Origin: Deltaproteobacteria bacterium
Lineage (GTDB): Bacteria; Myxococcota; Myxococcia; Myxococcales; Anaeromyxobacteraceae
Assembly: GCA_016214955.1 (NCBI GenBank)
Contig: JACRMN010000019.1
Span: 186,001 to 250,000 of the forward strand
Length of the DNA stretch: 64,000 bases
Direction: 5' to 3'
Shown here in pieces: positions 1 to 64,000 of the stretch. Made by a program: the position numbers and the translations under genes. The notes beneath the pieces are model-generated. The model made no database searches, was not told where the DNA came from, and saw only the letters and a program-made list of their open reading frames with translations. Position 1 is the first letter of the stretch. The number at the start of each line of letters is the position of its first letter.

Positions 1-1
1 G

Positions 2-634
<633 letters not shown>

Positions 635-660
635 CGGTCGGGCAGCGCCTGGAAAAGCCG

Positions 661-690
661 TTGCCCCGCGGTGGGAAAACCTGCTAGATA
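661..690 (+). promoter_or_regulatory. Candidate sigma-70 promoter for yajC-secD-secF
   Basis: TTGCCC (661-666) and TAGATA (685-690) are 18 bases apart in the gap between tgt and yajC. The A-rich stretch between them stands out from the G/C background. It would let yajC-secDF be transcribed independently of tgt. A GGAGAA ribosome-binding site follows at about 713-718. This is a pattern match only. Confidence 0.5.
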
Positions 691-721
691 ACGGCGCTTT
701 TCGGGTATCCACGGAGAATCC

Positions 722-1063
722 ATGCACCCCCTCTTCGACGCCTTCCTCGCCCAGACGGCCGAGGGCCAGCAGAGCCCCATCACCGCGCTGCTCCCGTTCC
801 TGGCCATCGCGGTGGTCTTCTACTTCATCTTCTTCCGGCCCCAGCAGAAGCAGCAGAAGCAGCACCAGGCCTTCCTGCAGGGGCTCAAGAAGGGCGACGA
901 GGTGGTCACCCAGGCCGGTCTCATCGGCGAGGTGGTCCTGGTCGAGGACCGGGTGGTCACCATCAACGTCGGCGGCGGCATCAAGCTCCGCGTGCTCAAG
1001 GCCCAGGTGGCCGGGCAGTGGAAGGAGAACCCGCAGCCCGAGGCAAAGGCGGAGAAGAAGTGA
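722..1063 (+). CDS. yajC: Preprotein translocase subunit YajC
   Basis: 113-residue inner-membrane protein with one transmembrane segment near residues 20-40, followed by the typical basic FFRPQQKQQK junction and a small cytoplasmic domain (GDEVVTQAGLIGEV, then IKLRVLKAQV). YajC associates with SecDF and SecYEG and with YidC. The ATG is preceded by GGAGAA at a suitable distance. Its TGA stop shares one base with the secD ATG (TGATG), so the two are probably translationally coupled. Length is normal for the family. Confidence 0.96.
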   Translation: MHPLFDAFLAQTAEGQQSPITALLPFLAIAVVFYFIFFRPQQKQQKQHQAFLQGLKKGDEVVTQAGLIGEVVLVEDRVVTINVGGGIKLRVLKAQVAGQWKENPQPEAKAEKK

Positions 1064-2892
1064 TGGAGCGCTCCTGGTACTGGCGCGTCGCGCTGATCCT
1101 CGGCGTGACGATCTTCTCGGTCTACCAGCTGATTCCCAGCTGGTACTACTTCTCGCTCGCGCCCGACAGGCGCAACGGGCCCGAGTACGAGCAGTCGGTC
1201 CCGGGCTGGGCGCCCAAGGCCGCCCGCCACCTCAACCTCGGCCTCGACCTCCAGGGCGGCATCCACCTGGCCATGGGCGTGGACGTGGAGCGGGCGGTGA
1301 AGGCCAAGGTGGCGCGCCGCGCCGACGAGATCGGCGACTTCCTCAAGGAGAAGGGGGTGGCGGTCACCTCCGCCGGCACCACGCCCGACGGCAGCCGCGT
1401 CGAGGTGAAGAGCGCCGACCCCAAGAAGGCCGCCGAGCTGGTCATCGACGCCTATGGCAGCGAGATGTACGCCCCGGCCGGCGCCCTCGAGGGCGCGAGC
1501 TGGTTCGCGTTCAAGCCCCGCGCCATCACCGAGTTCCAGCAGAAGGCGGTGGAGCAGGCCGAGAAGACCATCCGCAACCGCGTGGACAAGTGGGGCGTCA
1601 CCGAGCCCGACATCAAGCGCAAGGCCAACAACCAGATCCAGATCCAGCTCCCCGGCTTCAAGGACCCCGAGAAGGCCAAGGAGCTGCTGGGCCGCACCGC
1701 CCAGCTCGAGTTCAAGATCACCGACGACGAGTCCACCGCCCTCGACCCCCTGCGCGGCAAGCTCCCGGCCTGCCCCTACGACCAGGGCATGATCCAGCTC
1801 CCCCTGCCCGACGGCGGCTGCTGGACGGTGGAGGGCGTGGAGCTGCCCGGCGGCGGCGCCCGCGAGGTGACGCTGCTGGCCGCCAGCCGGCGCGACAAGC
1901 TCGAGGCGGCCATCGAGCAGCACGCCAGGCCGCTGCTCTCCCGCGAGCAGGAGATGGGCATCGGCGAGGTCCTGGTGGGCATGGGCGTGGTCAAGGAGCG
2001 CTACTACCGGACCTACCTGCTCCGGGCCAAGACCGAGCTGACCGGCGACTACATCGCCGACGCCCGGGCCGCCACCGACAGCTCCGGCGTCGGCGCCGGC
2101 AAGCCGGTGGTGGTCTTCACCATGTCGCCCGAGGGCGCCCGGCTGATGGAGAAGCTCACCACCACCAACCTGGGCCGCCGCATGGCCACCGTGCTCGACA
2201 GCAAGGTGGAGACCGCCCCCTACATCCAGGGGAAGATCGGCGCCAACGGCCAGATCACCCTGGGCTCGCAGCGCAACTTCCAGGAGCAGTTCGAGGAGGC
2301 CAACACCATCGCCCTGGTGCTCAAGGCCGGCGCGCTCCCGGCCCCGGTCACCATCTTCGAGGAGCGCACCGTGGGCGCCACGCTCGGGCCCGAGCTGGTG
2401 AAGAAGGGCACCACCGCCGCCCTGCTGGGCTTCCTGCTGGTGGTGATCTTCATGGTGGTCTACTACCGGGCCTCCGGCCTCATCGCCAACCTGGCGCTGT
2501 TCCTCAACGGCCTGCTGGTGCTGGCCATCATGGCCATCGTCGGCTCGACGCTGACCCTGCCGGGCATCGCCGGCTTCGTGCTCACCCTGGGCATGGCGGT
2601 GGACGCCAACGTGCTCATCAACGAGCGCATCCGCGAGGAGCTCCGGGCCGGGCGCAGCGTCAAGCAGGCGGTGGACCAGGGCTACGACAAGGTCTTCTGG
2701 ACCATCGTCGACAGCCACGTCACCACGCTCTCGGCCGGCATCGTGCTCATGAACTACGGCTCCGGCCCGGTGCGCGGCTTCGCCGTCACCCTGATCATCG
2801 GCCTGGTGGCCTCGATGTTCACCTCCATCGTGGTGACCCGCGCCATCATGGACTTCTTCACCCGCGGCGACACCGCGAGGCTGAGCGTCTAA
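1063..2892 (+). CDS. secD: Protein translocase subunit SecD
   Basis: 609-residue RND-family membrane protein that, with SecF, uses the proton gradient to pull exported proteins through SecYEG. The first transmembrane segment is near residues 9-27. LGLDLQGGIHL opens the large periplasmic P1 region, and five further membrane segments fill about the last 170 residues. The conserved motif VDANVLINERIREE is present in the C-terminal membrane part. I chose the ATG that overlaps the yajC stop (TGATG) over an upstream in-frame GTG, because the sequence MERSWYWRVALILG begins like known SecDs and the overlap is typical of this operon. Confidence 0.96.
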   Translation: MERSWYWRVALILGVTIFSVYQLIPSWYYFSLAPDRRNGPEYEQSVPGWAPKAARHLNLGLDLQGGIHLAMGVDVERAVKAKVARRADEIGDFLKEKGVAVTSAGTTPDGSRVEVKSADPKKAAELVIDAYGSEMYAPAGALEGASWFAFKPRAITEFQQKAVEQAEKTIRNRVDKWGVTEPDIKRKANNQIQIQLPGFKDPEKAKELLGRTAQLEFKITDDESTALDPLRGKLPACPYDQGMIQLPLPDGGCWTVEGVELPGGGAREVTLLAASRRDKLEAAIEQHARPLLSREQEMGIGEVLVGMGVVKERYYRTYLLRAKTELTGDYIADARAATDSSGVGAGKPVVVFTMSPEGARLMEKLTTTNLGRRMATVLDSKVETAPYIQGKIGANGQITLGSQRNFQEQFEEANTIALVLKAGALPAPVTIFEERTVGATLGPELVKKGTTAALLGFLLVVIFMVVYYRASGLIANLALFLNGLLVLAIMAIVGSTLTLPGIAGFVLTLGMAVDANVLINERIREELRAGRSVKQAVDQGYDKVFWTIVDSHVTTLSAGIVLMNYGSGPVRGFAVTLIIGLVASMFTSIVVTRAIMDFFTRGDTARLSV

Positions 2893-4058
2893 TGCGCTTC
2901 AAGACCTTCGACATCATCCCCCACGGCACCAGCTTCGACTTCGTCGGCAAGCGCAAGATCGCCGTGGTCCTCTCGCTGATCGCCAACCTGGCGGTGGTGG
3001 TCTGGGCCGTGGCGCACGGCCTCAACTTCGGCGTGGACTTCGCCGGCGGCACCGAGATGGAGGTGAAGTTCGGCAAGTCCGTCGACCCGGCCGCCATCCG
3101 GCGCAGCGTCGAGGAGCTGGGCTTCAAGGACGCCTCGGTCCAGACCTACGGGCCCGACTCGGACAACACCTACCTCATCCGCGTGGGGCGCATCGCGCTG
3201 CTCGGCGCCGACGAGGTGAAGAAGGTGGTCGACGCGGTCCAGGCCCGGTTCCCGCTCCAGGGCGCGCCGTCCTACAACCCCGACACCGGCGACAAGATCG
3301 ACTTCCAGTTCCAGGGCGCTCCTCCCACGCCGGCGGCCCTGCGGGCGGTGGTGGAGGCGGCCGGCGTCCGGGTCCGGGAGGTGCGCGAGGAGGCCGGCCT
3401 GGCGGCCGGCACCCGGTCGCTGGCGGTGATCACCGCCGGCATCCGCGAGAAGGTGGAGCACGACCTGGCCACCCGCTTCGGCGAGGCCCGGCCCGAGGTG
3501 CGGCGCGTCGAGTACGTGGGCCCGGCGGTGGGGCGGGAGCTCCGCAACCAGGGCTTCAAGGCCATCCTCCTGGCCATGGGGCTCATCGTCCTCTACGTCG
3601 GCTTCCGGTTCGACTTTCGCTTCAGCCCCGGCGTCATCATCGCCCTGGTGCACGACGCCATCATCACGCTGGGCTTCTTCGCCTTCTCGGGGCGCGAGTT
3701 CAACCTCACCTCGGTGGCGGTGATCCTCACGGTGGTGGGCTACTCGGTGAACGACACCGTGGTGGTCTACGACCGCATCCGGGAGAACCAGGGGAAGCTG
3801 GGCGGCAAGCGGCTGGGCGACATCGTCAACATCTCCATCAACGAGGTGCTGGGCCGCACCTTCCTCACCTCGCTGGCCACCGCCCTCTCGCTGGTGGGCC
3901 TGCTCGTCTTCGGCGTCGGCACCATCTGGGACTTCTCGATGGCCATGCTCATCGGCATCGTCTCCGGCACCTACTCCACCTGGTTCATCGCCGCGCCGAT
4001 GACCATCTGGCTGGAGGAGCGGGCCGAGAAGGTCAAGGGGGCGCGCGCCGCCGCCTAG
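2892..4058 (+). CDS. secF: Protein translocase subunit SecF
   Basis: 388-residue partner of SecD. It has an N-terminal membrane segment near residues 20-38, the motif FGVDFAGGTEMEVKF, a periplasmic domain, and five C-terminal membrane segments with the signature GYSVNDTVVVYDRIREN. It is longer than the E. coli protein (323 residues). The extra length is mostly in the periplasmic region (roughly residues 95-185). The ATG shares its A with the TAA of secD, so yajC, secD and secF form one overlapping transcription unit that ends at the terminator at 4088-4127. Confidence 0.96.
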   Translation: MRFKTFDIIPHGTSFDFVGKRKIAVVLSLIANLAVVVWAVAHGLNFGVDFAGGTEMEVKFGKSVDPAAIRRSVEELGFKDASVQTYGPDSDNTYLIRVGRIALLGADEVKKVVDAVQARFPLQGAPSYNPDTGDKIDFQFQGAPPTPAALRAVVEAAGVRVREVREEAGLAAGTRSLAVITAGIREKVEHDLATRFGEARPEVRRVEYVGPAVGRELRNQGFKAILLAMGLIVLYVGFRFDFRFSPGVIIALVHDAIITLGFFAFSGREFNLTSVAVILTVVGYSVNDTVVVYDRIRENQGKLGGKRLGDIVNISINEVLGRTFLTSLATALSLVGLLVFGVGTIWDFSMAMLIGIVSGTYSTWFIAAPMTIWLEERAEKVKGARAAA

Positions 4059-4087
4059 GCCGGCGCCCGCCACCCGGGCCGTCCACC

Positions 4088-4127
4088 GGCCGCTTCCGGT
4101 CCTCCGGGAGCGGCCGCTCCCTTCTTC
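4088..4127 (+). terminator. Intrinsic terminator after secF
   Basis: A 10-bp stem (4088-4097 with 4106-4115, one G-U pair) with an 8-base loop is followed by a pyrimidine-rich stretch, CTCCCTTCTTCC. It lies 30 bases past the secF stop and before the convergent phosphatase gene, so it may stop transcripts from the plus strand. The tail is not a pure T run. Confidence 0.6.
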
Positions 4128-4156
4128 CGTCCTGCCCCCGCAGCCGGCGCGGGAGG

Positions 4157-4873
4157 CTACGGCGGCCAGTAGCGGCGCGCCGCCGGGACCTGCAGGAGCC
4201 GCGGCTCCGCGCCCGGCGCGAGCGCGTCGAAGCAGGCGGCGGTGAGCTTCCCGCCGTAGACGCAGGCGGTGTCGATGCCCAGCGAGCGCGGGCGAGCCAC
4301 CACCTCCGGCTGGGCGTGGTGGCCGTAGATCACCGACCAGGGCCCCTCCCAGCGCTCCGACCAGTGAACCGCGGCCTCCGGGGCGGCGTCGCGCTCCTCC
4401 ATGGTCAGCATCCGCCCGTCGTCGCGGTGGAGCCAGCGCAGCGTCCGCGGCCGGTCCGGCGCCTCCAGGGGGCGGCCGGGCCGGAGCCCGGCGTGGACCA
4501 GGATCCAGGCGCCGCCCAGGCGCGCCAGGGTGGGGGAGGCGGCCAGCCAGGCCACGTCGTCGTCGGAGAGCGACTCGTGCACGGCGCGGAACATGGGGGA
4601 GACGTGGGCCAGGTCGCCGTGCAGCGGCTCGCGCGAGCCCGAGGCCAGGTGGCGGCGGAGGCGGACGTGGGCCTCGTCGTGGTTGCCCTGCACGGTGCGG
4701 GCGCCGAGGCCGCGGACGAGCCGCACCACCCCGGCGCTGTCCGGCCCCCGGTTCACCAGGTCGCCCGCGAACCAGAGCGCCTCGCCCGGCGCCGGGCGCA
4801 CCTCCGCGAGGAGCGCTTCGAGCTCCCGCAGGCACCCGTGCACGTCGCCGATGACGATGGTCCGGCCGCTCAT
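4157..4873 (-). CDS. PPP-family metallophosphatase (ApaH/PrpE-like)
   Basis: 238-residue calcineurin-type phosphoesterase with the three metal-binding blocks of the family in order: GDVHGC at the N-terminus (residues 9-14), GDLVNRGPDS, and GNHDEAHVR. Later histidines (LVHAGLRPG, YGHHAQPE) complete the dinuclear site, and GIDTACVYGGKLTA is typical of ApaH-like proteins. Such enzymes hydrolyse diadenosine tetraphosphate or phosphoprotein substrates. The substrate here cannot be told from sequence. I chose the ATG giving MSGRTIVIGDVHGC, because catalytic homology starts there and the longer upstream frame is low-complexity. It is convergent with secF and stands alone. Confidence 0.88.
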   Translation of the reverse strand: MSGRTIVIGDVHGCLRELEALLAEVRPAPGEALWFAGDLVNRGPDSAGVVRLVRGLGARTVQGNHDEAHVRLRRHLASGSREPLHGDLAHVSPMFRAVHESLSDDDVAWLAASPTLARLGGAWILVHAGLRPGRPLEAPDRPRTLRWLHRDDGRMLTMEERDAAPEAAVHWSERWEGPWSVIYGHHAQPEVVARPRSLGIDTACVYGGKLTAACFDALAPGAEPRLLQVPAARRYWPP

Positions 4874-4989
4874 CCCGTCCCCTGTTGTAGCGCGGCTCCG
4901 GCCCGCGGTCGCGGTCGCCCTTGCGCCTTGAGGCCTACACCGCGCCTGCGCTACCCCTCGTCGCACCGGCCGTTCACACGGGGGAAACC

Positions 4990-6867
4990 ATGAACGACGC
5001 CAGGAAGTGGGGCGCTCTCCTGCCCGCCCTCGCCGCGCTCGCCGCCTGCGGCGGGAGCACCGCGCCCGCGGGCCAGCAGCAGAACACCGGGCCGCAGCTG
5101 CCCCGGATCGACTCCTTCGCCGCCTCGCCGGCCCTCGTCGCCGCCGGCGGGAGCAGCACCCTCTCCTGGAGCGTCACCGGGGCCGACGGCCTGGAGCTCG
5201 ACCAGGGCATCGGGGCCGTCACCGGCACCTCGCACCAGGTCTCTCCCTCCGCCACCACCACCTACCGGCTCACCGCCCGCAACGCCGCCGGCAGCGCCAG
5301 CGCCGCGGCCACCGTCACCCTGGCCTCGGGGTCGGCCGACGTCACCGTGGCGGTGGACTCCAGCGCCGGCCGGCGGCCCATCTCCCCGCTGGTGTACGGC
5401 TTCAACGGCGGCTCGGCGGCCGGCTCGCCGCCCGGCACCACCTGGCTGCGGCTCGGGGGCAACCGCTGGACCGCCTACAACTGGGAGAGCAACTACTCCA
5501 ACGCCGGCAGCGACTGGGGCCCCTACAGCAACGACACCTACATGGGCACGCCGGCCGACGGCCCGGCGGCGGCGGACGTGCCGGCCCTCGACGACGGCAA
5601 GGCCAACGGCCTGGGCGTCTGCGTCACCATCCCGATCCAGGGCTGGGTGTCGAAGGATCCGAGCGGCAACGTCTCCACCACCGGCCCGCTCACCGACCAC
5701 TTCCTGGAGACCCGGCCGCGGAAGGGGAGCGCCTTCGCCAGCCCGCCCGACGCCACCGACTCCTTCGTGTACCAGGACGAGCTGGCCGCCTTCCTGGCGG
5801 CACGGTGGGCCGGCGCCTCCCACCCGCTGCACCTCATGCTCGACAACGAACCCGACCTCTGGTCGGCCACCCACGCCGAGATCCAGCGGAGCCCGCTCGG
5901 CTACGCCAGCCTGCTCTCCACCACCACCGCCTCGGCGAAGGCGCTCAAGGACGCCGTCCCCTCGGCCATGCTCTTCGGCCCGGTGAGCTACGGCTGGTAC
6001 GGCTTCCTCACGCTGCAGGACGCGCCCGACGCCGGCGCGCTCGGCGACTTCCTCGACCACTACCTCTCGCAGATGAAGAGCGCCTCCGACGCCGACGGCC
6101 GCCGGCTGCTCGACGTGCTGGACCTGCACTTCTACAGCGAGGCCCAGGGCTGCGGGGTGCGCGTCACCGGCTCGCAGACCGACGACTGCACCGTGGCCGC
6201 CCGCGTCCAGGCGCCCCGCTCGCTCGCGGACCCGGGCTACACCGAGACCAGCTGGATCACCCAGTACTCCACCGGCGGCCCCATCGCCCTCGTGCCCCGG
6301 ATGCAGGCCAAGATCGACGCCCGCTTCCCCGGCACCCTCTTCTCGCTCAGCGAGTACAGCCACGGCGGCGAGGGCCACGTCTCCGGCGCCGTGGCCCAGG
6401 CCGACACCCTCGGCATCCTCGGGGAGCAGGGGGTCTACGCGGCCTCCCTCTGGCCGCTCTCCGGCGACCTCTCCTGGATCTCGGCGGCCTGGCTCGCCTA
6501 CCGCAACTACGACGGCGCCGGCAGCCACTTCGGCGACACCGCGGTGTCGGCCACCTCGAGCGACCCCGACCACCTCTCGGTCCACGCCAGCGCCGACGCC
6601 GGCGGCAACGGCCGGCTGGTGCTGGTCCTCGTCCACCGGCCCACGCTCGCTGGCACCGCCCTCGACGGCCGCTCGCGCACCGTGGCCCTCCAGGTGAGCC
6701 ACCCGGTGACGCTGGGCAAGGCCCGGCTCTGGCAGCTCACCGCCGGCTCGCCGGTGCAGGGTGGCGTGGCCCGGCCGCAGCGGCTGGCCGACGCGGCCGT
6801 GAGCGGGGGTGTCCTCACGCTCACCCTGCCGGCGATGAGCGTGACCACGGTGGAGCTGACGCCGTAG
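4990..6867 (+). CDS. Secreted glycoside hydrolase family 44 lipoprotein
   Basis: 625-residue probable outer-surface polysaccharide hydrolase. The signal peptide ends in a lipobox LAAC (residues 17-20), so it is likely a lipoprotein. Residues about 38-115 form an Ig-like domain (SGSSTLSWSV-type, here GGSSTLSWSV). From about residue 120 the GH44 module follows, with LRLGGNRWTAYNWESN near its start. The likely acid/base Glu is residue 287 in LDNEPDLW and the likely nucleophile is Glu455 in LSEYSHG. GH44 members cleave beta-1,4-glucans and xyloglucan; the exact substrate here is not known. The ATG is in the context GGGGAAACC-ATG. No carbohydrate operon adjoins it. Confidence 0.88.
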   Translation: MNDARKWGALLPALAALAACGGSTAPAGQQQNTGPQLPRIDSFAASPALVAAGGSSTLSWSVTGADGLELDQGIGAVTGTSHQVSPSATTTYRLTARNAAGSASAAATVTLASGSADVTVAVDSSAGRRPISPLVYGFNGGSAAGSPPGTTWLRLGGNRWTAYNWESNYSNAGSDWGPYSNDTYMGTPADGPAAADVPALDDGKANGLGVCVTIPIQGWVSKDPSGNVSTTGPLTDHFLETRPRKGSAFASPPDATDSFVYQDELAAFLAARWAGASHPLHLMLDNEPDLWSATHAEIQRSPLGYASLLSTTTASAKALKDAVPSAMLFGPVSYGWYGFLTLQDAPDAGALGDFLDHYLSQMKSASDADGRRLLDVLDLHFYSEAQGCGVRVTGSQTDDCTVAARVQAPRSLADPGYTETSWITQYSTGGPIALVPRMQAKIDARFPGTLFSLSEYSHGGEGHVSGAVAQADTLGILGEQGVYAASLWPLSGDLSWISAAWLAYRNYDGAGSHFGDTAVSATSSDPDHLSVHASADAGGNGRLVLVLVHRPTLAGTALDGRSRTVALQVSHPVTLGKARLWQLTAGSPVQGGVARPQRLADAAVSGGVLTLTLPAMSVTTVELTP

Positions 6868-6943
6868 CCGGGCCGGGCCTCCCGCGGCCACCAGCGCGGC
6901 GCGCGCCCGGCTTCCCCTTGCCTGTGGCCAGGCCGCGTGTTAG

Positions 6944-6967
6944 ATACTGAACCATATGGTTCAGTAT
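6944..6967. promoter_or_regulatory. 24-bp perfect palindromic operator over the arsR-type start codon
   Basis: The half-site ATACTGAACCAT is followed directly by its exact reverse complement, making a 24-bp palindrome whose centre is at 6955/6956. The ATG of the regulator gene begins at 6956, so the start codon is part of the operator. This A/T-rich site stands out strongly from its surroundings. The likely role is autorepression by the encoded winged-helix protein. Upstream TTAGATA (6940-6946) could be the -10 element, putting transcription start close to the start codon. Confidence 0.85.
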
Positions 6968-7321
6968 ACCCGGACCGCCTTCGATGCCTCGTTCGCCGCG
7001 CTCTCGGACGCCACCCGGCGCGGCGTCCTGGAGCAGCTCGGGCGCGCGGACGCCTCGATCACGGACCTGGCGGGGAAGTTCCGCATGACCCTCACGGGCA
7101 TGAAGAAGCACGTCGGCGTCCTGGAGCAGGCCGGGCTGGTCACCACGGAGAAGGTCGGGCGGGTGCGGACCTGCCGGCTCGGCCTGCGCCGGCTGGAGGA
7201 AGAGGCGGCATGGATCGAGAGGTACCGCCAGCTCTGGGAGGCACGCTTCGACGAGCTGGACCAGGTTGTCGAGGAGCTGAAGCGGAAGGAGAAGGCCGAT
7301 GGACGCAAGAAGAGAGAGTGA
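6956..7321 (+). CDS. ArsR-family winged-helix transcriptional regulator
   Basis: 121-residue DNA-binding protein. The helix-turn-helix region spans roughly residues 15-75 (FAALSDATRRGVLEQL, then ITDLAGKFRMTLTGMKKHVGVLEQAGLV, then a beta-wing VGRVRTCRL). No metal-binding cysteine pair is visible, so this is the ArsR subgroup that accompanies SRPBCC proteins rather than a metal sensor. Its start codon lies inside a 24-bp palindrome, implying self-regulation. It overlaps the following SRPBCC gene by 23 bases, consistent with a two-gene operon. The inducing signal is unknown. Confidence 0.92.
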   Translation: MVQYTRTAFDASFAALSDATRRGVLEQLGRADASITDLAGKFRMTLTGMKKHVGVLEQAGLVTTEKVGRVRTCRLGLRRLEEEAAWIERYRQLWEARFDELDQVVEELKRKEKADGRKKRE

Positions 7322-7817
7322 GCCTGCCCCCATGAAGAACCGCACGACGGTGGAGCGGAGGTCCGAGCGTGAGCTGGTGGTCATCCGAACCTTCGACGGC
7401 CCGGCGCGCCTGGTGTACGAGGCCTGGACCAGGCCCGAGCTGCTCATGCGGTGGTGGGCACCGAAGTCGTCGGGCGTGTCCCTGCTCTCCTGCGAGGCGG
7501 ACGTTCGCGTCGGGGGCAGGTACCGCTTCGAGTTCGGCCACGGGGCCTCGAAGCCCATGGTGTTCTTCGGCAGGTACCTCGAGGTGACACCGCACTCGCG
7601 CCTCGCCTGGACCAACGAGGAGAGCGACGACGGCGCCGTCACCACGGTGACCTTCGAGGAGAAGGGCGGCAAGACCACGCTGGTCATGCACGAGCGCTAT
7701 CCCTCGAAGGAAGCGCTCGACGTCGCCATCGCCGGGATGGAGGGTGGGATGCCCGAGTCGTTCGCGCAGCTGGACGAGCTTCTCGTCACCCTGGGCGCGG
7801 GCGCGGGACGGTCGTGA
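7299..7817 (+). CDS. SRPBCC (AHSA1-type) domain protein
   Basis: 172-residue START/Bet v1-like fold protein. AHSA1-family features are clear: FDGPARLVYEAWTRPELLMRWWAP near residues 34-57, then VGGRYRFEFG and a C-terminal helix EGGMPESFAQLDELL. Members bind small hydrophobic ligands or partner with the adjacent ArsR regulator; the ligand here is unknown. The GTG/ATG choice matters: ATG at 7299 has AAGGAG at a 7-base spacing and overlaps the arsR gene, whereas ATG 7332 has no good site, so I use 7299. A bidirectional terminator follows. Confidence 0.9.
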   Translation: MDARRESEPAPMKNRTTVERRSERELVVIRTFDGPARLVYEAWTRPELLMRWWAPKSSGVSLLSCEADVRVGGRYRFEFGHGASKPMVFFGRYLEVTPHSRLAWTNEESDDGAVTTVTFEEKGGKTTLVMHERYPSKEALDVAIAGMEGGMPESFAQLDELLVTLGAGAGRS

Positions 7818-7836
7818 GCCCGTCGCTCTCGCGGCC

Positions 7837-7865
7837 GGCAGCCTGGCTCCTCGCGCCAGGCTGCC
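7837..7865. terminator. Hairpin between convergent genes
   Basis: An 11-bp perfect stem, GGCAGCCTGGC (7837-7847) with GCCAGGCTGCC (7855-7865), and a 7-base loop sits between the ends of the SRPBCC gene and the GGDEF gene. It can form in either transcript. There is no T run on either side, so it may act as a factor-dependent stop or an mRNA end-protecting structure. Confidence 0.6.
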
Positions 7866-7901
7866 GCGCGCCGGCCGGCCTCGCCGCTCCCGGCCCCTGA
7901 G

Positions 7902-8984
7902 TCAGGTGCCCGCCGCCACCCGGTCGCGCCCGGCCGCCTTGGCGGCGTAGAGGCCGCGGTCGGCCCGCTCGAACCAGGTGCGCGCCTCGTCGCCCGGGGC
8001 GGCGGCGGCCACGCCGATGGACACGGTCACCCGGAGCGGGCCCTCGGCCCCGGCGATCGGGAGCGCCCGCACCCGGCCGGCCACCCGCTCCGCCAGTGCG
8101 AGCGCGCTGGCCATCTCCGTCTCGCGCAGCAGCACCGCGAACTCGTCGCCGCCGTAGCGGGCCACGAAGTCCTTCTTGCGCAGGAACACCTGGACGATGG
8201 CGTCGGCCACGCCGCGGAGCACCTGGTCTCCCACCGCGTGGCCGGCGGTGTCGTTGGCCTGCTTGAAGTGGTCCACGTCCACCAGCAGGAGGCAGGCGTC
8301 GCCGCCGAAGGCCTTCTGGAGCTGCACCGCCTGCTCGAGCCGCTCGTCGAAGGCCTTGCGGTTGTGCACCTTGGTGAGCGGGTCGGTCTCGCCCTCGCGC
8401 CGCGCCGTCTCCAGCTCCCCGCCCAGGGTCCGCACCGTCTCGCCGAGCGCCGCCACCTGGGCCTGCTGGGCCCTGCGCCGCTCGTCCAGCACCTGCCGCA
8501 GCGAGCCCACCACCTCGGCCACCTCGCGCTTGAGCTCGCTGGTGCCGGTGGCGTCCACCAGCGTCGCCAGCCGCTCCATCTGCTCCCGCACCCTGTCCTC
8601 GGCGGCCACGTCGTTGGCCAGCGTCTGGGAGAGGTTGCGGATGAAGACCCAGATGACCTCCCGCAGGTCGGAGGTGACGGTGCCCACCTGCCGGGCGCTG
8701 CCGCGGAGGTAGTCGCGCACGAACTGGCGGACCGCCTGCCAGTCGCGGCGCCCGGCGGCCGGCGCGGCCTCGGCGGGCCGGCCGGGCGGGGGCGCGGCGA
8801 TGGCCACGTGCTGGGCCCAGGCCTCGGCGTCCCTGCGGAAGGTGTCCACGTCGGTGCGCTCCTGGGGGAGCGCGAACTCGGCCATGCTGCGCAGCGCGCT
8901 GGCCAGGGTGTCGACGGCCATGGCCGCGGGGTCGACGGGTGCGGCGTCCGGCGTGGGCGCCGGGGTGGGCTTCTTGCCGAACAT
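7902..8984 (-). CDS. Diguanylate cyclase (GGDEF domain)
   Basis: 360-residue cytoplasmic enzyme that would make cyclic di-GMP from two GTP. The catalytic GGDEF motif is at residues 278-282. Exactly five residues before it is an RKKD product-inhibition (I-) site at 269-272, so feedback control is likely intact. The domain opens with the typical DPLTKVHNRKAF near residue 200. Residues 1-195 lack membrane segments or a recognised sensor; 130-195 look helical and coiled-coil-like (VGSLRQVLDERRRAQQAQ), probably for dimerisation. It ends convergently with the SRPBCC gene and follows a DUF4412-like gene on the same strand by 25 bases. Confidence 0.93.
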   Translation of the reverse strand: MFGKKPTPAPTPDAAPVDPAAMAVDTLASALRSMAEFALPQERTDVDTFRRDAEAWAQHVAIAAPPPGRPAEAAPAAGRRDWQAVRQFVRDYLRGSARQVGTVTSDLREVIWVFIRNLSQTLANDVAAEDRVREQMERLATLVDATGTSELKREVAEVVGSLRQVLDERRRAQQAQVAALGETVRTLGGELETARREGETDPLTKVHNRKAFDERLEQAVQLQKAFGGDACLLLVDVDHFKQANDTAGHAVGDQVLRGVADAIVQVFLRKKDFVARYGGDEFAVLLRETEMASALALAERVAGRVRALPIAGAEGPLRVTVSIGVAAAAPGDEARTWFERADRGLYAAKAAGRDRVAAGT

Positions 8985-9009
8985 GGGCGGGGAGGGCGGG
9001 CGCGGCCCG

Positions 9010-9885
9010 TCAGTCCTCGTCGTCCTCGGCCTCCGGTGCGTCCGGCGCGTCCGGTCCCTCCGGTGCCACGCCGCCCCGCCCGGGGCGCATCATCTTCTCC
9101 ATCTGCTCGCGCTGCTCGGGCGTCATCTTCTTCATGGCCTCCTCCATCTGCCGCCGGGAGTCGTCCATCTGCCGCTGCGCCTCGGGGGAGGGCTTGTAGC
9201 TGCCCATGGGGCCGGCGCCCGGGTCGGACTTCTTGTAGCCGGAGAGCGAGAGGAGCGAGGCGGGGACGGAGCGCTTCTCCACCTTGACCGCCTCCCAGGT
9301 GACCACCTGGCCGTCCCGCTGCTTGGTGCGGAACTTCAGCGGCCAGCCGTCGATGCCGGCCTCGCGGAGCTGGCGGGCCGCCTCGCGGTTCTTGCGGCTC
9401 TCCCGCGCGTCCTCGCCCGCCATGGCCGCCCAGAAGCCCTCGGCGTTTCCCACCGCCTTGCTGGCCCAGATCTCGGTCTCGTCGCCGTCGGCGTCGGTGA
9501 GGAGGGCGTGGGCGCACTCGTACCCGGCCACCTTCTCCGGGGCCAGCCGCTTCACCTTGCCCTTGGCGGCGTCCCGGTCGTCGCGCTCCTCGCTCCGGGA
9601 GCCGCCCATCTCCACGTAGAGCTTCTTCTGGTCGTCGACGAGGTAGGTGACGCCGGGCTTGTCGCGCAGGTGCAGGACCGCCATCTGCATCTCGCCCATG
9701 TGCGACGTCATCTTGGTCTCCATGCGCGTGCCGGCCTTGCCCACGTGCATGCGGATGGTCCCGCTGCCGCGCTCCTCCACCTGCTTGGAGGTCACGGTCA
9801 GCCGGGCCTCGATGGTCCCCTCGAAGTCGGCGGCCAGGGCGGGGAGAGACAGTGTGACGGAGAGTGCAGCGAGCGCGGTGCGCAT
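9010..9885 (-). CDS. Exported DUF4412-like protein
   Basis: 291-residue protein with a short signal peptide (MRTALAALSVTLSLPALAA). The body resembles DUF4412-type periplasmic proteins, with repeated beta-strand segments such as TRMETKMTSHMGEMQM, GVTYLVDDQKKLYVEM and VKRLAPEKVAGYECAHALL. The last 80 residues are different: a Gln/Met/Glu-rich helix (EAMKKMTPEQREQMEKMMRP) followed by an acidic Pro/Asp tail. Function is unknown. I chose the ATG that starts the signal peptide; a longer frame upstream would translate the GGTCGN repeat and is rejected. The GGDEF gene follows 25 bases downstream and may be co-transcribed. Confidence 0.75.
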   Translation of the reverse strand: MRTALAALSVTLSLPALAADFEGTIEARLTVTSKQVEERGSGTIRMHVGKAGTRMETKMTSHMGEMQMAVLHLRDKPGVTYLVDDQKKLYVEMGGSRSEERDDRDAAKGKVKRLAPEKVAGYECAHALLTDADGDETEIWASKAVGNAEGFWAAMAGEDARESRKNREAARQLREAGIDGWPLKFRTKQRDGQVVTWEAVKVEKRSVPASLLSLSGYKKSDPGAGPMGSYKPSPEAQRQMDDSRRQMEEAMKKMTPEQREQMEKMMRPGRGGVAPEGPDAPDAPEAEDDED

Positions 9886-9966
9886 GGAGAGCCCCCTTGG
9901 GCGCGAATCTACCCCAAAGCGCCGTTCCCCGGCCTCCCCAGGCGCAGGGGACGCGGCGGAGCCCGC

Positions 9967-9996
9967 GGTCGGGGTCGAGGTCGGGGTCGCGGTCGG
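9967..9996 (+). repeat. GGTCGN hexamer array, 5 units
   Basis: Five exact period-6 units (GGTCGG, GGTCGA, GGTCGG, GGTCGC, GGTCGG) lie between the divergent starts of the DUF4412-like gene and recJ. It is one member of a dispersed family of such arrays in this window, always with the G-rich strand on the plus strand. Confidence 0.95.
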
Positions 9997-10045
9997 GCGC
10001 ACCTCGTACCGAGGGGTCAGATGCCCGTGTTACACGCTGGCCACC

Positions 10046-11794
10046 GTGACGGCGCCGGGGCGGAAGAGGTGGGTGGAGGTGACGTGCGACGAGCCGGCCG
10101 CGGCGCGGCTCTCGCGCGAGCTCTCCCTGCACCCGCTGGCGGCCCGCGTCCTCGCCTCCCGCGGCCTCGCCGACCCGGCCGACGCCGAGCGCTTCCTGGC
10201 CTCCCGGCTCGCCGACCTGCCGGACCCGTTCTCGATGAAGGGCATGGACGAGGCGGTGGCCCGCATCGCCCGGGCGCTCGAGGCCGGCGAGCGCATCGCC
10301 TGCTACGGCGACTACGACGTCGACGGCGTCACCTCCACGGTGCTGCTCTCCGGCCTGCTCCGCGCCGCCGGCGGCGACGTGGTCACCTACACGCCCCACC
10401 GGCTGGTGGAGGGGTACGGCCTCAACGCCGACGCCGTGGCCCGGCTGGCCGGGCAGGGGGTGAAGCTGCTCGTCACCCTCGACTGCGGCATCACCAGCCG
10501 CGACGAGGTGCGGGCGGCGGCGGCGCTGGGGCTCGACACCGTGGTGGTGGACCACCACACCGTGCCGGTGGAGCTGCCGGCGGCGGCCGCCATCCTCAAC
10601 CCGCACCAGCCCGGCTGCGGCTACCCCGACAAGAACCTGGCGGCCGTGGGCGTGACCTTCGCGCTCGCCATGGCGCTCCGCCGGCGCCTGCGCGAGGCCG
10701 GGCGCTTCGGCGCGGCGCGCCCCGAGCCGAACCTCCGGGAGGTGCTCGACCTGGTGGCGCTCGGCACCGTGGCCGACGTGGTGCCGCTCACCGGCGTGAA
10801 CCGCATCCTGGTGCGCTGGGGGCTGGTGGAGCTGGCGCGGGAGCGGCGGCCGGGCGTGGCGGCGCTGAAGCGGGTGGCCGGCGTGGCGCCCGGCGTGCCG
10901 GTGGGCGCGGGCCAGGTGGGCTTCCGCCTCGGCCCCCGCCTCAACGCCGCCGGGCGGCTCGACGACGCCGGGCGCAGCGTGCGGCTGCTGGCCACCGACG
11001 ACGCCGCTCTGGCCCGGGCCCTGGCCGAGGAGCTCGACGCCGAGAACCGGGCCCGCCAGGACATCGAGAAGGCCATCCTGGAGCAGGCCCTGGCGCAGGC
11101 CGCCGAGCGGGTGCGGGCCGGCGCCCGCGGGCTGGTGCTGTGGCGCGACGGCTGGCACCCGGGGGTGGTGGGCATCGTGGCCTCGCGGGTGGTGGAGCGC
11201 TTCCACCGGCCGGCGGTGCTGGTGGGCGTGGAGGGCGAGGTGGGGAAGGGCAGCGGCCGGAGCGTGGAGGGCTTCCACCTGTACGATGCCCTGGCCGCCT
11301 GCGCCGGCCACCTCACCCGCTTCGGCGGCCACCGCCACGCCGCCGGCGTGACCGTGTCGCCGGGCGCGCTCCCCGCCTTCCGGGAGGCCTTCGAGCAGCA
11401 GGCGGCCTCCCGCCTCGCCCCCGAGGACCTGGTGGGCCGGATCCGGCTCGAGGGGCGGCTCCAGGCGGCCGAGGCCACCGAGCGCGCCGCCCAGGACCTG
11501 GAGCGGCTCGCCCCCTTCGGCGCCGGCCACCCCGAGCCGGTCTTCGCGCTGGCGGCCCGCCCGGGCCGGGCGCGGACGGTGGGGGCTGGAGGCGCCCACC
11601 TGAAACTGGCCTTCGGCGAGGGGGCCGGCAGCGTGGACGCCATCGGCTTCCAGCTCGGCGACCGGCTGGGGCTGTGCCAGGGCGGGGCGCAGGTCGAGGC
11701 GGCTGTGACGCTGGGCTTCGACGAGTGGGACGGCTCGCGGCGGCTGCAGCTCAAGCTGCGCGACCTCCGGGCTCCCGGCGAGCCGCTCGCTTGA
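10046..11794 (+). CDS. recJ: Single-stranded-DNA-specific exonuclease RecJ
   Basis: 582-residue 5'-3' single-strand exonuclease of recombination and mismatch repair. DHH-family metal motifs are visible: CYGDYDVDGVTSTVLL near residues 85-100, TLDCGITSRDEV, and VVVDHHTVPVE near residue 170. The DHHA1 domain carries GHRHAAGVTVSPG, and an OB-fold completes the C-terminus. Starts in this frame are GTG 10046, 10073 or 10079. I prefer 10046 because family members usually begin a few residues before the KRWxV motif seen here. TTACAC at 10030-10035 could be its -10 box, which would make the mRNA nearly leaderless. Length is normal for the family. Confidence 0.93.
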   Translation: MTAPGRKRWVEVTCDEPAAARLSRELSLHPLAARVLASRGLADPADAERFLASRLADLPDPFSMKGMDEAVARIARALEAGERIACYGDYDVDGVTSTVLLSGLLRAAGGDVVTYTPHRLVEGYGLNADAVARLAGQGVKLLVTLDCGITSRDEVRAAAALGLDTVVVDHHTVPVELPAAAAILNPHQPGCGYPDKNLAAVGVTFALAMALRRRLREAGRFGAARPEPNLREVLDLVALGTVADVVPLTGVNRILVRWGLVELARERRPGVAALKRVAGVAPGVPVGAGQVGFRLGPRLNAAGRLDDAGRSVRLLATDDAALARALAEELDAENRARQDIEKAILEQALAQAAERVRAGARGLVLWRDGWHPGVVGIVASRVVERFHRPAVLVGVEGEVGKGSGRSVEGFHLYDALAACAGHLTRFGGHRHAAGVTVSPGALPAFREAFEQQAASRLAPEDLVGRIRLEGRLQAAEATERAAQDLERLAPFGAGHPEPVFALAARPGRARTVGAGGAHLKLAFGEGAGSVDAIGFQLGDRLGLCQGGAQVEAAVTLGFDEWDGSRRLQLKLRDLRAPGEPLA

Positions 11795-12009
11795 CCCGCC
11801 CGGGATCGGCGGCGGCGCCGCAGCGCGGCGCGTCATCCCGCGCGGGCTGCATTCACGATAAGTGATGTCCCGTAAGCGCGCGTTTTCGCCCGCGAAGGCC
11901 CGCCTTGGGCGCGGCAGGTGCGCGGGGGCGCCGTTAGGCTGCCGGCACTCGCGAGGAGTCCCAGGAGCCCTCGCGCGCCGAACAATCCCGATCCGCCACC
12001 GGAGGACGC

Positions 12010-15000
12010 ATGTCCCGACCCGCTCCGCTGCACCGCACCCTCACGCCCGCGCGGTCGCGCGGGGCTGCGACGCTGCTGGCTCTCGCCGCCGCCGCCCTCG
12101 CGGGCCGCGCCGAGGCCGCCGGCCTCGCCCGCCTGGCGCTGCCCGAGCCCATCGAGGCGCAGGCGCCCACGCGCATCCAGCAGCAGCAGGCGCTCTGGAG
12201 CTCGAGGATCGACCCCGCCCTCGCCGGCGCCCAGGGCACGGTGGACGTCTGGGTGAAGCTCTCTCGCGCCCCGGTGGCCGAGGCCAACGGCGAGGACGCC
12301 AAGACCCGCGGCGGCCTGCTCTCGCCGGCGCAGCGCCGCAGCTACGCCCGCTCGCTGGAGCTGGAGCAGGACGGCGTGGCCGCGGTGGCGCGGGCGCTGG
12401 GCGGCGAGGAGCTGGGCCGCGTATCCCGGGCCCACAACGCCGTGGCCATCCGCATCGACGCCTCGCTGCTCCAGGACCTCGCCACCTCGCTGGGCGTGGA
12501 CCGCGTCCGGCCGGTGAACCACTACGAGCTGGCGCTCTCCTCCACGGTGCCGTACGTCGGCGCGGCGGCGGCGCAGGCGGCCGGCAAGGACGGCAGCGGC
12601 ACGCGGGTGGCGGTGCTCGACTCGGGCATCGACTACACCCACCACAACCTGGGCGGCCCCGGCACCACCGCCGCCTACGCCGAGGCGGTGGCCAGCTTCC
12701 CCAACCCGTACTTCCCCAGCGCCAAGGTGATCGGCGGCTTCGACTTCGTCGGTCCGGTGTGGCCCGGCGGCGCCCGCGCCGAGGATCCCAACCCCATCGA
12801 CGACGGCCCGGCTGCCGGCCACGGCACCCACGTGGCCGACATCATCGGCGGCCGCTCCGCCGACGGCGCCCACGTGGGCGTGGCCCCCGGTACCCAGCTC
12901 TACGCGGTGAAGGTCTGCTCCTCGGTGGCCACCTCCTGCAACGGCGTGGCCCTGCTCCGCGCCGTCGACTTCGCCCTCGACCCCGACGGCGACGGCACCC
13001 TCGACCCGGTCGACGTGATGAACCTCTCCCTCGGCTCCGGCTACGGCATGAAGGAGGACGACCTCACCGAGGCGCTGGAGCGCGCCTCGGCCGCGGGCGT
13101 GGTGGTGGTGGCCGCGGCCGGCAACGACGGCAACAAGCCCTACGTGGTCTCGTCGCCTTCCATCGCCCAGCGGGCCATCAGCGTGGCCCAGACCCAGGTG
13201 CCGGGCGCCACCGTCATCCCCCTGGTGGTGAACGCGCCGGCCGCCATCGCCGGCACCTACGGCAACACCGAGCAGGTGAGCTGGGCCCCGGTGGACCACG
13301 CCGTCACCGGCGACGTGGTCTTCGTGGGCCGCGGCTGCCCCGCCGGCTCCATCAGCGCCACCAGCCCGGACGACACGTACCTGGCCGACCCGAACGGCAA
13401 GGTGGCCCTCATCGACCGCGGCGCCTGCGCGGTCTCGCTCAAGGTGGACCGCGCCGCCAGGGCCGGCGCCACCGCGGTGCTCATCGGCCTGGTGGCGGCC
13501 GGCGACGCCATCTCCTTCAGCTTCGGCGGCGGCACCAGCTTCGTGCCCACCCTGGTCATCACCCGGACCGACGCCAACCGCCTCAAGGCCAACCTCGGCG
13601 CGCCGCCCAACGTGACCGTCTCGCCCGCCAACGCCATCCCGCTGGTGGGCAGCATCGTGACCACCTCGGCCCGCGGCCCGAGCAGCAGCTACCAGACCAT
13701 CAAGCCCGAGATCGGCGCCCCCGGCGCCTCGGTGTCGGCGGTGGCCGGCACCGGCACCGGCGAGTCGGCCTTCGGCGGCACCTCCGGCGCCACGCCCATG
13801 GTGGCCGGCTCGGCCGCCATCCTGGTCGGCGCCAACCCGCGGCTCCGCCCGGTGGAGGTGAAGGCGATCCTGATGAACAGCGCCGAGACCACCATCTACC
13901 ACCAGCCGGCCCTCTTCCCCGGCAAGCTGGCGCCGGTCACCCGCATCGGCGCCGGTGAGGTGCGGGTGAACAAGGCCCTCGGCGCCAAGGCGGCGGCCTG
14001 GGTGAAGCGCGACAGCTCGGCCGCCATCTCCTTCGGCTACCGGGCCTTCCACGAGACCGACTCGCTGTCCCGCGAGGTCCACGTCGAGAACCTCACCGGG
14101 ACCGGCCAGACCTGGAGGATCAGCGCTGCCTACCGGACCCCGGGCAAGGCGGCCAACGCCGCGGTGCGGATCTCCACCGACTCCAGCGTCCGGGTGCCGG
14201 CGCGCTCCGAGGCCAGGTTCGACGTCAAGGTCACCGTCGACCCGGCGCTGCTGCCCTCCTGGACCCTCGACGGCGGCCCCAGCGGCGGCAACGGCCTGCT
14301 CCTCGACGAGCACGAGGTGGACGGCTACCTGACCCTGACCTCGGGCGCCGAGACGCTGACGCTGCCCTGGCACGTGCTGCCGCACAAGGCGGCCAAGCTC
14401 AACGCCCCGGCCACGGCCCGCGCCGGCGGCAGCTTCTCCGTCGAGAACGGCGGGGCCGAGGACGGCCTGGTCGAGGTCTTCGCCCTCACCGGCCAGAGCC
14501 CGCGCATCGACGCGGCGCTGCTCCCGGCCCCCGGCGACAACTTCGCCGTGGTCGATCTCTCGGCGGTGGGCGTGCGGGCCGTCACCGCCGCAGCCCCCGG
14601 CGACACCCTGCAGGTGGCCGTCTCCACCTTCGGCGCCCGGGCTCACCCCAACTACCCGGCCGAGTTCGACATCTACATCGACAGCAACCTGGACGGCGTC
14701 CCCGACTACGTCGTCTACAACACCGAGAACGGCGGGTTCGTGGCCAGCGGCCAGAACGTGGTGTTCGTGGTCAACCTGGCGACCGGCATCCAGCGTGCCT
14801 TCTTCTTCACCGACGCCGACCTCGACTCGTCGAACGCCATCCTCACCTTCCCGGCGGCGGCGGTGGGGCTGGCGCCGGGCCAGGGCTTCGACTTCTCGGT
14901 GTACGCCTTCGACAACTACTTCACCGGGGCCCTCACCGACGCCATCGAGAACATGGTCTACACGCCCGGCACGCCGCGCTGGGTGGCGGGCGACATCGCC

Positions 15001-15144
15001 CCCATCGCGCCCGGCCAGAAGGCGCGGGTGTCGGTGACCGAGGTGGCCGGCGGCGCCGCGGCCTCGCCCTCGCAGACCGGCTTCCTGCTCCAGTACCGCC
15101 ACTCGGCCGCCAACCGCGAGTCGCAGGCGGTGCTGGTCCGGTAG
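12010..15144 (+). CDS. Secreted S8 subtilisin-like serine protease with PA domain
   Basis: 1044-residue exported protease. A signal peptide (about residues 1-40, ending RAEA) is followed by an inhibitor-I9-like propeptide region. The catalytic triad is intact: Asp204 in VLDSGID, His271 in GHGTHVAD, and Ser592 in GTSGATPM. Between His and Ser is a long protease-associated (PA) insert, about residues 410-530 (VALIDRGACAVSLKVDRA), as in cucumisin/C5a-peptidase types. Beyond about residue 650 come beta-sandwich-like regions and no sorting motif, so it is probably released. Mg/Ca-like DxDxD segments (DPDGDGTLD, DSNLDGVPD) suggest calcium binding. GGAGG precedes the ATG. It stands alone between recJ and a strong terminator. 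Confidence 0.92.
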   Translation: MSRPAPLHRTLTPARSRGAATLLALAAAALAGRAEAAGLARLALPEPIEAQAPTRIQQQQALWSSRIDPALAGAQGTVDVWVKLSRAPVAEANGEDAKTRGGLLSPAQRRSYARSLELEQDGVAAVARALGGEELGRVSRAHNAVAIRIDASLLQDLATSLGVDRVRPVNHYELALSSTVPYVGAAAAQAAGKDGSGTRVAVLDSGIDYTHHNLGGPGTTAAYAEAVASFPNPYFPSAKVIGGFDFVGPVWPGGARAEDPNPIDDGPAAGHGTHVADIIGGRSADGAHVGVAPGTQLYAVKVCSSVATSCNGVALLRAVDFALDPDGDGTLDPVDVMNLSLGSGYGMKEDDLTEALERASAAGVVVVAAAGNDGNKPYVVSSPSIAQRAISVAQTQVPGATVIPLVVNAPAAIAGTYGNTEQVSWAPVDHAVTGDVVFVGRGCPAGSISATSPDDTYLADPNGKVALIDRGACAVSLKVDRAARAGATAVLIGLVAAGDAISFSFGGGTSFVPTLVITRTDANRLKANLGAPPNVTVSPANAIPLVGSIVTTSARGPSSSYQTIKPEIGAPGASVSAVAGTGTGESAFGGTSGATPMVAGSAAILVGANPRLRPVEVKAILMNSAETTIYHQPALFPGKLAPVTRIGAGEVRVNKALGAKAAAWVKRDSSAAISFGYRAFHETDSLSREVHVENLTGTGQTWRISAAYRTPGKAANAAVRISTDSSVRVPARSEARFDVKVTVDPALLPSWTLDGGPSGGNGLLLDEHEVDGYLTLTSGAETLTLPWHVLPHKAAKLNAPATARAGGSFSVENGGAEDGLVEVFALTGQSPRIDAALLPAPGDNFAVVDLSAVGVRAVTAAAPGDTLQVAVSTFGARAHPNYPAEFDIYIDSNLDGVPDYVVYNTENGGFVASGQNVVFVVNLATGIQRAFFFTDADLDSSNAILTFPAAAVGLAPGQGFDFSVYAFDNYFTGALTDAIENMVYTPGTPRWVAGDIAPIAPGQKARVSVTEVAGGAAASPSQTGFLLQYRHSAANRESQAVLVR

Positions 15145-15170
15145 CCGACGGCTGAAGCAGGGGAGCAGGG

Positions 15171-15205
15171 ACGGGGTCGGCGCGCCGCGCGCCGGCCCCG
15201 TGTTT
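15171..15205 (+). terminator. Strong hairpin terminator after the subtilase
   Basis: A 14-bp stem (15171-15184 with 15188-15201, one G-U pair) with a 3-base loop is followed by GTTT. It begins 27 bases after the protease stop codon and precedes the aspS promoter, insulating the two units. Confidence 0.75.
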
Positions 15206-15256
15206 CGTGGGCGTACCCGCCGCCCGCCGGACCGCATCCCCGGCGTCCCAGGGCGC

Positions 15257-15285
15257 TTGACGCCCCTCGTTTCCGAGTGTTAGCT
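15257..15285 (+). promoter_or_regulatory. Sigma-70-like promoter of aspS
   Basis: TTGACG (15257-15262), a 17-base spacer, and TTAGCT (15280-15285) form a good vegetative promoter match. The aspS ribosome-binding site AGGGAGG (15301-15307) lies about 16 bases after the -10 box, giving a short leader. No T-box or other attenuator fits in this space. Confidence 0.65.
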
Positions 15286-15312
15286 GCGGAGTCCCATTCG
15301 AGGGAGGCTCCG

Positions 15313-17124
<1,812 letters not shown>

Positions 17125-17187
17125 CGGGTCCTGGGGACGGGTGACCTCACCCTGCGGGTGGGTGGCGACCTGAACGCGCGTGGCGTG

Positions 17188-17207
17188 GGTGTCAAGCCTT
17201 TGACGCC
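17188..17207. repeat. Inverted repeat shared with 25.1 kb
   Basis: GGTGTCAA and TTGACGCC flank a 4-base GCCT spacer in the 190-base gap before the first glycosyltransferase gene. A nearly identical structure with spacer GCCG is at 25104-25121, and both are preceded by the string CCTGCGGGTGGG. No other gene or structure was seen in 17125-17314. Confidence 0.5.
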
Positions 17208-17314
17208 AGGTCGGTGACGACCCGCCCGCACAGGACCTCCGTCGTTCCAAGGGCCTGTCACCACGAGGGTTCCGGGGGAGGGCGCCTGGCGCGCCGGTTG
17301 CTCTGTCCGGGGCC

Positions 17315-18694
17315 GTGGACCGGATCAGCCTCTGCGTGATCGCCCGGGACGAGGAGCGCATGCTCCTCGATTGCCTGGCGTCGGCCGAGGGGGCGGTGGA
17401 CGAGGTGGTGGTGGTGGACACCGGCTCCATCGACCGGACTGCCGAGATCGCCAGGGCCGCAGGCGCCCGGGTGGTGAGCCTCCCCTGGGCCGACGACTTC
17501 TCGGCGCCGCGCAACGAGGCGGCCCGCGCCGCCACCGGCGACTTCCTGCTCCAGCTCGACGCCGACGAGCGGCTCCTGCCCGGCGCCGCCGAGGCGCTGC
17601 GGGCGGCGGTGCGCACCCCAGGCGTGGACGCCTGGACCCTGCGGCTCCACAACGCCGCCCGGCTCGACGCCGAACCCGAGGCGGTGCGCCAGGGGCGGGA
17701 GCGGCTGGGGCCGGCGGTGTCGCTGCCGCGCCTCATCCGGCGCGCGCCCGACCTCGCCTGGCGCGGCATCGTCCACGAGTCGATCTCCGACTGGCTGGCG
17801 GCGCGCGGCATGCGCCTGGGCCGGGCCGAGGCCGAGATCCTGCACCTGGGCTACGCCGACGAGGTGCGGGCGGCGCGGGGCAAGGAGGCGCGCAACCTGG
17901 GGCTCCTGCGCCGGCGCTGCGCCCTCGAGCCCGACAACGTCACCCCCTTCGGCTACCTGGCGCTGGAGCTCATCGCCGCCGGGGACACCGGCGAGGCCTG
18001 CCAGGTCGTCGAGGCGGGCTGGGCGCTCGTGCCCTCGCAGCCCACCGATCGCTCGCTCCTGCGCATCGCCGTGGCCCGCGGGCAGGTGGCGCTCCGCGAG
18101 GAGCGGCCCGAGGCGGTGCTGGAGGCGGTGGAGGTGGGCCTCCGGCGCGACGGGGCCCAGCCCGACCTGCACCACCTGGCCGGCCAGGCGCTGGCGCTGT
18201 GGGCGGCGCGCGACGGGCCGGAGCGGCAGGCCCGCCTGGCCCGCGCCGGCAAGGCCTTCGAGGAGGCGCTGGCCTTCGAGGGGGCCGACGGCCTCCGGCA
18301 GTACGTGGCCGGGGCCTCCTCCTACGCGAGCTGGAACGGCCTGGGCGGGGTGCGCCTGGCCGAGGGGCGCCACGCCGAGGCGCAGCGCTGCTTCGAGCGG
18401 GCGCTCCTGGCCCGCCCCGGCGACCGGGACGCGCGCCTGGGCATCGGCGAGGTGACGGTGCGCCGGGGCAACGCCCAGGGCGCGCTGGTGGTGCTGGAGC
18501 CGCTCCTCGACGAACGGCCCGACGGCTGGCTGCTGGCGGCGCTGGCGGCCCGCGCCCTCGGGGCCCACCGCGACGCCGAGGAGATGCTGCGCCGGGCCGG
18601 CGACCGCCTCGGCCGCGGCTTCGTGGCCCCGCACCGGGCGCTCTACCTGGGCCGGGCGAGAGAGAGCACCCCGCGCCAGGGGCGAGCCCCGTGA
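17315..18694 (+). CDS. Family 2 glycosyltransferase with TPR-like C-terminus
   Basis: 459-residue protein. Residues 1-230 are a GT-A fold family-2 glycosyltransferase, with ISLCVIARDEERMLLDCL, VVVDTGSIDRT, and the metal-binding LDADERLLPG as the DxD equivalent. From about 230 the sequence is alpha-helical and rich in Ala/Leu with repeated 34-residue-like units (AEGRHAEAQRCFERALLARPGDRDARLGIGEV), i.e. TPRs. The acceptor sugar or protein is unknown. The start is GTG. The stop overlaps the GTG of the next gene (GTGA), and the two genes are clear tandem paralogues, so they probably form one operon. Probable role: cell-surface glycan or lipopolysaccharide-type decoration. Confidence 0.85.
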   Translation: MDRISLCVIARDEERMLLDCLASAEGAVDEVVVVDTGSIDRTAEIARAAGARVVSLPWADDFSAPRNEAARAATGDFLLQLDADERLLPGAAEALRAAVRTPGVDAWTLRLHNAARLDAEPEAVRQGRERLGPAVSLPRLIRRAPDLAWRGIVHESISDWLAARGMRLGRAEAEILHLGYADEVRAARGKEARNLGLLRRRCALEPDNVTPFGYLALELIAAGDTGEACQVVEAGWALVPSQPTDRSLLRIAVARGQVALREERPEAVLEAVEVGLRRDGAQPDLHHLAGQALALWAARDGPERQARLARAGKAFEEALAFEGADGLRQYVAGASSYASWNGLGGVRLAEGRHAEAQRCFERALLARPGDRDARLGIGEVTVRRGNAQGALVVLEPLLDERPDGWLLAALAARALGAHRDAEEMLRRAGDRLGRGFVAPHRALYLGRARESTPRQGRAP

Positions 18695-21006
18695 GCCGCA
18701 CCGGGCCCCGCATCAGCCTGTGCCTCATCGCCCGCAACGAGGAGGCGATGCTGCCCGACTGCCTGGCCTCGGCGCGCCAGGCGGTGGACGAGATCGTGCT
18801 CGTGGACACCGGCTCGACGGACCGGACCATGGAGATCGCGCGGGCGGCCGGGGCCAAGGTGGTGGAGATGCCCTGGCCCGGCGACTTCTGCCCGCCCCGC
18901 AACGAGGCGGCGCGCCACGCCACCGGCGACTGGATCCTGCAGCTCGACTGCGACGAGCGGCTGGCCCCGGGCGCCGCCAGGGTCCTGCGGGCCGAGGTGC
19001 GGCGCGACGGGCCGGTGGCCGGCCTGCTGCCGCTCCACGACGCCGCCAGCCTCGCCGCCGCCCCCGCCGACGTGGTCTCCGGCCGCGCCCGGCTGGGCGA
19101 GGCCATCTGGCTGCCGCGGCTCCTGCGGCGGCTCCCGGACCTCGCGTGGACCGGCTACGACTCGGTGACCGACTTCCTGGAGCGGCACGGCCTCTCCGCC
19201 CGCTGGGTGGAGGCCCCCATCGTCCACCTCGGCGCCGTGCCGGAGCTGCGCAGGGCCCGCGGCAAGAGCGGGCGCAACCTCGACTACCTGGGCCGGCTCC
19301 ACGCCTCGCGCCCCGACGACCTGTACGTCTGCGGCCTGCTGGCCCAGGAGCTGCTCTCGGCCGGACGCTACGCCGAGGCGCGGGAGGTGGCCGACCGGGG
19401 CTGGGGGCGCATCCAGGCGGTGCCGCCCACCCGGGTGCTGGGGCGGCTGGCGGTGGCCCGGGCGCTGCTGCTCCTGCAGGCCGGCGACGGGGCCGAGGCG
19501 CTCGTCACCGCGCGGGCGGCGGCGGCGCGCGACGGCGCCCACCCCGACCTCTCCTGGCTCGAGGGGCGCGCCCTGGAGGAGCTGGCGCTCCGCACCGGCG
19601 ACGCCGGCGAGCGAGAGCGGCTCCTCCGCGAGGCCGAGGCGGCCCACGGCGCGGCCCGGGCCGGGGCCGGCCAGCGGCGCGCCGACGCCTCCATCAAGGG
19701 AGCCTCCACCTGGCTGCCGCTGGCGGGGCAGGGGCGGGTGCGGCTGCAGCTCGGGCGGCGCCAGGAGGCGGCCCAGGCGCTCCGGGCGGCGCTGGCCGAG
19801 CAGCCCGGCCTGCCCGAGGCGCGGCTCGGCCTCCTCGAGCTGCAGCTCGCCGAGGGGGACGCGGCGGGAGCCCTGGCCGGGTGCGAGCCGCTCCTCGACG
19901 AGAACCCCGACGCCTGGGTGCTGGCCGCGGCCGCGGCGCAGGCCCTGGGCGCCGCGGGGGACGCGCAGCTGCTGGCGGCGCGCGCCGCCGAGCGGGCGGG
20001 CAGGGGCTTCCGGGTCCCGCACCTCCAGGCGCGGCTGCGCGAGCTGCGCGGCGGACCGGCGGCCCTGGCCTCCCCTGCGCCGCCCGCGGCGCCTGTCGCC
20101 GCGCCGGCGCCGCGCCCCGCCGCCAGCACCGCCCCGGCGCGCCGCTTCGCGGTCACCATCGTCTCGCCCCGCGGCTACCCCCACGCCGAGGGCTTCCGCG
20201 AGGTGGCCGAGGCGCTGCACCACGGCCTGCGGGCGCTGGGCCACGACTCGGTGCTGGGCACCGACCTCGGCCTCCGCGGCCGGCAGCACCTGGTGCTGGG
20301 CGCCAACCTGCTGGCCGCCGCCGGCCAGAGGCCGCCGCCGGGGGCCATCCTCTACAACCTGGAGCAGGTGCAGGAGGGCTCCCCCTGGTTCAGCCGGGAG
20401 CTCTTCGAGCTCTACCGGCGCTTCCCGGTCTGGGACTACAGCCGCGCCAACGTCGAGGCGCTGGTGAAGCTGGGGCTGCCGCGGCCGCTCCTGGTGCCGG
20501 TGGGCTTCGTGCCCGAGCTCTGCCGCATCGCCCCGGCCGAGGAGGACATCGACGTCCTCTTCTACGGCTCGGTGAACGAGCGGCGCCGGGCGGTGCTGCA
20601 GGAGCTCTCGCGGCGCGGCGCCCGGGTGCATGCCGCCTTCGGCGTCTACGGTGCCGAGCGCGACAAGCTGGTGGCCCGCTCCCGGCTGGTGCTCAACGTC
20701 CACTACTACGAGGCCAAGGTCTTCGAGATCGTGCGGGTCTCCTACCTGCTGGCCAACCGGCGGGCGGTGGTCTCGGAGACCGGCTGCGATCCGGCCGAGG
20801 AGCAGGGGCTGGCCGGGGCGGTGGCCTTCGCGCCCTATCCGTCCCTGGTGGACACCTGCCTGGGGCTGCTCCGCGACCCGGAGGCCCGGCGCCGCCTGGG
20901 AGAGGCCGGCCTGGCCGCCATGCAGGCCCGGCCCCAGGCCGAGTACCTGCGGGCCGCCCTGGCCGAGGACCAGGAAGCCGGACGCGCCGTGCCGCGGGCG
21001 GGGTAG
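18691..21006 (+). CDS. Fused glycosyltransferase: GT2, TPR and GT1/GT4-like domains
   Basis: 771 residues with three parts. Residues 1-230 are a GT2 domain closely matching the preceding gene (ISLCLIARNEEAMLPDCL, LVDTGSTDRT, LDCDERLAPG). Residues 230-480 are TPR-like helices. A proline/alanine linker (about 460-485) leads to a GT-B-type domain, residues 485-771 (IVSPRGYPHAEGFREVAEAL, VLFYGSVNERRRAVL, and VSETGCDPAEEQGLA, resembling CgeB-type group 1 transferases). The start GTG overlaps the previous stop by four bases. The fusion could add two sugars in turn, which is inference. The glpA gene starts 14 bases after its end. Confidence 0.82.
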   Translation: MSRTGPRISLCLIARNEEAMLPDCLASARQAVDEIVLVDTGSTDRTMEIARAAGAKVVEMPWPGDFCPPRNEAARHATGDWILQLDCDERLAPGAARVLRAEVRRDGPVAGLLPLHDAASLAAAPADVVSGRARLGEAIWLPRLLRRLPDLAWTGYDSVTDFLERHGLSARWVEAPIVHLGAVPELRRARGKSGRNLDYLGRLHASRPDDLYVCGLLAQELLSAGRYAEAREVADRGWGRIQAVPPTRVLGRLAVARALLLLQAGDGAEALVTARAAAARDGAHPDLSWLEGRALEELALRTGDAGERERLLREAEAAHGAARAGAGQRRADASIKGASTWLPLAGQGRVRLQLGRRQEAAQALRAALAEQPGLPEARLGLLELQLAEGDAAGALAGCEPLLDENPDAWVLAAAAAQALGAAGDAQLLAARAAERAGRGFRVPHLQARLRELRGGPAALASPAPPAAPVAAPAPRPAASTAPARRFAVTIVSPRGYPHAEGFREVAEALHHGLRALGHDSVLGTDLGLRGRQHLVLGANLLAAAGQRPPPGAILYNLEQVQEGSPWFSRELFELYRRFPVWDYSRANVEALVKLGLPRPLLVPVGFVPELCRIAPAEEDIDVLFYGSVNERRRAVLQELSRRGARVHAAFGVYGAERDKLVARSRLVLNVHYYEAKVFEIVRVSYLLANRRAVVSETGCDPAEEQGLAGAVAFAPYPSLVDTCLGLLRDPEARRRLGEAGLAAMQARPQAEYLRAALAEDQEAGRAVPRAG

Positions 21007-21019
21007 ACTGCCCGGCGAA

Positions 21020-22651
21020 GTGGAGCGCTTCGACGTCATCGTGGTGGGCGGCGGCGTGAACGGGACTGGCACGGCCCGCGACTGCGCCATGCGTGGCCTC
21101 TCGGTGCTCCTGCTGGAGAAGCAGGACCTGGGCTGCGGCGCCTCGGGCGGCAGCTCGGGGATGATCCACGGCGGCGTGCGCTACATGCTCTCCGACCGCA
21201 AGGTGACGGAGCTGGCCTGCCGCGACTCGGGCTACATCCAGCGCATCGTCCCGCACCTGCTGTTCCGCATCCCCTTCCTGGTGCCCTTCGCCTCGAAGGG
21301 CGAGCGGGCCCGGCTGGAGGAGCGGGCCGAGTGGTACGCCTTCGAGGTCTACTTCGGCGCCTACGACCAGTACCAGCCGCTGAAGCGGAGCAAGCCCTCG
21401 GTGCGGCTCGGCGCCGAGGAGCTCTACCGGGTGGAGCCGGGGCTGCGGCCCGGCCTGCACGGGGCCATTGCCTTCGACGAGTGGGGCATCGACGCCAACC
21501 GGCTCTGCCTCGGGAACGCCCTCTCGGCCGAGACCCACGGGGCCCGCATCCGCACCTGGACCGAGGCGCGCGAGGTGCTGCGGCGCGACGGCCGGGTGAC
21601 GGGGGTGCGCTGGCGCGACGCCCTCACCGGCGAGGTGGGCGAGGCCGAGGCGCCGGTGGTCTTCAACGCCAGCGGGGCCTGGTCGCCCGCCTTCGGGCGC
21701 CGCGCCGGCGCGCGGGTGCCCATGCGGCCGGGCAAGGGGGTGCACCTCACCCTCGACCGGCGCTGGTCCGACTACGGGGTGCTGTGCACCGCGGTGGACG
21801 GCCGCCAGATGTTCCTCATGCCCCACGAGAACGAGTCGATCGTGGGGACCACCGACGACGACTTCTACGGCGACCCGGACGACATCGAGGCCACCCACGA
21901 CGAGGTGCAGTACCTGCTCGAGGGCGCGGCCTCGATGGTGCCGGGCGTGGCCCGCTCCCGCATCACCCGCGCCTGGTGGGGCGTGCGCACCACGCTCCAC
22001 GCCTACGGGCCCAACGAGGACGCGCTCTCCCGCGACCACCGGCTGCTGGAGCACGCCGCCGACGGGGCGGCCGGGCTGCTCTCCATCGTCGGCGGGAAGC
22101 TGGCCAGCTACCGGGCCCAGGCGGAGGACGCCACCGACCTCATCCTCTCGCTGCTGGGCCGGGCGCCGGCCGCCTGCCACACCCACGAGGAGCCGCTGCC
22201 GGGCGGGGAGGCGCCGGTGGACGTGGCGGCGCTGGCCTCGCGCCACGGCGTGGCCGAGCCGGTGGCCGGGCGCATCGCCTACCGCCACGGCGCCCGGGCC
22301 GAGGAGGTGCTGCGGCTCTGCGACGAGGACCCGCGGCTGCGGCTGGTGCTCTGCAAGGGGGAGGGCATCCTGGCGGCCGAGGTGGTCCACTGCCTGCGGC
22401 ACGAGCGGGTGCGGCGGCTCCAGGACCTGCGGCGGCGCTGCAAGCTCTCGGTGGGATCGTGCGGCGGGCTCGACTGCGCCCGGCCGGCGGCGCAGCTCGC
22501 GGCCCGGGAGCTCTCCTGGAGCCCGGAGCAGGCCCGGGCCGAGCTGGCCGATCTGCTGGAGGCGGGCTGGCGCGAGCGGCGGGCGGTGCTCGACGGGCAC
22601 CAGCTCGTGCAGGAGGAGCTCTTGCGCGGCGTCTTCGGGGGCGGCGCTTGA
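21020..22651 (+). CDS. glpA: Anaerobic-type glycerol-3-phosphate dehydrogenase, FAD subunit A
   Basis: 543 residues, near the 542 of E. coli GlpA. It oxidises glycerol-3-phosphate to dihydroxyacetone phosphate. The FAD-binding Rossmann motif is VIVVGGGVNGTGTARDCAMRG at the N-terminus, then ASGGSSGMIHGGVRYM. The C-terminal BFD-like iron-sulfur region is present (VLCKGEGILAAEVVHCL ... VGSCGGLDC), but the first CxC pair of E. coli GlpA reads CKG here, so one of the four Cys is lost or moved. It starts with GTG only 14 bases after the glycosyltransferase gene, and overlaps glpB by four bases (TTGA). No glpC follows. Confidence 0.88.
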   Translation: MERFDVIVVGGGVNGTGTARDCAMRGLSVLLLEKQDLGCGASGGSSGMIHGGVRYMLSDRKVTELACRDSGYIQRIVPHLLFRIPFLVPFASKGERARLEERAEWYAFEVYFGAYDQYQPLKRSKPSVRLGAEELYRVEPGLRPGLHGAIAFDEWGIDANRLCLGNALSAETHGARIRTWTEAREVLRRDGRVTGVRWRDALTGEVGEAEAPVVFNASGAWSPAFGRRAGARVPMRPGKGVHLTLDRRWSDYGVLCTAVDGRQMFLMPHENESIVGTTDDDFYGDPDDIEATHDEVQYLLEGAASMVPGVARSRITRAWWGVRTTLHAYGPNEDALSRDHRLLEHAADGAAGLLSIVGGKLASYRAQAEDATDLILSLLGRAPAACHTHEEPLPGGEAPVDVAALASRHGVAEPVAGRIAYRHGARAEEVLRLCDEDPRLRLVLCKGEGILAAEVVHCLRHERVRRLQDLRRRCKLSVGSCGGLDCARPAAQLAARELSWSPEQARAELADLLEAGWRERRAVLDGHQLVQEELLRGVFGGGA

Positions 22652-23919
22652 GCGACCTCCTGGTGGTGGGCGGGGGGATGGCCGGCGCCATCGCGGCGCT
22701 GGCGGCGCGGGAGGCCGGGGCCTCGGTGCTCCTGGCGCGGCGCGGGCCGGGCGGCACCGCCCTCTCCGGCGGCGCGGTGGGCGTGGCCCCCGACGCCGGG
22801 GCGCCCTCGACGGTGCCCTTCGCCCTGCGGCTGCGCCCCATGGAGGCGGCCCGGCGGCTGGCGGCGCTGCGCCCGGCCCACCCCTACGCCATCGCCGGCG
22901 TGGGGCGGCTCGCCGAGGCGCTCGACTTCGCCGCCCGCGCCCTGCCCGGGCTGCTCGCGCCCTTCGAGGATCGCTCGCGCTTCCTGGTGACGGCCGGCGG
23001 CGGCGTGGCCGAGTGCGGGCTGTGCCAGCGCTCGCAGGTGGCCGGCGATCTCGCCCTGGCGCGCGGCCTGGTGGCGGCGGTGGGCTTCCGCGGCCACCTG
23101 GGCTTCGACGCCCGGCCCTGGGCGGCGGCGGTGGCGGGCATGGCGGCGGCCGGGGCGCCTCCATCCGCCTGGGCCGAGGCCGAGCTGTTCGGGGGGCCGG
23201 AGGAGGGGACGCTGGCGCCGCACGAGCTGGCGCGGGCCCTGGAGCGCCCGGGCGCGGCCGAGGCGGCGGGTGCGGCGGTGCGAGCCGTGCTCCCGGCGGG
23301 AGCGGCGGTGGCCCTCCTGCCGCCGGTGCTCGGGCTCGATCCCGCGGTGCGGGTGCTGGAGCGGCTCGCGGCCGCGGCCGGCGTGCCGGTGGCGGAGACG
23401 CTGGCCGACGTGCCCAGCGTTCCCGGGCTGCGGCTCCAGGCGGCGCTGGAGGCCCGGCTCGCGGCCGCCGGGGTGGAGCTGGTGTCGGGGAAGGTGGAGC
23501 TGGGCGGCTGGCCGCGGCGGCCGCTGCTGGTGGCCGGCCAGGAGCGGGAGGCGCGGGCGGTGGTGCTGGCCTCGGGCCGCTTCGTGGGCGGCGGGCTGGT
23601 GCGCCACGGCGAGCTGCGCGAGGCGCTGCTCGGCCTGCCGGTGGAGGCCACCGTGGGCGGGGAGTCGGGCACGCGCCTGGCCGGCCGGCCGGCGCCGTCG
23701 CTGACGCGCCCGGAGCGGCGGGCGCCCCAGCCGCTGCTCGCGGCCGGGCTGCGGGTGGACGCGGCCATGCGCCCGCTGGGCGAGTCGGGCCAGCCTGCGC
23801 ACCCGCGGCTCTTCGCGGCCGGTGCGGTGATCGGCGGCTACGAGAACGCCGCCGACGGCACCGGCCTGGGCGCGGCCATCCTCACCGGCTACCTGGCGGG
23901 CAAGGCGGCGGCCGGGTAG
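22648..23919 (+). CDS. glpB: Anaerobic glycerol-3-phosphate dehydrogenase subunit B
   Basis: 423-residue FAD/NAD(P)-fold flavoprotein (E. coli GlpB has 419). The dinucleotide motif DLLVVGGGMAGAIAALAARE is at the N-terminus, and LFAAGAVIGGYENAADGTGLGAAILTGYLAG closes the FAD site at the C-terminus. GlpB passes electrons from GlpA towards a membrane-bound quinone pathway through GlpC. The start TTG is inside the glpA stop (TTGA), so translation is coupled. GlpC is absent downstream: the next gene is convergent, 6 bases away. An orphan two-cluster Fe-S protein lies 5 kb further on. Confidence 0.84.
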   Translation: MSDLLVVGGGMAGAIAALAAREAGASVLLARRGPGGTALSGGAVGVAPDAGAPSTVPFALRLRPMEAARRLAALRPAHPYAIAGVGRLAEALDFAARALPGLLAPFEDRSRFLVTAGGGVAECGLCQRSQVAGDLALARGLVAAVGFRGHLGFDARPWAAAVAGMAAAGAPPSAWAEAELFGGPEEGTLAPHELARALERPGAAEAAGAAVRAVLPAGAAVALLPPVLGLDPAVRVLERLAAAAGVPVAETLADVPSVPGLRLQAALEARLAAAGVELVSGKVELGGWPRRPLLVAGQEREARAVVLASGRFVGGGLVRHGELREALLGLPVEATVGGESGTRLAGRPAPSLTRPERRAPQPLLAAGLRVDAAMRPLGESGQPAHPRLFAAGAVIGGYENAADGTGLGAAILTGYLAGKAAAG

Positions 23920-23925
23920 GCCCGG

Positions 23926-24987
23926 TCACCCTCCCGCGGGCACGAACGCCAGCCTGGCGCCGGCGCGGCTCACCGCCTCGGCCAGCGCCACGCCGTCGGC
24001 CTGGAAGAAGGTCTGCGCGTCGAGGTCGCGGAGCAGCGCGCTCGGCCCGGCCACGCAGACGCCGGTCTTCGGCACCTCGATGCCCAGCGCCTGGGTGGCG
24101 GGGTTCTTCGCCAGCAGGTCGAGGATCCCGTCCACGAAGCCCTCGGGCGCCGAGACGGTGGGGTGGAGGAGCAGGGCCACCTCGTTGCTGGCCGCCTGGA
24201 GCCCCTCGTGCGCCGCCGCCGCCGCGCTCTGGGTCCGCGCGCTCACCACCCGCACCTGACGGGGGTTCTGCGAGGCGAAGGCGTAGGCCGAGCGCAGGGT
24301 GTCGTCGCGGGAGCCGCCGTCGGCGATCACGATCTCGTCGTCGGGCCGCAGGCTGCGCTTGATGCTCTCCAGGCAGGGGGTGAGCGTGGAGGCCGCGTCG
24401 CAGGCCGGCACCACCACCGAGAGGCGCGGGCGCGGTGCCGCGGCCGCCGGAGCGTGCATCACCATCGCCGTCTGGGCCACCACCTCGACCTTCCTGCCCC
24501 GGGCCTGGAGCCTCGCGAGCAGGGCGTCGGCGGGAGCCTCGTCCTTCTCGTCCCAGCCGCCGGCCTCCCGCAGGTCGGCCATGCGCACCGCCAGGTAGGC
24601 ACCGCCCAGGCCCGAGGCCTCGGAGGGGCAGGCGGCGGCGACCGCCGGGTCCTCGAAGAGCCTGGCCAGCGGCGGCAGCCAGCCGGCCTTGGGCTCGGCG
24701 TCGCGGTCGAGCAGCAGGAGCACGTCGCCCTTGGCGGCCTCGGCCGCCTGGGCCGCGGCGCGGGCGAAGCCCACCGGCCGCTCGTTGCGCACCAGCCGGA
24801 TGCCGTCGAGCCGCGGCAGCGCCAGGCGCGTGTCGTCGGTGGTGCCGTCGTCCACCACGATGGTCTCGCGGCGCACGCCGTTGGAGTTCAGGGCCAGGGC
24901 CAGGAGGCAGCGGAGGTTGGCTTCCCAGCCGTCGCCGACCAGGACCGCCAGCGAGAAGGAAACCGGGGAAGGAGTGCTCTCGCTCAC
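23926..24987 (-). CDS. Double family-2 glycosyltransferase-like protein
   Basis: 353-residue protein with two GT2-like halves. Half one (residues about 10-165) has TIVVDDGTTDDTRLALPRL and LLLLDRDAEPKAGWL. Half two (about 170-350) has LSVVVPACDAASTLTPCLESIKRSL and IVIADGGSRDDTLRSAYAF. Only half one keeps a good DxD (DRDAE). Half two has no clear DxD, so it may be regulatory or degenerate. GTG start preceded by AAAGGAT. It is the last gene of a minus-strand run (methyltransferase, WbsX-like, radical SAM) but is separated from the radical SAM gene by 119 bases that hold an inverted repeat. Confidence 0.78.
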   Translation of the reverse strand: MSESTPSPVSFSLAVLVGDGWEANLRCLLALALNSNGVRRETIVVDDGTTDDTRLALPRLDGIRLVRNERPVGFARAAAQAAEAAKGDVLLLLDRDAEPKAGWLPPLARLFEDPAVAAACPSEASGLGGAYLAVRMADLREAGGWDEKDEAPADALLARLQARGRKVEVVAQTAMVMHAPAAAAPRPRLSVVVPACDAASTLTPCLESIKRSLRPDDEIVIADGGSRDDTLRSAYAFASQNPRQVRVVSARTQSAAAAAHEGLQAASNEVALLLHPTVSAPEGFVDGILDLLAKNPATQALGIEVPKTGVCVAGPSALLRDLDAQTFFQADGVALAEAVSRAGARLAFVPAGG

Positions 24988-25103
24988 GGGTGATCCTTTC
25001 GAGTGATCCGACAGCGGCGCGTCGCCGCCTGGGGGAATAGCAACTCCGGTGCCGGCCGGGCGGCCGCCTGGTTGCGGCCACTTGGCCTGCGGGTGGGCCA
25101 CGC

Positions 25104-25121
25104 GCGTCAAGCCGTTGACGC
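25104..25121. repeat. Inverted repeat shared with 17.2 kb
   Basis: GCGTCAA, spacer GCCG, TTGACGC: a 7-bp perfect inverted repeat spanning the stop codon of the radical SAM gene. The copy at 17188-17207 has the same core and is also preceded by CCTGCGGGTGGG. The two copies bracket the glycosyltransferase/glpAB block. Confidence 0.5.
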
Positions 25122-26126
25122 GGCCGGGGCCGATGGGAGGGCCGCGAACTGCGCCTCGAGCACCGCCGCGGCGCGGGCGTCCCGCTCCGCCATGCCGGCG
25201 TAGAGCCCGGTGAGGTGCAGCCCGTTGCGCATGCACGGGCCGCAGGCCGGGTGGCGCAGCTTCCGGGCCGCGATCTCCGGCGCCGGCACCTCCAGGTAGC
25301 TGGTGGCCACCGGCTCCACGTCGTAGGTGGCGCAGCAAAGCTCGGCGGAGCCGTCGGCGCCGATGAGGACCATGCGGCCCAGGGGGCACTCGCCGGCAGG
25401 TAGCTCCCCGGCGTGGCGCAGGGAGATCTCCCTCGCCTCCTCCAGGCCGATGACCAGCAGGTCGACCAGCGGCTGGTCCTGGGGCGGGACGCCTTCCTCC
25501 AGCCAGCGGACCACCTTCTCCACCGGCGCCGGGATGGCCCACACCGGGGTGAAGGAGAAGCGCAGCTCCTCCACCAGGTTTCGCATGGCGACGAGGTCCT
25601 CGGCGCAGTTGTGCCGGTACCGGTGGTAGTTGACGTCGACGTGCAGCGGGACGCCGAGCTCGTCCATGAGCCGGCGCAGCGTGCGGAGGTTGTCCTTGAC
25701 CCGCGCCACGTCCCCGCCCCGGTGCGTGACCCCGTAGGTGGACTGCCAGAAGCCGGAGACCGAGACCCGCAGCCAGTCGGGGCGTGCCTCGACGACCGCC
25801 CGGAGGTCGCGCGGGCGCACCAGGTTGGAGGAGAGGCGGCAGACGAGCCCGCGGGCCTTCACCGCCCGGACGAAGTCGGGGGCGCGCGGGTGGAGGAGCG
25901 GCTCCCCCCAGTTGAAGAGGTGGATGCGCGGCCGGCCCGGCCCCGGGGCCTCGGCCTCGACCTTGTCGAGGATGCGCTCGAACAGCGGGAGCTGCATCAC
26001 GCCGCGGAAGCGCCTGGCGCCGCGCGAGTTCCCCTGGCCGCAGGAAGGGCAGGAGAGGTTGCAGGCCCCGACGATGTCCAGGAAGACGTCGTTGCCGTCG
26101 GGGAGCCAGAGCGGGTCCAGGGACAT
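25107..26126 (-). CDS. Radical SAM protein with SPASM-like C-terminus
   Basis: 339 residues. The [4Fe-4S]-SAM motif is C22-N-L-S-C26-P-S-C29, followed by the glycine-rich FNWGEPLLHPRAPDFV. A second cysteine group near the C-terminus (GECPLGRM, AELCCAT, ACGPCMRNG) fits a SPASM/twitch auxiliary cluster. Related proteins modify peptides or act on sugars in polysaccharide clusters; no short precursor peptide is visible nearby, so a role in the surrounding glycan cluster is more likely, by inference. It starts with ATG 9 bases after the WbsX-like gene, so it is probably in the same operon. Confidence 0.85.
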   Translation of the reverse strand: MSLDPLWLPDGNDVFLDIVGACNLSCPSCGQGNSRGARRFRGVMQLPLFERILDKVEAEAPGPGRPRIHLFNWGEPLLHPRAPDFVRAVKARGLVCRLSSNLVRPRDLRAVVEARPDWLRVSVSGFWQSTYGVTHRGGDVARVKDNLRTLRRLMDELGVPLHVDVNYHRYRHNCAEDLVAMRNLVEELRFSFTPVWAIPAPVEKVVRWLEEGVPPQDQPLVDLLVIGLEEAREISLRHAGELPAGECPLGRMVLIGADGSAELCCATYDVEPVATSYLEVPAPEIAARKLRHPACGPCMRNGLHLTGLYAGMAERDARAAAVLEAQFAALPSAPAASTA

Positions 26127-26135
26127 GGGCGGCCT

Positions 26136-27791
26136 CTACCGGACGATGATGCGGTGCTCCGACTGGCCCGAGACCACGCGATCCTGGGCCACCTGGGTCA
26201 CCGAGAGCCGGTACTCGCCCGGGGCCACGGCGGCGCAGCCGAACCGGCCCTCGAAGCCGACGAAGTCGGTCACCTTGGGATCCAGGTTGCGGTTGCGGAA
26301 GGCCACGTCCGGCCGGCGGGTGCGCGCCTTCAGGGGAGCCGAGAAGACCCGCTCGCCGTTGGGCGAGGTCAGCATCACGAAGGCGGCGCAGCGCACCGGC
26401 TCCACCTTGGGTGACAGGGCCCAGCCCTTGACGCGCAGCTCGTCGGTGGAGCGCAGCTCGACCCGGCCGCGCGGCTCGTCGCCCTGGAACTGGTCGAAGT
26501 GCACCACGCAGTCGGTGCTGGCCGGCCTGCCCTGGGCCTGCGGGACGCCGGCCCTGAACTCGGTGCGGGGCTCGCCGGGCCGCCCACCGGCCCGATCCAC
26601 GCGCTCCAGGGCCATCTCCAGGTCCTCCAGGTAGGGGCGCAGCCCCTCCGCGGAAACCGGAGCGCCGCTGCGGAGCAGCTCCAGCGCCGCGCGCCAGGCC
26701 TCCGCGCGGGCGAGGCCCCGGGAGGTGGCCTCGAGCCAGGCGCGCCCGTGGCGCTGGTCCGGCTCCAGGTGGGCGCCCTCGGCCCACTCGTTCCAGGCGT
26801 TGATGAAGAGGATCCGCTCCTGCGGCGGGTTGTGGGCCCGGGTCCAGGAGGCGGTGGCCCGCAGCCAGGTCTCGTAGGCGCGCGGGGTCGAGCCGCGGAA
26901 GAAGAAGGAGGAGCTGCCGCGCCGCGGGGTGTTGTCCCAGTCGGTCATCACGCCGCGCAGCAGACGGTAGGCGGGCGTCTCCCGCTGCAGGTAGCGGGAC
27001 ACCAGGTCCTGGTAGTCGAAGACGCTGCCGGTGAAGTCGGGATCGAGCCCGGGCAAGGTCCTGGGGTCGATGGCGCGCCCGTGCCACGGCGAGGGCGGGA
27101 ACTCGACCGCGGCGTCGAAGCCCACCTGGCGCGGGTCGACGTTGGGGTCGTGGCTCTGCACCGCGCACAGGTACAGGCCCGGCAGCCCCTCGGCCTCGGC
27201 GCGCAGGCGCCAGTGACGGGCGATGGCCGCCGGGTCCTTCATCCTGCCCACCCGGTAGACGAGCAGCACCGGGCGTCCCTCCACCCGGATGTAGCGCCGG
27301 TCCTGGAGGATGGGCATCACCTCGTCGATGAAGCCGCGGTAGTGCTCGTCGCTGTCGTCCTGGGCCACCAGGACCTGGGCCTCGGAGCCGTCCCAGCGCC
27401 GCGACCAGGTCTCGTTCGCCCAGCAGATGCAGAAGGGGAAGTCGGGCTCTCCGCTCGCCAGCACCTCCATCAGCGGGCGCTCCAGCAGCCGCTTCTCGCC
27501 GAACGAGTAGTAGTAGTAGCAGAAGCCGTGGATGCCGTGCTCCCGCGCCAGCTCGGCCTGGGCCTTGCGGACCTCGGGGACGCGCAGGTCGTAGAAGCCC
27601 AGCTCGGTGGGCAGATGGGGCTGCTCGTGGCCGGTGAACAGCGGGCGGGCCCGCACCACGTTGGTCCACTCGGTGAACCCCTTGCCCCACCACTCGTCGT
27701 TCTCCGGCGTGGGGTGGAACTGGGGCAGGTAGTAGGCGATGGCGCGCACCTCGGGGGCGGGCGTCGGGGCGGCGCTGTCCGCTGCGTTCAT
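26136..27791 (-). CDS. WbsX-like / GH99-like glycan protein
   Basis: 551 residues. Residues 14-330 match the WbsX (GH99-like) family by eye: [51 protein letters not shown], and [20 protein letters not shown]. The C-terminal 200 residues are a beta-rich domain ([15 protein letters not shown] ... [23 protein letters not shown]), like domains found after glycosyltransferases in polysaccharide clusters. These proteins are usually found in O-antigen or capsule loci; whether they transfer or hydrolyse sugars is not settled. The ATG overlaps the methyltransferase stop by four bases (ATGA). Confidence 0.8.
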
Positions 27792-28948
27792 GCGGTCCTC
27801 GTCTCGGCCGGCGGCGCCGCCGGCGTGGCGGCGACCGGGCCCTCGGGGGTGCGGGCATCCTGGATCTCGACGCCCAGCCGCCGGGCCATGTCCTCCAGCT
27901 CGGGCTGGGCGGCGGTGAGCACCAGCAGGCTGGCCCCGCCGACCAGAGCCTCCCAGCCCTTCTCGGTGGCCGGCTGGGCGGTGACCAGGAGGTCGAAGGA
28001 GTGCGGCGCAGCGGCCAGCGCCTGGAGCTGGGGCGGAGGCGCGGCCAGGACCTGTGCCGGCAGGGCCACGGCCAGGGTCACCTCGGCGCTTGCGGAGAGC
28101 TCCCGGCCGAGCTGCGCCAGCACCGGTGCCCAGCAGTCGCCCGGCTCCTCCAGGTCCGGGACCAGCAGCACCCGCACCGCGCGGGCTCCGGCCCAGCAGC
28201 CGGTGCTGCCCCGGGGGGCGGCAGCCTTGCCGTTGCCGTGCGGGACCCCGGCCCGGGCCGCCAGCGCCGGCCGCGCCAGCACCACGAACTGGACGATGTT
28301 GCACTCCTCGAGGAAGCGCTGCGGGTCGCCGCCCATCTGCTCGATGAGCTCGAGCGCCGGTCCCAGGTAGGAGGGGACGGCCGAGCGGTTGGCCATCATC
28401 TTGCCCTCCAGGGCGAAGCCCGAATCGGCCAGCAGCTTCACCACCCCGTCGCGGGTGAAGAAGCGCAGGTGGGTGCGGTCGAGGATCCCGTAGTCGGCGT
28501 AGTCCCACCGGCCCTCGACGAGGAGCGGCAGCACCACCGACTCGTGGCGGATGTTGGGGATGGAGATGAGGATCCGGCCGTCGGGCCGGAGCCAGCGGCT
28601 CAGGTGGCGCAGGACCGCCGCCGGATCCACCAGGTGCTCGAGGACGTCGGCGAAGGTGATGAGGTCGAAGTGGCCCTCGGGGTAGGGGAGCGGCTCGAGG
28701 GCGTTGAGGTCCACCCGGTGGGCCGCCGAGAGGCGCTGGCGCGCCACCTCCAGGGACGGCTCGTGGATGTCGACGCCCACCACCTGGGCCGCGCCTGCGG
28801 CACGCAGCGCGCCTCCCATGGCGCCCTGGGCGCAGCCGACCTCCAGGATCCGCAGCCCGCGCGGCTCGATGAGCTTCACCAGCTCGGGCCGGGTCTGCTG
28901 GTAGTAGCAGGCGGGGACGGTGTCCTTGGCAGCGGGCGATTCCATCAT
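27788..28948 (-). CDS. SAM-dependent methyltransferase with C-terminal extension
   Basis: 386 residues. Residues 25-215 are a class I methyltransferase: [21 protein letters not shown] (motif I), [30 protein letters not shown], and [17 protein letters not shown]. The last 170 residues (from about 225, an Ala/Pro-rich stretch) are a separate helical domain of unknown function that is not part of the catalytic fold. It is the first gene of the minus-strand run and overlaps the WbsX-like gene by four bases. A role in capping or modifying a surface glycan is plausible from context. Confidence 0.82.
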
Positions 28949-29145
28949 GCAGGTCCTCGGGCTGGCGTGGTCGACGGCGCCACGGCGCGCCTAATACAAC
29001 GTGCGTGCCAGGCGCCGGCCGCGGAAACGCTGGCGATTCCGGCGAAGGCGGCGGGGGAGGGCCGGGCCGCGGCGTCATGCCGGCCACGCGGCGCCAGGGG
29101 CTTGACGGGCCGTCGCCGGGGCCATCGCTCCAGCGGGGAAGCCGC

Positions 29146-29151
29146 TATAGT
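29146..29151 (+). promoter_or_regulatory. -10 box close to the HdrC-like start codon
   Basis: TATAGT ends 11 bases before the ATG at 29163. TTGACG at 29102-29107 is too far away (38 bases) to be its -35 partner. If used, transcription would start at or a few bases before the start codon, and no Shine-Dalgarno is visible in the short space. Confidence 0.45.
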
Positions 29152-29162
29152 GGGCCGCCTGC

Positions 29163-29561
29163 ATGGCAAGCCTCCGCGCCCTCGCCTACCTGGGCTACCG
29201 CGCCATCGTGGCCCACCCGCTGAAGCGGCTCTCCCGGCGCGGCACCGGGCTCGCGCGCTTCGAGGCCGCCTACGCGGCCGAGGGGCTGCGCCCGACCACG
29301 CCCGAGGAGCGGGCGGTGCGCGCCGCGGCCTCGGCCTGCGTGGGCTGCGGCCTGTGCGAGCCCCACTGCGCCATCGCCGGAGGGCCGGAGGTGCGGGCGC
29401 TCGGGCTCCAGGCCGTGTTCCGGCTCTACACCCGCAGCGCCGAGGACCTTCGGCGCGCCCGGAGCGCGCTGCGGCAGTGCGCCGGCTGCACAGGCTGCGA
29501 CGCCGCCTGCCCCACCGGCGTCCCCATCGCGCGCATCCTCCGGCACCTGGCGGGCGCGTAG
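29163..29561 (+). CDS. HdrC/GlpC-like protein with two 4Fe-4S clusters
   Basis: 132-residue ferredoxin-like protein. Two complete CxxCxxCxxxC motifs are present: [11 protein letters not shown] near residues 59-69, and [12 protein letters not shown] near residues 105-116, separated by a helical region as in HdrC and the N-terminus of GlpC. It lacks the CCG domains of full GlpC. It is a lone gene between the divergent methyltransferase gene and the aldo/keto reductase. Electron transfer is the likely role; its partners are unknown. It is the nearest candidate for the missing third subunit of GlpAB, about 5 kb away. Confidence 0.82.
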
Positions 29562-29602
29562 TCCCTTCCGGCGCTATCCTCCCGGCACCCAAGGAGGCCG
29601 CC

Positions 29603-30589
29603 ATGGAACGACGCAAGCTCGGCACGCAGGGGCTGGAGGTGGGAGCGCTGGGGCTCGGCTGCATGGGGATGAGCGACTTCTACGGCCCCTCGGACGAGGC
29701 CGAGTCGCTGGCCACCATCGACCGCGCCCTGGAGCTGGGGGTGACGCTGCTCGACACCGCCGACATGTACGGCCCCTTCAAGAACGAGGAGCTCCTGGGG
29801 CGGGCGCTGCGCGGGCGGCGGCAGCGGGTGGTGCTGGCCACCAAGTTCGGCAACCGCCGCTCGCCCGACGGCGCCTTCCTGGGCATCTGCGGCACGCCCG
29901 ACTACGTGCGGGAGGCCTGCGATGCCTCGCTGCGGCGGCTGGGCGTGGAGGTCATCGACCTCTACTACCAGCACCGCGTGGACCCCACCGTGCCCATCGA
30001 GGAGACGGTGGGTGCCATGGCCGGGCTGGTGAAGGCGGGCAAGGTGCGCTTCCTGGGGCTCAGCGAGGCCGGGTCGGACACCATCCGCCGCGCCCACGCC
30101 GTCCACCCCATCAGCGCGCTCCAGAGCGAGTACTCGCTCTGGAGCCGCGACCCCGAGGCCGGCATCCTCGCCACCGTGCGCGAGCTGGGCATCGGCTTCG
30201 TGGCCTACAGCCCGCTGGGGCGCGGCTTCCTCTCCGGCCAGTACCGGTCGGCCGAGGCGCTGGCGCCCGGCGACTGGCGCCGCATGAACCCCCGCTTCCA
30301 GGGTCACAACCTCGACCGCAACCTGCAGCTGGTGGAGCGCATCCAGGAGGTGGCCGAGGGCAAGGGCGTCACCGCTGCCCAGCTCGCCCTGGCCTGGGTG
30401 CTGGCCCGCGGCCGCGACATCGTCCCCATCCCCGGGACGCGCCGCCGCGCCCGGGTGGAGGAGAACGTTGCGGCCGCCGGGGTGGCCCTCACCCGCGACG
30501 ACCTGGCCCGCCTCGACGAGGTGGCGCCTCCGGGCGCGGCCGCCGGGACGCGCTACCCCGAGGCCGGCATGAAGTCGGTGGGCCTGTAG
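29603..30589 (+). CDS. Aldo/keto reductase (AKR13-like)
   Basis: 328-residue NADPH-dependent (alpha/beta)8 reductase. Key features are [19 protein letters not shown] with the catalytic Tyr near residue 56, ATKFGNRR containing the catalytic Lys, YYQHRVDP with the His, and [21 protein letters not shown] at the cofactor site. It is typical of the YajO/aldoxime subgroup that acts on many aldehydes and ketones. The ATG is preceded by a consensus AAGGAGG at a 5-base spacing. GCTATCCT upstream (29573-29580) resembles the -10 boxes of neighbouring genes. Its 3' end faces a 21-unit GGTCGN array. Confidence 0.92.
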
Positions 30590-30628
30590 CGCGAGCCGCT
30601 CCCTCCCCCGCCAGCTCCTCGATCACCC

Positions 30629-30754
30629 GGTCGCGGTCTCGGTCGCGGTCGGGGTCGAGGTCGTGGTCGGGGTCGAGGTCGAGGTCGTGGTCGGGGTCGA
30701 GGTCGGCGTCGAGGTCGGCGTCGAGGTCGCGGTCGGGGTCTAGATCGCGGTCGT
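30629..30754 (+). repeat. GGTCGN hexamer array, 21 units
   Basis: Twenty-one period-6 units with few changes (e.g. CGTCGA, GGTCTA, GATCGC). The array begins 40 bases past the aldo/keto reductase stop and ends exactly where the stop codon of the convergent cytochrome gene begins (30755). It fills the space where a terminator would be expected. Confidence 0.95.
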
Positions 30755-32137
30755 CTACTGGGTCAGCTGCTTCAGGATCGCCGGCTCCGCCTCGTCCTGC
30801 GCCAGCAGGTTGTGGCACAGCGAGCAGGCGTTGCGGATGGCCGTCCCGTCGGCCGCCGCGTGGTCGCCGTCGTGGCAGCGGAAGCAGCCCGGCGCGGCCT
30901 CGTGGCCCAGCATGCTCGGGTAGGTCCCCCAGGTGATCTTCATCCCCGGCCACACGTTCCGGCTCCAGATCTCGGTGAGCTCGTCCGCGGCGCCGGCCAC
31001 CGCCTGCGCCTTCTCGGGCGCGGGGTAGAGCGCCAGCAGCCGCTCCCGGATGCCGGCGCGGGCCGCCGGGCCCGAGGGGTAGTCGGCCCGCAGGAGCTTC
31101 ACCGCCTCGCGCCGCAGGAAGGGCAGGGCGGCGCGGTCGAGGCGGCCCGCCTCGATGGCCGCGTCCACCTCCTCGTCCGGCATCCGGTACACGTGCGTGG
31201 GCCGGTTGTGGCAGTCGACGCAGTCCATCTCCCGCCAGACCGCGCCGGCCACCTTCTCCCTGGTCTGGTAGGTCACCTTCTCGCCGCCCGGCGAGGTCAG
31301 CTCGACGGTGGAGATCTTCTCGCGCTTCTCGTCTGCCTGGTAGCGGATGCGCACGCCCGGATCCACGTGCCAGTGGATCCCCTTGCTGGCCACTCCGCCG
31401 GCGCCGCCCACGTGCAGCAGCAGCACCGTCTTCCGCGGGGAAGAGGCCTCGTCGTCGGCGTGGCGGGTGGTGACCCGGAGCCGGTCGCCGGTGAACTTGG
31501 TGGGCCAGTGGCACTGCTCGCAGGTGTCCCGGGCCGGGCGGAGGTTGTGCACCGGCGTGGGGATGGGGCGCGGGTAGAGGTCCAGCGTCACCGAGACCAG
31601 CTGCCAGCTCCCCGAGAGCTTCGACTTCACGAACCAGCTGGCGCCGGGGCCGATGTGGCACTCGGCGCACTTCACGCGGGCGTGGGGCGAGCGCCGGTGC
31701 GCGGTGGTCTCCGGGTCCATGACGCTGTGGCAGGAGCCGCAGAACTGGGGCGAGTCCATGAGCTCGAGCCCCTTGTAGGAGGCGGCGAGGAGGAGCAGCA
31801 CGTTGACGGTGGTGAGCCCCAGGAAGGCGAGCGCCAGCACGCGGGTCCGCGGCCGGTTGAAGTCGATGATGGGGAGCGGCTTCTCCCCCTGGCCCAGGGC
31901 GGCGAGGCGGACGAGCCGCCGGCGCTCCAGCACCACGCCCAGGGGGATGAGCAGGAGCCCCACCACCAGCAGCGAGGGCAGGCCCACGTAGGCCACCATG
32001 CCCAGGTACGGCCCGCCCTCGAAGCCCACGATGCTGGCCACGAAGAGCGACAGGACGGAGACGCCCGACACCGTCGCCAGTGCTGCGCCGGCGAGGCTCA
32101 CCGGGTGACGCAGGCTGCTCGGCCGCTGCTCGTCCAT
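30755..32137 (-). CDS. Hexaheme c-type cytochrome, NapC/NirT-like membrane anchor
   Basis: 460 residues, six CxxCH haem sites (CGSCH, CAECH, CEQCH, CVDCH, CFRCH, CSLCH). The N-terminus has three likely membrane segments (about residues 18-38, 46-66 and 100-120). The first haem motif follows the third with the sequence LMDSPQFCGSCHSVMDPE, resembling NapC/NrfH quinol dehydrogenases. The periplasmic part has long spacers between haems. Likely role: moving electrons from quinol to a periplasmic reductase, as expected for an Anaeromyxobacter-like organism; the acceptor is unknown. GGTCGN arrays flank it on both sides. Confidence 0.85.
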   Translation of the reverse strand: MDEQRPSSLRHPVSLAGAALATVSGVSVLSLFVASIVGFEGGPYLGMVAYVGLPSLLVVGLLLIPLGVVLERRRLVRLAALGQGEKPLPIIDFNRPRTRVLALAFLGLTTVNVLLLLAASYKGLELMDSPQFCGSCHSVMDPETTAHRRSPHARVKCAECHIGPGASWFVKSKLSGSWQLVSVTLDLYPRPIPTPVHNLRPARDTCEQCHWPTKFTGDRLRVTTRHADDEASSPRKTVLLLHVGGAGGVASKGIHWHVDPGVRIRYQADEKREKISTVELTSPGGEKVTYQTREKVAGAVWREMDCVDCHNRPTHVYRMPDEEVDAAIEAGRLDRAALPFLRREAVKLLRADYPSGPAARAGIRERLLALYPAPEKAQAVAGAADELTEIWSRNVWPGMKITWGTYPSMLGHEAAPGCFRCHDGDHAAADGTAIRNACSLCHNLLAQDEAEPAILKQLTQ

Positions 32138-32224
32138 GGCGCCCTCTCCTCGGGGCGCGATGGTACGCGCAGACCGGGGTGGGTGGTCTCGGAATCCGAC
32201 GCAAGGGACCGGGGTAGCGGCCGG

Positions 32225-32315
32225 GGTCGCGGTCGGGGTCGGGGTCGAGGTCGGGGTCGGAGTCGAGGTCGGGGTCGGAGTCGAGGTCGCGGTCGCGGGT
32301 CGGTGTCGAGGTCGG
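32225..32315 (+). repeat. GGTCGN hexamer array, about 15 units
   Basis: About 15 units with period 6 (one extra base near 32297) lie in the divergent region between the start codons of the cytochrome gene (32137) and the YdeI-like gene (32342). An array inside a two-way promoter region could affect both genes. Confidence 0.93.
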
Positions 32316-32341
32316 AGCCCGGTGCTACCGTCACGTACCGC

Positions 32342-33034
32342 ATGGCCCCCGTCATCCCCGACCCTCGCCGCATCCGGTCGTTCGCGAGCGAGGCCGCCTT
32401 CGAGGCCTGGCTCTCGACCCATCACGACACCTGGCCCGAGCTGTGGCTCAAGATCCACAAGAAGGACTCCGGCCTCCGCAGCGTGACGGCGGTCCAGGCG
32501 ATCGACGTCGCCCTCTGCTGGGGCTGGATCGACGGCCTCCGCAAGGGGCTCGACGAGCGCTCCTTCCTGCAGCGCTACACGCCGCGCGGGCCGAGGAGCG
32601 TCTGGAGCCAGATCAACCGCGACAACGTCGCGCGCCTCACCGCAGCGGGCCGCATGACGCCCCACGGCCAGCGCCACGTCGACGCGGCCAAGGCCGACGG
32701 ACGCTGGGATGCCGCCTACGCTCCCATCGCCAAGGCAACGGTCGCGAGCCTCCCCGCCGACCTGCGCGCCGCCATCGAGGCCAACCCACGAGCCCGGAGG
32801 ACGCTCGGCAGGCTCGACAGGCTCAACCTCTTCGCGCTCGGCTTCCGGACAAGGGCCCTGAAGACGCCCGCCGGGCGCGCGAAGAAGATCGCCGCGCTGG
32901 TGACCACGCTGGCGCGCGGTGAGCCCATCGTCCGCACCGGCGCGCGGTCCGGGTCCGGGACCGGGTCGAGGTCGGGGTCGCGGCCCGGGTCGCGGCCCGG
33001 GTCGCGGTCGCGGTCCAGGTCGAAATCGCCCTAG
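32342..33034 (+). CDS. YdeI/OmdA-like protein with array-encoded tail
   Basis: 230 residues. Residues 1-200 match the YdeI/OmpD-associated family: FEAWLSTHHDTWPELWLKIHKK, VTAVQAIDVALCWGWIDGLRKGLDE, and RTLGRLDRLNLFALGFR. Members are linked to bacteriocin or stress tolerance but their biochemistry is unclear. The last 30 residues are a low-complexity Gly/Ser/Arg tail (alternating S, G, R, P) encoded by a GGTCGN array that has run into the 3' end of the gene. ATG 32342 starts close after another array. No strong ribosome-binding site is visible, so the start is less certain. Confidence 0.8.
   Translation: MAPVIPDPRRIRSFASEAAFEAWLSTHHDTWPELWLKIHKKDSGLRSVTAVQAIDVALCWGWIDGLRKGLDERSFLQRYTPRGPRSVWSQINRDNVARLTAAGRMTPHGQRHVDAAKADGRWDAAYAPIAKATVASLPADLRAAIEANPRARRTLGRLDRLNLFALGFRTRALKTPAGRAKKIAALVTTLARGEPIVRTGARSGSGTGSRSGSRPGSRPGSRSRSRSKSP
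32946..33029 (+). repeat. GGTCGN hexamer array inside a coding region, 14 units
   Basis: Fourteen period-6 units (several as GGTCCG or GGCCCG) lie wholly inside the 3' end of the YdeI-like gene and are translated as alternating Ser/Pro and Gly/Arg codons. The gene stop follows directly and overlaps the end of the next gene on the minus strand. Confidence 0.93.
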
Positions 33035-33642
33035 CGCCTCTTCGCTCCCGCCGCCTCCGCCTCGGCGGCGATCGCCTCGTAGGGTTGGCACCCCACCACG
33101 CGGCGGCGCCCGAGGAAGAAGGTGGGGATCCCGGTTACCCCCGCGCGCGCGGCCTCGCGCCCCATGGCGTCCACCCGCGCGACGAGCCCCGGGTCGGAAA
33201 GCGCCGCCATGGCCGCCGCCGCGTCCAGCCCCGCCTCGGCGGCGCAGCGCGACAGCACCGCCGGGTCCTCCAGGTCCTCACCGCGCCGCCAGAAGGCGTC
33301 CATCAGGGCGTGCCGCGCCTCGTGGAGCCGCCCCCGGTCGCGGGCGTGCTCGGCGAGCGCCAGGGCGGCGCGCGTGCTAGGCGAGCGCTCCGGGATGCGC
33401 ATCCCGGCGATCCCGAACCCCTCGGCGAACCGGCGCAGGTGCTCCTTCATGGCGGCGTAGCGCTGCGCGCCGAACTTCTCCGCCAGGAGCCGCCCGCCGC
33501 GGGGCGTGTCCGGGTGAAGCTCGAAGCCGCGCCAGTCGAGGGAGACGTCGTACTCGGCCTGCAGCCTGACCAGGCTGCTCGCTTCGGCGATGAAGCAGAA
33601 GGGTCAGACGAAGTCGGAGTACAGGGTGACGTTCAGGGGCAT
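33031..33642 (-). CDS. DsbA-like thiol oxidoreductase with active-site TGA (probable selenoprotein)
   Basis: 203 residues when codon 13 (TGA, 33604-33606) is read as selenocysteine (U). The start MPLNVTLYSDFV is followed by U-PFC, the CPxC redox motif of DsbA/FrnE-type proteins with the first Cys replaced by UGA. GVTGIPTFFLGRRRV near the C-terminus holds the cis-Pro of the thioredoxin fold. From 33642 to 33034 there is no other stop, and homology to the DsbA-like family runs through the TGA in frame. A 7-bp hairpin with loop GGUC lies 25 bases after the TGA. Without Sec insertion only a 139-residue fragment starting at 33450, lacking the active site, could be called. The last bases overlap the YdeI-like gene by four. 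A TGT/TGC point mutation or sequencing error is the alternative. Confidence 0.8.
33561..33606 (-). promoter_or_regulatory. Candidate bacterial SECIS element
   Basis: On the minus-strand mRNA, UGA (33606-33604) is followed after 25 bases by GCAGCCU-GGUC-AGGCUGC: a perfect 7-bp stem (33578-33572 with 33567-33561) with a GGUC loop (33571-33568). E. coli formate dehydrogenase SECIS elements also carry GGUC in the apical loop bound by SelB. The loop starts 33 bases after the UGA, longer than in E. coli. A second small hairpin (GCUUC with GAAGC) lies between. Both are inside the coding sequence. Confidence 0.7.
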
Positions 33643-33770
33643 GGGCCCAGTGTAACGAGGGGCCGGGCGCGCGGCATCCCGGAGGCGGGTTCACGCCGGG
33701 AGGCACACCCGTCCCACCACCGGGCGCCCGGAGACGGGCGCCGGCCGCTCACGAGCGCTAGATCCCCGAG

Positions 33771-34454
33771 ATGGCCCACGACCTCAAGCTCGTCTCCTTC
33801 GACATCTGCCCATTCGTGGAGCGCAGCCGCATCGTGCTCCTGGAGAAGCAGGTGGCCCACTCCATCGACTTCATCGACCTCGCGAACAAGCCCGACTGGT
33901 TCCTCAGGCTCTCCCCCATGGGGAAGGTGCCGGTGCTGGTGGTGGACGGGCGGCCGGTCTTCGAGTCGATGGTGATCAACGAGCTGCTCGAGGAGCTGTA
34001 CCCGCACCCGGCGATGCTGCCGGCCGAGCCGCTGGCCCGCGCCGAGGCCCGGGCCTGGGTCGTCTACTGCAACGACGCGGTGATGCCGGCCAGCTACCGC
34101 TCGCTTCTGGCCCTCGCCGCCGGGTGGACGGGCGAGGCCCTGGCGAAGCCGCTGGAGGAGCTGCGCGGGGCGCTGGCCCGGGCCGACGCCGAGGTGGCGC
34201 GGCGCGGCGGCCCCTGGTTCCTGGGGAGGCAGCTCACCCTGGTGGACGCCGCCTGGGCCCCGTTCCTGCGCCGCTGGGCCGCCGCCGAGGAGTGGGGCAT
34301 GCCGGAGCAGAACCGGCTCGCCGCCTTCCCGGCCCTGCAGAACTGGGCCAGCAGGCTGCTCGCGCACCGGAGCGTGGCCGCGGCCGACCCGGGCGAGATC
34401 GGCCCGCGCATGCGCCGCCTGTACGCAGAGAGGGCCGCCAGGGGATCCGGCTAG
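33771..34454 (+). CDS. Glutathione S-transferase family protein
   Basis: 227 residues. The N-terminal thioredoxin-like domain (LVSFDICPFVERSRIVLLEKQV) has CPFV as its active-site start, as in omega/SspA-like GSTs, then MGKVPVLVVDGRPVFESMVINELLEEL, the glutathione-binding cis-Pro and Glu/Ser region. The C-terminal helical domain starts near residue 85, with LVDAAWAPFLRRW. Substrate unknown. It is divergent from the DsbA-like selenoprotein candidate, with 128 bases between start codons, which may link the two thiol genes. Confidence 0.9.
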   Translation: MAHDLKLVSFDICPFVERSRIVLLEKQVAHSIDFIDLANKPDWFLRLSPMGKVPVLVVDGRPVFESMVINELLEELYPHPAMLPAEPLARAEARAWVVYCNDAVMPASYRSLLALAAGWTGEALAKPLEELRGALARADAEVARRGGPWFLGRQLTLVDAAWAPFLRRWAAAEEWGMPEQNRLAAFPALQNWASRLLAHRSVAAADPGEIGPRMRRLYAERAARGSG

Positions 34455-34463
34455 GCAGCGCCG

Positions 34464-34505
34464 CGTCGGGGCCGCGGTCGAGGTCGGGGTCGCGGTCGAG
34501 GTCGC
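34464..34505 (+). repeat. GGTCGN hexamer array, 7 units
   Basis: Seven period-6 units (the first two degenerate: CGTCGG, GGCCGC) begin 10 bases after the GST stop codon and end 56 bases before the lipid kinase start. Confidence 0.9.
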
Positions 34506-34561
34506 GTCACCATCGGGTCACCCCTTGGGTCCCCCGCCGCTCCCCGCTATCCTGCGCCCTC

Positions 34562-35488
34562 GTGCGACCGCACCTCATCGTCAACCCCATGAGCGCCAAC
34601 GGCCGGACCGGCCGTCACTTCGACGCCATCGCCAGCGCGGTGCGCGCGGCGCTGGGCGACTTCGAGTGGGCCTTCACCCGGCGGCGCGGCGACGGCGCCG
34701 TGCTGGCGCGCGAGGCAGTCGCCGGCGGCTCGCGACTGGTGGTGGCGGTCGGTGGCGACGGCACCGCCAGCGAGGTGGTGGACGGACTGGCCACTGCCCG
34801 CGACCCCCAGGTCTGCTTCGGATTCATCCCCCGCGGCACCGGGGGAGACCTGAAGCGCTCCATCGGCGCCCCGGCCGACACCCACCGCGCCGCCCGCGCC
34901 CTGCGCGGGGAGGAGCGGGTCTGCGACCTGGGTCGGGTCGAGTTCGTGGGCCACGACGGCACGCGCCAGGTGCGCCACTTCGCCAACGTGGCCGGGTGCG
35001 GCATCGACGGCCGGGTGGTGGAGAAGGTCGAGGGCTCCACCAAGCTGCTGGGGGGCAAGGCCGCCTTCCAGATCGGCGCCGCGCGGGCGCTGCTGGGCTG
35101 GAAGGATCAGCGGGTGCGCTGGCGGACCGACGGCGGCCCCTGGCGCGAGGAGGCCGTCACCTGCATCGCCGTCTGCAACGGCCGCTACTTCGGCGGCGGC
35201 ATGATGGTGGCCCCCGATGCCCGCATCGACGACGGGCTCTTCGACGTCACCGTGTGGCAGGGGCTGGGCATCGCCGACTTCCTGGTGCGGCGCCACACCC
35301 TGTACGACGGCTCGCACCTCCGGCTTCCCAACACCCGCACCCTCCGGGCCCGCACCGTCGAGATCGAGCCCCTCGACGGCGCCCGCGTGCTCCTCGACGT
35401 GGACGGGGAGGGGCCCGGCACGCTCCCGGCCCGGTTCACCATCCTGCCCGGGGCGCTGCGGCTCAAGGTGCCATTCGCCGGGGCGTAG
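34562..35488 (+). CDS. Diacylglycerol/lipid kinase family protein
   Basis: 308-residue lipid kinase of the DagK/YegS type. The nucleotide-binding VVAVGGDGTASEVVDGL is near residues 60-76. The next motif is IPRGTGGDLKRSIG, where most relatives have GTGNDF, so the Asn is replaced by Gly. The C-terminal beta domain has VEIEPLDGARVLLDVDGEG. It would phosphorylate diacylglycerol, ceramide or a similar lipid at the membrane. Start: GTG 34562. TATCCT (34548-34553) ends 8 bases upstream, and no ribosome-binding site fits between, so a leaderless mRNA is likely. Confidence 0.88.
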   Translation: MRPHLIVNPMSANGRTGRHFDAIASAVRAALGDFEWAFTRRRGDGAVLAREAVAGGSRLVVAVGGDGTASEVVDGLATARDPQVCFGFIPRGTGGDLKRSIGAPADTHRAARALRGEERVCDLGRVEFVGHDGTRQVRHFANVAGCGIDGRVVEKVEGSTKLLGGKAAFQIGAARALLGWKDQRVRWRTDGGPWREEAVTCIAVCNGRYFGGGMMVAPDARIDDGLFDVTVWQGLGIADFLVRRHTLYDGSHLRLPNTRTLRARTVEIEPLDGARVLLDVDGEGPGTLPARFTILPGALRLKVPFAGA

Positions 35489-35527
35489 CGCCGCCGCGCC
35501 TGCGCGGCCGCGGTAGAGTGGCCGGGC

Positions 35528-36463
35528 ATGGGCCCCCTGCTCCTCGCCCTGGCGCTCCTCGCGCCCCGCGCCTCCGCCCCGGCCATCGAGGCCACCGGGG
35601 TCACCCGCGCGCCGCAGCAGCTCGCCGGCCGCCCCGACGTGCAGCGGCTCTGCAAGGCGCTGGAGTTCCCGGAGCGGCGCCGCGACGCCCAGCTCGACAG
35701 GGCGGCGGCAGAGGCCGACCAGGAGGAGCGGCGCGCCCGGGCTCTCGAGGGCCGCTACGCCGTCGAGCTCGCCGGCCGCGGCCTCTCCTTCGACTACGAC
35801 GAGGAGCGGCGCACGCTCACCCTCGGCGAGCGGGCCCATCTCCTGGGGGCCGGCGGCGCGCTGCGGGTCTGGTCGGTGGACGACACCGAGCTGCCGATGG
35901 CCGCCGACCCGGCCCTGGCCCGGAGGATCACCGCCGCCGCGCGCAACGGCGAGGGGCGGCTTCGGCTGCTGTTCGCCCTGCCCGAGGACGACGACGCCGC
36001 CGTCTGCGCCCACGCCCCGGGGACGCACAGCTGGGGCCTCGGCGTGGAGCCGGTCTCCTGGGCCTTCCTGGTGAAGGGCGAGGTGCTGGCCCGCGGCGGC
36101 GCCGAGGAGCCGGAGCCCGTCCAGAGCCAAGGGTCGGCGCGGCCCGCGGTGGAGGTGGGCACTCCGCCGGCCGCCCAGGGGGCCGCGCTGCGCCAGGCGC
36201 TCGCCGGGCACCGGGCGGCGCTCCTCGCCTGCTACCAGGAGGGGCTGAAGGAGCGGCCCGGGCTCGACGGCGCCCTGGTGGTGGAGCTGGAGGTGCCGGC
36301 CACCGGGGGTCGCGCCCGCTCGGCCCGCGTCGCGCTCGACTCGCTCCACGCGCCCCGGGTGGCCCGCTGCGTGCTGGCGGAGGTGAAGAAGGCGGAGCTG
36401 CCGGGCGGCAAGGCCGGCGCCAGGGTGCAGGTGCCGCTGCACTTCCGGCGCGACGGAGGGTAG
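35528..36463 (+). CDS. Exported protein with AgmX/PglI-type C-terminus
   Basis: 311 residues. The short N-terminal signal (MGPLLLALALLAPRASA) is followed by a region of unknown fold, residues 20-215, and a C-terminal domain (about 220-311: LACYQEGLKERPGLDGALVVELEV ... ARCVLAEVKKAELPG). That domain resembles the AgmX/PglI C-terminal (TonB-like) domain, common in myxobacteria and found in motility and envelope proteins. This supports the Myxococcota assignment. Its target is unknown. It is 39 bases after the lipid kinase and may be co-transcribed, though a TAGAGT box lies just before its ATG. Confidence 0.72.
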   Translation: MGPLLLALALLAPRASAPAIEATGVTRAPQQLAGRPDVQRLCKALEFPERRRDAQLDRAAAEADQEERRARALEGRYAVELAGRGLSFDYDEERRTLTLGERAHLLGAGGALRVWSVDDTELPMAADPALARRITAAARNGEGRLRLLFALPEDDDAAVCAHAPGTHSWGLGVEPVSWAFLVKGEVLARGGAEEPEPVQSQGSARPAVEVGTPPAAQGAALRQALAGHRAALLACYQEGLKERPGLDGALVVELEVPATGGRARSARVALDSLHAPRVARCVLAEVKKAELPGGKAGARVQVPLHFRRDGG

Positions 36464-36528
36464 CCAGCGGCGGCTGGCCGGCTTCGGCCGGGCACGGCCG
36501 AGCCGCCGCCTGGCGGCCCGGCGAAGGC

Positions 36529-36557
36529 TTGACGGGCCCGCTCCGGCACCCGACCAT
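36529..36557 (+). promoter_or_regulatory. Candidate promoter of rnk
   Basis: TTGACG (36529-36534), a 17-base spacer, and GACCAT (36552-36557) precede the ATG at 36564. The -35 box is a good match and the -10 box a poor one. There is almost no leader. Confidence 0.4.
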
Positions 36558-36563
36558 TGGCCC

Positions 36564-36977
36564 ATGGACGCACCCCAGACCATCCTGACCAAGCTGGACG
36601 TCGAGCGGCTCAGCAAGATCCTCGCCAAGGCCGAGGCCAGCTACTTCGCCACCGGCATCCGGTTGCTGCGCGAGAAGATGGCGCGCTCACCGTCCATCCC
36701 CGCCGATCAGGTGCCGCCCACCCTGGTGACCATGAACTCGATCGTGGCCTACGTGGACGAGCGCACCGGGAAGCAGTCGGAGGTGGTGATGGCCTATCCG
36801 AACGACACCGATCCGGCGCGCGGGCGCGTCTCGATCCTGTCGCCGGTGTGCGCCTCGCTCCTCGGCCTCCACATCGGGCAGTCGGTGGAGTGCCCGATGC
36901 CCGACGGCCAGACCGCCCGCCTCCGGGTGGTCGGCATCGAGTACCAGCCCGAGAAGGCCGGCGACCTGCACCTGTAG
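36564..36977 (+). CDS. rnk: Rnk-type GreA/GreB C-terminal domain protein
   Basis: 137 residues, the same size as E. coli Rnk. An N-terminal helical hairpin (LTKLDVERLSKILAKAE) is followed by a GreA/GreB C-terminal FKBP-like domain: VTMNSIVAYVDERTGKQSEVVMAYPNDTDP and GRVSILSPVCASLLGLHIGQSVECPMPDG. These proteins bind RNA polymerase near the secondary channel and compete with Gre/DksA factors; the name nucleoside diphosphate kinase regulator is historical. It is convergent with the helicase gene, only 17 bases apart, and the gap has no hairpin. Confidence 0.92.
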   Translation: MDAPQTILTKLDVERLSKILAKAEASYFATGIRLLREKMARSPSIPADQVPPTLVTMNSIVAYVDERTGKQSEVVMAYPNDTDPARGRVSILSPVCASLLGLHIGQSVECPMPDGQTARLRVVGIEYQPEKAGDLHL

Positions 36978-36994
36978 CGGCGGGGAACCGGGCC

Positions 36995-39793
36995 CTAGAC
37001 GCAGCGCCACCAGGCGGTGCCGAGCAGCGTCCGCCGGGGCTTCGGGTCGGCGCGGCGCCTGAGCTCGGCAAGCGCCCGGTCCTTCTCGCCGTAGCGCAAG
37101 GCCTCGGTGGCGCGAAGCTCGTCGAGCTTGCGCCGGTACTCCCGCTCGGCCCGCTCCAGCAGGGCGCGCCGGTCGCGGAGCGGCAGCTCGCTCTTCTCGT
37201 GGAGGGCGCCGCGGGCACGCTCCCAGGCGGCCCGGGCCTCCTCGGTGGCGCGCCGCTGCGGGGCCAGTCCATCCTCCACCGACCGGTCCCAGCGCTCCCG
37301 CGACTCGTCCCAGGCGGCCCCGGAGCGGGCGGCCAGGTCGGCCTCGAGCTGCGCCGAGAGCCGCGAGAGCGCCTCCTCCTGCGCCGCGCCCAGCGGCACC
37401 GCGCCGCCGCGGGCGCCGCCCTGGCCCTCGCGGGCCGGGAGCCGGGCGAAGGCCCCGGCCGCGTCCTGCGGGAGCTCGCGCCAGCGCTCGCCGTCGCTCC
37501 ACAGCACCAGGTGGGCCACCCGCTCCTCGGGCACCAGCCCCTCGAAGGAGAAGCGATAGGCGAACCACCAGCCCTCGCGGCCGGCCAGCGGCGCCAGGGC
37601 CGCCGGCAGCGCGCGGGCGTCCAGCTCCAGGAGCGACACCGGGTCGGCGGCGCGCGCCTTCACCACCTCGGCGGCGGCGCGGGCCAGCCGCGATCGGCGC
37701 GCCCGCGGCCCGGCCTCGGGGGCCGGCTGCGCCGGCGCGGGCTGACCCTCGGCGAAGACCGCCTCGACCAGGGCCTCCTCGTCGGCCTCCTGCCGGGCCA
37801 CGGCGTCGCGGGCCTCGCGCTCGGCCATCCGCAGCCGGGCCCGCACGTCGCCGTCGAAGCGCTCGAAGAGCAGGGCCCGGGCGGCCTGCAGCCGGGCCTC
37901 GATGCGGCCGTCCAGGTCGGCGCGCAGCGCGGCGAAGGCCTGGTCGATCTCCTCCGAGGAGCGGCACGACTGGTAGATGTCGAGCACCCGGCGCTCGAAG
38001 TCCACGCCGCTGCCCAGCGCCCCCAGGATCTCGTCCGAGGAGCCGAAGACGCCGTCGAAGAGGGCCAGCTTCTGGGCCAGCAGCTCGTAGAGCCGGGCGT
38101 CGGCGGCGTTGCGGCGGTTGAGGAAGTTCACCACCAGCACGTCGCGGGTCTGGCCGTAGCGGTGGCAGCGGCCGATGCGCTGCTCCACCCGCTGCGGGTT
38201 CCAGGGCAGGTCGTAGTTCACCACCAGGTTGCAGAACTGGAGGTTGAGCCCCTCGGCCCCGGCCTCGGTCATGAGGAGGATCTGGGTGCGGTGGCGGAAC
38301 TCCTCCACCAGCGCCTGGCGCTTCTCGGGCCCGCCGGCGTCGCCGGAGAGGCAGGTGACGGTGTAGCCCTTGGCCGCCAGCAGCTTCTGCAGGTACTCCT
38401 GCGTGCGCCGGAACTCGGTGAAGACCACCGCCTTCTCCGGCCAGCCGCAGGCCCGGGCCACGGTGAAGGCCCTGTCGAGCCCCCGCACCAGCGCCTCGCC
38501 CTTGGCGTTGCCGTGGAGCTTGCGGGCGATGCGGGCGCAGGCCCGCAGCTCGGCCGCCTCGGAGCGCATGGCGCCGAGGGCGGCGGCGCCGCGGGGCCGC
38601 GGGGCACCGCCCGCCGAGCCCCACTCCTCGGCCTCCTCCTCGAAGCCCGGGAAGTCGAGCTCCATGCCGGCGGCGGCGTCCTCCTCGGCCCCGGTGAGCC
38701 GGGCGTCGAGGGTGTCGGCCAGCTTCTCCAGCGTGGCCGCCAGCGCGAAGGAGGAGCTGGCCAGGATCTTGCGGTAGACCAGCACCATCAGGGCGCGGCG
38801 GTTGGGCGGGAGCGCGAAGCCGTCCTCGCGTCGCAGCCAGGCGCTCACCCGGTCGTAGAGCTCCTGCTCCTCGAGCGTGGGCTCGAAGTCCTCGACGATG
38901 GAGCGGCGGGCGGTGAACTTCACGTACTCGCGCACCTGCCGGCGCAGGGTGCGCACCACCACGTGGGAGAGCCGCTCCTTGAGGTCGGCGGCCCGGTCCT
39001 CGTCGAGCTCGCCGGGCGGGTACTGGAGCCGGAAGCTCTCCTCGCTGCCCAGCAGGGCGTCGTCGAGGAACGAGGTGAGGCCCAGAAGCTCGGTCAGCTC
39101 GTTCTGCAGCGGGGTGGCGGTGAGCAGGAGCTTGGGGCAGCGGCGCAGCCCCTTGCGCAGGGCCTGGCCGGTGCGGTGGTCCTTCTTCCAGGCGTTGCGC
39201 AGCCGGTGGGCCTCGTCGATGACCGCCAGGTCCCAGGGCACGCGGGCCAGGTCGTCGGCCCGCATGGCGGCGAAGGGGTGGGAGGCGATGACGATGCCGC
39301 CGGTGTCGAAGGGGTTGCGCTGGCCGCGCCTCTCGGCGGCCCGGGCGCTCTCGCCGTCCACCACCGTGGACTCGAGGCCGAACTTGCCGAGCAGCTCGTC
39401 GCGCCACTGGATGCGCAGCGAGGCCGGCACCAGGACGAGCGTGCGGCCCCGCCCGTCGGCCGCCAGCTGGGCGATGACCAGGCCGGCCTCGACGGTCTTG
39501 CCGAGCCCCACCTCGTCGGCCAGCACGGCGCCGCCGGTGGGGAGGGCCTGCAGCGCGAAGGCCGCCGCCTCCACCTGGTGGGGGTTGAGGTCGACCGCCG
39601 AGCGGGCCAGGGCCGGTGCCAGGCGCGCGGCGCCGCCGCCGCTGCGGGCGCTGATGGCCTCGGCGGCGATGCGCTGGTGGAAGCGGGTGAGGGGAGCCGT
39701 GTTCCTGGGCGCCGTCTGGGGCGCGGCGGGGCGCTCGGCCGTCGCCGCGCGCGCCTGCACCGACACTCCCGCCGCCACCACGCCCTTGGCCAC
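36995..39793 (-). CDS. SNF2/RapA-type DEAD/DEAH helicase
   Basis: 932-residue SF2 ATPase. Walker A is DEVGLGKTVEAGL near residue 95. The DEAH box reads IDEAHRLRN. Motif III is LLTATPLQNELTELLGL. The second RecA domain carries VVFTEFRRTQEYLQ and the QRIGRCHRYGQ motif. The C-terminal 250 residues are long charged helices. This matches the HepA/RapA group that recycles stalled RNA polymerase or remodels DNA complexes; the target is unknown. Start choice: GTG 39793 has GGAGG seven bases upstream; GTG 39814 would add seven residues and lacks a site. Confidence 0.87.
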   Translation of the reverse strand: MAKGVVAAGVSVQARAATAERPAAPQTAPRNTAPLTRFHQRIAAEAISARSGGGAARLAPALARSAVDLNPHQVEAAAFALQALPTGGAVLADEVGLGKTVEAGLVIAQLAADGRGRTLVLVPASLRIQWRDELLGKFGLESTVVDGESARAAERRGQRNPFDTGGIVIASHPFAAMRADDLARVPWDLAVIDEAHRLRNAWKKDHRTGQALRKGLRRCPKLLLTATPLQNELTELLGLTSFLDDALLGSEESFRLQYPPGELDEDRAADLKERLSHVVVRTLRRQVREYVKFTARRSIVEDFEPTLEEQELYDRVSAWLRREDGFALPPNRRALMVLVYRKILASSSFALAATLEKLADTLDARLTGAEEDAAAGMELDFPGFEEEAEEWGSAGGAPRPRGAAALGAMRSEAAELRACARIARKLHGNAKGEALVRGLDRAFTVARACGWPEKAVVFTEFRRTQEYLQKLLAAKGYTVTCLSGDAGGPEKRQALVEEFRHRTQILLMTEAGAEGLNLQFCNLVVNYDLPWNPQRVEQRIGRCHRYGQTRDVLVVNFLNRRNAADARLYELLAQKLALFDGVFGSSDEILGALGSGVDFERRVLDIYQSCRSSEEIDQAFAALRADLDGRIEARLQAARALLFERFDGDVRARLRMAEREARDAVARQEADEEALVEAVFAEGQPAPAQPAPEAGPRARRSRLARAAAEVVKARAADPVSLLELDARALPAALAPLAGREGWWFAYRFSFEGLVPEERVAHLVLWSDGERWRELPQDAAGAFARLPAREGQGGARGGAVPLGAAQEEALSRLSAQLEADLAARSGAAWDESRERWDRSVEDGLAPQRRATEEARAAWERARGALHEKSELPLRDRRALLERAEREYRRKLDELRATEALRYGEKDRALAELRRRADPKPRRTLLGTAWWRCV

Positions 39794-39922
39794 CCGACCA
39801 CCTCCACCGACCACGCCCCGGCCACCCGCGCCTGCGCTCCCCCGATGCCGGAGCGCCCGTGCGCGAAAGCTGATCTTGCCGCAAGTGGGATCGCGGGGGA
39901 AGGGGAGAGTGGGGCGAACCCC

Positions 39923-41122
39923 CTACAGGTCGAAGCACTCCACGAACATCACCTCGTCGGTGCGGGCGCGGATGCGCTGGACCAGCTCCGCCGGCGGGCG
40001 CTCGTCGAGCCGGATGGTGCAGCAGGCGGCGGCGGCTCCCTCGAAGACGGTGTTCTGCACCTCCTCGACGTTGATGCCCGCCTCGCGGATGGCGCCGAGC
40101 ACGTTGGCGAGCACGCCCACGCGGTCGAAGTGGCGCACCACCAGCCGCGCCTTGGCGGGCGACTTGCGCGCCACGTTGACGCAGTTGGGGACGGCGCCCT
40201 CGCGCAGGAAGGAGGCCACGATGCGCACCGTCTCGCGGGCGATGGCGTCCTGCGCCTGCTCCGTGGAGGCGCCGATGTGGTGGGTGCCGTACACGTTGGG
40301 GAGCTTCGCGAGCTCGCTGTCGAAGTCGGCCTGCCCCTTCTCCGGCTCGCCGGCGTGGACGTCGAGCCCGACGCGGAGCCGCCCGGCCTTCGCCAGCTCG
40401 AGCAGCGCCGCCTGGTCCACCAGCTCGGCGCGGGCGGTGTTCACCAGGATGGCGCCCGGCTTCATCGCCTCCAGCACCTGGCGCGAGACCAGGCCGCGGG
40501 TCTCCTTGGAGAGCGGCAGGTGGAGGGAGAGCACGTCCACCTGGCGGGCCAGGGACACCAGGTCGGGCGCGCGCTCCACGGAGAGCTCGCGGGCGCGGCC
40601 GTCGTCGAGCGAGCGGGACCAGGCCACCACCCGCATGCCGAAGCCCTGGGCGCGCCGCACCGTGGCCTGGCCGATGGGGCCGAGGCCGACGACGCCCAGC
40701 ACCCGGCCGTAGAGGCCGTTGGCCTCGCTGAAGGCCTTCTTGTTCCACTTGCCGGCCCGGAGCTGGGCCACGTTGTCGGGGATGCGCCGGTCGATGGCCA
40801 CCATCAGCCCCACCGCCAGCTCGGCCACGGCGATGGCGTTCTGGCCCGGGCAGTTGGCCACGTAGATGCCGGCCTTGGAAGCCGCGGCCACGTCGATGGT
40901 GTTCACGCCGGCGCCGGCGCGGACCACCAGCGAGAGGGCGTCGGCCTTCTCGAAGACCTCGGCCACCACTTGCTTGGAGCGCACCACCAGCACGGTGGCG
41001 TCGGCGGCCGCCGCGGCGACCTCCTTGGCGGGCAGGTCGGGCCGGTGGTCCACGGTGAGGCCGAGCGCGGCCAGGTCCGCGAGCCGCTCCTTCGGGAAGG
41101 CGTCGGCGATGAGGACTTTCAC
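39923..41122 (-). CDS. serA: D-3-phosphoglycerate dehydrogenase with ACT domain
   Basis: 399 residues. It oxidises 3-phosphoglycerate to open serine synthesis. NAD site: LGVVGLGPIGQATVRRA near residue 150. Catalytic residues: Arg in ILVNTARAELVD, Glu in VHAGEPEKG, and His in GTHHIGAST. An ACT domain (about residues 325-399, RHFDRVGVLANVLGAIREAGINVEEVQ) ends the protein and probably senses serine. Length fits the short, E. coli-like type. The GTG start has AAGGAGG at a suitable spacing. It is divergent from the aminotransferase gene, and the pairing of a serine-pathway dehydrogenase and a transaminase is suggestive. Confidence 0.9.
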   Translation of the reverse strand: MKVLIADAFPKERLADLAALGLTVDHRPDLPAKEVAAAAADATVLVVRSKQVVAEVFEKADALSLVVRAGAGVNTIDVAAASKAGIYVANCPGQNAIAVAELAVGLMVAIDRRIPDNVAQLRAGKWNKKAFSEANGLYGRVLGVVGLGPIGQATVRRAQGFGMRVVAWSRSLDDGRARELSVERAPDLVSLARQVDVLSLHLPLSKETRGLVSRQVLEAMKPGAILVNTARAELVDQAALLELAKAGRLRVGLDVHAGEPEKGQADFDSELAKLPNVYGTHHIGASTEQAQDAIARETVRIVASFLREGAVPNCVNVARKSPAKARLVVRHFDRVGVLANVLGAIREAGINVEEVQNTVFEGAAAACCTIRLDERPPAELVQRIRARTDEVMFVECFDL

Positions 41123-41323
41123 GGTTCCTCCTTCGGCCCGGCGGGCCGTGCGCACCGCGACGCTAGCAGCGCTCCAGGCCGGGCGGCGGGAGAAAGGCGG
41201 GTGACCGCGGCGCCGGGGAGGGTTGACCGACGACGCCGGCTCATGCACCCTTGCGGGTCCGTTTCTGGAACCACGACCCCACGGCTCGCCCGGCCCCGAG
41301 GCCCAGGCGATCCAGGAGCCACC

Positions 41324-42646
41324 ATGAGCGCCGCCCCTCTCCATCCTCTCGCCCAGGCCGCCAACGAGGCCCTCGCCAAGGACTGCCCCGTCCTGCTCGA
41401 CCTCCTCTCGGAGCGCGGCAAGCGCTTCTTCTTCCCGGCCAAGGGCATCCTGGCCCAGGGCGCGGAGGCCAAGCAGAAGGCCAAGACCGCCAACGCCACC
41501 GTGGGCATCGCCACCGAGAACGGCGCGCCCATGCACCTGGCCTGCGTGCACAAGTACTACCAGGGGCTCACGCCGGCCGAGATCTACGACTACGCGCCCA
41601 GCTACGGGAAGCCCGACATCCGCACCGCCTGGGCCAAGAAGCAGCGCGAGGAGACCCCCTCGCTCGGCGATCAGCTCACCTCCAACCCGGTGGTCACCAA
41701 CGCCCTCACCCACGGCCTGGGCCTGGTGGGCGACCTCTTCATCGACCCGGGCACCGACGTCCTCTCCAGCGACCTCATGTGGGAGAACTACAACCTCAAC
41801 TGGGAGACCCGGCTCGAGGCCCGCTACCACTACTACCCGTTCTTCGACGAGAAGCTGACCGGCTTCAACCTCGCCGGCTTCACCCAGGCGCTCTCGAAGT
41901 TCCGCGGGAAGAAGCTGGTGGTCTCGCTCAACTTCCCCAACAACCCCTCCGGCTACACGCCCACCAAGGCCGAGGCCGAGGGCATCGCCCGGGCGCTCGG
42001 CGCCGAGGCCGAGGCCGGCACCCGGATGGTGGTCTGCGTCGACGACGCCTACTACGGGATGTTCTTCGACGAGTCCTGCGAGAAGGAGTCGCTCTTCGGC
42101 CGGCTGGCCCGCGCCTCGCAGAACCTGCTGGCGGTGAAGATCGACGGCGCCACCAAGGAGGAGTTCGTCTGGGGCCTCCGCGTCGGCTTCATCACCTTCG
42201 GCGTCAAGAACGGCACCGCCGCCGCCTACAAGGCGCTGGAGGACAAGACCGCGGGCCTGATCCGCGCCTACGTCTCCAACATCTCCAACCCCGGCCAGTC
42301 CATCGTGCTCAAGGCCATGCAGGACCCCGACTTCCGCAGGCAGCAGGCCGAGAAGGTGGCCACGCTGCGCTCCCGCGCGGCGGTGGTGGCCCAGGAGTGC
42401 CGCAAGCCCGAGTACGCCGACTGCTGGGACGTCTACCCGTTCAACAGCGGCTACTTCATGTGCCTGCGGCTCAAGGGTGCCGAGGCCGACCCGGTGCGGC
42501 TGGCGCTGCTCGACGACAGCGGCATCGGCACCATCGCGCTCGGCAAGCGCGACCTGCGCGTGGCCTTCTCCTGCCTCACCGAGGCGCAGATCCCGGCGGT
42601 GTTCGCCGGCGCCGCCCAGGCGGTGCGCAAGGTGCGCGGCAAGTAG
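41324..42646 (+). CDS. PLP-dependent aminotransferase class I/II-like
   Basis: 440 residues. Fold-type I features: LNFPNNPSGYTPTKAEAEG, VVCVDDAYYGMFFDE, and a probable Schiff-base Lys in KIDGATKEEFVWGLRVGF. The N-terminal 70 residues (RFFFPAKGILAQGAEAKQKAK) are distinctive and mark a separate subfamily. Substrate is uncertain; being divergent from a phosphoglycerate dehydrogenase gene, a role in serine or aspartate metabolism is possible. CCAGGAG precedes the ATG. The stop is five bases before the convergent DUF58 gene. Confidence 0.85.
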   Translation: MSAAPLHPLAQAANEALAKDCPVLLDLLSERGKRFFFPAKGILAQGAEAKQKAKTANATVGIATENGAPMHLACVHKYYQGLTPAEIYDYAPSYGKPDIRTAWAKKQREETPSLGDQLTSNPVVTNALTHGLGLVGDLFIDPGTDVLSSDLMWENYNLNWETRLEARYHYYPFFDEKLTGFNLAGFTQALSKFRGKKLVVSLNFPNNPSGYTPTKAEAEGIARALGAEAEAGTRMVVCVDDAYYGMFFDESCEKESLFGRLARASQNLLAVKIDGATKEEFVWGLRVGFITFGVKNGTAAAYKALEDKTAGLIRAYVSNISNPGQSIVLKAMQDPDFRRQQAEKVATLRSRAAVVAQECRKPEYADCWDVYPFNSGYFMCLRLKGAEADPVRLALLDDSGIGTIALGKRDLRVAFSCLTEAQIPAVFAGAAQAVRKVRGK

Positions 42647-42651
42647 CTCGG

Positions 42652-43950
42652 CTAGAGCCGCCCCCGCGCCTTGAGCTCCAGGTAGCCGCTCACCACCCGG
42701 CCCGCCAGCTCGCGGGCCGGGACGGAGAGCACCCGCACGCCCGCGGCCTGCAGCCGCGCCGCGGCCAGGTCCCGCTCGGCCAGGATGCGCTCGGCCGCCA
42801 GCCGGGCGTAGGCCTCGGCCTCGCTGGCCGGCTCGGCCCGCGCCGCGTCGGCCAGCGCCGAGTCGGCCACCGCCACCACCCAGGGCAGGTGGCGCCGGCG
42901 CAGGGCCGCGGTGCGGGCCAGGAGCAGCGCGCTCTGGTCCGGGTCGGCGAGGTCGGTGAACACCACCACCAGGGCGCGCCGCGACTGGCGCGCCTGCAGC
43001 GCGTCGAAGGCCACCGCCCAGTCCGGCTCCTCGGGCCGCGCCCGGGCCCCGGCCAGCGCCTCGGCCAGGGCCCCGAGCTGCCCGCGGCCGCGCGCCGGCG
43101 CCAGCACCGACCCCAGCTCCGCGCCGAGCAGGAGGCAGCCCACCCGGTCGCCGCGGTCCACCGCGGCGCGGGCCAGCGCCAGGGCCGCGTCCACCGCCGC
43201 GTCGAGCTTGGTGCGGCCGTCGGCGAGCCGGGCGGCGAGCTGCCGCCCGCAGTCGAGGAGCAGCCAGAGCGTCTGGTCCCGCTCCGGCCGCAGCTCGCGC
43301 ACCACCGGGGCGCCGCGCCGGGCGGTGGCCTTCCAGTCCACGGTCCGCACGTCGTCGCCGGGCACGTAGCTGCGCAGCGACTCGAACTCGCGCCCCTCCG
43401 CGAATCCGCCCCGCACCGCGCTGCCGGGCGCCGCCGCACCCGGTGCCGCCGCGCCGGCCCGGGCGCGCAGGTCGGGGTAGACGAGCACCTCGCGGGCCAG
43501 CGCCACGCGCCACTGCCGGGCCCACAGGCCCCAGGGGCCCGCCGCCCGCAGGTGCAGGTCGCCGAAGGCGTGGCGGCCGCGCTCCCGCGGGTGCACCGCG
43601 TAGGCGTGGGCCGCGCTGCCGCCGGCGGCGAGGGCCAGCCGGGTGCGGTGCTGCTCCGAGGCGAAGGTGGCGGGCGGCGCGTCCGCGACCTCCAGCGCCA
43701 CCGGGACGGCGAGCCGGGAGCGGAGCCGCAGCACCACCGGGTTCTCGAGGAAGGCGGCCAGCGGCTCGCGGAGCAGCCGCTCGGCCAGCACGCTGCCCGG
43801 CCGCGGCGCCCGAAGCGCGTCGGCGAGGAGCGCCGCCAGCACGAGCAGGTCGAAGCCGGCCACCGCGAGCCAGAGCCCCGGGCGCGCGATGGCCGCGAGA
43901 GCGGGGAGGGCGCCGAGGAGCAGCAGCAGCGCGGCGCGGCGGGTGGGCAT
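42652..43950 (-). CDS. DUF58 domain protein, MoxR partner type
   Basis: 432 residues. Two membrane segments at the N-terminus (about residues 6-45), then a beta-rich domain, then the DUF58 signature (GREFESLRSYVPGDDVRTVDWKATARRG, about residues 185-215) and a vWA-like C-terminus (LWLLLDCGRQLAARLADGRTKLDAAV, ALVVVFTDLADPDQSALLLA). These proteins normally sit next to moxR and transglutaminase genes. Here the moxR operon is 8 kb away (51834-55786) on the same strand. Function: probable chaperone/insertion partner at the membrane, not proven. Confidence 0.87.
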   Translation of the reverse strand: MPTRRAALLLLLGALPALAAIARPGLWLAVAGFDLLVLAALLADALRAPRPGSVLAERLLREPLAAFLENPVVLRLRSRLAVPVALEVADAPPATFASEQHRTRLALAAGGSAAHAYAVHPRERGRHAFGDLHLRAAGPWGLWARQWRVALAREVLVYPDLRARAGAAAPGAAAPGSAVRGGFAEGREFESLRSYVPGDDVRTVDWKATARRGAPVVRELRPERDQTLWLLLDCGRQLAARLADGRTKLDAAVDAALALARAAVDRGDRVGCLLLGAELGSVLAPARGRGQLGALAEALAGARARPEEPDWAVAFDALQARQSRRALVVVFTDLADPDQSALLLARTAALRRRHLPWVVAVADSALADAARAEPASEAEAYARLAAERILAERDLAAARLQAAGVRVLSVPARELAGRVVSGYLELKARGRL

Positions 43951-44200
43951 GGCGGAGGGCAGTGTAGCGCGGGGCCGGGTCGGCGTGATCGTGGTCGAGG
44001 GGGCGAGGGCTCGCCGTCGGGGTCCCGGCAGCCGCGCGGCTGCTTGCTCCCACGGCAGCCGCCGGCTTGCGTTCCAGCCCCTGCGGCCAGGAAGCGAGCG
44101 CTTGCCGGGCTCCGCGCTGCCGCCTTCTGCGCAGCCGCGGTCTCTGGTGGGTTCGCTGTACGTGCTGCGCACGCTCGCTGGCTGGGCGGTGGCAAGCGAA

Positions 44201-44476
44201 ATGTCCCACGCTCCTCTCGCCTCGCTGTTCTACGTCGGAGTAGAACTCGTCGAGGCCGGGATTCACTTCGCACCACTCCTGGGCCCGTGGGGAACTGCGG
44301 CGGCCGTCCTCGTCGGTACGAGTCTCGTTGTTGGAGCGAACGTCTGCGCGGTGCTGAGAGGCGAGGGTGCGAATACCTTGTCGGGGAGGCGCCGGTGCTC
44401 TCGACGGGGGCGAGGAAGGCATCCAAGGGCCGCGCCGCGGGCACGGCGAACGTCTGAACTGGAGGCAGTCACATGA
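44201..44476 (+). CDS. Small membrane protein in atypical island
   Basis: 91 residues if it starts at ATG 44201, or 109 from GTG 44147. A hydrophobic stretch (AAAVLVGTSLVVGANVCAVL, about residues 35-54) suggests one or two membrane segments; the C-terminus is Arg-rich. Codon use is less G/C-biased than in the neighbours. The stop overlaps the ATG of the next small gene (ATGA), which supports both being real. No family recognised. In an Rhs island it could be an immunity protein, but that is guesswork. Confidence 0.45.
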   Translation: MSHAPLASLFYVGVELVEAGIHFAPLLGPWGTAAAVLVGTSLVVGANVCAVLRGEGANTLSGRRRCSRRGRGRHPRAAPRARRTSELEAVT

Positions 44477-44784
44477 GAGTGCCGCTCGGGCGACCCGACG
44501 TAACCGTCACGGCCCTGGCAATGCTCGCGCTTGCTGTAGGGGGGAGCAGCATCTGCGTTGGCATGCTGATGCTTGCCATCCGCGCCGTTTCCCTATGCGA
44601 CGTGCTTCCCGTCGTTTCCGCGGGAAGCCTGCTCGTCGCAGTGTTCTTTGCGGATTTGGCGCGCCGTCTCGATCCCGCGTCAAGAGGCGAGCTCAGGCGC
44701 AGGGCGAGGCGTCTCGCCGTGCTCCTCGTGGCCCTCTTCACCCTGACCTCATGGCAGGCATGGTGGGGAGCAGCCTGTCGTTAG
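44473..44784 (+). CDS. Small three-helix membrane protein
   Basis: 103 residues with three likely membrane segments (around residues 11-37, 43-62 and 84-101) and a basic cytoplasmic loop (RRLDPASRGELRRRARR). The ATG is preceded by GGAGG at a 7-base spacing (CTGGAGGCAGTCAC), and it overlaps the previous gene by four bases. Codon use is again less biased. It lies just before a truncated Rhs tip in the same frame, an arrangement common for immunity proteins in Rhs tip cassettes. No homology recognised by eye. Confidence 0.6.
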   Translation: MRVPLGRPDVTVTALAMLALAVGGSSICVGMLMLAIRAVSLCDVLPVVSAGSLLVAVFFADLARRLDPASRGELRRRARRLAVLLVALFTLTSWQAWWGAACR

Positions 44785-44832
44785 CTCCTCCCCGACCGAG
44801 TCCGACCCGACCGAGCCCGACCCGGAGGTCCA

Positions 44833-45393
44833 GGAGCGCTGCGGCTCTCGGGCGGGCTGCTGGTGATGGGGGTGCGGGTGTACCACCCCGGGGCGAGGAC
44901 CTTCCTGCAGCCGGACCCGCTCTTGCCGATGAAGTACGACTACACGGACGGTGACCCAGTGAACCGGGTGGATCCGACGAGTCTGAGCGCCCTGAGTGGA
45001 GCCCGGCGGGCGACGCCGCATCCGTCGGCGACGAGAGAGCGCCTCGCGCATTGGGGCTTCGCGCCGCGTCCCGAGGGTTGGCCGCGCCGCAGAAGGGCTG
45101 GCATCCCTATGACTGGCGGTGCCGAAGGTGGCACGATTCGAGCCTGGGCTCTTCTTGCGTTGTTCTGGATCGGGGGGCTGCTTGCCTTGGCGGGCGCTGT
45201 GGGAGGGGCACAGGGCTGGGGTGGGCTGGCCCCCGGACTCCTGGCGCTCACCGGATCGGCGGTTACGCTGCTTGCGGTGATCAAGATGCCGCCCCATCCC
45301 CTTCGCAAGACGGTGCGCATCATGGCCGTGGTTGGCGGCCTGGTTTGCGCCGCAGGCATGGTGCTCGCGCTCATCGCCCGGTCGCTCGGATAG
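44833..45393 (+). pseudogene. Orphan Rhs core fragment with membrane C-terminus
   Basis: In the frame of ATG 44863, the translation holds the end of an Rhs repeat-associated core: LLVMGVRVYHPGARTFLQPDP, a short spacer, then YTDGDPVNRVDPT, matching the usual RYYDPxxGRFLxxDP...YxNPVNRVDPSG. The frame is closed by the previous gene's stop 48 bases earlier, so there is no full Rhs protein. After the core the sequence switches to about 120 residues with three hydrophobic segments (e.g. AWALLALFWIGGLLALAGAV). ATG 45109 could begin that part as a separate small membrane protein. It looks like a displaced Rhs C-terminal tip. Confidence 0.6.
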
Positions 45394-45674
45394 ACGCCGT
45401 TGGTGGTGGGGGCCTGACCCGGAGTCCCACCATTCATCCACCCGCGCACCGAGGCGTTCTCGCAACTGCGCGATGCCATGAGGACCAGCCGGCGGGGCGT
45501 CGGCGACGCTCTCCTGCTTCGGGTTGTAGGCCATCCGCGGGCAGTAACCCGCGGTGAAGCCCCGCGGCCAGCCTCTCGCGGGGCCGCGAACCGCGGCTTG
45601 ACCGGTCCGATCCGCGCCGGGGCCGCCCGGCTCTGCTATCCTCGCCGGCCACGGCGCGTGCGGAGGGTGAACCG
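45394..45674. other. Intergenic stretch after Rhs remnant
   Basis: 281 bases without a convincing gene. A minus-strand frame begins at ATG 45534 and gives MAYNPKQESVADAPPAGPHG and beyond, with ordinary-looking codons for about 45 residues, and may be the remnant of another mobile gene. TATCCT (45637-45642) and GGAGG just before 45675 are probably the promoter and ribosome-binding site of the next gene. Confidence 0.4.
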
Positions 45675-45938
45675 ATGCTCGTTCTCTTCGAGGTGGTGGT
45701 GGCCCGCGGGCAGGACCCCGACTCCCTGCTCTCGGCCGAGGTGCTGCAGGAGACCCAGGCCCAGGTGATGACCCTGGAGGAGGCGGGCGCCGTCGGCTTC
45801 TCCGGCGCGCGCCCCGATCCCCAGGGGCTGGAGAAGCGGCTCATCGCCGTGGCCCCGAAGGACGCGCGCTTCGTGCGGAGCCGCCTGGAGGGGAGTGCCG
45901 CCGTGGCCTCCTACCAGGCCCACGAGGTGGAGACCTAG
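45675..45938 (+). CDS. Small conserved-looking protein of unknown function
   Basis: 87 residues, soluble, with no recognised family. It begins MLVLFEVVVARGQDPDSLLS and has a mixed alpha/beta pattern (TQAQVMTLEEAGAVGFSGARPDPQGLEKRLIAVAPKDARFVRSRLE). GGAGG is nine bases before the ATG, and a TATCCT box lies 33 bases before it. It is followed 13 bases later by the TerB/DUF697 gene, so the two are probably co-transcribed and functionally linked. Confidence 0.7.
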   Translation: MLVLFEVVVARGQDPDSLLSAEVLQETQAQVMTLEEAGAVGFSGARPDPQGLEKRLIAVAPKDARFVRSRLEGSAAVASYQAHEVET

Positions 45939-45951
45939 CCAGGGGGATGCC

Positions 45952-46872
45952 ATGACCGACGCTGAGCGCGACGCCCTGCTGTCCATCTGCCTCCTGGCCG
46001 CCTTCGCCGACGGCGTCACCGACGAGCGGGAGCGAGCCGAGATCCAGCGCATCGCCGCCTCCCTCTCCGAGGGCAGGTCGGCCGACTTCTCGGCTCTCCT
46101 CGGCGACGTCTTCGCCGGGCGCCGGACGCTGGAGGGCGCCGCCGCCGCGCTCACCGACCCGGCGCAGCGCCAGACGGCCTACGAGCTGGCGGCCTGCGTC
46201 TGCAACGCCGACGGCGCCGCCAGCGCCGCCGAGCAGGAGTTCCTGGAGCGGCTCCGCCAGGCGCTCCAGCTCGAGGCCGGCCCGGCCAGCACCATCGCCG
46301 CCAGCGCCACCGCCCTCGCCACCGCCCCGCTCGCCGGCGGCCCGCCCGTCGCGCCCGATGCGGCCGCGCTCGACAGGGCCATCCTCGACGCCTCGATCCT
46401 CAACGGGGCGCTGGAGCTGCTGCCCGAGTCGCTGGCCACCATGGCCATCATCCCGCTGCAGATGCGGCTGGTGTACCAGGTGGGCAAGGCTCACGGGTAC
46501 GAGCTGGACCGCGGCCACGTGAAGGACTTCCTGGCCACCGCCGGCGTGGGCCTGGCCTCCCAGTACATCGAGCAGGTGGGGAGGAAGCTGGTGGGCGGGC
46601 TGCTCGGGGCGCTGGGCGGGCGCATGCTCGGGGGGCTGGGCCGGCAGGCCGTGAGCTCGGCCACCGCCTTCACCAGCACCTACGCCCTCGGCCAGGTGGC
46701 CAGGCGCTACTACGGTGGCGGCCGCACCCTGTCGGCCGAGGCGCTGCGCCAGGCCTTCCAGGAGATGCTGGGCAAGGCGCGGTCGCTGGCGGGCCAGCAC
46801 GGAGCCGACATCCAGGCGCGCGCGCAGGGGCTCGACGCCGCCCAGGTGCTGCGGAGCATCCGCGGGGGGTAG
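45952..46872 (+). CDS. TerB-like / DUF697 fusion protein
   Basis: 306 residues. Residues 1-110 look like a TerB/DUF533 helical domain (LLSICLLAAFADGVTDERERAEIQRIA ... CVCNADGAASAAEQEFLERLRQAL). Residues about 135-250 resemble DUF697 (GALELLPESLATMAIIPLQMRLVYQVGKAHGYELDRGHVKDFLATAGVG), with Gly-rich hydrophobic helices that could insert in membranes. These domains occur in tellurite-resistance and envelope-stress systems; the function is not proven. AGGGGG before the ATG. The gene ends 11 bases before a pure GGTCGG array. Confidence 0.78.
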   Translation: MTDAERDALLSICLLAAFADGVTDERERAEIQRIAASLSEGRSADFSALLGDVFAGRRTLEGAAAALTDPAQRQTAYELAACVCNADGAASAAEQEFLERLRQALQLEAGPASTIAASATALATAPLAGGPPVAPDAAALDRAILDASILNGALELLPESLATMAIIPLQMRLVYQVGKAHGYELDRGHVKDFLATAGVGLASQYIEQVGRKLVGGLLGALGGRMLGGLGRQAVSSATAFTSTYALGQVARRYYGGGRTLSAEALRQAFQEMLGKARSLAGQHGADIQARAQGLDAAQVLRSIRGG

Positions 46873-46880
46873 TCGGGGAG

Positions 46881-46944
<64 letters not shown>

Positions 46945-46989
46945 AGCGCGCGAAGTTCACGGTGGGTGACGCGCGACGGCCATGTCCTC

Positions 46990-47021
46990 GGCCTCCTTCA
47001 CCGATGGGGTGAAAGGAGGCC
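46990..47021 (+). promoter_or_regulatory. SD-sequestering hairpin of the first S23-like gene
   Basis: The arm GGCCTCCTT (46990-46998) pairs with AAGGAGGCC (47013-47021). After one bulged A (47012), CACC (46999-47002) pairs with GGTG (47008-47011), closing a 5-base loop. The Shine-Dalgarno AAAGGAGG (47012-47019) is wholly inside the stem, 8 bases before the ATG at 47028. The second S23-like gene has the same outer stem and the same bulged A. Confidence 0.85.
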
Positions 47022-47027
47022 TCGTCC

Positions 47028-47450
47028 ATGGCCGACAACGCGCGTCACCTCGCCGTGTCCCAGTCTTCGTCCGCTCCCGCCGCACTTCCTGCCGCCCCCG
47101 CATCTCCCGCTCGCTCGTCTCCTCTCCTGCCCCACCACAAGCTCATCGCCTTCTCCGTCGCCCGCGACTTCCTCGTCGCGGTCCAGGCCTGCTCCATCCG
47201 CAGCGCCCACCTCCGCGATCAGGCGCTGCGCGCTGCGCAGTCGGCGGCGCTCAACACCGCCGAGGGCGCGGGCCGGGTCACCCGCGCCGACAAGGCGCGC
47301 GCCTTCGCCATCGCCCGCGCCGAGTGCGTCGAGGCGGCGGCCGCGGTCGAGATCGCCGCGCTCTCTGGCGAGGTCGGCGCGGCCCGCCTCGCCGAGGTGC
47401 TCCGCCTCGCCGACAGGCTGGTGGCGCTGCTCACCGGGCTCGCGCGCTGA
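47028..47450 (+). CDS. S23-like four-helix bundle protein (first of a convergent pair)
   Basis: 140 residues. A Ser/Ala/Pro-rich leader (1-35) is followed by a helical domain with the S23 intervening-sequence-protein pattern: LPHHKLIAFSVARDFLVAV, LRDQALRAAQSAALNTAEGAGR, then the LN-AEG hallmark and long Ala-rich helices. S23-type proteins are encoded in 23S rRNA intervening sequences and related ones act as RNA/DNA-binding accessory proteins (Avd). The role here is unknown. Its ribosome-binding site lies in a stable hairpin. The last 20 bases overlap the convergent paralogue. Confidence 0.8.
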   Translation: MADNARHLAVSQSSSAPAALPAAPASPARSSPLLPHHKLIAFSVARDFLVAVQACSIRSAHLRDQALRAAQSAALNTAEGAGRVTRADKARAFAIARAECVEAAAAVEIAALSGEVGAARLAEVLRLADRLVALLTGLAR

Positions 47451-47841
47451 GCACGCGGAGCATGCGCTTCACGCGGGCGGCGAGCGCGACGAGCGCCGCC
47501 GCCTCGGCGGCCTCCGCGAGGCCGGTGGCGGCCGCGAGGTCGAGCGCCGCCGCGGCCTCGCACAGGCTTCCAGCGGAGAGGGCGAACGCGCGCCGGCGCA
47601 GGCCGGCGGAGTCGGCGGGAAGCCCCTCGGCCAGGTTGAGGAAGGCGGACTTGCTGGCGCGGCGAAGCTGATCGCAGAGCTCGGCGTCGGCGATGGAGAG
47701 GGAGTGGCAGCGAGCGGCGAGCTCGCGGGCGGCGACGTAGACGTCGAGCGATTGGAAGGGGATGCGGTCGGGAGCGGGAACGGGCGTGGGAGCGGAAACG
47801 GGAGCGGAGAGGGGAACGACGGGAGTGCGCGTGTTGGCCAT
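47431..47841 (-). CDS. S23-like four-helix bundle protein (second, convergent)
   Basis: 136 residues. A Pro/Val/Ala leader (1-28) is followed by the same fold as its partner: IPFQSLDVYVAARELAARCHSL, LCDQLRRASKSAFLNLAEGLPAD, LCEAAAALDLAAATG. It shares the S..LN.AEG core with the plus-strand gene but is well diverged, so the pair is an old inverted duplication. Its mRNA leader holds a hairpin with the same SD-in-stem design. The stop codon lies inside the coding region of the other gene (20-base tail overlap). Confidence 0.8.
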   Translation of the reverse strand: MANTRTPVVPLSAPVSAPTPVPAPDRIPFQSLDVYVAARELAARCHSLSIADAELCDQLRRASKSAFLNLAEGLPADSAGLRRRAFALSAGSLCEAAAALDLAAATGLAEAAEAAALVALAARVKRMLRVLSARAR

Positions 47842-47844
47842 GAC

Positions 47845-47873
47845 GGCCTCCTTTCGCCCAGCCGAAGGAGGCC
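47845..47873 (-). promoter_or_regulatory. SD-sequestering hairpin of the second S23-like gene
   Basis: In the minus-strand mRNA, GGCCTCCTT (47873-47865) pairs with AAGGAGGCC (47853-47845), again with a single bulged A next to the ninth pair, then two more pairs and a 6-base loop. AAAGGAGG is inside the stem, a few bases before the ATG at 47841. The outer nine pairs are identical to the hairpin at 46990-47021. Confidence 0.85.
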
Positions 47874-47897
47874 GGCATGGCCGAGCGAGCAGGAAAG

Positions 47898-48011
47898 GGT
47901 CCCGGTCGGGGTCGCGGTCGGGGTCGCGGTCGGGGTCGGGGTCGGGGTCGAGGTCGGGGTCGAGGTCGGGGTCCCGGTCGCGGTCGCGGTCCCGGTCGCG
48001 GTCGGGGTCGG
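47898..48011 (+). repeat. GGTCGN hexamer array, 19 units
   Basis: Nineteen exact period-6 units (mostly GGTCGG, GGTCGC, GGTCGA; three GGTCCC) follow the second S23-like gene's leader and precede the sulfatase gene. With the array at 46883-46942 it frames the S23-like pair. A plus-strand ORF in it would give an Arg-Gly repeat and is not called. Confidence 0.95.
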
Positions 48012-48082
48012 GGAGCCAGGGTCCCCTCCACCCCTCCCTCCGTGGCGCGCCGCGTCCACTTTGACTAGGTTCCCCCTCCGAC

Positions 48083-49945
48083 ATGACCGCTCGCCCCACG
48101 CCCGCGCCCTCCGCCCTCCGCTGGCCGGCCTTCGTCTGGGCGATGCTCCACGTCCCCCTCTTCCTCGGCCTCTTCGCCGGCCCCATCGGCCAGGCCCAGC
48201 GCGGCGTGGCCGACACGTACCGCCTGCTCCTCCTTCCCGCCTACGCCATCCAGGCCGCGTCGCTGGCCCTCTTCATCTTCCTCGCCACCGCCCCCCTCTC
48301 CCTCGCCCCGCGCCTCTACCGCTGGGCCATGCCGCTCCTCGGGGGGCTGGCCACCGTCTTCCTGGCCGCGGACGCGCGCACCTTCTCCGCGGTGGGCTTC
48401 CACATCAACGGCTTCTTCCTGCGGGTCATCGTGCAGCCCGACGCCCTGCGCGAGACCGGCATCCCCACCAGCGAGGCGGTGCTGCTCGGCGCCCAGATGC
48501 TGGGCTGGGTGGCGCTGGAGACCGCGGCCGGGGCCTGGTTCCTGGGCCGCTTCGCCGGGCGCCACCGCACCTGGGCCTGGGCCCTCTCGCTCCTCCTCCT
48601 GGCCGCCGTCGAGCGCACCTACGTGGCCAGCCTCACCTTCTTCGGCGGCCCCGGCGTCTTCGCCGCCGGCCAGGTGCTGCCGCTGCAGGTGCCGGTGCGG
48701 ATGAGCAACATCTGGGAGAGGATCACCGGCCGGATCGCCCTCTCCAGCCCGCTCAAGGGCGTGGCCGGCGAGAGCGCGCTCAAGCTCCCGCCCGGCGTGC
48801 CGCCGGCCGAGGTGAAGTTCGAGCGCAGGCCCGACGTGGTGCTGGCGCTCCTGGAGAGCACCCGCGCCGACTACCTCGACCCGGAGGTGATGCCGCGCCT
48901 CTGGAAGCGGGCCGCCCAGGGCGGCACCGTCTTCGAGCGCCACTACGCGCTCTCCTCCTCCACCTACTTCACGGTGTTCGGGCTCATCTTCGGGCTCCAG
49001 GCCCACAAGCTCGACGCCGTGGTCGGGTCCGGGCGCCGGCCGGAGCTGTTCCCGGCCTTCACCGCCAACGGCTACACCTCGCGGTTCCTGGCCGCCTCCT
49101 CGGTGGACTGGATGGGGCTGCGAGACCAGGTGTTCGGCGACGTGAAGCAGTCGCTGGAGACCGACTGGCCCGCCGGCCTCTCCCCCGACCAGAAGGACGA
49201 GGCCATGCTGGCCGAGGCCCGGCGCTTCGTGGGCGCGGCCGGCGACCAGCCCGTCTTCCTCTTCCTCTTCTTCGTCGGGACCCACTTCAACTACTCCTAC
49301 CCGGCCCGCTCCGCGAAGTTCGCCCCGGTGTGGGACGGCGCCGGGGTGCTCAAGGCCTCCGCCGCCCCCGGCGAGCTCATCCTGGCCCGCGCCAAGAACT
49401 CGGCCTACGAGGTGGACTGGAAGCTGGACGAGTTCCTCGACTGGATGGAGAAGGCCCGCGGCAAGCGGCCCATGGTGCTGGTCACCGGCGACCACGCCGA
49501 GGAGATGCGCGAGCAGGGCCACCTGGGCCACGGCTCGGCCCTGACGGTGCAGCAGATCCACGTTCCCATGGTGGTGCTGGGCGACGGGGTGCCGGTGGGC
49601 CGCCGCGACGCCGCCACCAGCCACGCCGACGTCGTCCCCACCCTCTTCTCGCTGCTGGGCGACCGCCACCCGCCCGACCGCTACTCCGACGGCATGTCGA
49701 TGTTCGACGCCCCCGAGGACCGCTTCGTCCTCTCCTCGCTGGGCTGGGAGCCGCGCTTCGCGGCCATGAGCAAGGACCTCAAGATCTCCTTCTACGGCAT
49801 GGACGCCGGCCTGGGCGGGGTCTCCATCACCGACCCCTTCGACCGCAAGCTCCCCGACGCCGAGGCGCGCTTCTCGGCCGCGGCCCCGCGCATCCTGCGC
49901 GTCTTCGGCCGCGGGCCGCCGGTGCAGGCCACGGCGCGCCCCTGA
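48083..49945 (+). CDS. Membrane-anchored sulfatase-family phosphoglycan transferase
   Basis: 620 residues. The N-terminal third has five or so membrane segments (about residues 15-35, 48-70, 80-100, 125-150 and 165-185) followed by a periplasmic alkaline-phosphatase-superfamily domain: DVVLALLESTRADYLDPEVMP (metal site; Thr/Ser nucleophile region), FFVGTHFNYSYPARS, and TGDHAEEMREQGHLGHGS (metal ligands). It resembles YejM/PbgA and LtaS-like enzymes that act on phospholipids or glycans of the envelope. The exact reaction cannot be assigned. Its start lies just after a TTGACT sequence, and no clear ribosome-binding site is visible. Confidence 0.85.
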   Translation: MTARPTPAPSALRWPAFVWAMLHVPLFLGLFAGPIGQAQRGVADTYRLLLLPAYAIQAASLALFIFLATAPLSLAPRLYRWAMPLLGGLATVFLAADARTFSAVGFHINGFFLRVIVQPDALRETGIPTSEAVLLGAQMLGWVALETAAGAWFLGRFAGRHRTWAWALSLLLLAAVERTYVASLTFFGGPGVFAAGQVLPLQVPVRMSNIWERITGRIALSSPLKGVAGESALKLPPGVPPAEVKFERRPDVVLALLESTRADYLDPEVMPRLWKRAAQGGTVFERHYALSSSTYFTVFGLIFGLQAHKLDAVVGSGRRPELFPAFTANGYTSRFLAASSVDWMGLRDQVFGDVKQSLETDWPAGLSPDQKDEAMLAEARRFVGAAGDQPVFLFLFFVGTHFNYSYPARSAKFAPVWDGAGVLKASAAPGELILARAKNSAYEVDWKLDEFLDWMEKARGKRPMVLVTGDHAEEMREQGHLGHGSALTVQQIHVPMVVLGDGVPVGRRDAATSHADVVPTLFSLLGDRHPPDRYSDGMSMFDAPEDRFVLSSLGWEPRFAAMSKDLKISFYGMDAGLGGVSITDPFDRKLPDAEARFSAAAPRILRVFGRGPPVQATARP

Positions 49946-50049
49946 CGTCTGCCGGCGCCCCGCCGGGCCCGGAACGGTCGCCGCAGGCGCCGTGACACGC
50001 CCGAGACAGGCGGGCGCCAAGAAACCGGGCCCACCCTGAGGAGGCCCGC

Positions 50050-50898
50050 GTGCTCTACCCCGAGATCTTCCAGACCCTGGAGCAGGCCCGCTGGAGCCTG
50101 GCCACCGACGTGCCCTGGGAACGCTTCGAGCGCGACCGGCTCTCGGAGGAGCAGGCCCAGACGCTGAAGATGAACGCCATCACCGAGTGGTCGGCCCTGC
50201 CGGCCACCGAGATGTTCCTGCGCGACAACCGCGCCGACAGCGACTTCTCCGCCTTCATGTCGGTCTGGTTCTACGAGGAGCAGAAGCACGCGCTGGTGCT
50301 CCTCGAGTACCTGCGCCGCTTCCGCCCCGATCTCCTCCCCACCGAGGAGGAGCTCCACGCGGTGCGCTTCGACTTCGACCCGGCCCCGCCCCTGGAGACG
50401 CTGATGCTCCACTTCTGCGGCGAGCTGCGCCTCACCCAGTGGTACCGCCGCGCCGCCGAGTGGCACCAGGAGCCGGTCATCCAGCACATCTACGACCTCA
50501 TCGCCAAGGACGAGGCTCGCCACGGCGGCGCCTACCTGCGCTACATGCGGCAGGCCATCGAGCGGGAGGGCGACGGCGCCCGCTCCGCCTTCGCGCGCGT
50601 GGGGGTGCTCATGGCCAGCGGCCGCGGCGGCCGCGCGCTCCATCCCACCAACCTGCACGTGGCCCGGGCCCAGTTCCCCAACGACACCGTCCAGAGCCGC
50701 CTCCCCGATCCGGGCTGGCTGGAGCGCTGGCTCGACGAGCAGATCCACTTCGACGAGAGCTGCGAGCGGCGGGTGGTGGGGGCCATCCTCCGCAACCTCT
50801 CGATCCTCTTCGACCAGCCGCTGGAGACGGTCCGCGACCTCTCCCGCTACCGGCGCCACCTGGCGGCCACCGCCGGCGTCGCCGCAGCCGCCACGTGA
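50050..50898 (+). CDS. Ferritin-like di-iron protein
   Basis: 282 residues, mostly helical. Two di-iron carboxylate motifs are clear: WFYEEQKHALVLLEY near residues 76-90 and IAKDEARHGGAYLRYM near 154-169, in the pattern ExxH spaced by about 80 residues. An upstream NAITEWSALPATEMFLR may supply another Glu. This resembles the acyl-ACP desaturase/ferritin-like superfamily; substrate unknown. The start is GTG 50050, with GAGGAGG nine bases upstream. No ferredoxin or desaturase partner adjoins it. Confidence 0.82.
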   Translation: MLYPEIFQTLEQARWSLATDVPWERFERDRLSEEQAQTLKMNAITEWSALPATEMFLRDNRADSDFSAFMSVWFYEEQKHALVLLEYLRRFRPDLLPTEEELHAVRFDFDPAPPLETLMLHFCGELRLTQWYRRAAEWHQEPVIQHIYDLIAKDEARHGGAYLRYMRQAIEREGDGARSAFARVGVLMASGRGGRALHPTNLHVARAQFPNDTVQSRLPDPGWLERWLDEQIHFDESCERRVVGAILRNLSILFDQPLETVRDLSRYRRHLAATAGVAAAAT

Positions 50899-50931
50899 GC
50901 CGGACCCGGCTCCCATGCCAGGATGGGCGCC

Positions 50932-51213
50932 ATGCTCGAGCACAACAGCTACTTCGAGGGGAAGGTCCAGAGCGTCGGCTACCAGCGCAACGGCCGCCGC
51001 GCCACTGTGGGCGTGGTGGACGCGGGCGAGTACCACTTCGGCACCGACGCACCCGAGCGCATGACCGTGCTCTCCGGCGAGCTGCAGGCCCGGCTGCCCG
51101 GAGAGGCCGGCTTCCGCGCCTTCCCGGCCGGCACGGTCTTCGAGGTGCCGGGCAAGAGCGGCTTCGACGTGAAGGCCGCCGCCCCCGCCGCCTACCTCTG
51201 CGAGTTCCTCTAG
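50932..51213 (+). CDS. ppnP: Pyrimidine/purine nucleoside phosphorylase (PpnP)
   Basis: 93 residues, a single cupin-like domain that cleaves nucleosides with phosphate. Family sequence is easily seen: MLEHNSYFEGKVQSVGYQR, GVVDAGEYHFGTDAPERMTVLSGEL, FPAGTVFEVPGKSGFDVKA, AAYLCEFL. I use ATG 50932, giving 93 residues close to the 94 of the E. coli protein; ATG 50923 would add three. It ends convergently with the next gene and shares four bases (CTAG). Confidence 0.94.
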   Translation: MLEHNSYFEGKVQSVGYQRNGRRATVGVVDAGEYHFGTDAPERMTVLSGELQARLPGEAGFRAFPAGTVFEVPGKSGFDVKAAAPAAYLCEFL

Positions 51214-51740
51214 AAGATCACCCCGGCGCTGACGCCGAACCAGGGCAGGAAGTTCTTCTCGATCAGCACCGGCGTGAAGGCGGCCTTGAAGTGGAGGCCG
51301 CCCTGCAGCGGGGCGTAGCGGTAGCCCACGGTGGCGGTGGGCCAGACGCGGCTGCCGCTCTGGAAGTCGGTGCCCCCGGCGCCGTCCTTGACCGAGGCGC
51401 CGGCGTAGGCGACGAGGATGCCCCCGCCCAGCTCGAAGGCATGGCCACCGCTGCGGGCGCCGGTCCAGCCGAGCATCACCGGCGCGAGGAGCAGGCTCAC
51501 CCGCGCCTCGGCGTTGTTCTGGTCGTTGGCGTTCACGCTCATGAAGCCGGCGCCCACCCGCAGTGCCAGGTCGGTGGTGAGGAAGCGCTCGTAGTTGATG
51601 GAGTAGATGAGGGCGTTGCCGCCCAGCTCCAGGTACAGCGCGTTGTGCCTGGTGCGGACCTCGGGCTCCTCGGCGGCCAGGGAAGGCTGCGCCAGCAGGA
51701 GCGCCGCCAGCGCGGCGGCAGCGTGGATGCGGTGGCTCAC
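51210..51740 (-). CDS. Exported beta-barrel-like protein of unknown function
   Basis: 176 residues. Signal peptide about residues 1-22 (ALAALLLAQPSLAA). Then short alternating beta-like segments: NALYLELGGNALIYSINYERFL, LRVGAGFMSV, GWTGARSGGHAFELGGGILVAYAG, and the C-terminal GVSAGVIF ending in Phe, typical of outer-membrane barrels. No family name given. GTG start with GGAGGGG just upstream. Confidence 0.7.
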   Translation of the reverse strand: MSHRIHAAAALAALLLAQPSLAAEEPEVRTRHNALYLELGGNALIYSINYERFLTTDLALRVGAGFMSVNANDQNNAEARVSLLLAPVMLGWTGARSGGHAFELGGGILVAYAGASVKDGAGGTDFQSGSRVWPTATVGYRYAPLQGGLHFKAAFTPVLIEKNFLPWFGVSAGVIF

Positions 51741-51833
51741 GTCCCCTCCGGTTGAAGCCGCGCGCGAGGCGCGCGCCGGCGGGGCCATTGTCGGCCGGGG
51801 CCGGCGCTGCCGCAAGGCGTTGCCCGCGCCGGG

Positions 51834-52796
51834 CTACCGCGGCACCTCGACCGTCTCCAGCAGCTCCGCCACCAGGTCGTCGCCCGTGGCGCCCTCCAGC
51901 TCCGCCTCGGGCCGCAGCAGCAGCCGGTGGCGCAGGCAGGGCCGGGCCACCGCCTTCACGTCGTCGGGCGAGAGCCACTCGGCGCCGCGCAGCGCGGCGC
52001 GGGCCCGCGCCAGGGAGAGCAGGGCCAGGGCGGCCCGGGGGCTGGCCCCGAGCCGCACCCGCGGCAGGGCGCGGCTCTGCCTCACCAGCCGGCCCACGTA
52101 GGCGAGGAGCGGCTCGGCCACCGGCAGCGCCCGGGCCCGGGCCCGCAGCGCCGTCACCTCCTCGCGCGCGAGCACCGGCGCCACGCCGGCCGCGGCCAGG
52201 TCGTGGGCGTCGAAGCCGGCCGCCGCCCGCCGCAGGAGCTCCTGCTCCTCGGCCTCCTCCGGGTAGCCCATGCGCACCTGGGCCATGAAGCGGTCGAGCT
52301 GCGCCTCGGGCAGGGGGTAGGTGCCCTCGTACTCGATGGGGTTCTGGGTCGCGACCACGAAGAAGCCCTCGGCCAGCGGGTGGCGCTCGCCGTCGATGGT
52401 CACCTGCCGCTCCTCCATGGCCTCGAGCAGCGCCGCCTGGGTCTTGGGCGGTGTCCGGTTCACCTCGTCGGCCAGCAGCACCTCGGTGAAGACCGGCCCG
52501 CGGCGCAGCTCGAAGGTGCCGCGATCGGCGCGGAAGACGGCGGTGCCCAGGACGTCGGCAGGCATGAGGTCGGGCGTGAACTGCACGCGGGCGAAGCGCA
52601 GGTCGAGCGTGCGGGCCAGGGCCTTGGCGAGCAGCGTCTTGGCCACGCCGGGCACGCCCTCCAGCAGCACGTGGCCGCCGGCGAAGAGCGCTGCCAGCAG
52701 CTCCTCGACGGCGGCCGCCTGGCCGACCACCGCCTTGCCGATCTCGGCGGTGAGCCGCTGGCCCGCGTCGCGCAGGGCAGGGGTGGGGAGGGGCAT
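51834..52796 (-). CDS. MoxR-family AAA+ ATPase
   Basis: 320 residues. Walker A is GVPGVAKTLLAKALAR near residues 44-59, Walker B is LLADEVNRTPPKTQAALLEAM, and the sensor region is FVVATQNPIEYEGTYPLPEAQLDRF. MoxR proteins help mature or activate partner protein complexes, with DUF58 and vWA proteins. It ends a run of four same-strand genes (55786 down to 51834); the previous gene stops 43 bases upstream. The DUF58 partner is not in this operon but at 42.7-44.0 kb. Confidence 0.93.
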   Translation of the reverse strand: MPLPTPALRDAGQRLTAEIGKAVVGQAAAVEELLAALFAGGHVLLEGVPGVAKTLLAKALARTLDLRFARVQFTPDLMPADVLGTAVFRADRGTFELRRGPVFTEVLLADEVNRTPPKTQAALLEAMEERQVTIDGERHPLAEGFFVVATQNPIEYEGTYPLPEAQLDRFMAQVRMGYPEEAEEQELLRRAAAGFDAHDLAAAGVAPVLAREEVTALRARARALPVAEPLLAYVGRLVRQSRALPRVRLGASPRAALALLSLARARAALRGAEWLSPDDVKAVARPCLRHRLLLRPEAELEGATGDDLVAELLETVEVPR

Positions 52797-52839
52797 GGCG
52801 CGGAGGGTAGCATCCCGCCGCCCCCCGGTCGCCGGGCTC

Positions 52840-53955
52840 TCAGCGCGCCAGGGCGCGCCGCGCCAGCAGCGCCTCGACCCGCGCCACGCCGGCCACCAGC
52901 CGCGCCAGCGCGGCCGGGTCGCGAGGGCCGCGGGCCGCCCGGGCCGCCGCCTCGCGGAAGGCCGGAGCCGCCTCGGGCCGCAGGGTCGCCAGCCGCTCGG
53001 CGGCCTGGCCGTCGGGCAGCGCCGCGGCGATGCCCACCTGGCGCTGCAGCCGCAGCCGGTGCGCGCGCCAGGCGGCGGCCGCCAGCTCCGGCTCGGCCCG
53101 GGCGCTGCGGTAGAGCGCGCCCAGCGAGGCCAGGTAGTCGGCCGCGGTCCGGGCCGCCTGGGCCGGTGGGGGCCGGATGGGCCCCAGCCGCCGCGCCAGC
53201 GACCAGAGCAGGAGCGCGGCGGCGGCGAGGAGCTGGAGGAGGAGCGGGGTGAGCCGGCCGGCGGCGGGTGCCGGGCTGCGGGCCGCTGCGAAGTGGCCCT
53301 CGTCGAAGGCCAGCCGGCCGCGCTCCGCCACCCGCGCCCAGAAGAGGAGGTTGTCGGCCTCGGCGAGCCGCGGATTCTCGAGCAGGTCGGGCCCGGCGAG
53401 GAGCAGCACCTCGCCCCGCCCCAGCGGTGCCGAGACCGCCGCGGTGAAGCCCGGGCCGCCGGCCACCGGCAGCGCGCCCGGCAGGCCGCTCGCCACCGAG
53501 CCGCCGCCGCCGGCCAGGGAGAGCCCGTCGAAGAGCGGATGTGCCGCGAGGGGCACGGCCCGCTCGCCCGCGCCGGCGAGCCGCGGGCGCGAAACCTGGA
53601 GCCGCTGGTCCAGGAGCGGCTGGGCGCCCGGAGCGCCGGCGGCGTAGACGAGGAGGCCGCCCGCGGCGGTGCGCGCCAGGAGCCGCTCCACCTCGGCGGC
53701 GGAGAGCGGCGTCACCGGGGCGGCCAGGACGGCCACCGCGCCCGCCGGGAGCTCGTCCGGGCCGGACACCCGCAGCGGCGCCCGCCCGGTGGCGGCCAGC
53801 CAGTCGTGGAGCGCCGCGGCCCCGCGGGCGCCGGTGAGCTCGACGCTGGGCACCCGCGCCTCGGGAGGGAGGCGGGCGCGGCCGGCGGCCACCGAGGCCA
53901 GGGCCGCCGCCAGCGCCAGGAGCGCGGCCAGGCCGACGGCGGTGCGCGGCCTCAC
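52840..53955 (-). CDS. DUF4350-type membrane protein
   Basis: 371 residues. An N-terminal signal/anchor (MRPRTAVGLAALLALAAALASVAAG), a periplasmic domain (GAAALHDWLAATGRAPLRVS, GGLLVYAAGAPGAQPLL), another membrane segment near residues 235-252 (LLLQLLAAAALLLWSLARRL), and a cytoplasmic tail. This matches DUF4350 proteins found next to moxR and DUF58. The GTG start overlaps the upstream gene's stop (GTGA), so translation is coupled. Confidence 0.82.
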   Translation of the reverse strand: MRPRTAVGLAALLALAAALASVAAGRARLPPEARVPSVELTGARGAAALHDWLAATGRAPLRVSGPDELPAGAVAVLAAPVTPLSAAEVERLLARTAAGGLLVYAAGAPGAQPLLDQRLQVSRPRLAGAGERAVPLAAHPLFDGLSLAGGGGSVASGLPGALPVAGGPGFTAAVSAPLGRGEVLLLAGPDLLENPRLAEADNLLFWARVAERGRLAFDEGHFAAARSPAPAAGRLTPLLLQLLAAAALLLWSLARRLGPIRPPPAQAARTAADYLASLGALYRSARAEPELAAAAWRAHRLRLQRQVGIAAALPDGQAAERLATLRPEAAPAFREAAARAARGPRDPAALARLVAGVARVEALLARRALAR

Positions 53956-54845
53956 CGCTCGCCCTCCGCCAGCGCGGCCCGGAGCCTGCGCGCCGCGGCG
54001 ACGCAGGCCGCCGCCTCGGCGGGACCGGGCGCCACCCGCCCGTAGACCGCCCTGTCGAAGGCCGCCGCCACGAGCTCGAACGGCGCCGCCGCCTCGCTGC
54101 CGGCGAGCCGCAGGGCCGCCTCGCGGTTGGTGAGCGCCCGGCCGGCGGGGAGCCGCTCGGCCTGCTCCAGCGCCGCCAGCGAGGAGAGCAGCGCCGCCCG
54201 CACCGCCTCCTCGCCCCGGCCCGCCGCCAGGGCGGCCTCGGCGTCGGGACCGTCCGGCGCGGGGGCGGCTGCGGGGACCGCGGGCGCGGCCAGGGCGGCG
54301 GACCGGCGCCGGCGGACCCGCCGCCGGCGCAGGGCGGCGAGGACCACGGCCCCGGCAAGCAGCGCCGCCGCGAGGAAGAAGGCGGTGCGGCCGCGCGAGG
54401 CCACCTGCTCCGCCTCCTCGGTGCCGAGCAGCTCGGCCAGCCGGTCCCAGAGCTGCTCCAGCCAGGCGAGGAGCCGGGCGGGGAGGGCGCGCGAGCGGGT
54501 GAAGCGGGGCTCGGCCAGCAGCCGATCGAGGGCGGCCCGGTCGGCGGGCGAGAGCGCCCGCGCCGCCGGCGGCGACCCGGCGAGCCGGCAGTGCCAGGCG
54601 AGGGCGGCCGCGAAGCGGGCGGCGCGCGCCTCCTGCTCCCCGGGCGCGGCCGCGGTGAGCTCCGCGGCCAGGGCCTCGAGGCCAGCCGCCGGCCCGGCGC
54701 GGGCGGCCTCGGCTGCGAGCCGGGGGGCCTCGGCCGTGAGCCGTACTGCCGGGAACTGCTCGGCCGGGAGCGCGGCGAGGGCCGCTGCCTCGTCGCAGGC
54801 GGCCGCCGGGGCGGCGAGCAGCACCGCCAGCCAGAGCCCGGTCAC
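53952..54845 (-). CDS. DUF4129-type membrane protein
   Basis: 297 residues. A signal-like N-terminus (GLWLAVLLAAPAAACDEA), a helical periplasmic region, a membrane segment near residues 155-175 (TAFFLAAALLAGAVVLAALRRR), and a cytoplasmic domain ending in the DUF4129-like EAALRLAGSEAAAPFELVAAAFDRAVYGRV. These are MoxR-operon components of unknown biochemistry. GTG start overlapping the previous stop (GTGA). The longer frame upstream is rejected as a shadow of the gene before it. Confidence 0.82.
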   Translation of the reverse strand: MTGLWLAVLLAAPAAACDEAAALAALPAEQFPAVRLTAEAPRLAAEAARAGPAAGLEALAAELTAAAPGEQEARAARFAAALAWHCRLAGSPPAARALSPADRAALDRLLAEPRFTRSRALPARLLAWLEQLWDRLAELLGTEEAEQVASRGRTAFFLAAALLAGAVVLAALRRRRVRRRRSAALAAPAVPAAAPAPDGPDAEAALAAGRGEEAVRAALLSSLAALEQAERLPAGRALTNREAALRLAGSEAAAPFELVAAAFDRAVYGRVAPGPAEAAACVAAARRLRAALAEGER

Positions 54846-55786
54846 CGCGCCCCTCCGGCGCCGGCCAGCGAGCGGGCCCAGCCCTCGAGGTCGAGCCCCT
54901 CGCGCCGCGCCCGGCGGTCGAAGTACAGCACCGCCAGCGCCACCAGGCCGAACGGGCGCAGCGCCGAGATGGCGGCGATCTCGATGCCGCCCACCACCAC
55001 CTCGGCCGGGAGCGGGAGCCGCGCTCCCGGCGAGCCGGCGCCCGCCAGCAGCAGCGCCGCCGCCCGCGGCAGGCCGGCCAGGGTGTTGGCGGCCATGGTG
55101 ATGGCCAGCGCGGCCAGCAGCACCACCGAGGCGCGCAGGCCGGGCCGCTCGGCGAGCGGCGTGCCTGGCGCGGGGCGCATGAGCCGCAGGCTGCGCCACA
55201 GGGCCCGCAGGCCCCCGAGCCCCTCCACTGCCGCCGCCGCGGGCGCCAGCAGGAAGGCGAGCAGCACCCAGAGCAGCGCCAGCCCGCCGCCGGCCACCGC
55301 CGCGATCACCCCGAGCACCTGGCCCGCCGGGGAGGCGGAGCGCAGCGCCAGGAGGAGGCCGGGCAGGGCGCCGAGCGCGGGGGCGAGGAGCGTGGCGGCG
55401 ACGCCGGCCAGGGCCGTGCCCAGCGCGGCCAGCGCCAGCCGCCCGGAGCCCGCCCGCGGCGCCAGCGCCGGGCCGGCGGCCGAGGGGGCCACCAGGAACG
55501 CGGCGGCCGAGGAGAGGAGGAACTGGCCGGCCAGCATGAGGAGCGCCAGCCCGGCGAGCGGCGGGAGCAGGTGGGCGGCGGCCGCCCAGCGCGACGGGTC
55601 GGCGCTGGCCGCGAGCTCGCCCAGCGCCGAGGCCTGGAGCCGCGCCGCCACGAAGAGCGGGAGCTCCAGCGCCAGGGTGGCCAGGAAGAGCTCGCGAAAG
55701 TGGCGCCGGTGCAGGGCGACGGCCCTGTCGAGCGCCTCGCCGATGCCCAGCGGACGGATCCGCAGGTCGCGCCCGTCGTCCGCCAT
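54842..55786 (-). CDS. Multi-pass membrane protein of the MoxR operon
   Basis: 314 residues with at least six hydrophobic segments, several as Ala/Leu-rich pairs (LATLALELPLFVAARLQ, LPPLAGLALLMLAGQFLL, GLVALAVLYFDRRARRE). It resembles the glycerophosphoryl-diester-phosphodiesterase-type membrane domain family that often precedes MoxR-associated genes. No active-site motif is visible. It is the first gene of the operon, ending in a four-base overlap with the next. ThiS starts on the opposite strand 63 bases away. Confidence 0.75.
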   Translation of the reverse strand: MADDGRDLRIRPLGIGEALDRAVALHRRHFRELFLATLALELPLFVAARLQASALGELAASADPSRWAAAAHLLPPLAGLALLMLAGQFLLSSAAAFLVAPSAAGPALAPRAGSGRLALAALGTALAGVAATLLAPALGALPGLLLALRSASPAGQVLGVIAAVAGGGLALLWVLLAFLLAPAAAAVEGLGGLRALWRSLRLMRPAPGTPLAERPGLRASVVLLAALAITMAANTLAGLPRAAALLLAGAGSPGARLPLPAEVVVGGIEIAAISALRPFGLVALAVLYFDRRARREGLDLEGWARSLAGAGGAR

Positions 55787-55814
55787 CGCCCGCCGAGCTT
55801 ACCGCGAACCCCGT

Positions 55815-55843
55815 TTGACGGCGCCCCGGGGGCGCGCTACATC
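55815..55843 (+). promoter_or_regulatory. Promoter of thiS-thiG
   Basis: TTGACG (55815-55820), 17 bases, TACATC (55838-55843). The ATG of thiS is at 55850, only 6 bases after the -10 box, so the transcript would start at or after the A of the start codon. No TPP riboswitch fits between promoter and gene. Confidence 0.6.
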
Positions 55844-55849
55844 GAGCCC

Positions 55850-56050
55850 ATGCGGGTCAAGCTCAACGGGGAGCACCGGGAGATCCCGGACGGCCTGACC
55901 GTCGCCGGGCTGCTGGCCCACCTGGGCGTGAAGGCGCCCCGGGTGGCGGTCGAGGTCAACGAGGCGGTCGTCACCAAGGACCGCTACGACGGGCACGCGC
56001 TCCAGTCCGGCGACGCGGTGGAGATCGTCGCCTTCGTCGGCGGAGGGTAG
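55850..56050 (+). CDS. thiS: Sulfur carrier protein ThiS
   Basis: 66 residues, ubiquitin-like fold ([48 protein letters not shown]) with the required C-terminal Gly-Gly (VAFVGGG) that is adenylated and carries the sulfur for the thiazole ring. It ends five bases before thiG, so they form one unit. No thiF adjoins; activation must come from elsewhere. Confidence 0.93.
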
Positions 56051-56054
56051 GGCC

Positions 56055-56828
56055 ATGGCGGACGGCTGGAGCATCGGCAAGTACGCGTTCGAGAGCCGCC
56101 TGCTGGTGGGCACCGGCAAGTACCCCGACTTCCCCACCATGCAGCGGGCGCTGGTCGCCTCCGGCGCCGAGGTGGTGACGGTGGCGGTGCGCCGCCTCGA
56201 CCTCGCGGCCCGGGGCGAGGCCTCGCTGCTGGAGTGGATCCCCAAGGGGATGAAGCTGCTGCCCAACACCGCCGCCTGCTACACCGCCGAGGAGGCCATC
56301 CGCACCTGCCGCCTGGCGCGCGAGCTGGAGATGGGCGACCTCGTGAAGCTCGAGGTCATCGGCGATCCCCGCACCCTCTTCCCCGACACCGAGGAGCTGG
56401 TGAAGGCCGCCCGGGTGCTGGCCCGGGAGGGCTTCACGGTCCTGCCCTACACCAACGACGACCCGGTCACCGCCCGGAAGCTCGAGGACGCCGGCTGCGC
56501 CGCGGTGATGCCGCTGGGCGCGCCCATCGGCTCCGGGCTGGGCATCCGCAACCCCTACAACCTCCGCATCCTCATGGAGAGCGTGAAGGTGCCGGTGCTG
56601 GTGGACGCCGGCGTGGGCACCGCCAGCGACGCCGCCGTGGCCATGGAGCTGGGGGCGGTGGCGGTGCTCATGAACACCGCCATCGCCTCGGCCCGCGAGC
56701 CGGTGCTGATGGCCGAGGCCATGCGCGACGCGGTGCAGGCGGGCCGCAAGGCCTTCCTGGCCGGGCGCATGCCCATGAAGCTGCACGCCGCCGCGTCGAG
56801 CCCCATGACCGGGCTCATCGGGAGCTGA
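56055..56828 (+). CDS. thiG: Thiazole synthase ThiG
   Basis: 257-residue (alpha/beta)8 enzyme that builds the thiazole phosphate of thiamine from ThiS-thiocarboxylate, dehydroglycine and deoxyxylulose phosphate. [34 protein letters not shown] opens the fold, the catalytic Lys is in [15 protein letters not shown], and the phosphate-binding loop is [25 protein letters not shown] at 56055, with GAGGG upstream. The C-terminus is 11 bases before the convergent next gene. Confidence 0.95.
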
Positions 56829-56839
56829 GCGCCCGCGGC

Positions 56840-57640
56840 CTACGCCGGCGCGATGGGCTGCCAGGTGTCGGTGGCGTGCCGGAAGACGCGCGAGGGCTTG
56901 CCCCAGTTGCCGCTGGCGAAGCCCTGGCAGATGCGCTCGTAGATCTCCGGGTACTGCTGCGCCTGGAACTCCTCCACCGTGCCCTTGAGCGCGAAGCCGG
57001 CGAAGGTGTCGAGGTCCACCACCAGCCGCACCTCCTGCCGGTTGGACTTCAGGTTCATGTAGGTCTTGAGGGCCAGCCCGTCGCCGTGGAACAGCACCGG
57101 TCGCCCCATCCTCGCCTCCTGGTGGAAGATGAAGCGGGGCGAGAGGTTGGCGGTCTCGCCCACCGCCACCAGGGCGAAGGGCACCTTGCCCACCGTGGCC
57201 AGCACCTCGTCGTGCGGGATGCGCTCGAAGAACTTCATGGTGTAGGGGCTGTGGTGCACCGTGTAGATCTGGCTGCCCCGCACCACGACGCCGTCGGCCG
57301 ACTGCTCCACCGCGTCGCCCGACGCGCCGTCGAGCCCGACCGGGCGGGTCTTCACCTGGAACCCCTGGAAGCGGTCCGGCACCACCAGCATGACGGTGAC
57401 GTTCTCGCCCGGCCCGGGCGGCCGCGGCAGGCCGCCGGTGAGCCGCACCCGCAGCTCCCGCTCGCCCACCGCCTCCAGCCCCAGCACCCGGTTCACGCCC
57501 ACCGCCGCGTGGGTACCGGCCAGGCTGGTGGTGCCCATGAAGCTCAGCACCTTGGGGAAGGGCACCGTGGGGAAATGCGGGGCCTGGCGCTGGCGCTGAT
57601 CGTCGATGAATCGGAGGAGGGTGTCGAGCTGCTCGTCCAC
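56840..57640 (-). CDS. Protein of unknown function within the thi region
   Basis: 266 residues, soluble, not recognised with confidence. VLSFMGTTSLAGTHAAVGVNRVLGL, GENVTVMLVVPDRFQGFQVKTRPVG, and VRGSQIYTVHHSPYTMKFFERI give a beta-rich pattern; a flavin-type split-barrel is possible but unsupported by a motif. GTG start with GAGGAG seven bases upstream; in-frame earlier starts exist. It is on the opposite strand between thiG and thiE, so it is not part of a thiamine operon. Confidence 0.65.
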   Translation of the reverse strand: MDEQLDTLLRFIDDQRQRQAPHFPTVPFPKVLSFMGTTSLAGTHAAVGVNRVLGLEAVGERELRVRLTGGLPRPPGPGENVTVMLVVPDRFQGFQVKTRPVGLDGASGDAVEQSADGVVVRGSQIYTVHHSPYTMKFFERIPHDEVLATVGKVPFALVAVGETANLSPRFIFHQEARMGRPVLFHGDGLALKTYMNLKSNRQEVRLVVDLDTFAGFALKGTVEEFQAQQYPEIYERICQGFASGNWGKPSRVFRHATDTWQPIAPA

Positions 57641-57718
57641 GTTGGGACTCCTCGCCCGCGTACGGCGGGCTTGGCGGGCGCGACTGACCATGCCAAGGAT
57701 GGCGTGAGGGCTTACCAA

Positions 57719-58333
57719 ATGGGGTTGCCCCGTGTCCATCTGATCACCGATCGCCGCCTGGTGCCCGATCTGGCGGCAGCCGTCCGCCGGGTGCTCGCCG
57801 GCCTGCCGCCGGGCGCGGTGGCGGTTCACCTGCGCGAAAAGGAGCTCTCCGGCGCGGCGCTCCTGGAGCTGGCCCGGGCGCTCGCCGGGGCCTGCCGCGA
57901 GGCCGGGCAGCTCCTCCTGGTCAACGACCGGCTCGACGTGGCCCTGGCGGCCGGGGCCGACGGCGCCCACCTCCCCTCCGCCGGCATCCCTCCCGGCGAG
58001 GCCCGGCACCTGTTGGGGCCCGGCAAGCTCCTCGGCGTCTCGTGCCACAGCGAGGCCGAGGTGGACCGCGCCCGCGCCGGCGGTGCCGACTACGCCACCT
58101 TCGGCCCGGTCTTCGACACGCCGTCGAAGCGGGCCCTGGGCGGCCCGGTGGGGCTCCCGGCGCTGGCCCGGGCCTCGGCGCGCGGGCTCCCGCTGGTGGG
58201 CCTGGGCGGCATCGACCCCGGCAACGCCGCCGCGGTGCTGGGGTCCGGAGCCGCCGGCGTGGCCGCCATCCGGGCCTGGCTCACCGGCCCCGATCCGGCC
58301 GCCGCGGTTCGCGCGCTCCTGGCCCCGGCTTGA
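57719..58333 (+). CDS. thiE: Thiamine phosphate synthase ThiE
   Basis: 204-residue TIM-barrel enzyme that joins the pyrimidine and thiazole moieties. Motifs: HLITDRRLVPD, VHLREKELSGAALLELARAL, LLVNDRLDVALAAGADGAHL, GVSCHSEAEVDRA, GADYATFGPVFDTPSK, and GLGGIDPGNAAAVLGSGAAGVAAI (phosphate loop). Start: ATG 57719; GTG and TTG alternatives are within 15 bases. It is followed 31 bases later by the Crp-type gene. It is separated from thiSG by the opposed gene. Confidence 0.92.
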   Translation: MGLPRVHLITDRRLVPDLAAAVRRVLAGLPPGAVAVHLREKELSGAALLELARALAGACREAGQLLLVNDRLDVALAAGADGAHLPSAGIPPGEARHLLGPGKLLGVSCHSEAEVDRARAGGADYATFGPVFDTPSKRALGGPVGLPALARASARGLPLVGLGGIDPGNAAAVLGSGAAGVAAIRAWLTGPDPAAAVRALLAPA

Positions 58334-58364
58334 CCCTCGCCGGATCGGCCCCCACAATCCGCGG

Positions 58365-59057
58365 ATGTCCGGACCCCGACCGGCGATCCGCGAGCTCCTC
58401 CGGAACGTCTCCATCTTCGCCCACCTGGGCGCCGCCGAGCTGGCGGACCTGGAACGGCTGGTGGAGCTCCGGGAGGTTGCGGCCGACGGCCTGGTGGTGG
58501 GGCAGGAGGAGCCGGGCGACGCGCTCTACGTGCTGGCGCGCGGGCGCTGCAAGGTGGTGCTCTACGGCGAGTCGGGCCGGGAGATCATCCTGCGGGTCTT
58601 CAAGAAGCCCGGCGACTTCTTCGGCGAGATGAGCCTGCTCGACGGCGAGCCGCGCTCGGCCACCGTCATCGCCATGGAGGCCTCCCAGCTCCTCCGGCTC
58701 TCCCGCGAGGCCTTCGGGCAGCACCTGCGCAGCTCCTCGGCCACGGCGCTGGCGGTGATGGCCGAGCTCTCGCGCCGGCTGCGGGAGGCCGACGGCGTCA
58801 TCGGCAACCTGGCGCTGCTCGACGTCTACGGGCGGCTGGCCCGCACCCTGCGCCAGCTGGCCCACAGCGACGGCGAGGAGAGCGCCGACGGCGTGGTGAT
58901 CCGCGACCTGCCCACCCAGCAGGAGCTGGCGGGCCTCATGGGCACGAGCCGCGAGACCGTATCGCGGGCCTTCGCCGAGCTCTCTCGCCGCGGCCTGGTG
59001 CGGCTCACCGGCCGGCGGCTGCTGCTGCGGCGCGACTTCCTGGCGGACCACGGATGA
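58365..59057 (+). CDS. Crp/Fnr-family transcriptional regulator
   Basis: 230 residues. A cyclic-nucleotide-binding-type beta-roll (residues about 15-130: LYVLARGRCKVVLYGESGREIIL, GDFFGEMSLLDGEPRSATV) and a C-terminal HTH (LPTQQELAGLMGTSRETVSRAFAELSRRGLV). There is no Fnr cysteine cluster, so the effector could be a cyclic nucleotide or another small molecule. The stop overlaps the ATG of the following methyltransferase gene (ATGA), so the two are co-translated. Confidence 0.93.
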   Translation: MSGPRPAIRELLRNVSIFAHLGAAELADLERLVELREVAADGLVVGQEEPGDALYVLARGRCKVVLYGESGREIILRVFKKPGDFFGEMSLLDGEPRSATVIAMEASQLLRLSREAFGQHLRSSSATALAVMAELSRRLREADGVIGNLALLDVYGRLARTLRQLAHSDGEESADGVVIRDLPTQQELAGLMGTSRETVSRAFAELSRRGLVRLTGRRLLLRRDFLADHG

Positions 59058-59770
59058 CCCGGAAGAAGGGCCACGGCCGTCCCGGCCCCGGCGGCGCGCG
59101 CGGCGGCCACGCCAGGGCCGGGCACGGTGGCCGCGCCGGCCACGGCCACCACGGGCCCGGGCACGAGCACGGCGGCCACGGGCGCGACCCCCACGGCAAC
59201 CCCGCGGATCTGGCGCGCTACCTGGCGCGCCTCGACGATCCCGAGCGCGCCGGGTGGCAGAGGCCCGACGAGGTGGTGGCGGCGCTGGGGCTGCGGCCGG
59301 GCGACACCGTCGGCGAGGTGGGCGCGGGCTCCGGCTACTTCACGCTGCGGCTGGCCCGCGCGGTGGGGCCGGAAGGGCGGGTGCTGGCCGCCGAGGTCTC
59401 GACCGAGATCATGGCGGTGCTGAGGAGCCGGCTGGCGGAGGCCCAGGCCGGCAACGTCGAGCCCCTCCTGGCGCAGCCCGAGGCCCCGCCCTTCCCGGCG
59501 CGCTCGTGCCAGCGGATCCTGATCGTCAACACCTTCCACCACTTCCCCGACGGCGCGGCCTACCTGCGGGCGCTCTCCGCCTGCCTCGCCCCCGGCGGCC
59601 GCATCGCCAACGTGGACTTCCACGAGCGCGAACTGCCCGTGGGCCCCCCGCCCGAGCTCAAGATCTCGCGCGAGGAGTTCCTGGAGGTGGCTCGCCAGGC
59701 GGGCCTGGTGCTGGTGGAGGAGCGGGCTTTCCTCCCCCACCAGTACTTCGTGCTCCTGCGCAAGCGGTGA
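59054..59770 (+). CDS. Class I methyltransferase with His/Gly-rich N-terminus
   Basis: 238 residues. The first 48 are unusual: ten His plus many Gly and Arg (GHGHHGPGHEHGGHGRDPHG), probably a metal-binding tail. From residue 60 a Rossmann SAM domain follows: VGEVGAGSGYFTLRLARAVG (motif I), VLAAEVSTEIMAVL, RILIVNTFHHFPD, and GGRIANVDFHERELP. The substrate is unknown; a metalloid methyltransferase is possible given the His-rich tail. It starts inside the Crp-type gene's stop (ATGA). Confidence 0.82.
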   Translation: MTRKKGHGRPGPGGARGGHARAGHGGRAGHGHHGPGHEHGGHGRDPHGNPADLARYLARLDDPERAGWQRPDEVVAALGLRPGDTVGEVGAGSGYFTLRLARAVGPEGRVLAAEVSTEIMAVLRSRLAEAQAGNVEPLLAQPEAPPFPARSCQRILIVNTFHHFPDGAAYLRALSACLAPGGRIANVDFHERELPVGPPPELKISREEFLEVARQAGLVLVEERAFLPHQYFVLLRKR

Positions 59771-59868
59771 GGCGGCGCGCCGCGGCGCCCGTGCCTCGCC
59801 TGTCCTGGTGCCGTCTCGCCGACCCGGGCGAACCAGGGTGAGCGCGCCCGGCCGCGCGTGGGCGGCGC

Positions 59869-61125
59869 CTACTCGTAGTACTGGGGCTGGCCGCTGGAGC
59901 CCGGACCCGACGATGCCCGCGGGTTCTTCTTGAAGGTGTGGCTCTTCACGAAGAGGTTGTCGGCGGTCTTTCCGGTGTTGGGCATGTACTTCTCCACCGT
60001 GAAGGTCTCGTCGTGGCAGGCCTTGCAGGCGTCGGCCGGGACCTTCTTGAGCCTGCCCTTGCCGGCGTGCGGTGAGTGGCAGGTGATGCAGGACATCTGG
60101 CCGCTCTTGAAGTGCGCCGACTGGATGAAGCCCTGGTACTCCTGGTGGTGCTTCCCCTCCTCGAAGACGCCGTCGGCCTTGGAGACGTCGTCCACCTTGA
60201 ACATGCCCTTCAGGTCGCCCGGGTACTCCTTGTCGAGCGGATCCTCGGCCTGGATGCCCGGGAGCACGACGTGCTCGGGGTACCACTTGGTCCAGTCCTG
60301 CCAGGGCAGGAAGGTCTCGCCCACCTTCGGCGCCGGGAAGTCCTCGCGGTCGTTGCCCTGCGCGCTCTTCCACCGCTCGTTCTCGAGCCGGACGTGGCAG
60401 TAGCCGCAGAGCCGCGACTGCTGCTCCACGGGCTGGTGGGCCACGTTCCAGATGTCGGCCTTCTTCCTCGACTTCACGTGCTTGGCGCCCGGGCCGTGGC
60501 AGGCCTCGCAGCCGATGCTCGTCTCCACCCACTCGGACTTCTGCAGGAGGGGCTTGGCCGCGTCGTACGCGGTGATGCGGTAGCCGGTGCTGTGGCAGGT
60601 GGCGCACATGGTGTTCCAGTCGTTCTTCTGGCCGTAGTTCTCCCACTTGCCGCTCACGCGGTTGAACTGCCGGTTGAGGAACTGCAGACCGCCCGAGTCC
60701 TCGTTCTGCACCAGGTAGCGCTGCTTCCACTTGCCGCCGCCGACGACGTACTTCACGTCGCTCCGCTGGTACTTCTTGCCGGTGACGTTGCCGGTGGCCG
60801 GGCCCGCACCGGTGCCGTCGGTCTCCCACTTCTCCCAGGCGTCCTTGAGGAAGCCCTCGGTGGGGGCGGCGAGCATCTTGGAGTGAAAGCTCTCCTTCCA
60901 GCTCTTGAACGCCTCGGCGTGGCACTTGGCACAGGCCTGCGAGCCCACGAAGTCCGCCCTGGCCCCGGCGATCTTCGGCGGCGCGGGCGCGGCGGCCTTC
61001 TTGCGGGCCTTCTCCCCGACCTTGGTCGCCGGCTTCTTGTCTTCGGCGGCGTCCGCCGGGGCGGCGCCGGAAACGGCGGTTACCAGAAGGACCAGCATCA
61101 GCTTGGACCACGACGTCCTCTTCAT
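59869..61125 (-). CDS. Periplasmic hexaheme c-type cytochrome
   Basis: 418 residues. Signal peptide (MKRTSWSKLMLVLLVTAVSGAAPADA) then a Lys/Ala linker. Six CxxCH sites: CAKCH, CATCH, CEACH, CGYCH, CITCH, CKACH, with long loops between, in the cytochrome c554/c-family arrangement. It ends in a Gly/Ser/Gln tail (SGPGSSGQPQYYE). It has no membrane anchor, so it is soluble in the periplasm or on the surface. Role: electron transfer to or from an outside acceptor, by context. AGGAG is seven bases before the ATG. It is a separate transcription unit. Confidence 0.87.
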   Translation of the reverse strand: MKRTSWSKLMLVLLVTAVSGAAPADAAEDKKPATKVGEKARKKAAAPAPPKIAGARADFVGSQACAKCHAEAFKSWKESFHSKMLAAPTEGFLKDAWEKWETDGTGAGPATGNVTGKKYQRSDVKYVVGGGKWKQRYLVQNEDSGGLQFLNRQFNRVSGKWENYGQKNDWNTMCATCHSTGYRITAYDAAKPLLQKSEWVETSIGCEACHGPGAKHVKSRKKADIWNVAHQPVEQQSRLCGYCHVRLENERWKSAQGNDREDFPAPKVGETFLPWQDWTKWYPEHVVLPGIQAEDPLDKEYPGDLKGMFKVDDVSKADGVFEEGKHHQEYQGFIQSAHFKSGQMSCITCHSPHAGKGRLKKVPADACKACHDETFTVEKYMPNTGKTADNLFVKSHTFKKNPRASSGPGSSGQPQYYE

Positions 61126-61396
61126 GGGGAGTCTCCTGAGCGGCTGGTGGATCCGTGCGGCAGAACCCGCCTCACGGGGCCATGGGTAGCCACCCCGGGC
61201 AGGGTTCGCCAGCGGTGTTCGGGGTCGTGCCCAGAAGCCGTTTACGGCCGAGATGTGCGGCGAGCGTCCGCACTTCCAGGCCAGCTCCGGGCGCCCCGCG
61301 CCCATCCGCACGGCGTCCACCGCGTCGCAGGTCGCAGGCGCGCCGTCCTGCCGCAGCGGCGCCGCCGGCGGCCGGGCCGGCGACGCCCGTGGCCGG

Positions 61397-62038
61397 TCAG
61401 TCGTCGTCCCGCTCGTGCTCGTCGTCGTCCTGGTGGCTGGCCCGCAGCTGCCCGCGGATCTCTCCGCTGGGGAACTGGGTGGTGTGCACGTTCACGTAGG
61501 TCACGCCGGCGCGCATGGCGGCGACCAGGTCGGCGAGCTGGCCGGCGGCCAGTCCCTGGCCCGCAGGGCCCACCACGCCGTCGGCGGTGGCCGTCCCGGT
61601 GAGGGTGGCCGGGGGTGCCGGGCAGGCCTCGGTGCCGCCGCCTCCGCCGCAGAGGTGGATGGCCACGCCGCCCGCCACACCCCGCTGGCCCAGGTGGACG
61701 TGGGCGCCGGTCACGGCCCCGCCCTCGCCGGAGTTGCCCTTGAGGCCCGCGTAGGTGAGCGTCCAGGTGAGGGTCAGGCCGTCGGCCGAGAGGTCGGCGG
61801 AGAAGTCGCCGCCGCCGGGCGTGGAGATGGCCGGGACCTCCTGGAAGCCGGCGAGGCGGGCCCTCACGCGAAGGCTCGCGTCGCCGGAACCCATGCCGCT
61901 GCCAGACCCGCTGCCGGCTCCGCTGCGAGCCGCGGTGGTCGCGGTTGTCGAGCCCATCGCGCCACAGCCCGAGGGGCTGGAGGCGCCACCCAGCAAGAGG
62001 AGGCCGGCCGCCGCGAGGAAGGTCAACGCGCTCTTCAT
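61397..62038 (-). CDS. CHRD-domain exported protein
   Basis: 213 residues. N-terminal hydrophobic signal (ALTFLAAAGLLLLGGASS), a Gly/Ser linker, and a CHRD-type beta domain (LAGFQEVPAISTPGGGDFSADLSADGLTLTWTLTYAGL, AHVHLGQRGVAGGVAIHLC, GVTYVNVHTTQFPSGEIRGQL). The C-terminus is His/Asp-rich (HQDDDEHERDDD), possibly metal-binding. CHRD domains occur in chordin and bacterial surface proteins; function unknown. 271 bases separate it from the cytochrome gene; nothing else was seen in that gap. Confidence 0.83.
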   Translation of the reverse strand: MKSALTFLAAAGLLLLGGASSPSGCGAMGSTTATTAARSGAGSGSGSGMGSGDASLRVRARLAGFQEVPAISTPGGGDFSADLSADGLTLTWTLTYAGLKGNSGEGGAVTGAHVHLGQRGVAGGVAIHLCGGGGGTEACPAPPATLTGTATADGVVGPAGQGLAAGQLADLVAAMRAGVTYVNVHTTQFPSGEIRGQLRASHQDDDEHERDDD

Positions 62039-62198
62039 GGTTCGCTCCTGTTCCACCCTCCCGGTGTCGAGGGCACAGGTGCCGCAGCGCGCCAGGAGGT
62101 TCGCGGCTCTTGCGGGTTGGCACCCCACCCGCGCGGGGAGCAAGCGTTCGTGCGCGGGGGGGGGCCGCGGCGACGCCGGGAGGGGCGCGGTGTCCCGG

Positions 62199-62609
62199 CT
62201 ACCGGTTCGCGCCGCCGCCGCGCCAGGCCACCGCCACCGCCGGCACCAGCATCGCCAGGTCGCGCACCACGGTGAGCCAGGTGGCCGGGTCGTTGCCGCC
62301 GAAGCAGCCGCAGGTGAGGTCGATGCCGCGCAGCAGCGCCTGGGAGAGGCCGCCGGTGAAGAAGGCCAGCAGGAGCGCGCCCGCCAGCGCGGCCGGCCGC
62401 AGCCAGACCCCGGCCAGCAGGGCCAGCCCCACCACCACCTCCACGCCCACCACCGCGCTCGCCGCCCAGGGCACCAGGGCCGGCGGCAGCAGCCGGTAGT
62501 TGGCCACGTCGGTTGCGAAGGTGGCCATGTCGGGGAGCTTGGTGGCGGCGGCCCAGAGGAAGATGCCGGCCAGGAAGAGCCGCGCCGCCAGGAGAAGCCA
62601 GCGGATCAT
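62199..62609 (-). CDS. MauE/DoxX-type membrane protein
   Basis: 136 residues, four membrane segments. Typical features: LAARLFLAGIFLWAAATKLPDMATFATDVANYRLLPPALVP at the N-terminus, and a Cys pair in DLTCGCFGGNDPATWLTVVRDL that is common in MauE-type proteins. Members take part in disulfide formation or periplasmic redox maturation. The ATG overlaps the stop of the rhodanese-like gene by four bases (ATGA), so the two are coupled. Confidence 0.85.
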   Translation of the reverse strand: MIRWLLLAARLFLAGIFLWAAATKLPDMATFATDVANYRLLPPALVPWAASAVVGVEVVVGLALLAGVWLRPAALAGALLLAFFTGGLSQALLRGIDLTCGCFGGNDPATWLTVVRDLAMLVPAVAVAWRGGGANR

Positions 62610-63130
62610 CGCCCGCCCCCGAAGGTCAGGCCGGTCCCGCAGGTGGCGCAGGGGCCCGACTCGCCGGGCGCGCCGGCCGCCTGCCATGCGCCCCAGGAGC
62701 CTGCCAGCACCCGCACGTCGGTCATGCCCCGGTCCCGCAGGGCGGCGGCCACCGCCTCGGCCTGGGCCGAGCCCGGGTCGCCGTCGTAGACCACCACGGT
62801 CCGGAAGCGCTCCAGGTGCAGGAGCGCCTGCAGCGGCACCGGGCCGGGCGGCACGTGGATGGCGCCGACCACGTGGCCGGCGGCGAAGTCGACGGCGCTG
62901 CGCGCGTCCACGAAGGCCGCCGAGCAGGCGATGCACAGGGGGGTGGCCTCCTGCACGGTGATGCGCGGTGCCACCCCGGCCGCGCCGGGCAGCTTGCAGG
63001 CCCCGGCCGCCTCCGCCGCCGACCGCACCGGCTCGGAGAGGCGCGCCGGCCGCGGCGAGGCGGCGTTCATCGCCAGGCCGGCGGCGGCGCCGGCGGCGGT
63101 GAGCGCCAGGGACTGGAGCAGGATGCGCAC
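62606..63130 (-). CDS. Exported rhodanese-like protein without the usual catalytic Cys
   Basis: 174 residues. N-terminal signal or anchor (VRILLQSLALTAAGAAAGLAM) and a rhodanese domain (CIACSAAFVDARSAVDFAAGHVVGAIHVPPG, FRTVVVYDGDPGSAQAEAVAAALRDRGM). The active-site position that normally reads CxxGxRS is DGDPGSA, so the catalytic Cys is absent. Additional Cys pairs (LCIAC, and GPCATCGTG near the C-terminus) may carry a thiol or metal function. GTG start; co-translated with the MauE-type gene. Confidence 0.82.
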   Translation of the reverse strand: MRILLQSLALTAAGAAAGLAMNAASPRPARLSEPVRSAAEAAGACKLPGAAGVAPRITVQEATPLCIACSAAFVDARSAVDFAAGHVVGAIHVPPGPVPLQALLHLERFRTVVVYDGDPGSAQAEAVAAALRDRGMTDVRVLAGSWGAWQAAGAPGESGPCATCGTGLTFGGGR

Positions 63131-63210
63131 GCCCGGATGGTAATGCGGAGGTGGGAGACGGGCGAGCAACTTCGGCGAGGCCGCGGGGTGCGGCCGGGCC
63201 GGTGCGCTGC

Positions 63211-63216
63211 TATAAA
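63211..63216 (+). promoter_or_regulatory. -10 box of queD
   Basis: TATAAA, a near-consensus -10 box, ends 9 bases before the queD ATG at 63226. No -35 match is clear. No Shine-Dalgarno lies between, pointing to a leaderless transcript. Confidence 0.55.
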
Positions 63217-63225
63217 GCCCCGGCC

Positions 63226-63618
63226 ATGGGTGTCCCCGTCTACGAGATCTCGAAGGACTTCGTCTTCTCCGCCGCCCACCAGATCCGGATGCACGGCGGC
63301 AAGTGCGAGCGGCTGCACGGCCACAACTGGCGCGTGCGGGTGCACGCCCGGGCCTCCGAGCTCAACCGCATCGGGATGGTGGTGGACTTCGCCTACCTGC
63401 GAGAGATCGTGGCCGCCATCTGCGCCCGCTTCGACCACCAGAACGTCAACGAGGTCCCGCCGTTCGACGAGGTGAACACCACCGCCGAGAACCTGGCCCG
63501 CTTCTTCTACGAGCAGGCCAACCTGGCGCTGCAGAAGACCGAGGGCGGCCGGGCGCGCATCTCCCGCGTGGACGTGTGGGAGAACGAGGGCTCGCTGGCG
63601 GTGTACCGGGAGGAGTAG
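63226..63618 (+). CDS. queD: 6-carboxytetrahydropterin synthase QueD
   Basis: 130 residues, T-fold enzyme of queuosine precursor synthesis that converts dihydroneopterin triphosphate. The zinc and catalytic residues are present: FSAAHQIRMHGGKCERLHGHNWRVRV (three His and the catalytic Cys), and later FDHQNVNEVPPFDEVNTTAENLARFF and VWENEGSLAVY with the pterin-binding Glu. ATG immediately follows a -10 box. No other queuosine gene adjoins it in this window, although tgt is at the left edge. Confidence 0.94.
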   Translation: MGVPVYEISKDFVFSAAHQIRMHGGKCERLHGHNWRVRVHARASELNRIGMVVDFAYLREIVAAICARFDHQNVNEVPPFDEVNTTAENLARFFYEQANLALQKTEGGRARISRVDVWENEGSLAVYREE

Positions 63619-63635
63619 CGGCGGCGGGTCGTCGC

Positions 63636-63671
63636 GGTCGAGGTCCGGGTCGAGGTCGCGGTCCTGGTCGC
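63636..63671 (+). repeat. GGTCGN hexamer array, 6 units
   Basis: Six period-6 units (GGTCGA, GGTCCG, GGTCGA, GGTCGC, GGTCCT, GGTCGC) with another GGTCGT nine bases earlier, out of phase. The array starts 18 bases after the queD stop codon and ends 41 bases before the next start. Confidence 0.9.
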
Positions 63672-63711
63672 CGATCAGTCCCGTCAGCCTCTCCCTGTAC
63701 CCTCGCGCCCG

Positions 63712-64000
63712 GTGCGCTCCCTCCTCGTCGTCCCCACGCCGCTCCGCGCGCAGCGGATCGCCCGGCGGCTCTGCGACGCCGACGGGGGCGTGCTGTTCGG
63801 CGCCCGCGTCGTCACGCCGGAGGCGCTGCTCCCCGGGCTGCTGGCGGCGGCCGGGGAGCGGCGGCCGCTGGCCACGCCGCTCGCCGAGCGGCTCCTGGCC
63901 AGCGAGGCCGGCGCCGAGCCGGGTGGCCCCTTCGACGGCCTGCCGCCCGCCGGCGGCCTGGCGGCGGCCCTGGCCTCGGCCATCGCCGAGCTCCGCCGCG
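63712..64000 (+). CDS. Start of a possible AddB/PD-(D/E)XK nuclease-helicase
   Basis: The first 96 residues only; the frame runs off the window edge. GTG 63712 begins VRSLLVVPTPLRAQRIARRLCDADGGVLFGARVVTPEAL and goes on with Ala/Leu-rich helices. The beginning resembles the N-terminus of AddB-like ATP-dependent nuclease subunits, which act on double-strand break ends. The match is weak because no catalytic motif is in view, so this is a suggestion. A GTAC box lies 14 bases before the start, and no ribosome-binding site is obvious. Confidence 0.45.
   Translation, partial: MRSLLVVPTPLRAQRIARRLCDADGGVLFGARVVTPEALLPGLLAAAGERRPLATPLAERLLASEAGAEPGGPFDGLPPAGGLAAALASAIAELRR

Follow-up and report, generated by a model that had tools for sequence, protein, structure and literature searches.

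DsbA-like selenoproteins with a UxxC motif (COG2761) have been in the literature for some two decades: in the accessible portions of the sources, they are reported in 2005 from the Sargasso Sea (PMC1088965), a single one is listed in 2006 for Anaeromyxobacter dehalogenans (PMC1794560), ocean metagenomes contain many of them (PMC2398784), and a 2026 review carries them as a predicted family (PMC13188914). The gene described here lies on the minus strand of the window (the whole stretch of 64,000 nucleotides that was analysed) and belongs to this known kind (COG2761 / PF01323, 'DsbA-like protein form 1'), with which it shares the PF01323 fold, a predicted selenocysteine as the first residue of UxxC and a bSECIS element just downstream. 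It may correspond to the A. dehalogenans protein listed in 2006. The initial annotation, which presented it as an unannotated selenoprotein candidate, thus overstated its novelty, the family having been described, in those same portions, since 2005-2006. Within them there is no individual description of this gene or of its compact UPFC/GCQPYE subfamily; the conservation of a third cysteine, Cys185, is a new detail.

The closest described cysteine enzymes belong to the FrnE group. FrnE is described as reducing disulfides in the cytoplasm and as having isomerase activity in vitro; it has a CP(W/F)C centre, and many members carry a C-terminal CX4C for regeneration, a pair that is also missing from S. 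roseofulvus FrnE (PMC8945050). D. radiodurans FrnE (DR_0659; PDB 5cnw, 5co3, 5xwh) has the fold (TM 0.85), the active-site placement and the predicted cytosolic location in common with the window protein, but the two are only ~27% identical, and the window protein would have selenocysteine for cysteine, has Cys185 where FrnE has alanine, and lacks the C-terminal CX4C proposed as FrnE's regenerating pair. S. coelicolor SCO1869 (PDB 3gl5) likewise shares the DsbA/FrnE fold (TM 0.85), its CPWC aligning with the window UPFC, but is a cysteine enzyme of 30% identity without a cysteine at 185. Another thioredoxin-fold UxxC protein, the DsbG-like selenoprotein NF041057 (Rcas_1661 family), matches only weakly and in the C-terminal half of the window protein (39 bits against a cut-off of 190), and is a lipoprotein, whereas the window protein has no signal sequence.

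Read from 33642 to 33031 on the minus strand, the frame runs for 203 residues from its ATG (33640-33642) to a TAG terminator (33031-33033), with a sole in-frame stop, TGA at codon 13 (33604-33606), in the context SDFV-U-PFCF and with the cis-Pro segment GIPTFF further on; the position and surroundings that the initial annotation had given for a single interrupting TGA are confirmed. The features of the locus are as follows.

33031-33642, minus strand: predicted selenoprotein coding sequence of DsbA/FrnE type, 203 residues plus TAG stop (open reading frame, Pfam, homologues, AlphaFold2, PDB match)
33604-33606, minus strand: TGA as codon 13, where selenocysteine is predicted as the nucleophile of UPFC (TGA, TGC or TGT only in 105 homologues)
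33595-33597, minus strand: TGC codon 16, predicted resolving cysteine of the UxxC motif (cysteine in 105/105 homologues)
33124-33126, minus strand: codon 173, cis-Pro of GIPTFF (column invariant in alignments A5 and A6)
33088-33090, minus strand: codon 185, conserved third cysteine, in VVGCQPYE (homologue alignment)
33561-33578, minus strand: apical hairpin of the predicted bSECIS, GCAGCCU-GGUC-AGGCUGC (33562-33577 without the closing G-C pair; folding, homologues, codon constraint)
33031-33450, minus strand: 139-residue open reading frame, a fragment of the coding sequence and no separate gene (what standard annotation would call)
33649-33655, minus strand: TTACACT box, 13 nt upstream of the ATG, tentatively a -10 element of a leaderless promoter (family comparison)

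The read-through protein matches Pfam DSBA (PF01323) from residue 5 to residue 193 with 113 bits (E 1.9e-32; cut-off 25.6), a resemblance that chance does not explain, in keeping with the earlier claim of family-like sequence through GIPTFF to the end; this sequence starts before the TGA and resumes directly after it. No NCBIfam model scored above its own cut-off, and none of the other DSBA-type matches in the same genome has a TGA. Standard calling yields only the fragment from ATG 33450, without the active site, as had been foreseen. Very probably, the interrupted frame is no broken gene but an intact one, encoding a redox enzyme with selenocysteine in its active site.

In 60 relatives and the GTDB contigs, the active site was covered at 110 places, or 105 without duplicates, and codon 13 in these is TGA in 36, TGC in 39 and TGT in 30, a cysteine count that is biased because one of the search patterns, a peptide, contained the cysteine; the TGA forms were found through other stretches. 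The initial annotation had named the alignment of cysteine homologues at this residue as support for its claim, and they do align there. Neither TAA, TAG nor any other codon occurs at position 13 among the 105, and residues 14 (Pro) and 16 (Cys) are invariant. Thirty of the TGA homologues are close and six more distant; they come from Myxococcota and from MAGs assigned to Chloroflexota, Gemmatimonadota, Acidobacteriota and Fidelibacterota, and since the TGA is kept in many independent genomes it is no sequencing error. Protein-level conservation holds on both sides of the TGA (overall dN/dS 0.33-0.54), and codons 14-64, upstream of the ATG of the 139-residue frame, are as conserved as the rest. 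Cysteine relatives with frame-breaking changes, which had been named as counter-evidence, are absent: close cysteine relatives, L024 for example, have intact frames.

The coding sequence also holds a bSECIS element, unmentioned in the initial annotation and conserved with the TGA form only. Its hairpin, CAGCCU-GGUC-AGGCUG (MFE -11.1 kcal/mol, z -3.26), places the GGUC loop at 33568-33571 on the minus strand, 32 nt after the UGA. The bSECIS model in the accessible part of the 2026 review allows a loop of 3-9 nt with G in its first two positions, a stem of 4-16 bp, a spacing of 16-37 nt and an MFE <= -7.5 (PMC13188914), and the window hairpin lies within all of these limits. RNAalifold recovered the same hairpin as the main one in 26 TGA homologues, with 96.8% of pair cells formed, versus 50% in seven cysteine homologues; in the MFE fold of the full 54 nt of the window member UGACC pairs with GGUCA instead, and the centroid shows the hairpin. 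It is present in 29 of the 30 close TGA homologues, in none of the seven close cysteine homologues and in 0 of 62 more distant ones; GG opens the loop in 30/30 versus 0/7 of the close forms, and at least five of the six pairs are kept in 29/30 of the close TGA homologues. The apical stem hardly varies, and its covariation is accordingly weak, with a single two-sided change, a level that 57 of 500 shuffles reach. Codon choice is the stronger evidence for the SECIS: residues S22-S23-L24-V25-R26-L27 are written AGC AGC CTG GTC AGG CTG almost free of synonymous change (CTG 29/29, GTC 28/28, AGG 28/30), whilst top-codon use is ~0.5 at other conserved four- to sixfold columns. AGG makes up 5% of arginine codons in nearby genes, and in the cysteine homologues CGG stands at this position in 4/7 and the valine is lost.

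The machinery whose presence was to be checked, selA, selB, selC and selD, is complete in the 5.3-Mb genome: tRNA-Sec (74.9 bits; anticodon UCA by ARAGORN), selA (513.7 bits, split over two pieces of the same frame), selB (309.6 bits, with the SECIS-binding winged-helix domains SelB-wing_2 and SelB-wing_3) and selD (390.8 bits). The selD gene (L019:1471-2424) is a selenoprotein gene in its own right: its frame contains a TGA, in GAG-U-ACK. Across genomes the TGA form occurs in 28 of 50 with selA above the cut-off versus none of 10 without it (Fisher p 0.001, uncorrected for relatedness), and tRNA-Sec is similarly distributed.

A dead gene, in which TGC or TGT mutated to TGA or was misread as such in assembly, could be suggested by the single stop codon and by the cysteine forms of close relatives such as L024, but it fits poorly with a TGA shared by 36 homologues in many genomes (30 close, 6 more distant), with a protein conserved on both sides of it and with a hairpin kept in TGA forms only, and we consider it exceedingly improbable. 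No more credence attaches to termination at the UGA with the gene replaced by a 139-residue product from the internal ATG: such a frame exists mechanically, but its product would, judging from the model, be without the U/CxxC active site, the first beta-strand and the first helix, and the upstream codons 14-64 are conserved like the remainder. The pseudogene, assembly-error and short-frame readings are discarded because of this conservation. Readthrough with another amino acid, for instance Cys or Trp by a suppressor, gains something from the widespread cysteine form, given which cysteine at position 13 would work; set against the dedicated selenocysteine machinery, which this genome has and which accompanies the TGA form, and the bSECIS with its SelB-type GG/U loop, it is very improbable. 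The putative selenocysteine at codon 13 passes every sequence test available, and there can be little doubt that the gene is intact and encodes a cytosolic DsbA/FrnE-type selenoprotein, with a UGA that would be decoded through SelB, tRNA-Sec and the bSECIS. Frame, codon position, SECIS, machinery and predicted fold rest on sequence; selenocysteine insertion, the reductase direction and the substrate are what we infer.

In the AlphaFold2 model (U read as C; mean pLDDT 96.2), a long helix (14-30) follows position 13 and a strand (174-177) follows cis-Pro173. The closest solved structures are FrnE 5cnw (TM 0.85) and its other entries, followed by SCO1869, and sequence alignment puts the first cysteine of CPWC in both 5cnw and 3gl5 at codon 13; this agrees with the earlier proposal that the TGA replaces the nucleophilic cysteine of a DsbA/FrnE-type enzyme. 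Inspection found no signal peptide, the fold beginning at residue 3, directly after the Met, and there is no C-terminal CX4C pair. The only Cys/Sec columns in the family are 13, 16 and 185, the last being cysteine in 26 of 28 TGA homologues and five of six cysteine homologues with residues there, whilst solved FrnE has alanine (GAQ). In the mechanism proposed, SelB and tRNA-Sec, directed by the hairpin within the coding sequence, would insert selenocysteine at UGA codon 13, placing U13-P-F-C16 in a thioredoxin/DsbA fold, at the N-terminal end of its first long helix and facing cis-Pro173. By inference from FrnE and its relatives, the selenolate would attack disulfides of proteins or low-molecular-weight thiols, Cys16 would resolve the resulting selenylsulfide, and the enzyme would be regenerated by cellular thiols or by thioredoxin reductase.

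By analogy, the protein is most likely a selenothiol-disulfide reductase resembling D. radiodurans FrnE; it is analogy, too, that would separate reductase from isomerase function. A selenoprotein with a job other than disulfide reduction (isomerase or chaperone, exchange with GSSG or another thiol, detoxification of metals or electrophiles) is a reading we hold possible, if on balance improbable. D. radiodurans FrnE combines reductase with disulfide isomerase activity, and its mutant shows sensitivity to cadmium (PMC8945050); GSSG is reduced by Lmo1059, a member of the DsbA family (PMC10715225); and a glutathione S-transferase-like gene divergently adjoins the window gene, though this neighbour is not conserved; against such specialisation stands the retention of UPFC and cis-Pro, arranged as in a general thiol oxidoreductase. 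Beyond the reductase reading lies a more speculative and rather doubtful one, in which Myxococcota and MAGs of Chloroflexota, Gemmatimonadota, Acidobacteriota and Fidelibacterota would hold a distinct compact Sec-FrnE subfamily with UPFC and with Cys185 regenerating the Sec-Cys centre in place of CX4C, many members being translated from leaderless mRNAs.

On a tree of 67 proteins the selenocysteine and cysteine forms require at least 6-7 changes (uncorrected for relatedness). L025, with TGA, and L024, with cysteine, are sisters with full support, and L024 retains part of the 5' stem arm and lacks the GGUC loop, a pattern consistent with recent exchange of selenocysteine for cysteine, the direction of which is suggested by the surrounding TGA forms. 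That the exchange goes with SECIS loss is a new detail. The pair L051/L050, from a second clade, shows a loop difference similar to that of L025/L024.

This second, divergent Sec-DsbA clade has UPWC and 33-38% identity, with selenocysteine in L042, L046-L049 and L051 and cysteine sisters in L040, L043-L045 and L050. Its hairpin is different and nearer (the region examined covering ~54 nt from the TGA/TGY codon), as in GGCCUC-GUG-GAGGUC, GGUCUC-GUG-GAGAUC and AGUAC-CGUGC-GUAUU, with changes in both arms of the stem; the cysteine sisters often retain much of the stem, with loops of GCC or UCC versus GUG/GGU.

Upstream, 18 of 36 family members carry a GTTA(nnnT) box 13-15 nt ahead of their ATG, where shuffling would lead one to expect 1.6; these genes often have no Shine-Dalgarno-like sequence, and the box is possibly the -10 element of a leaderless promoter. 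A scan for sigma-70 promoters and terminators found neither. No operon is conserved beyond close relatives, and the neighbourhood is therefore no guide to function; in those relatives the gene immediately upstream, in the same direction, encodes a MobA-like NTP transferase (L025:717-1454, L052:2195-2950), which is not the case for the window gene. Imperfect GC-rich tandem repeats of 6, 12, 18 or 24 bp with GGTCGx-like units (30628-30753, 32210-32315, 32932-33009, 34465-34504) sit just beyond several genes, and one of them enters the C-terminal frame of an OmdA/YdeI-like open reading frame, giving a Ser/Arg-rich tail.

The conceptual gain is a modest one, given that the family was described some two decades ago. 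The selenocysteine reading corrects an annotation that would otherwise give a truncated, inactive protein, and adds a well-sampled family in which the mutual replacement of selenocysteine and cysteine may be studied.
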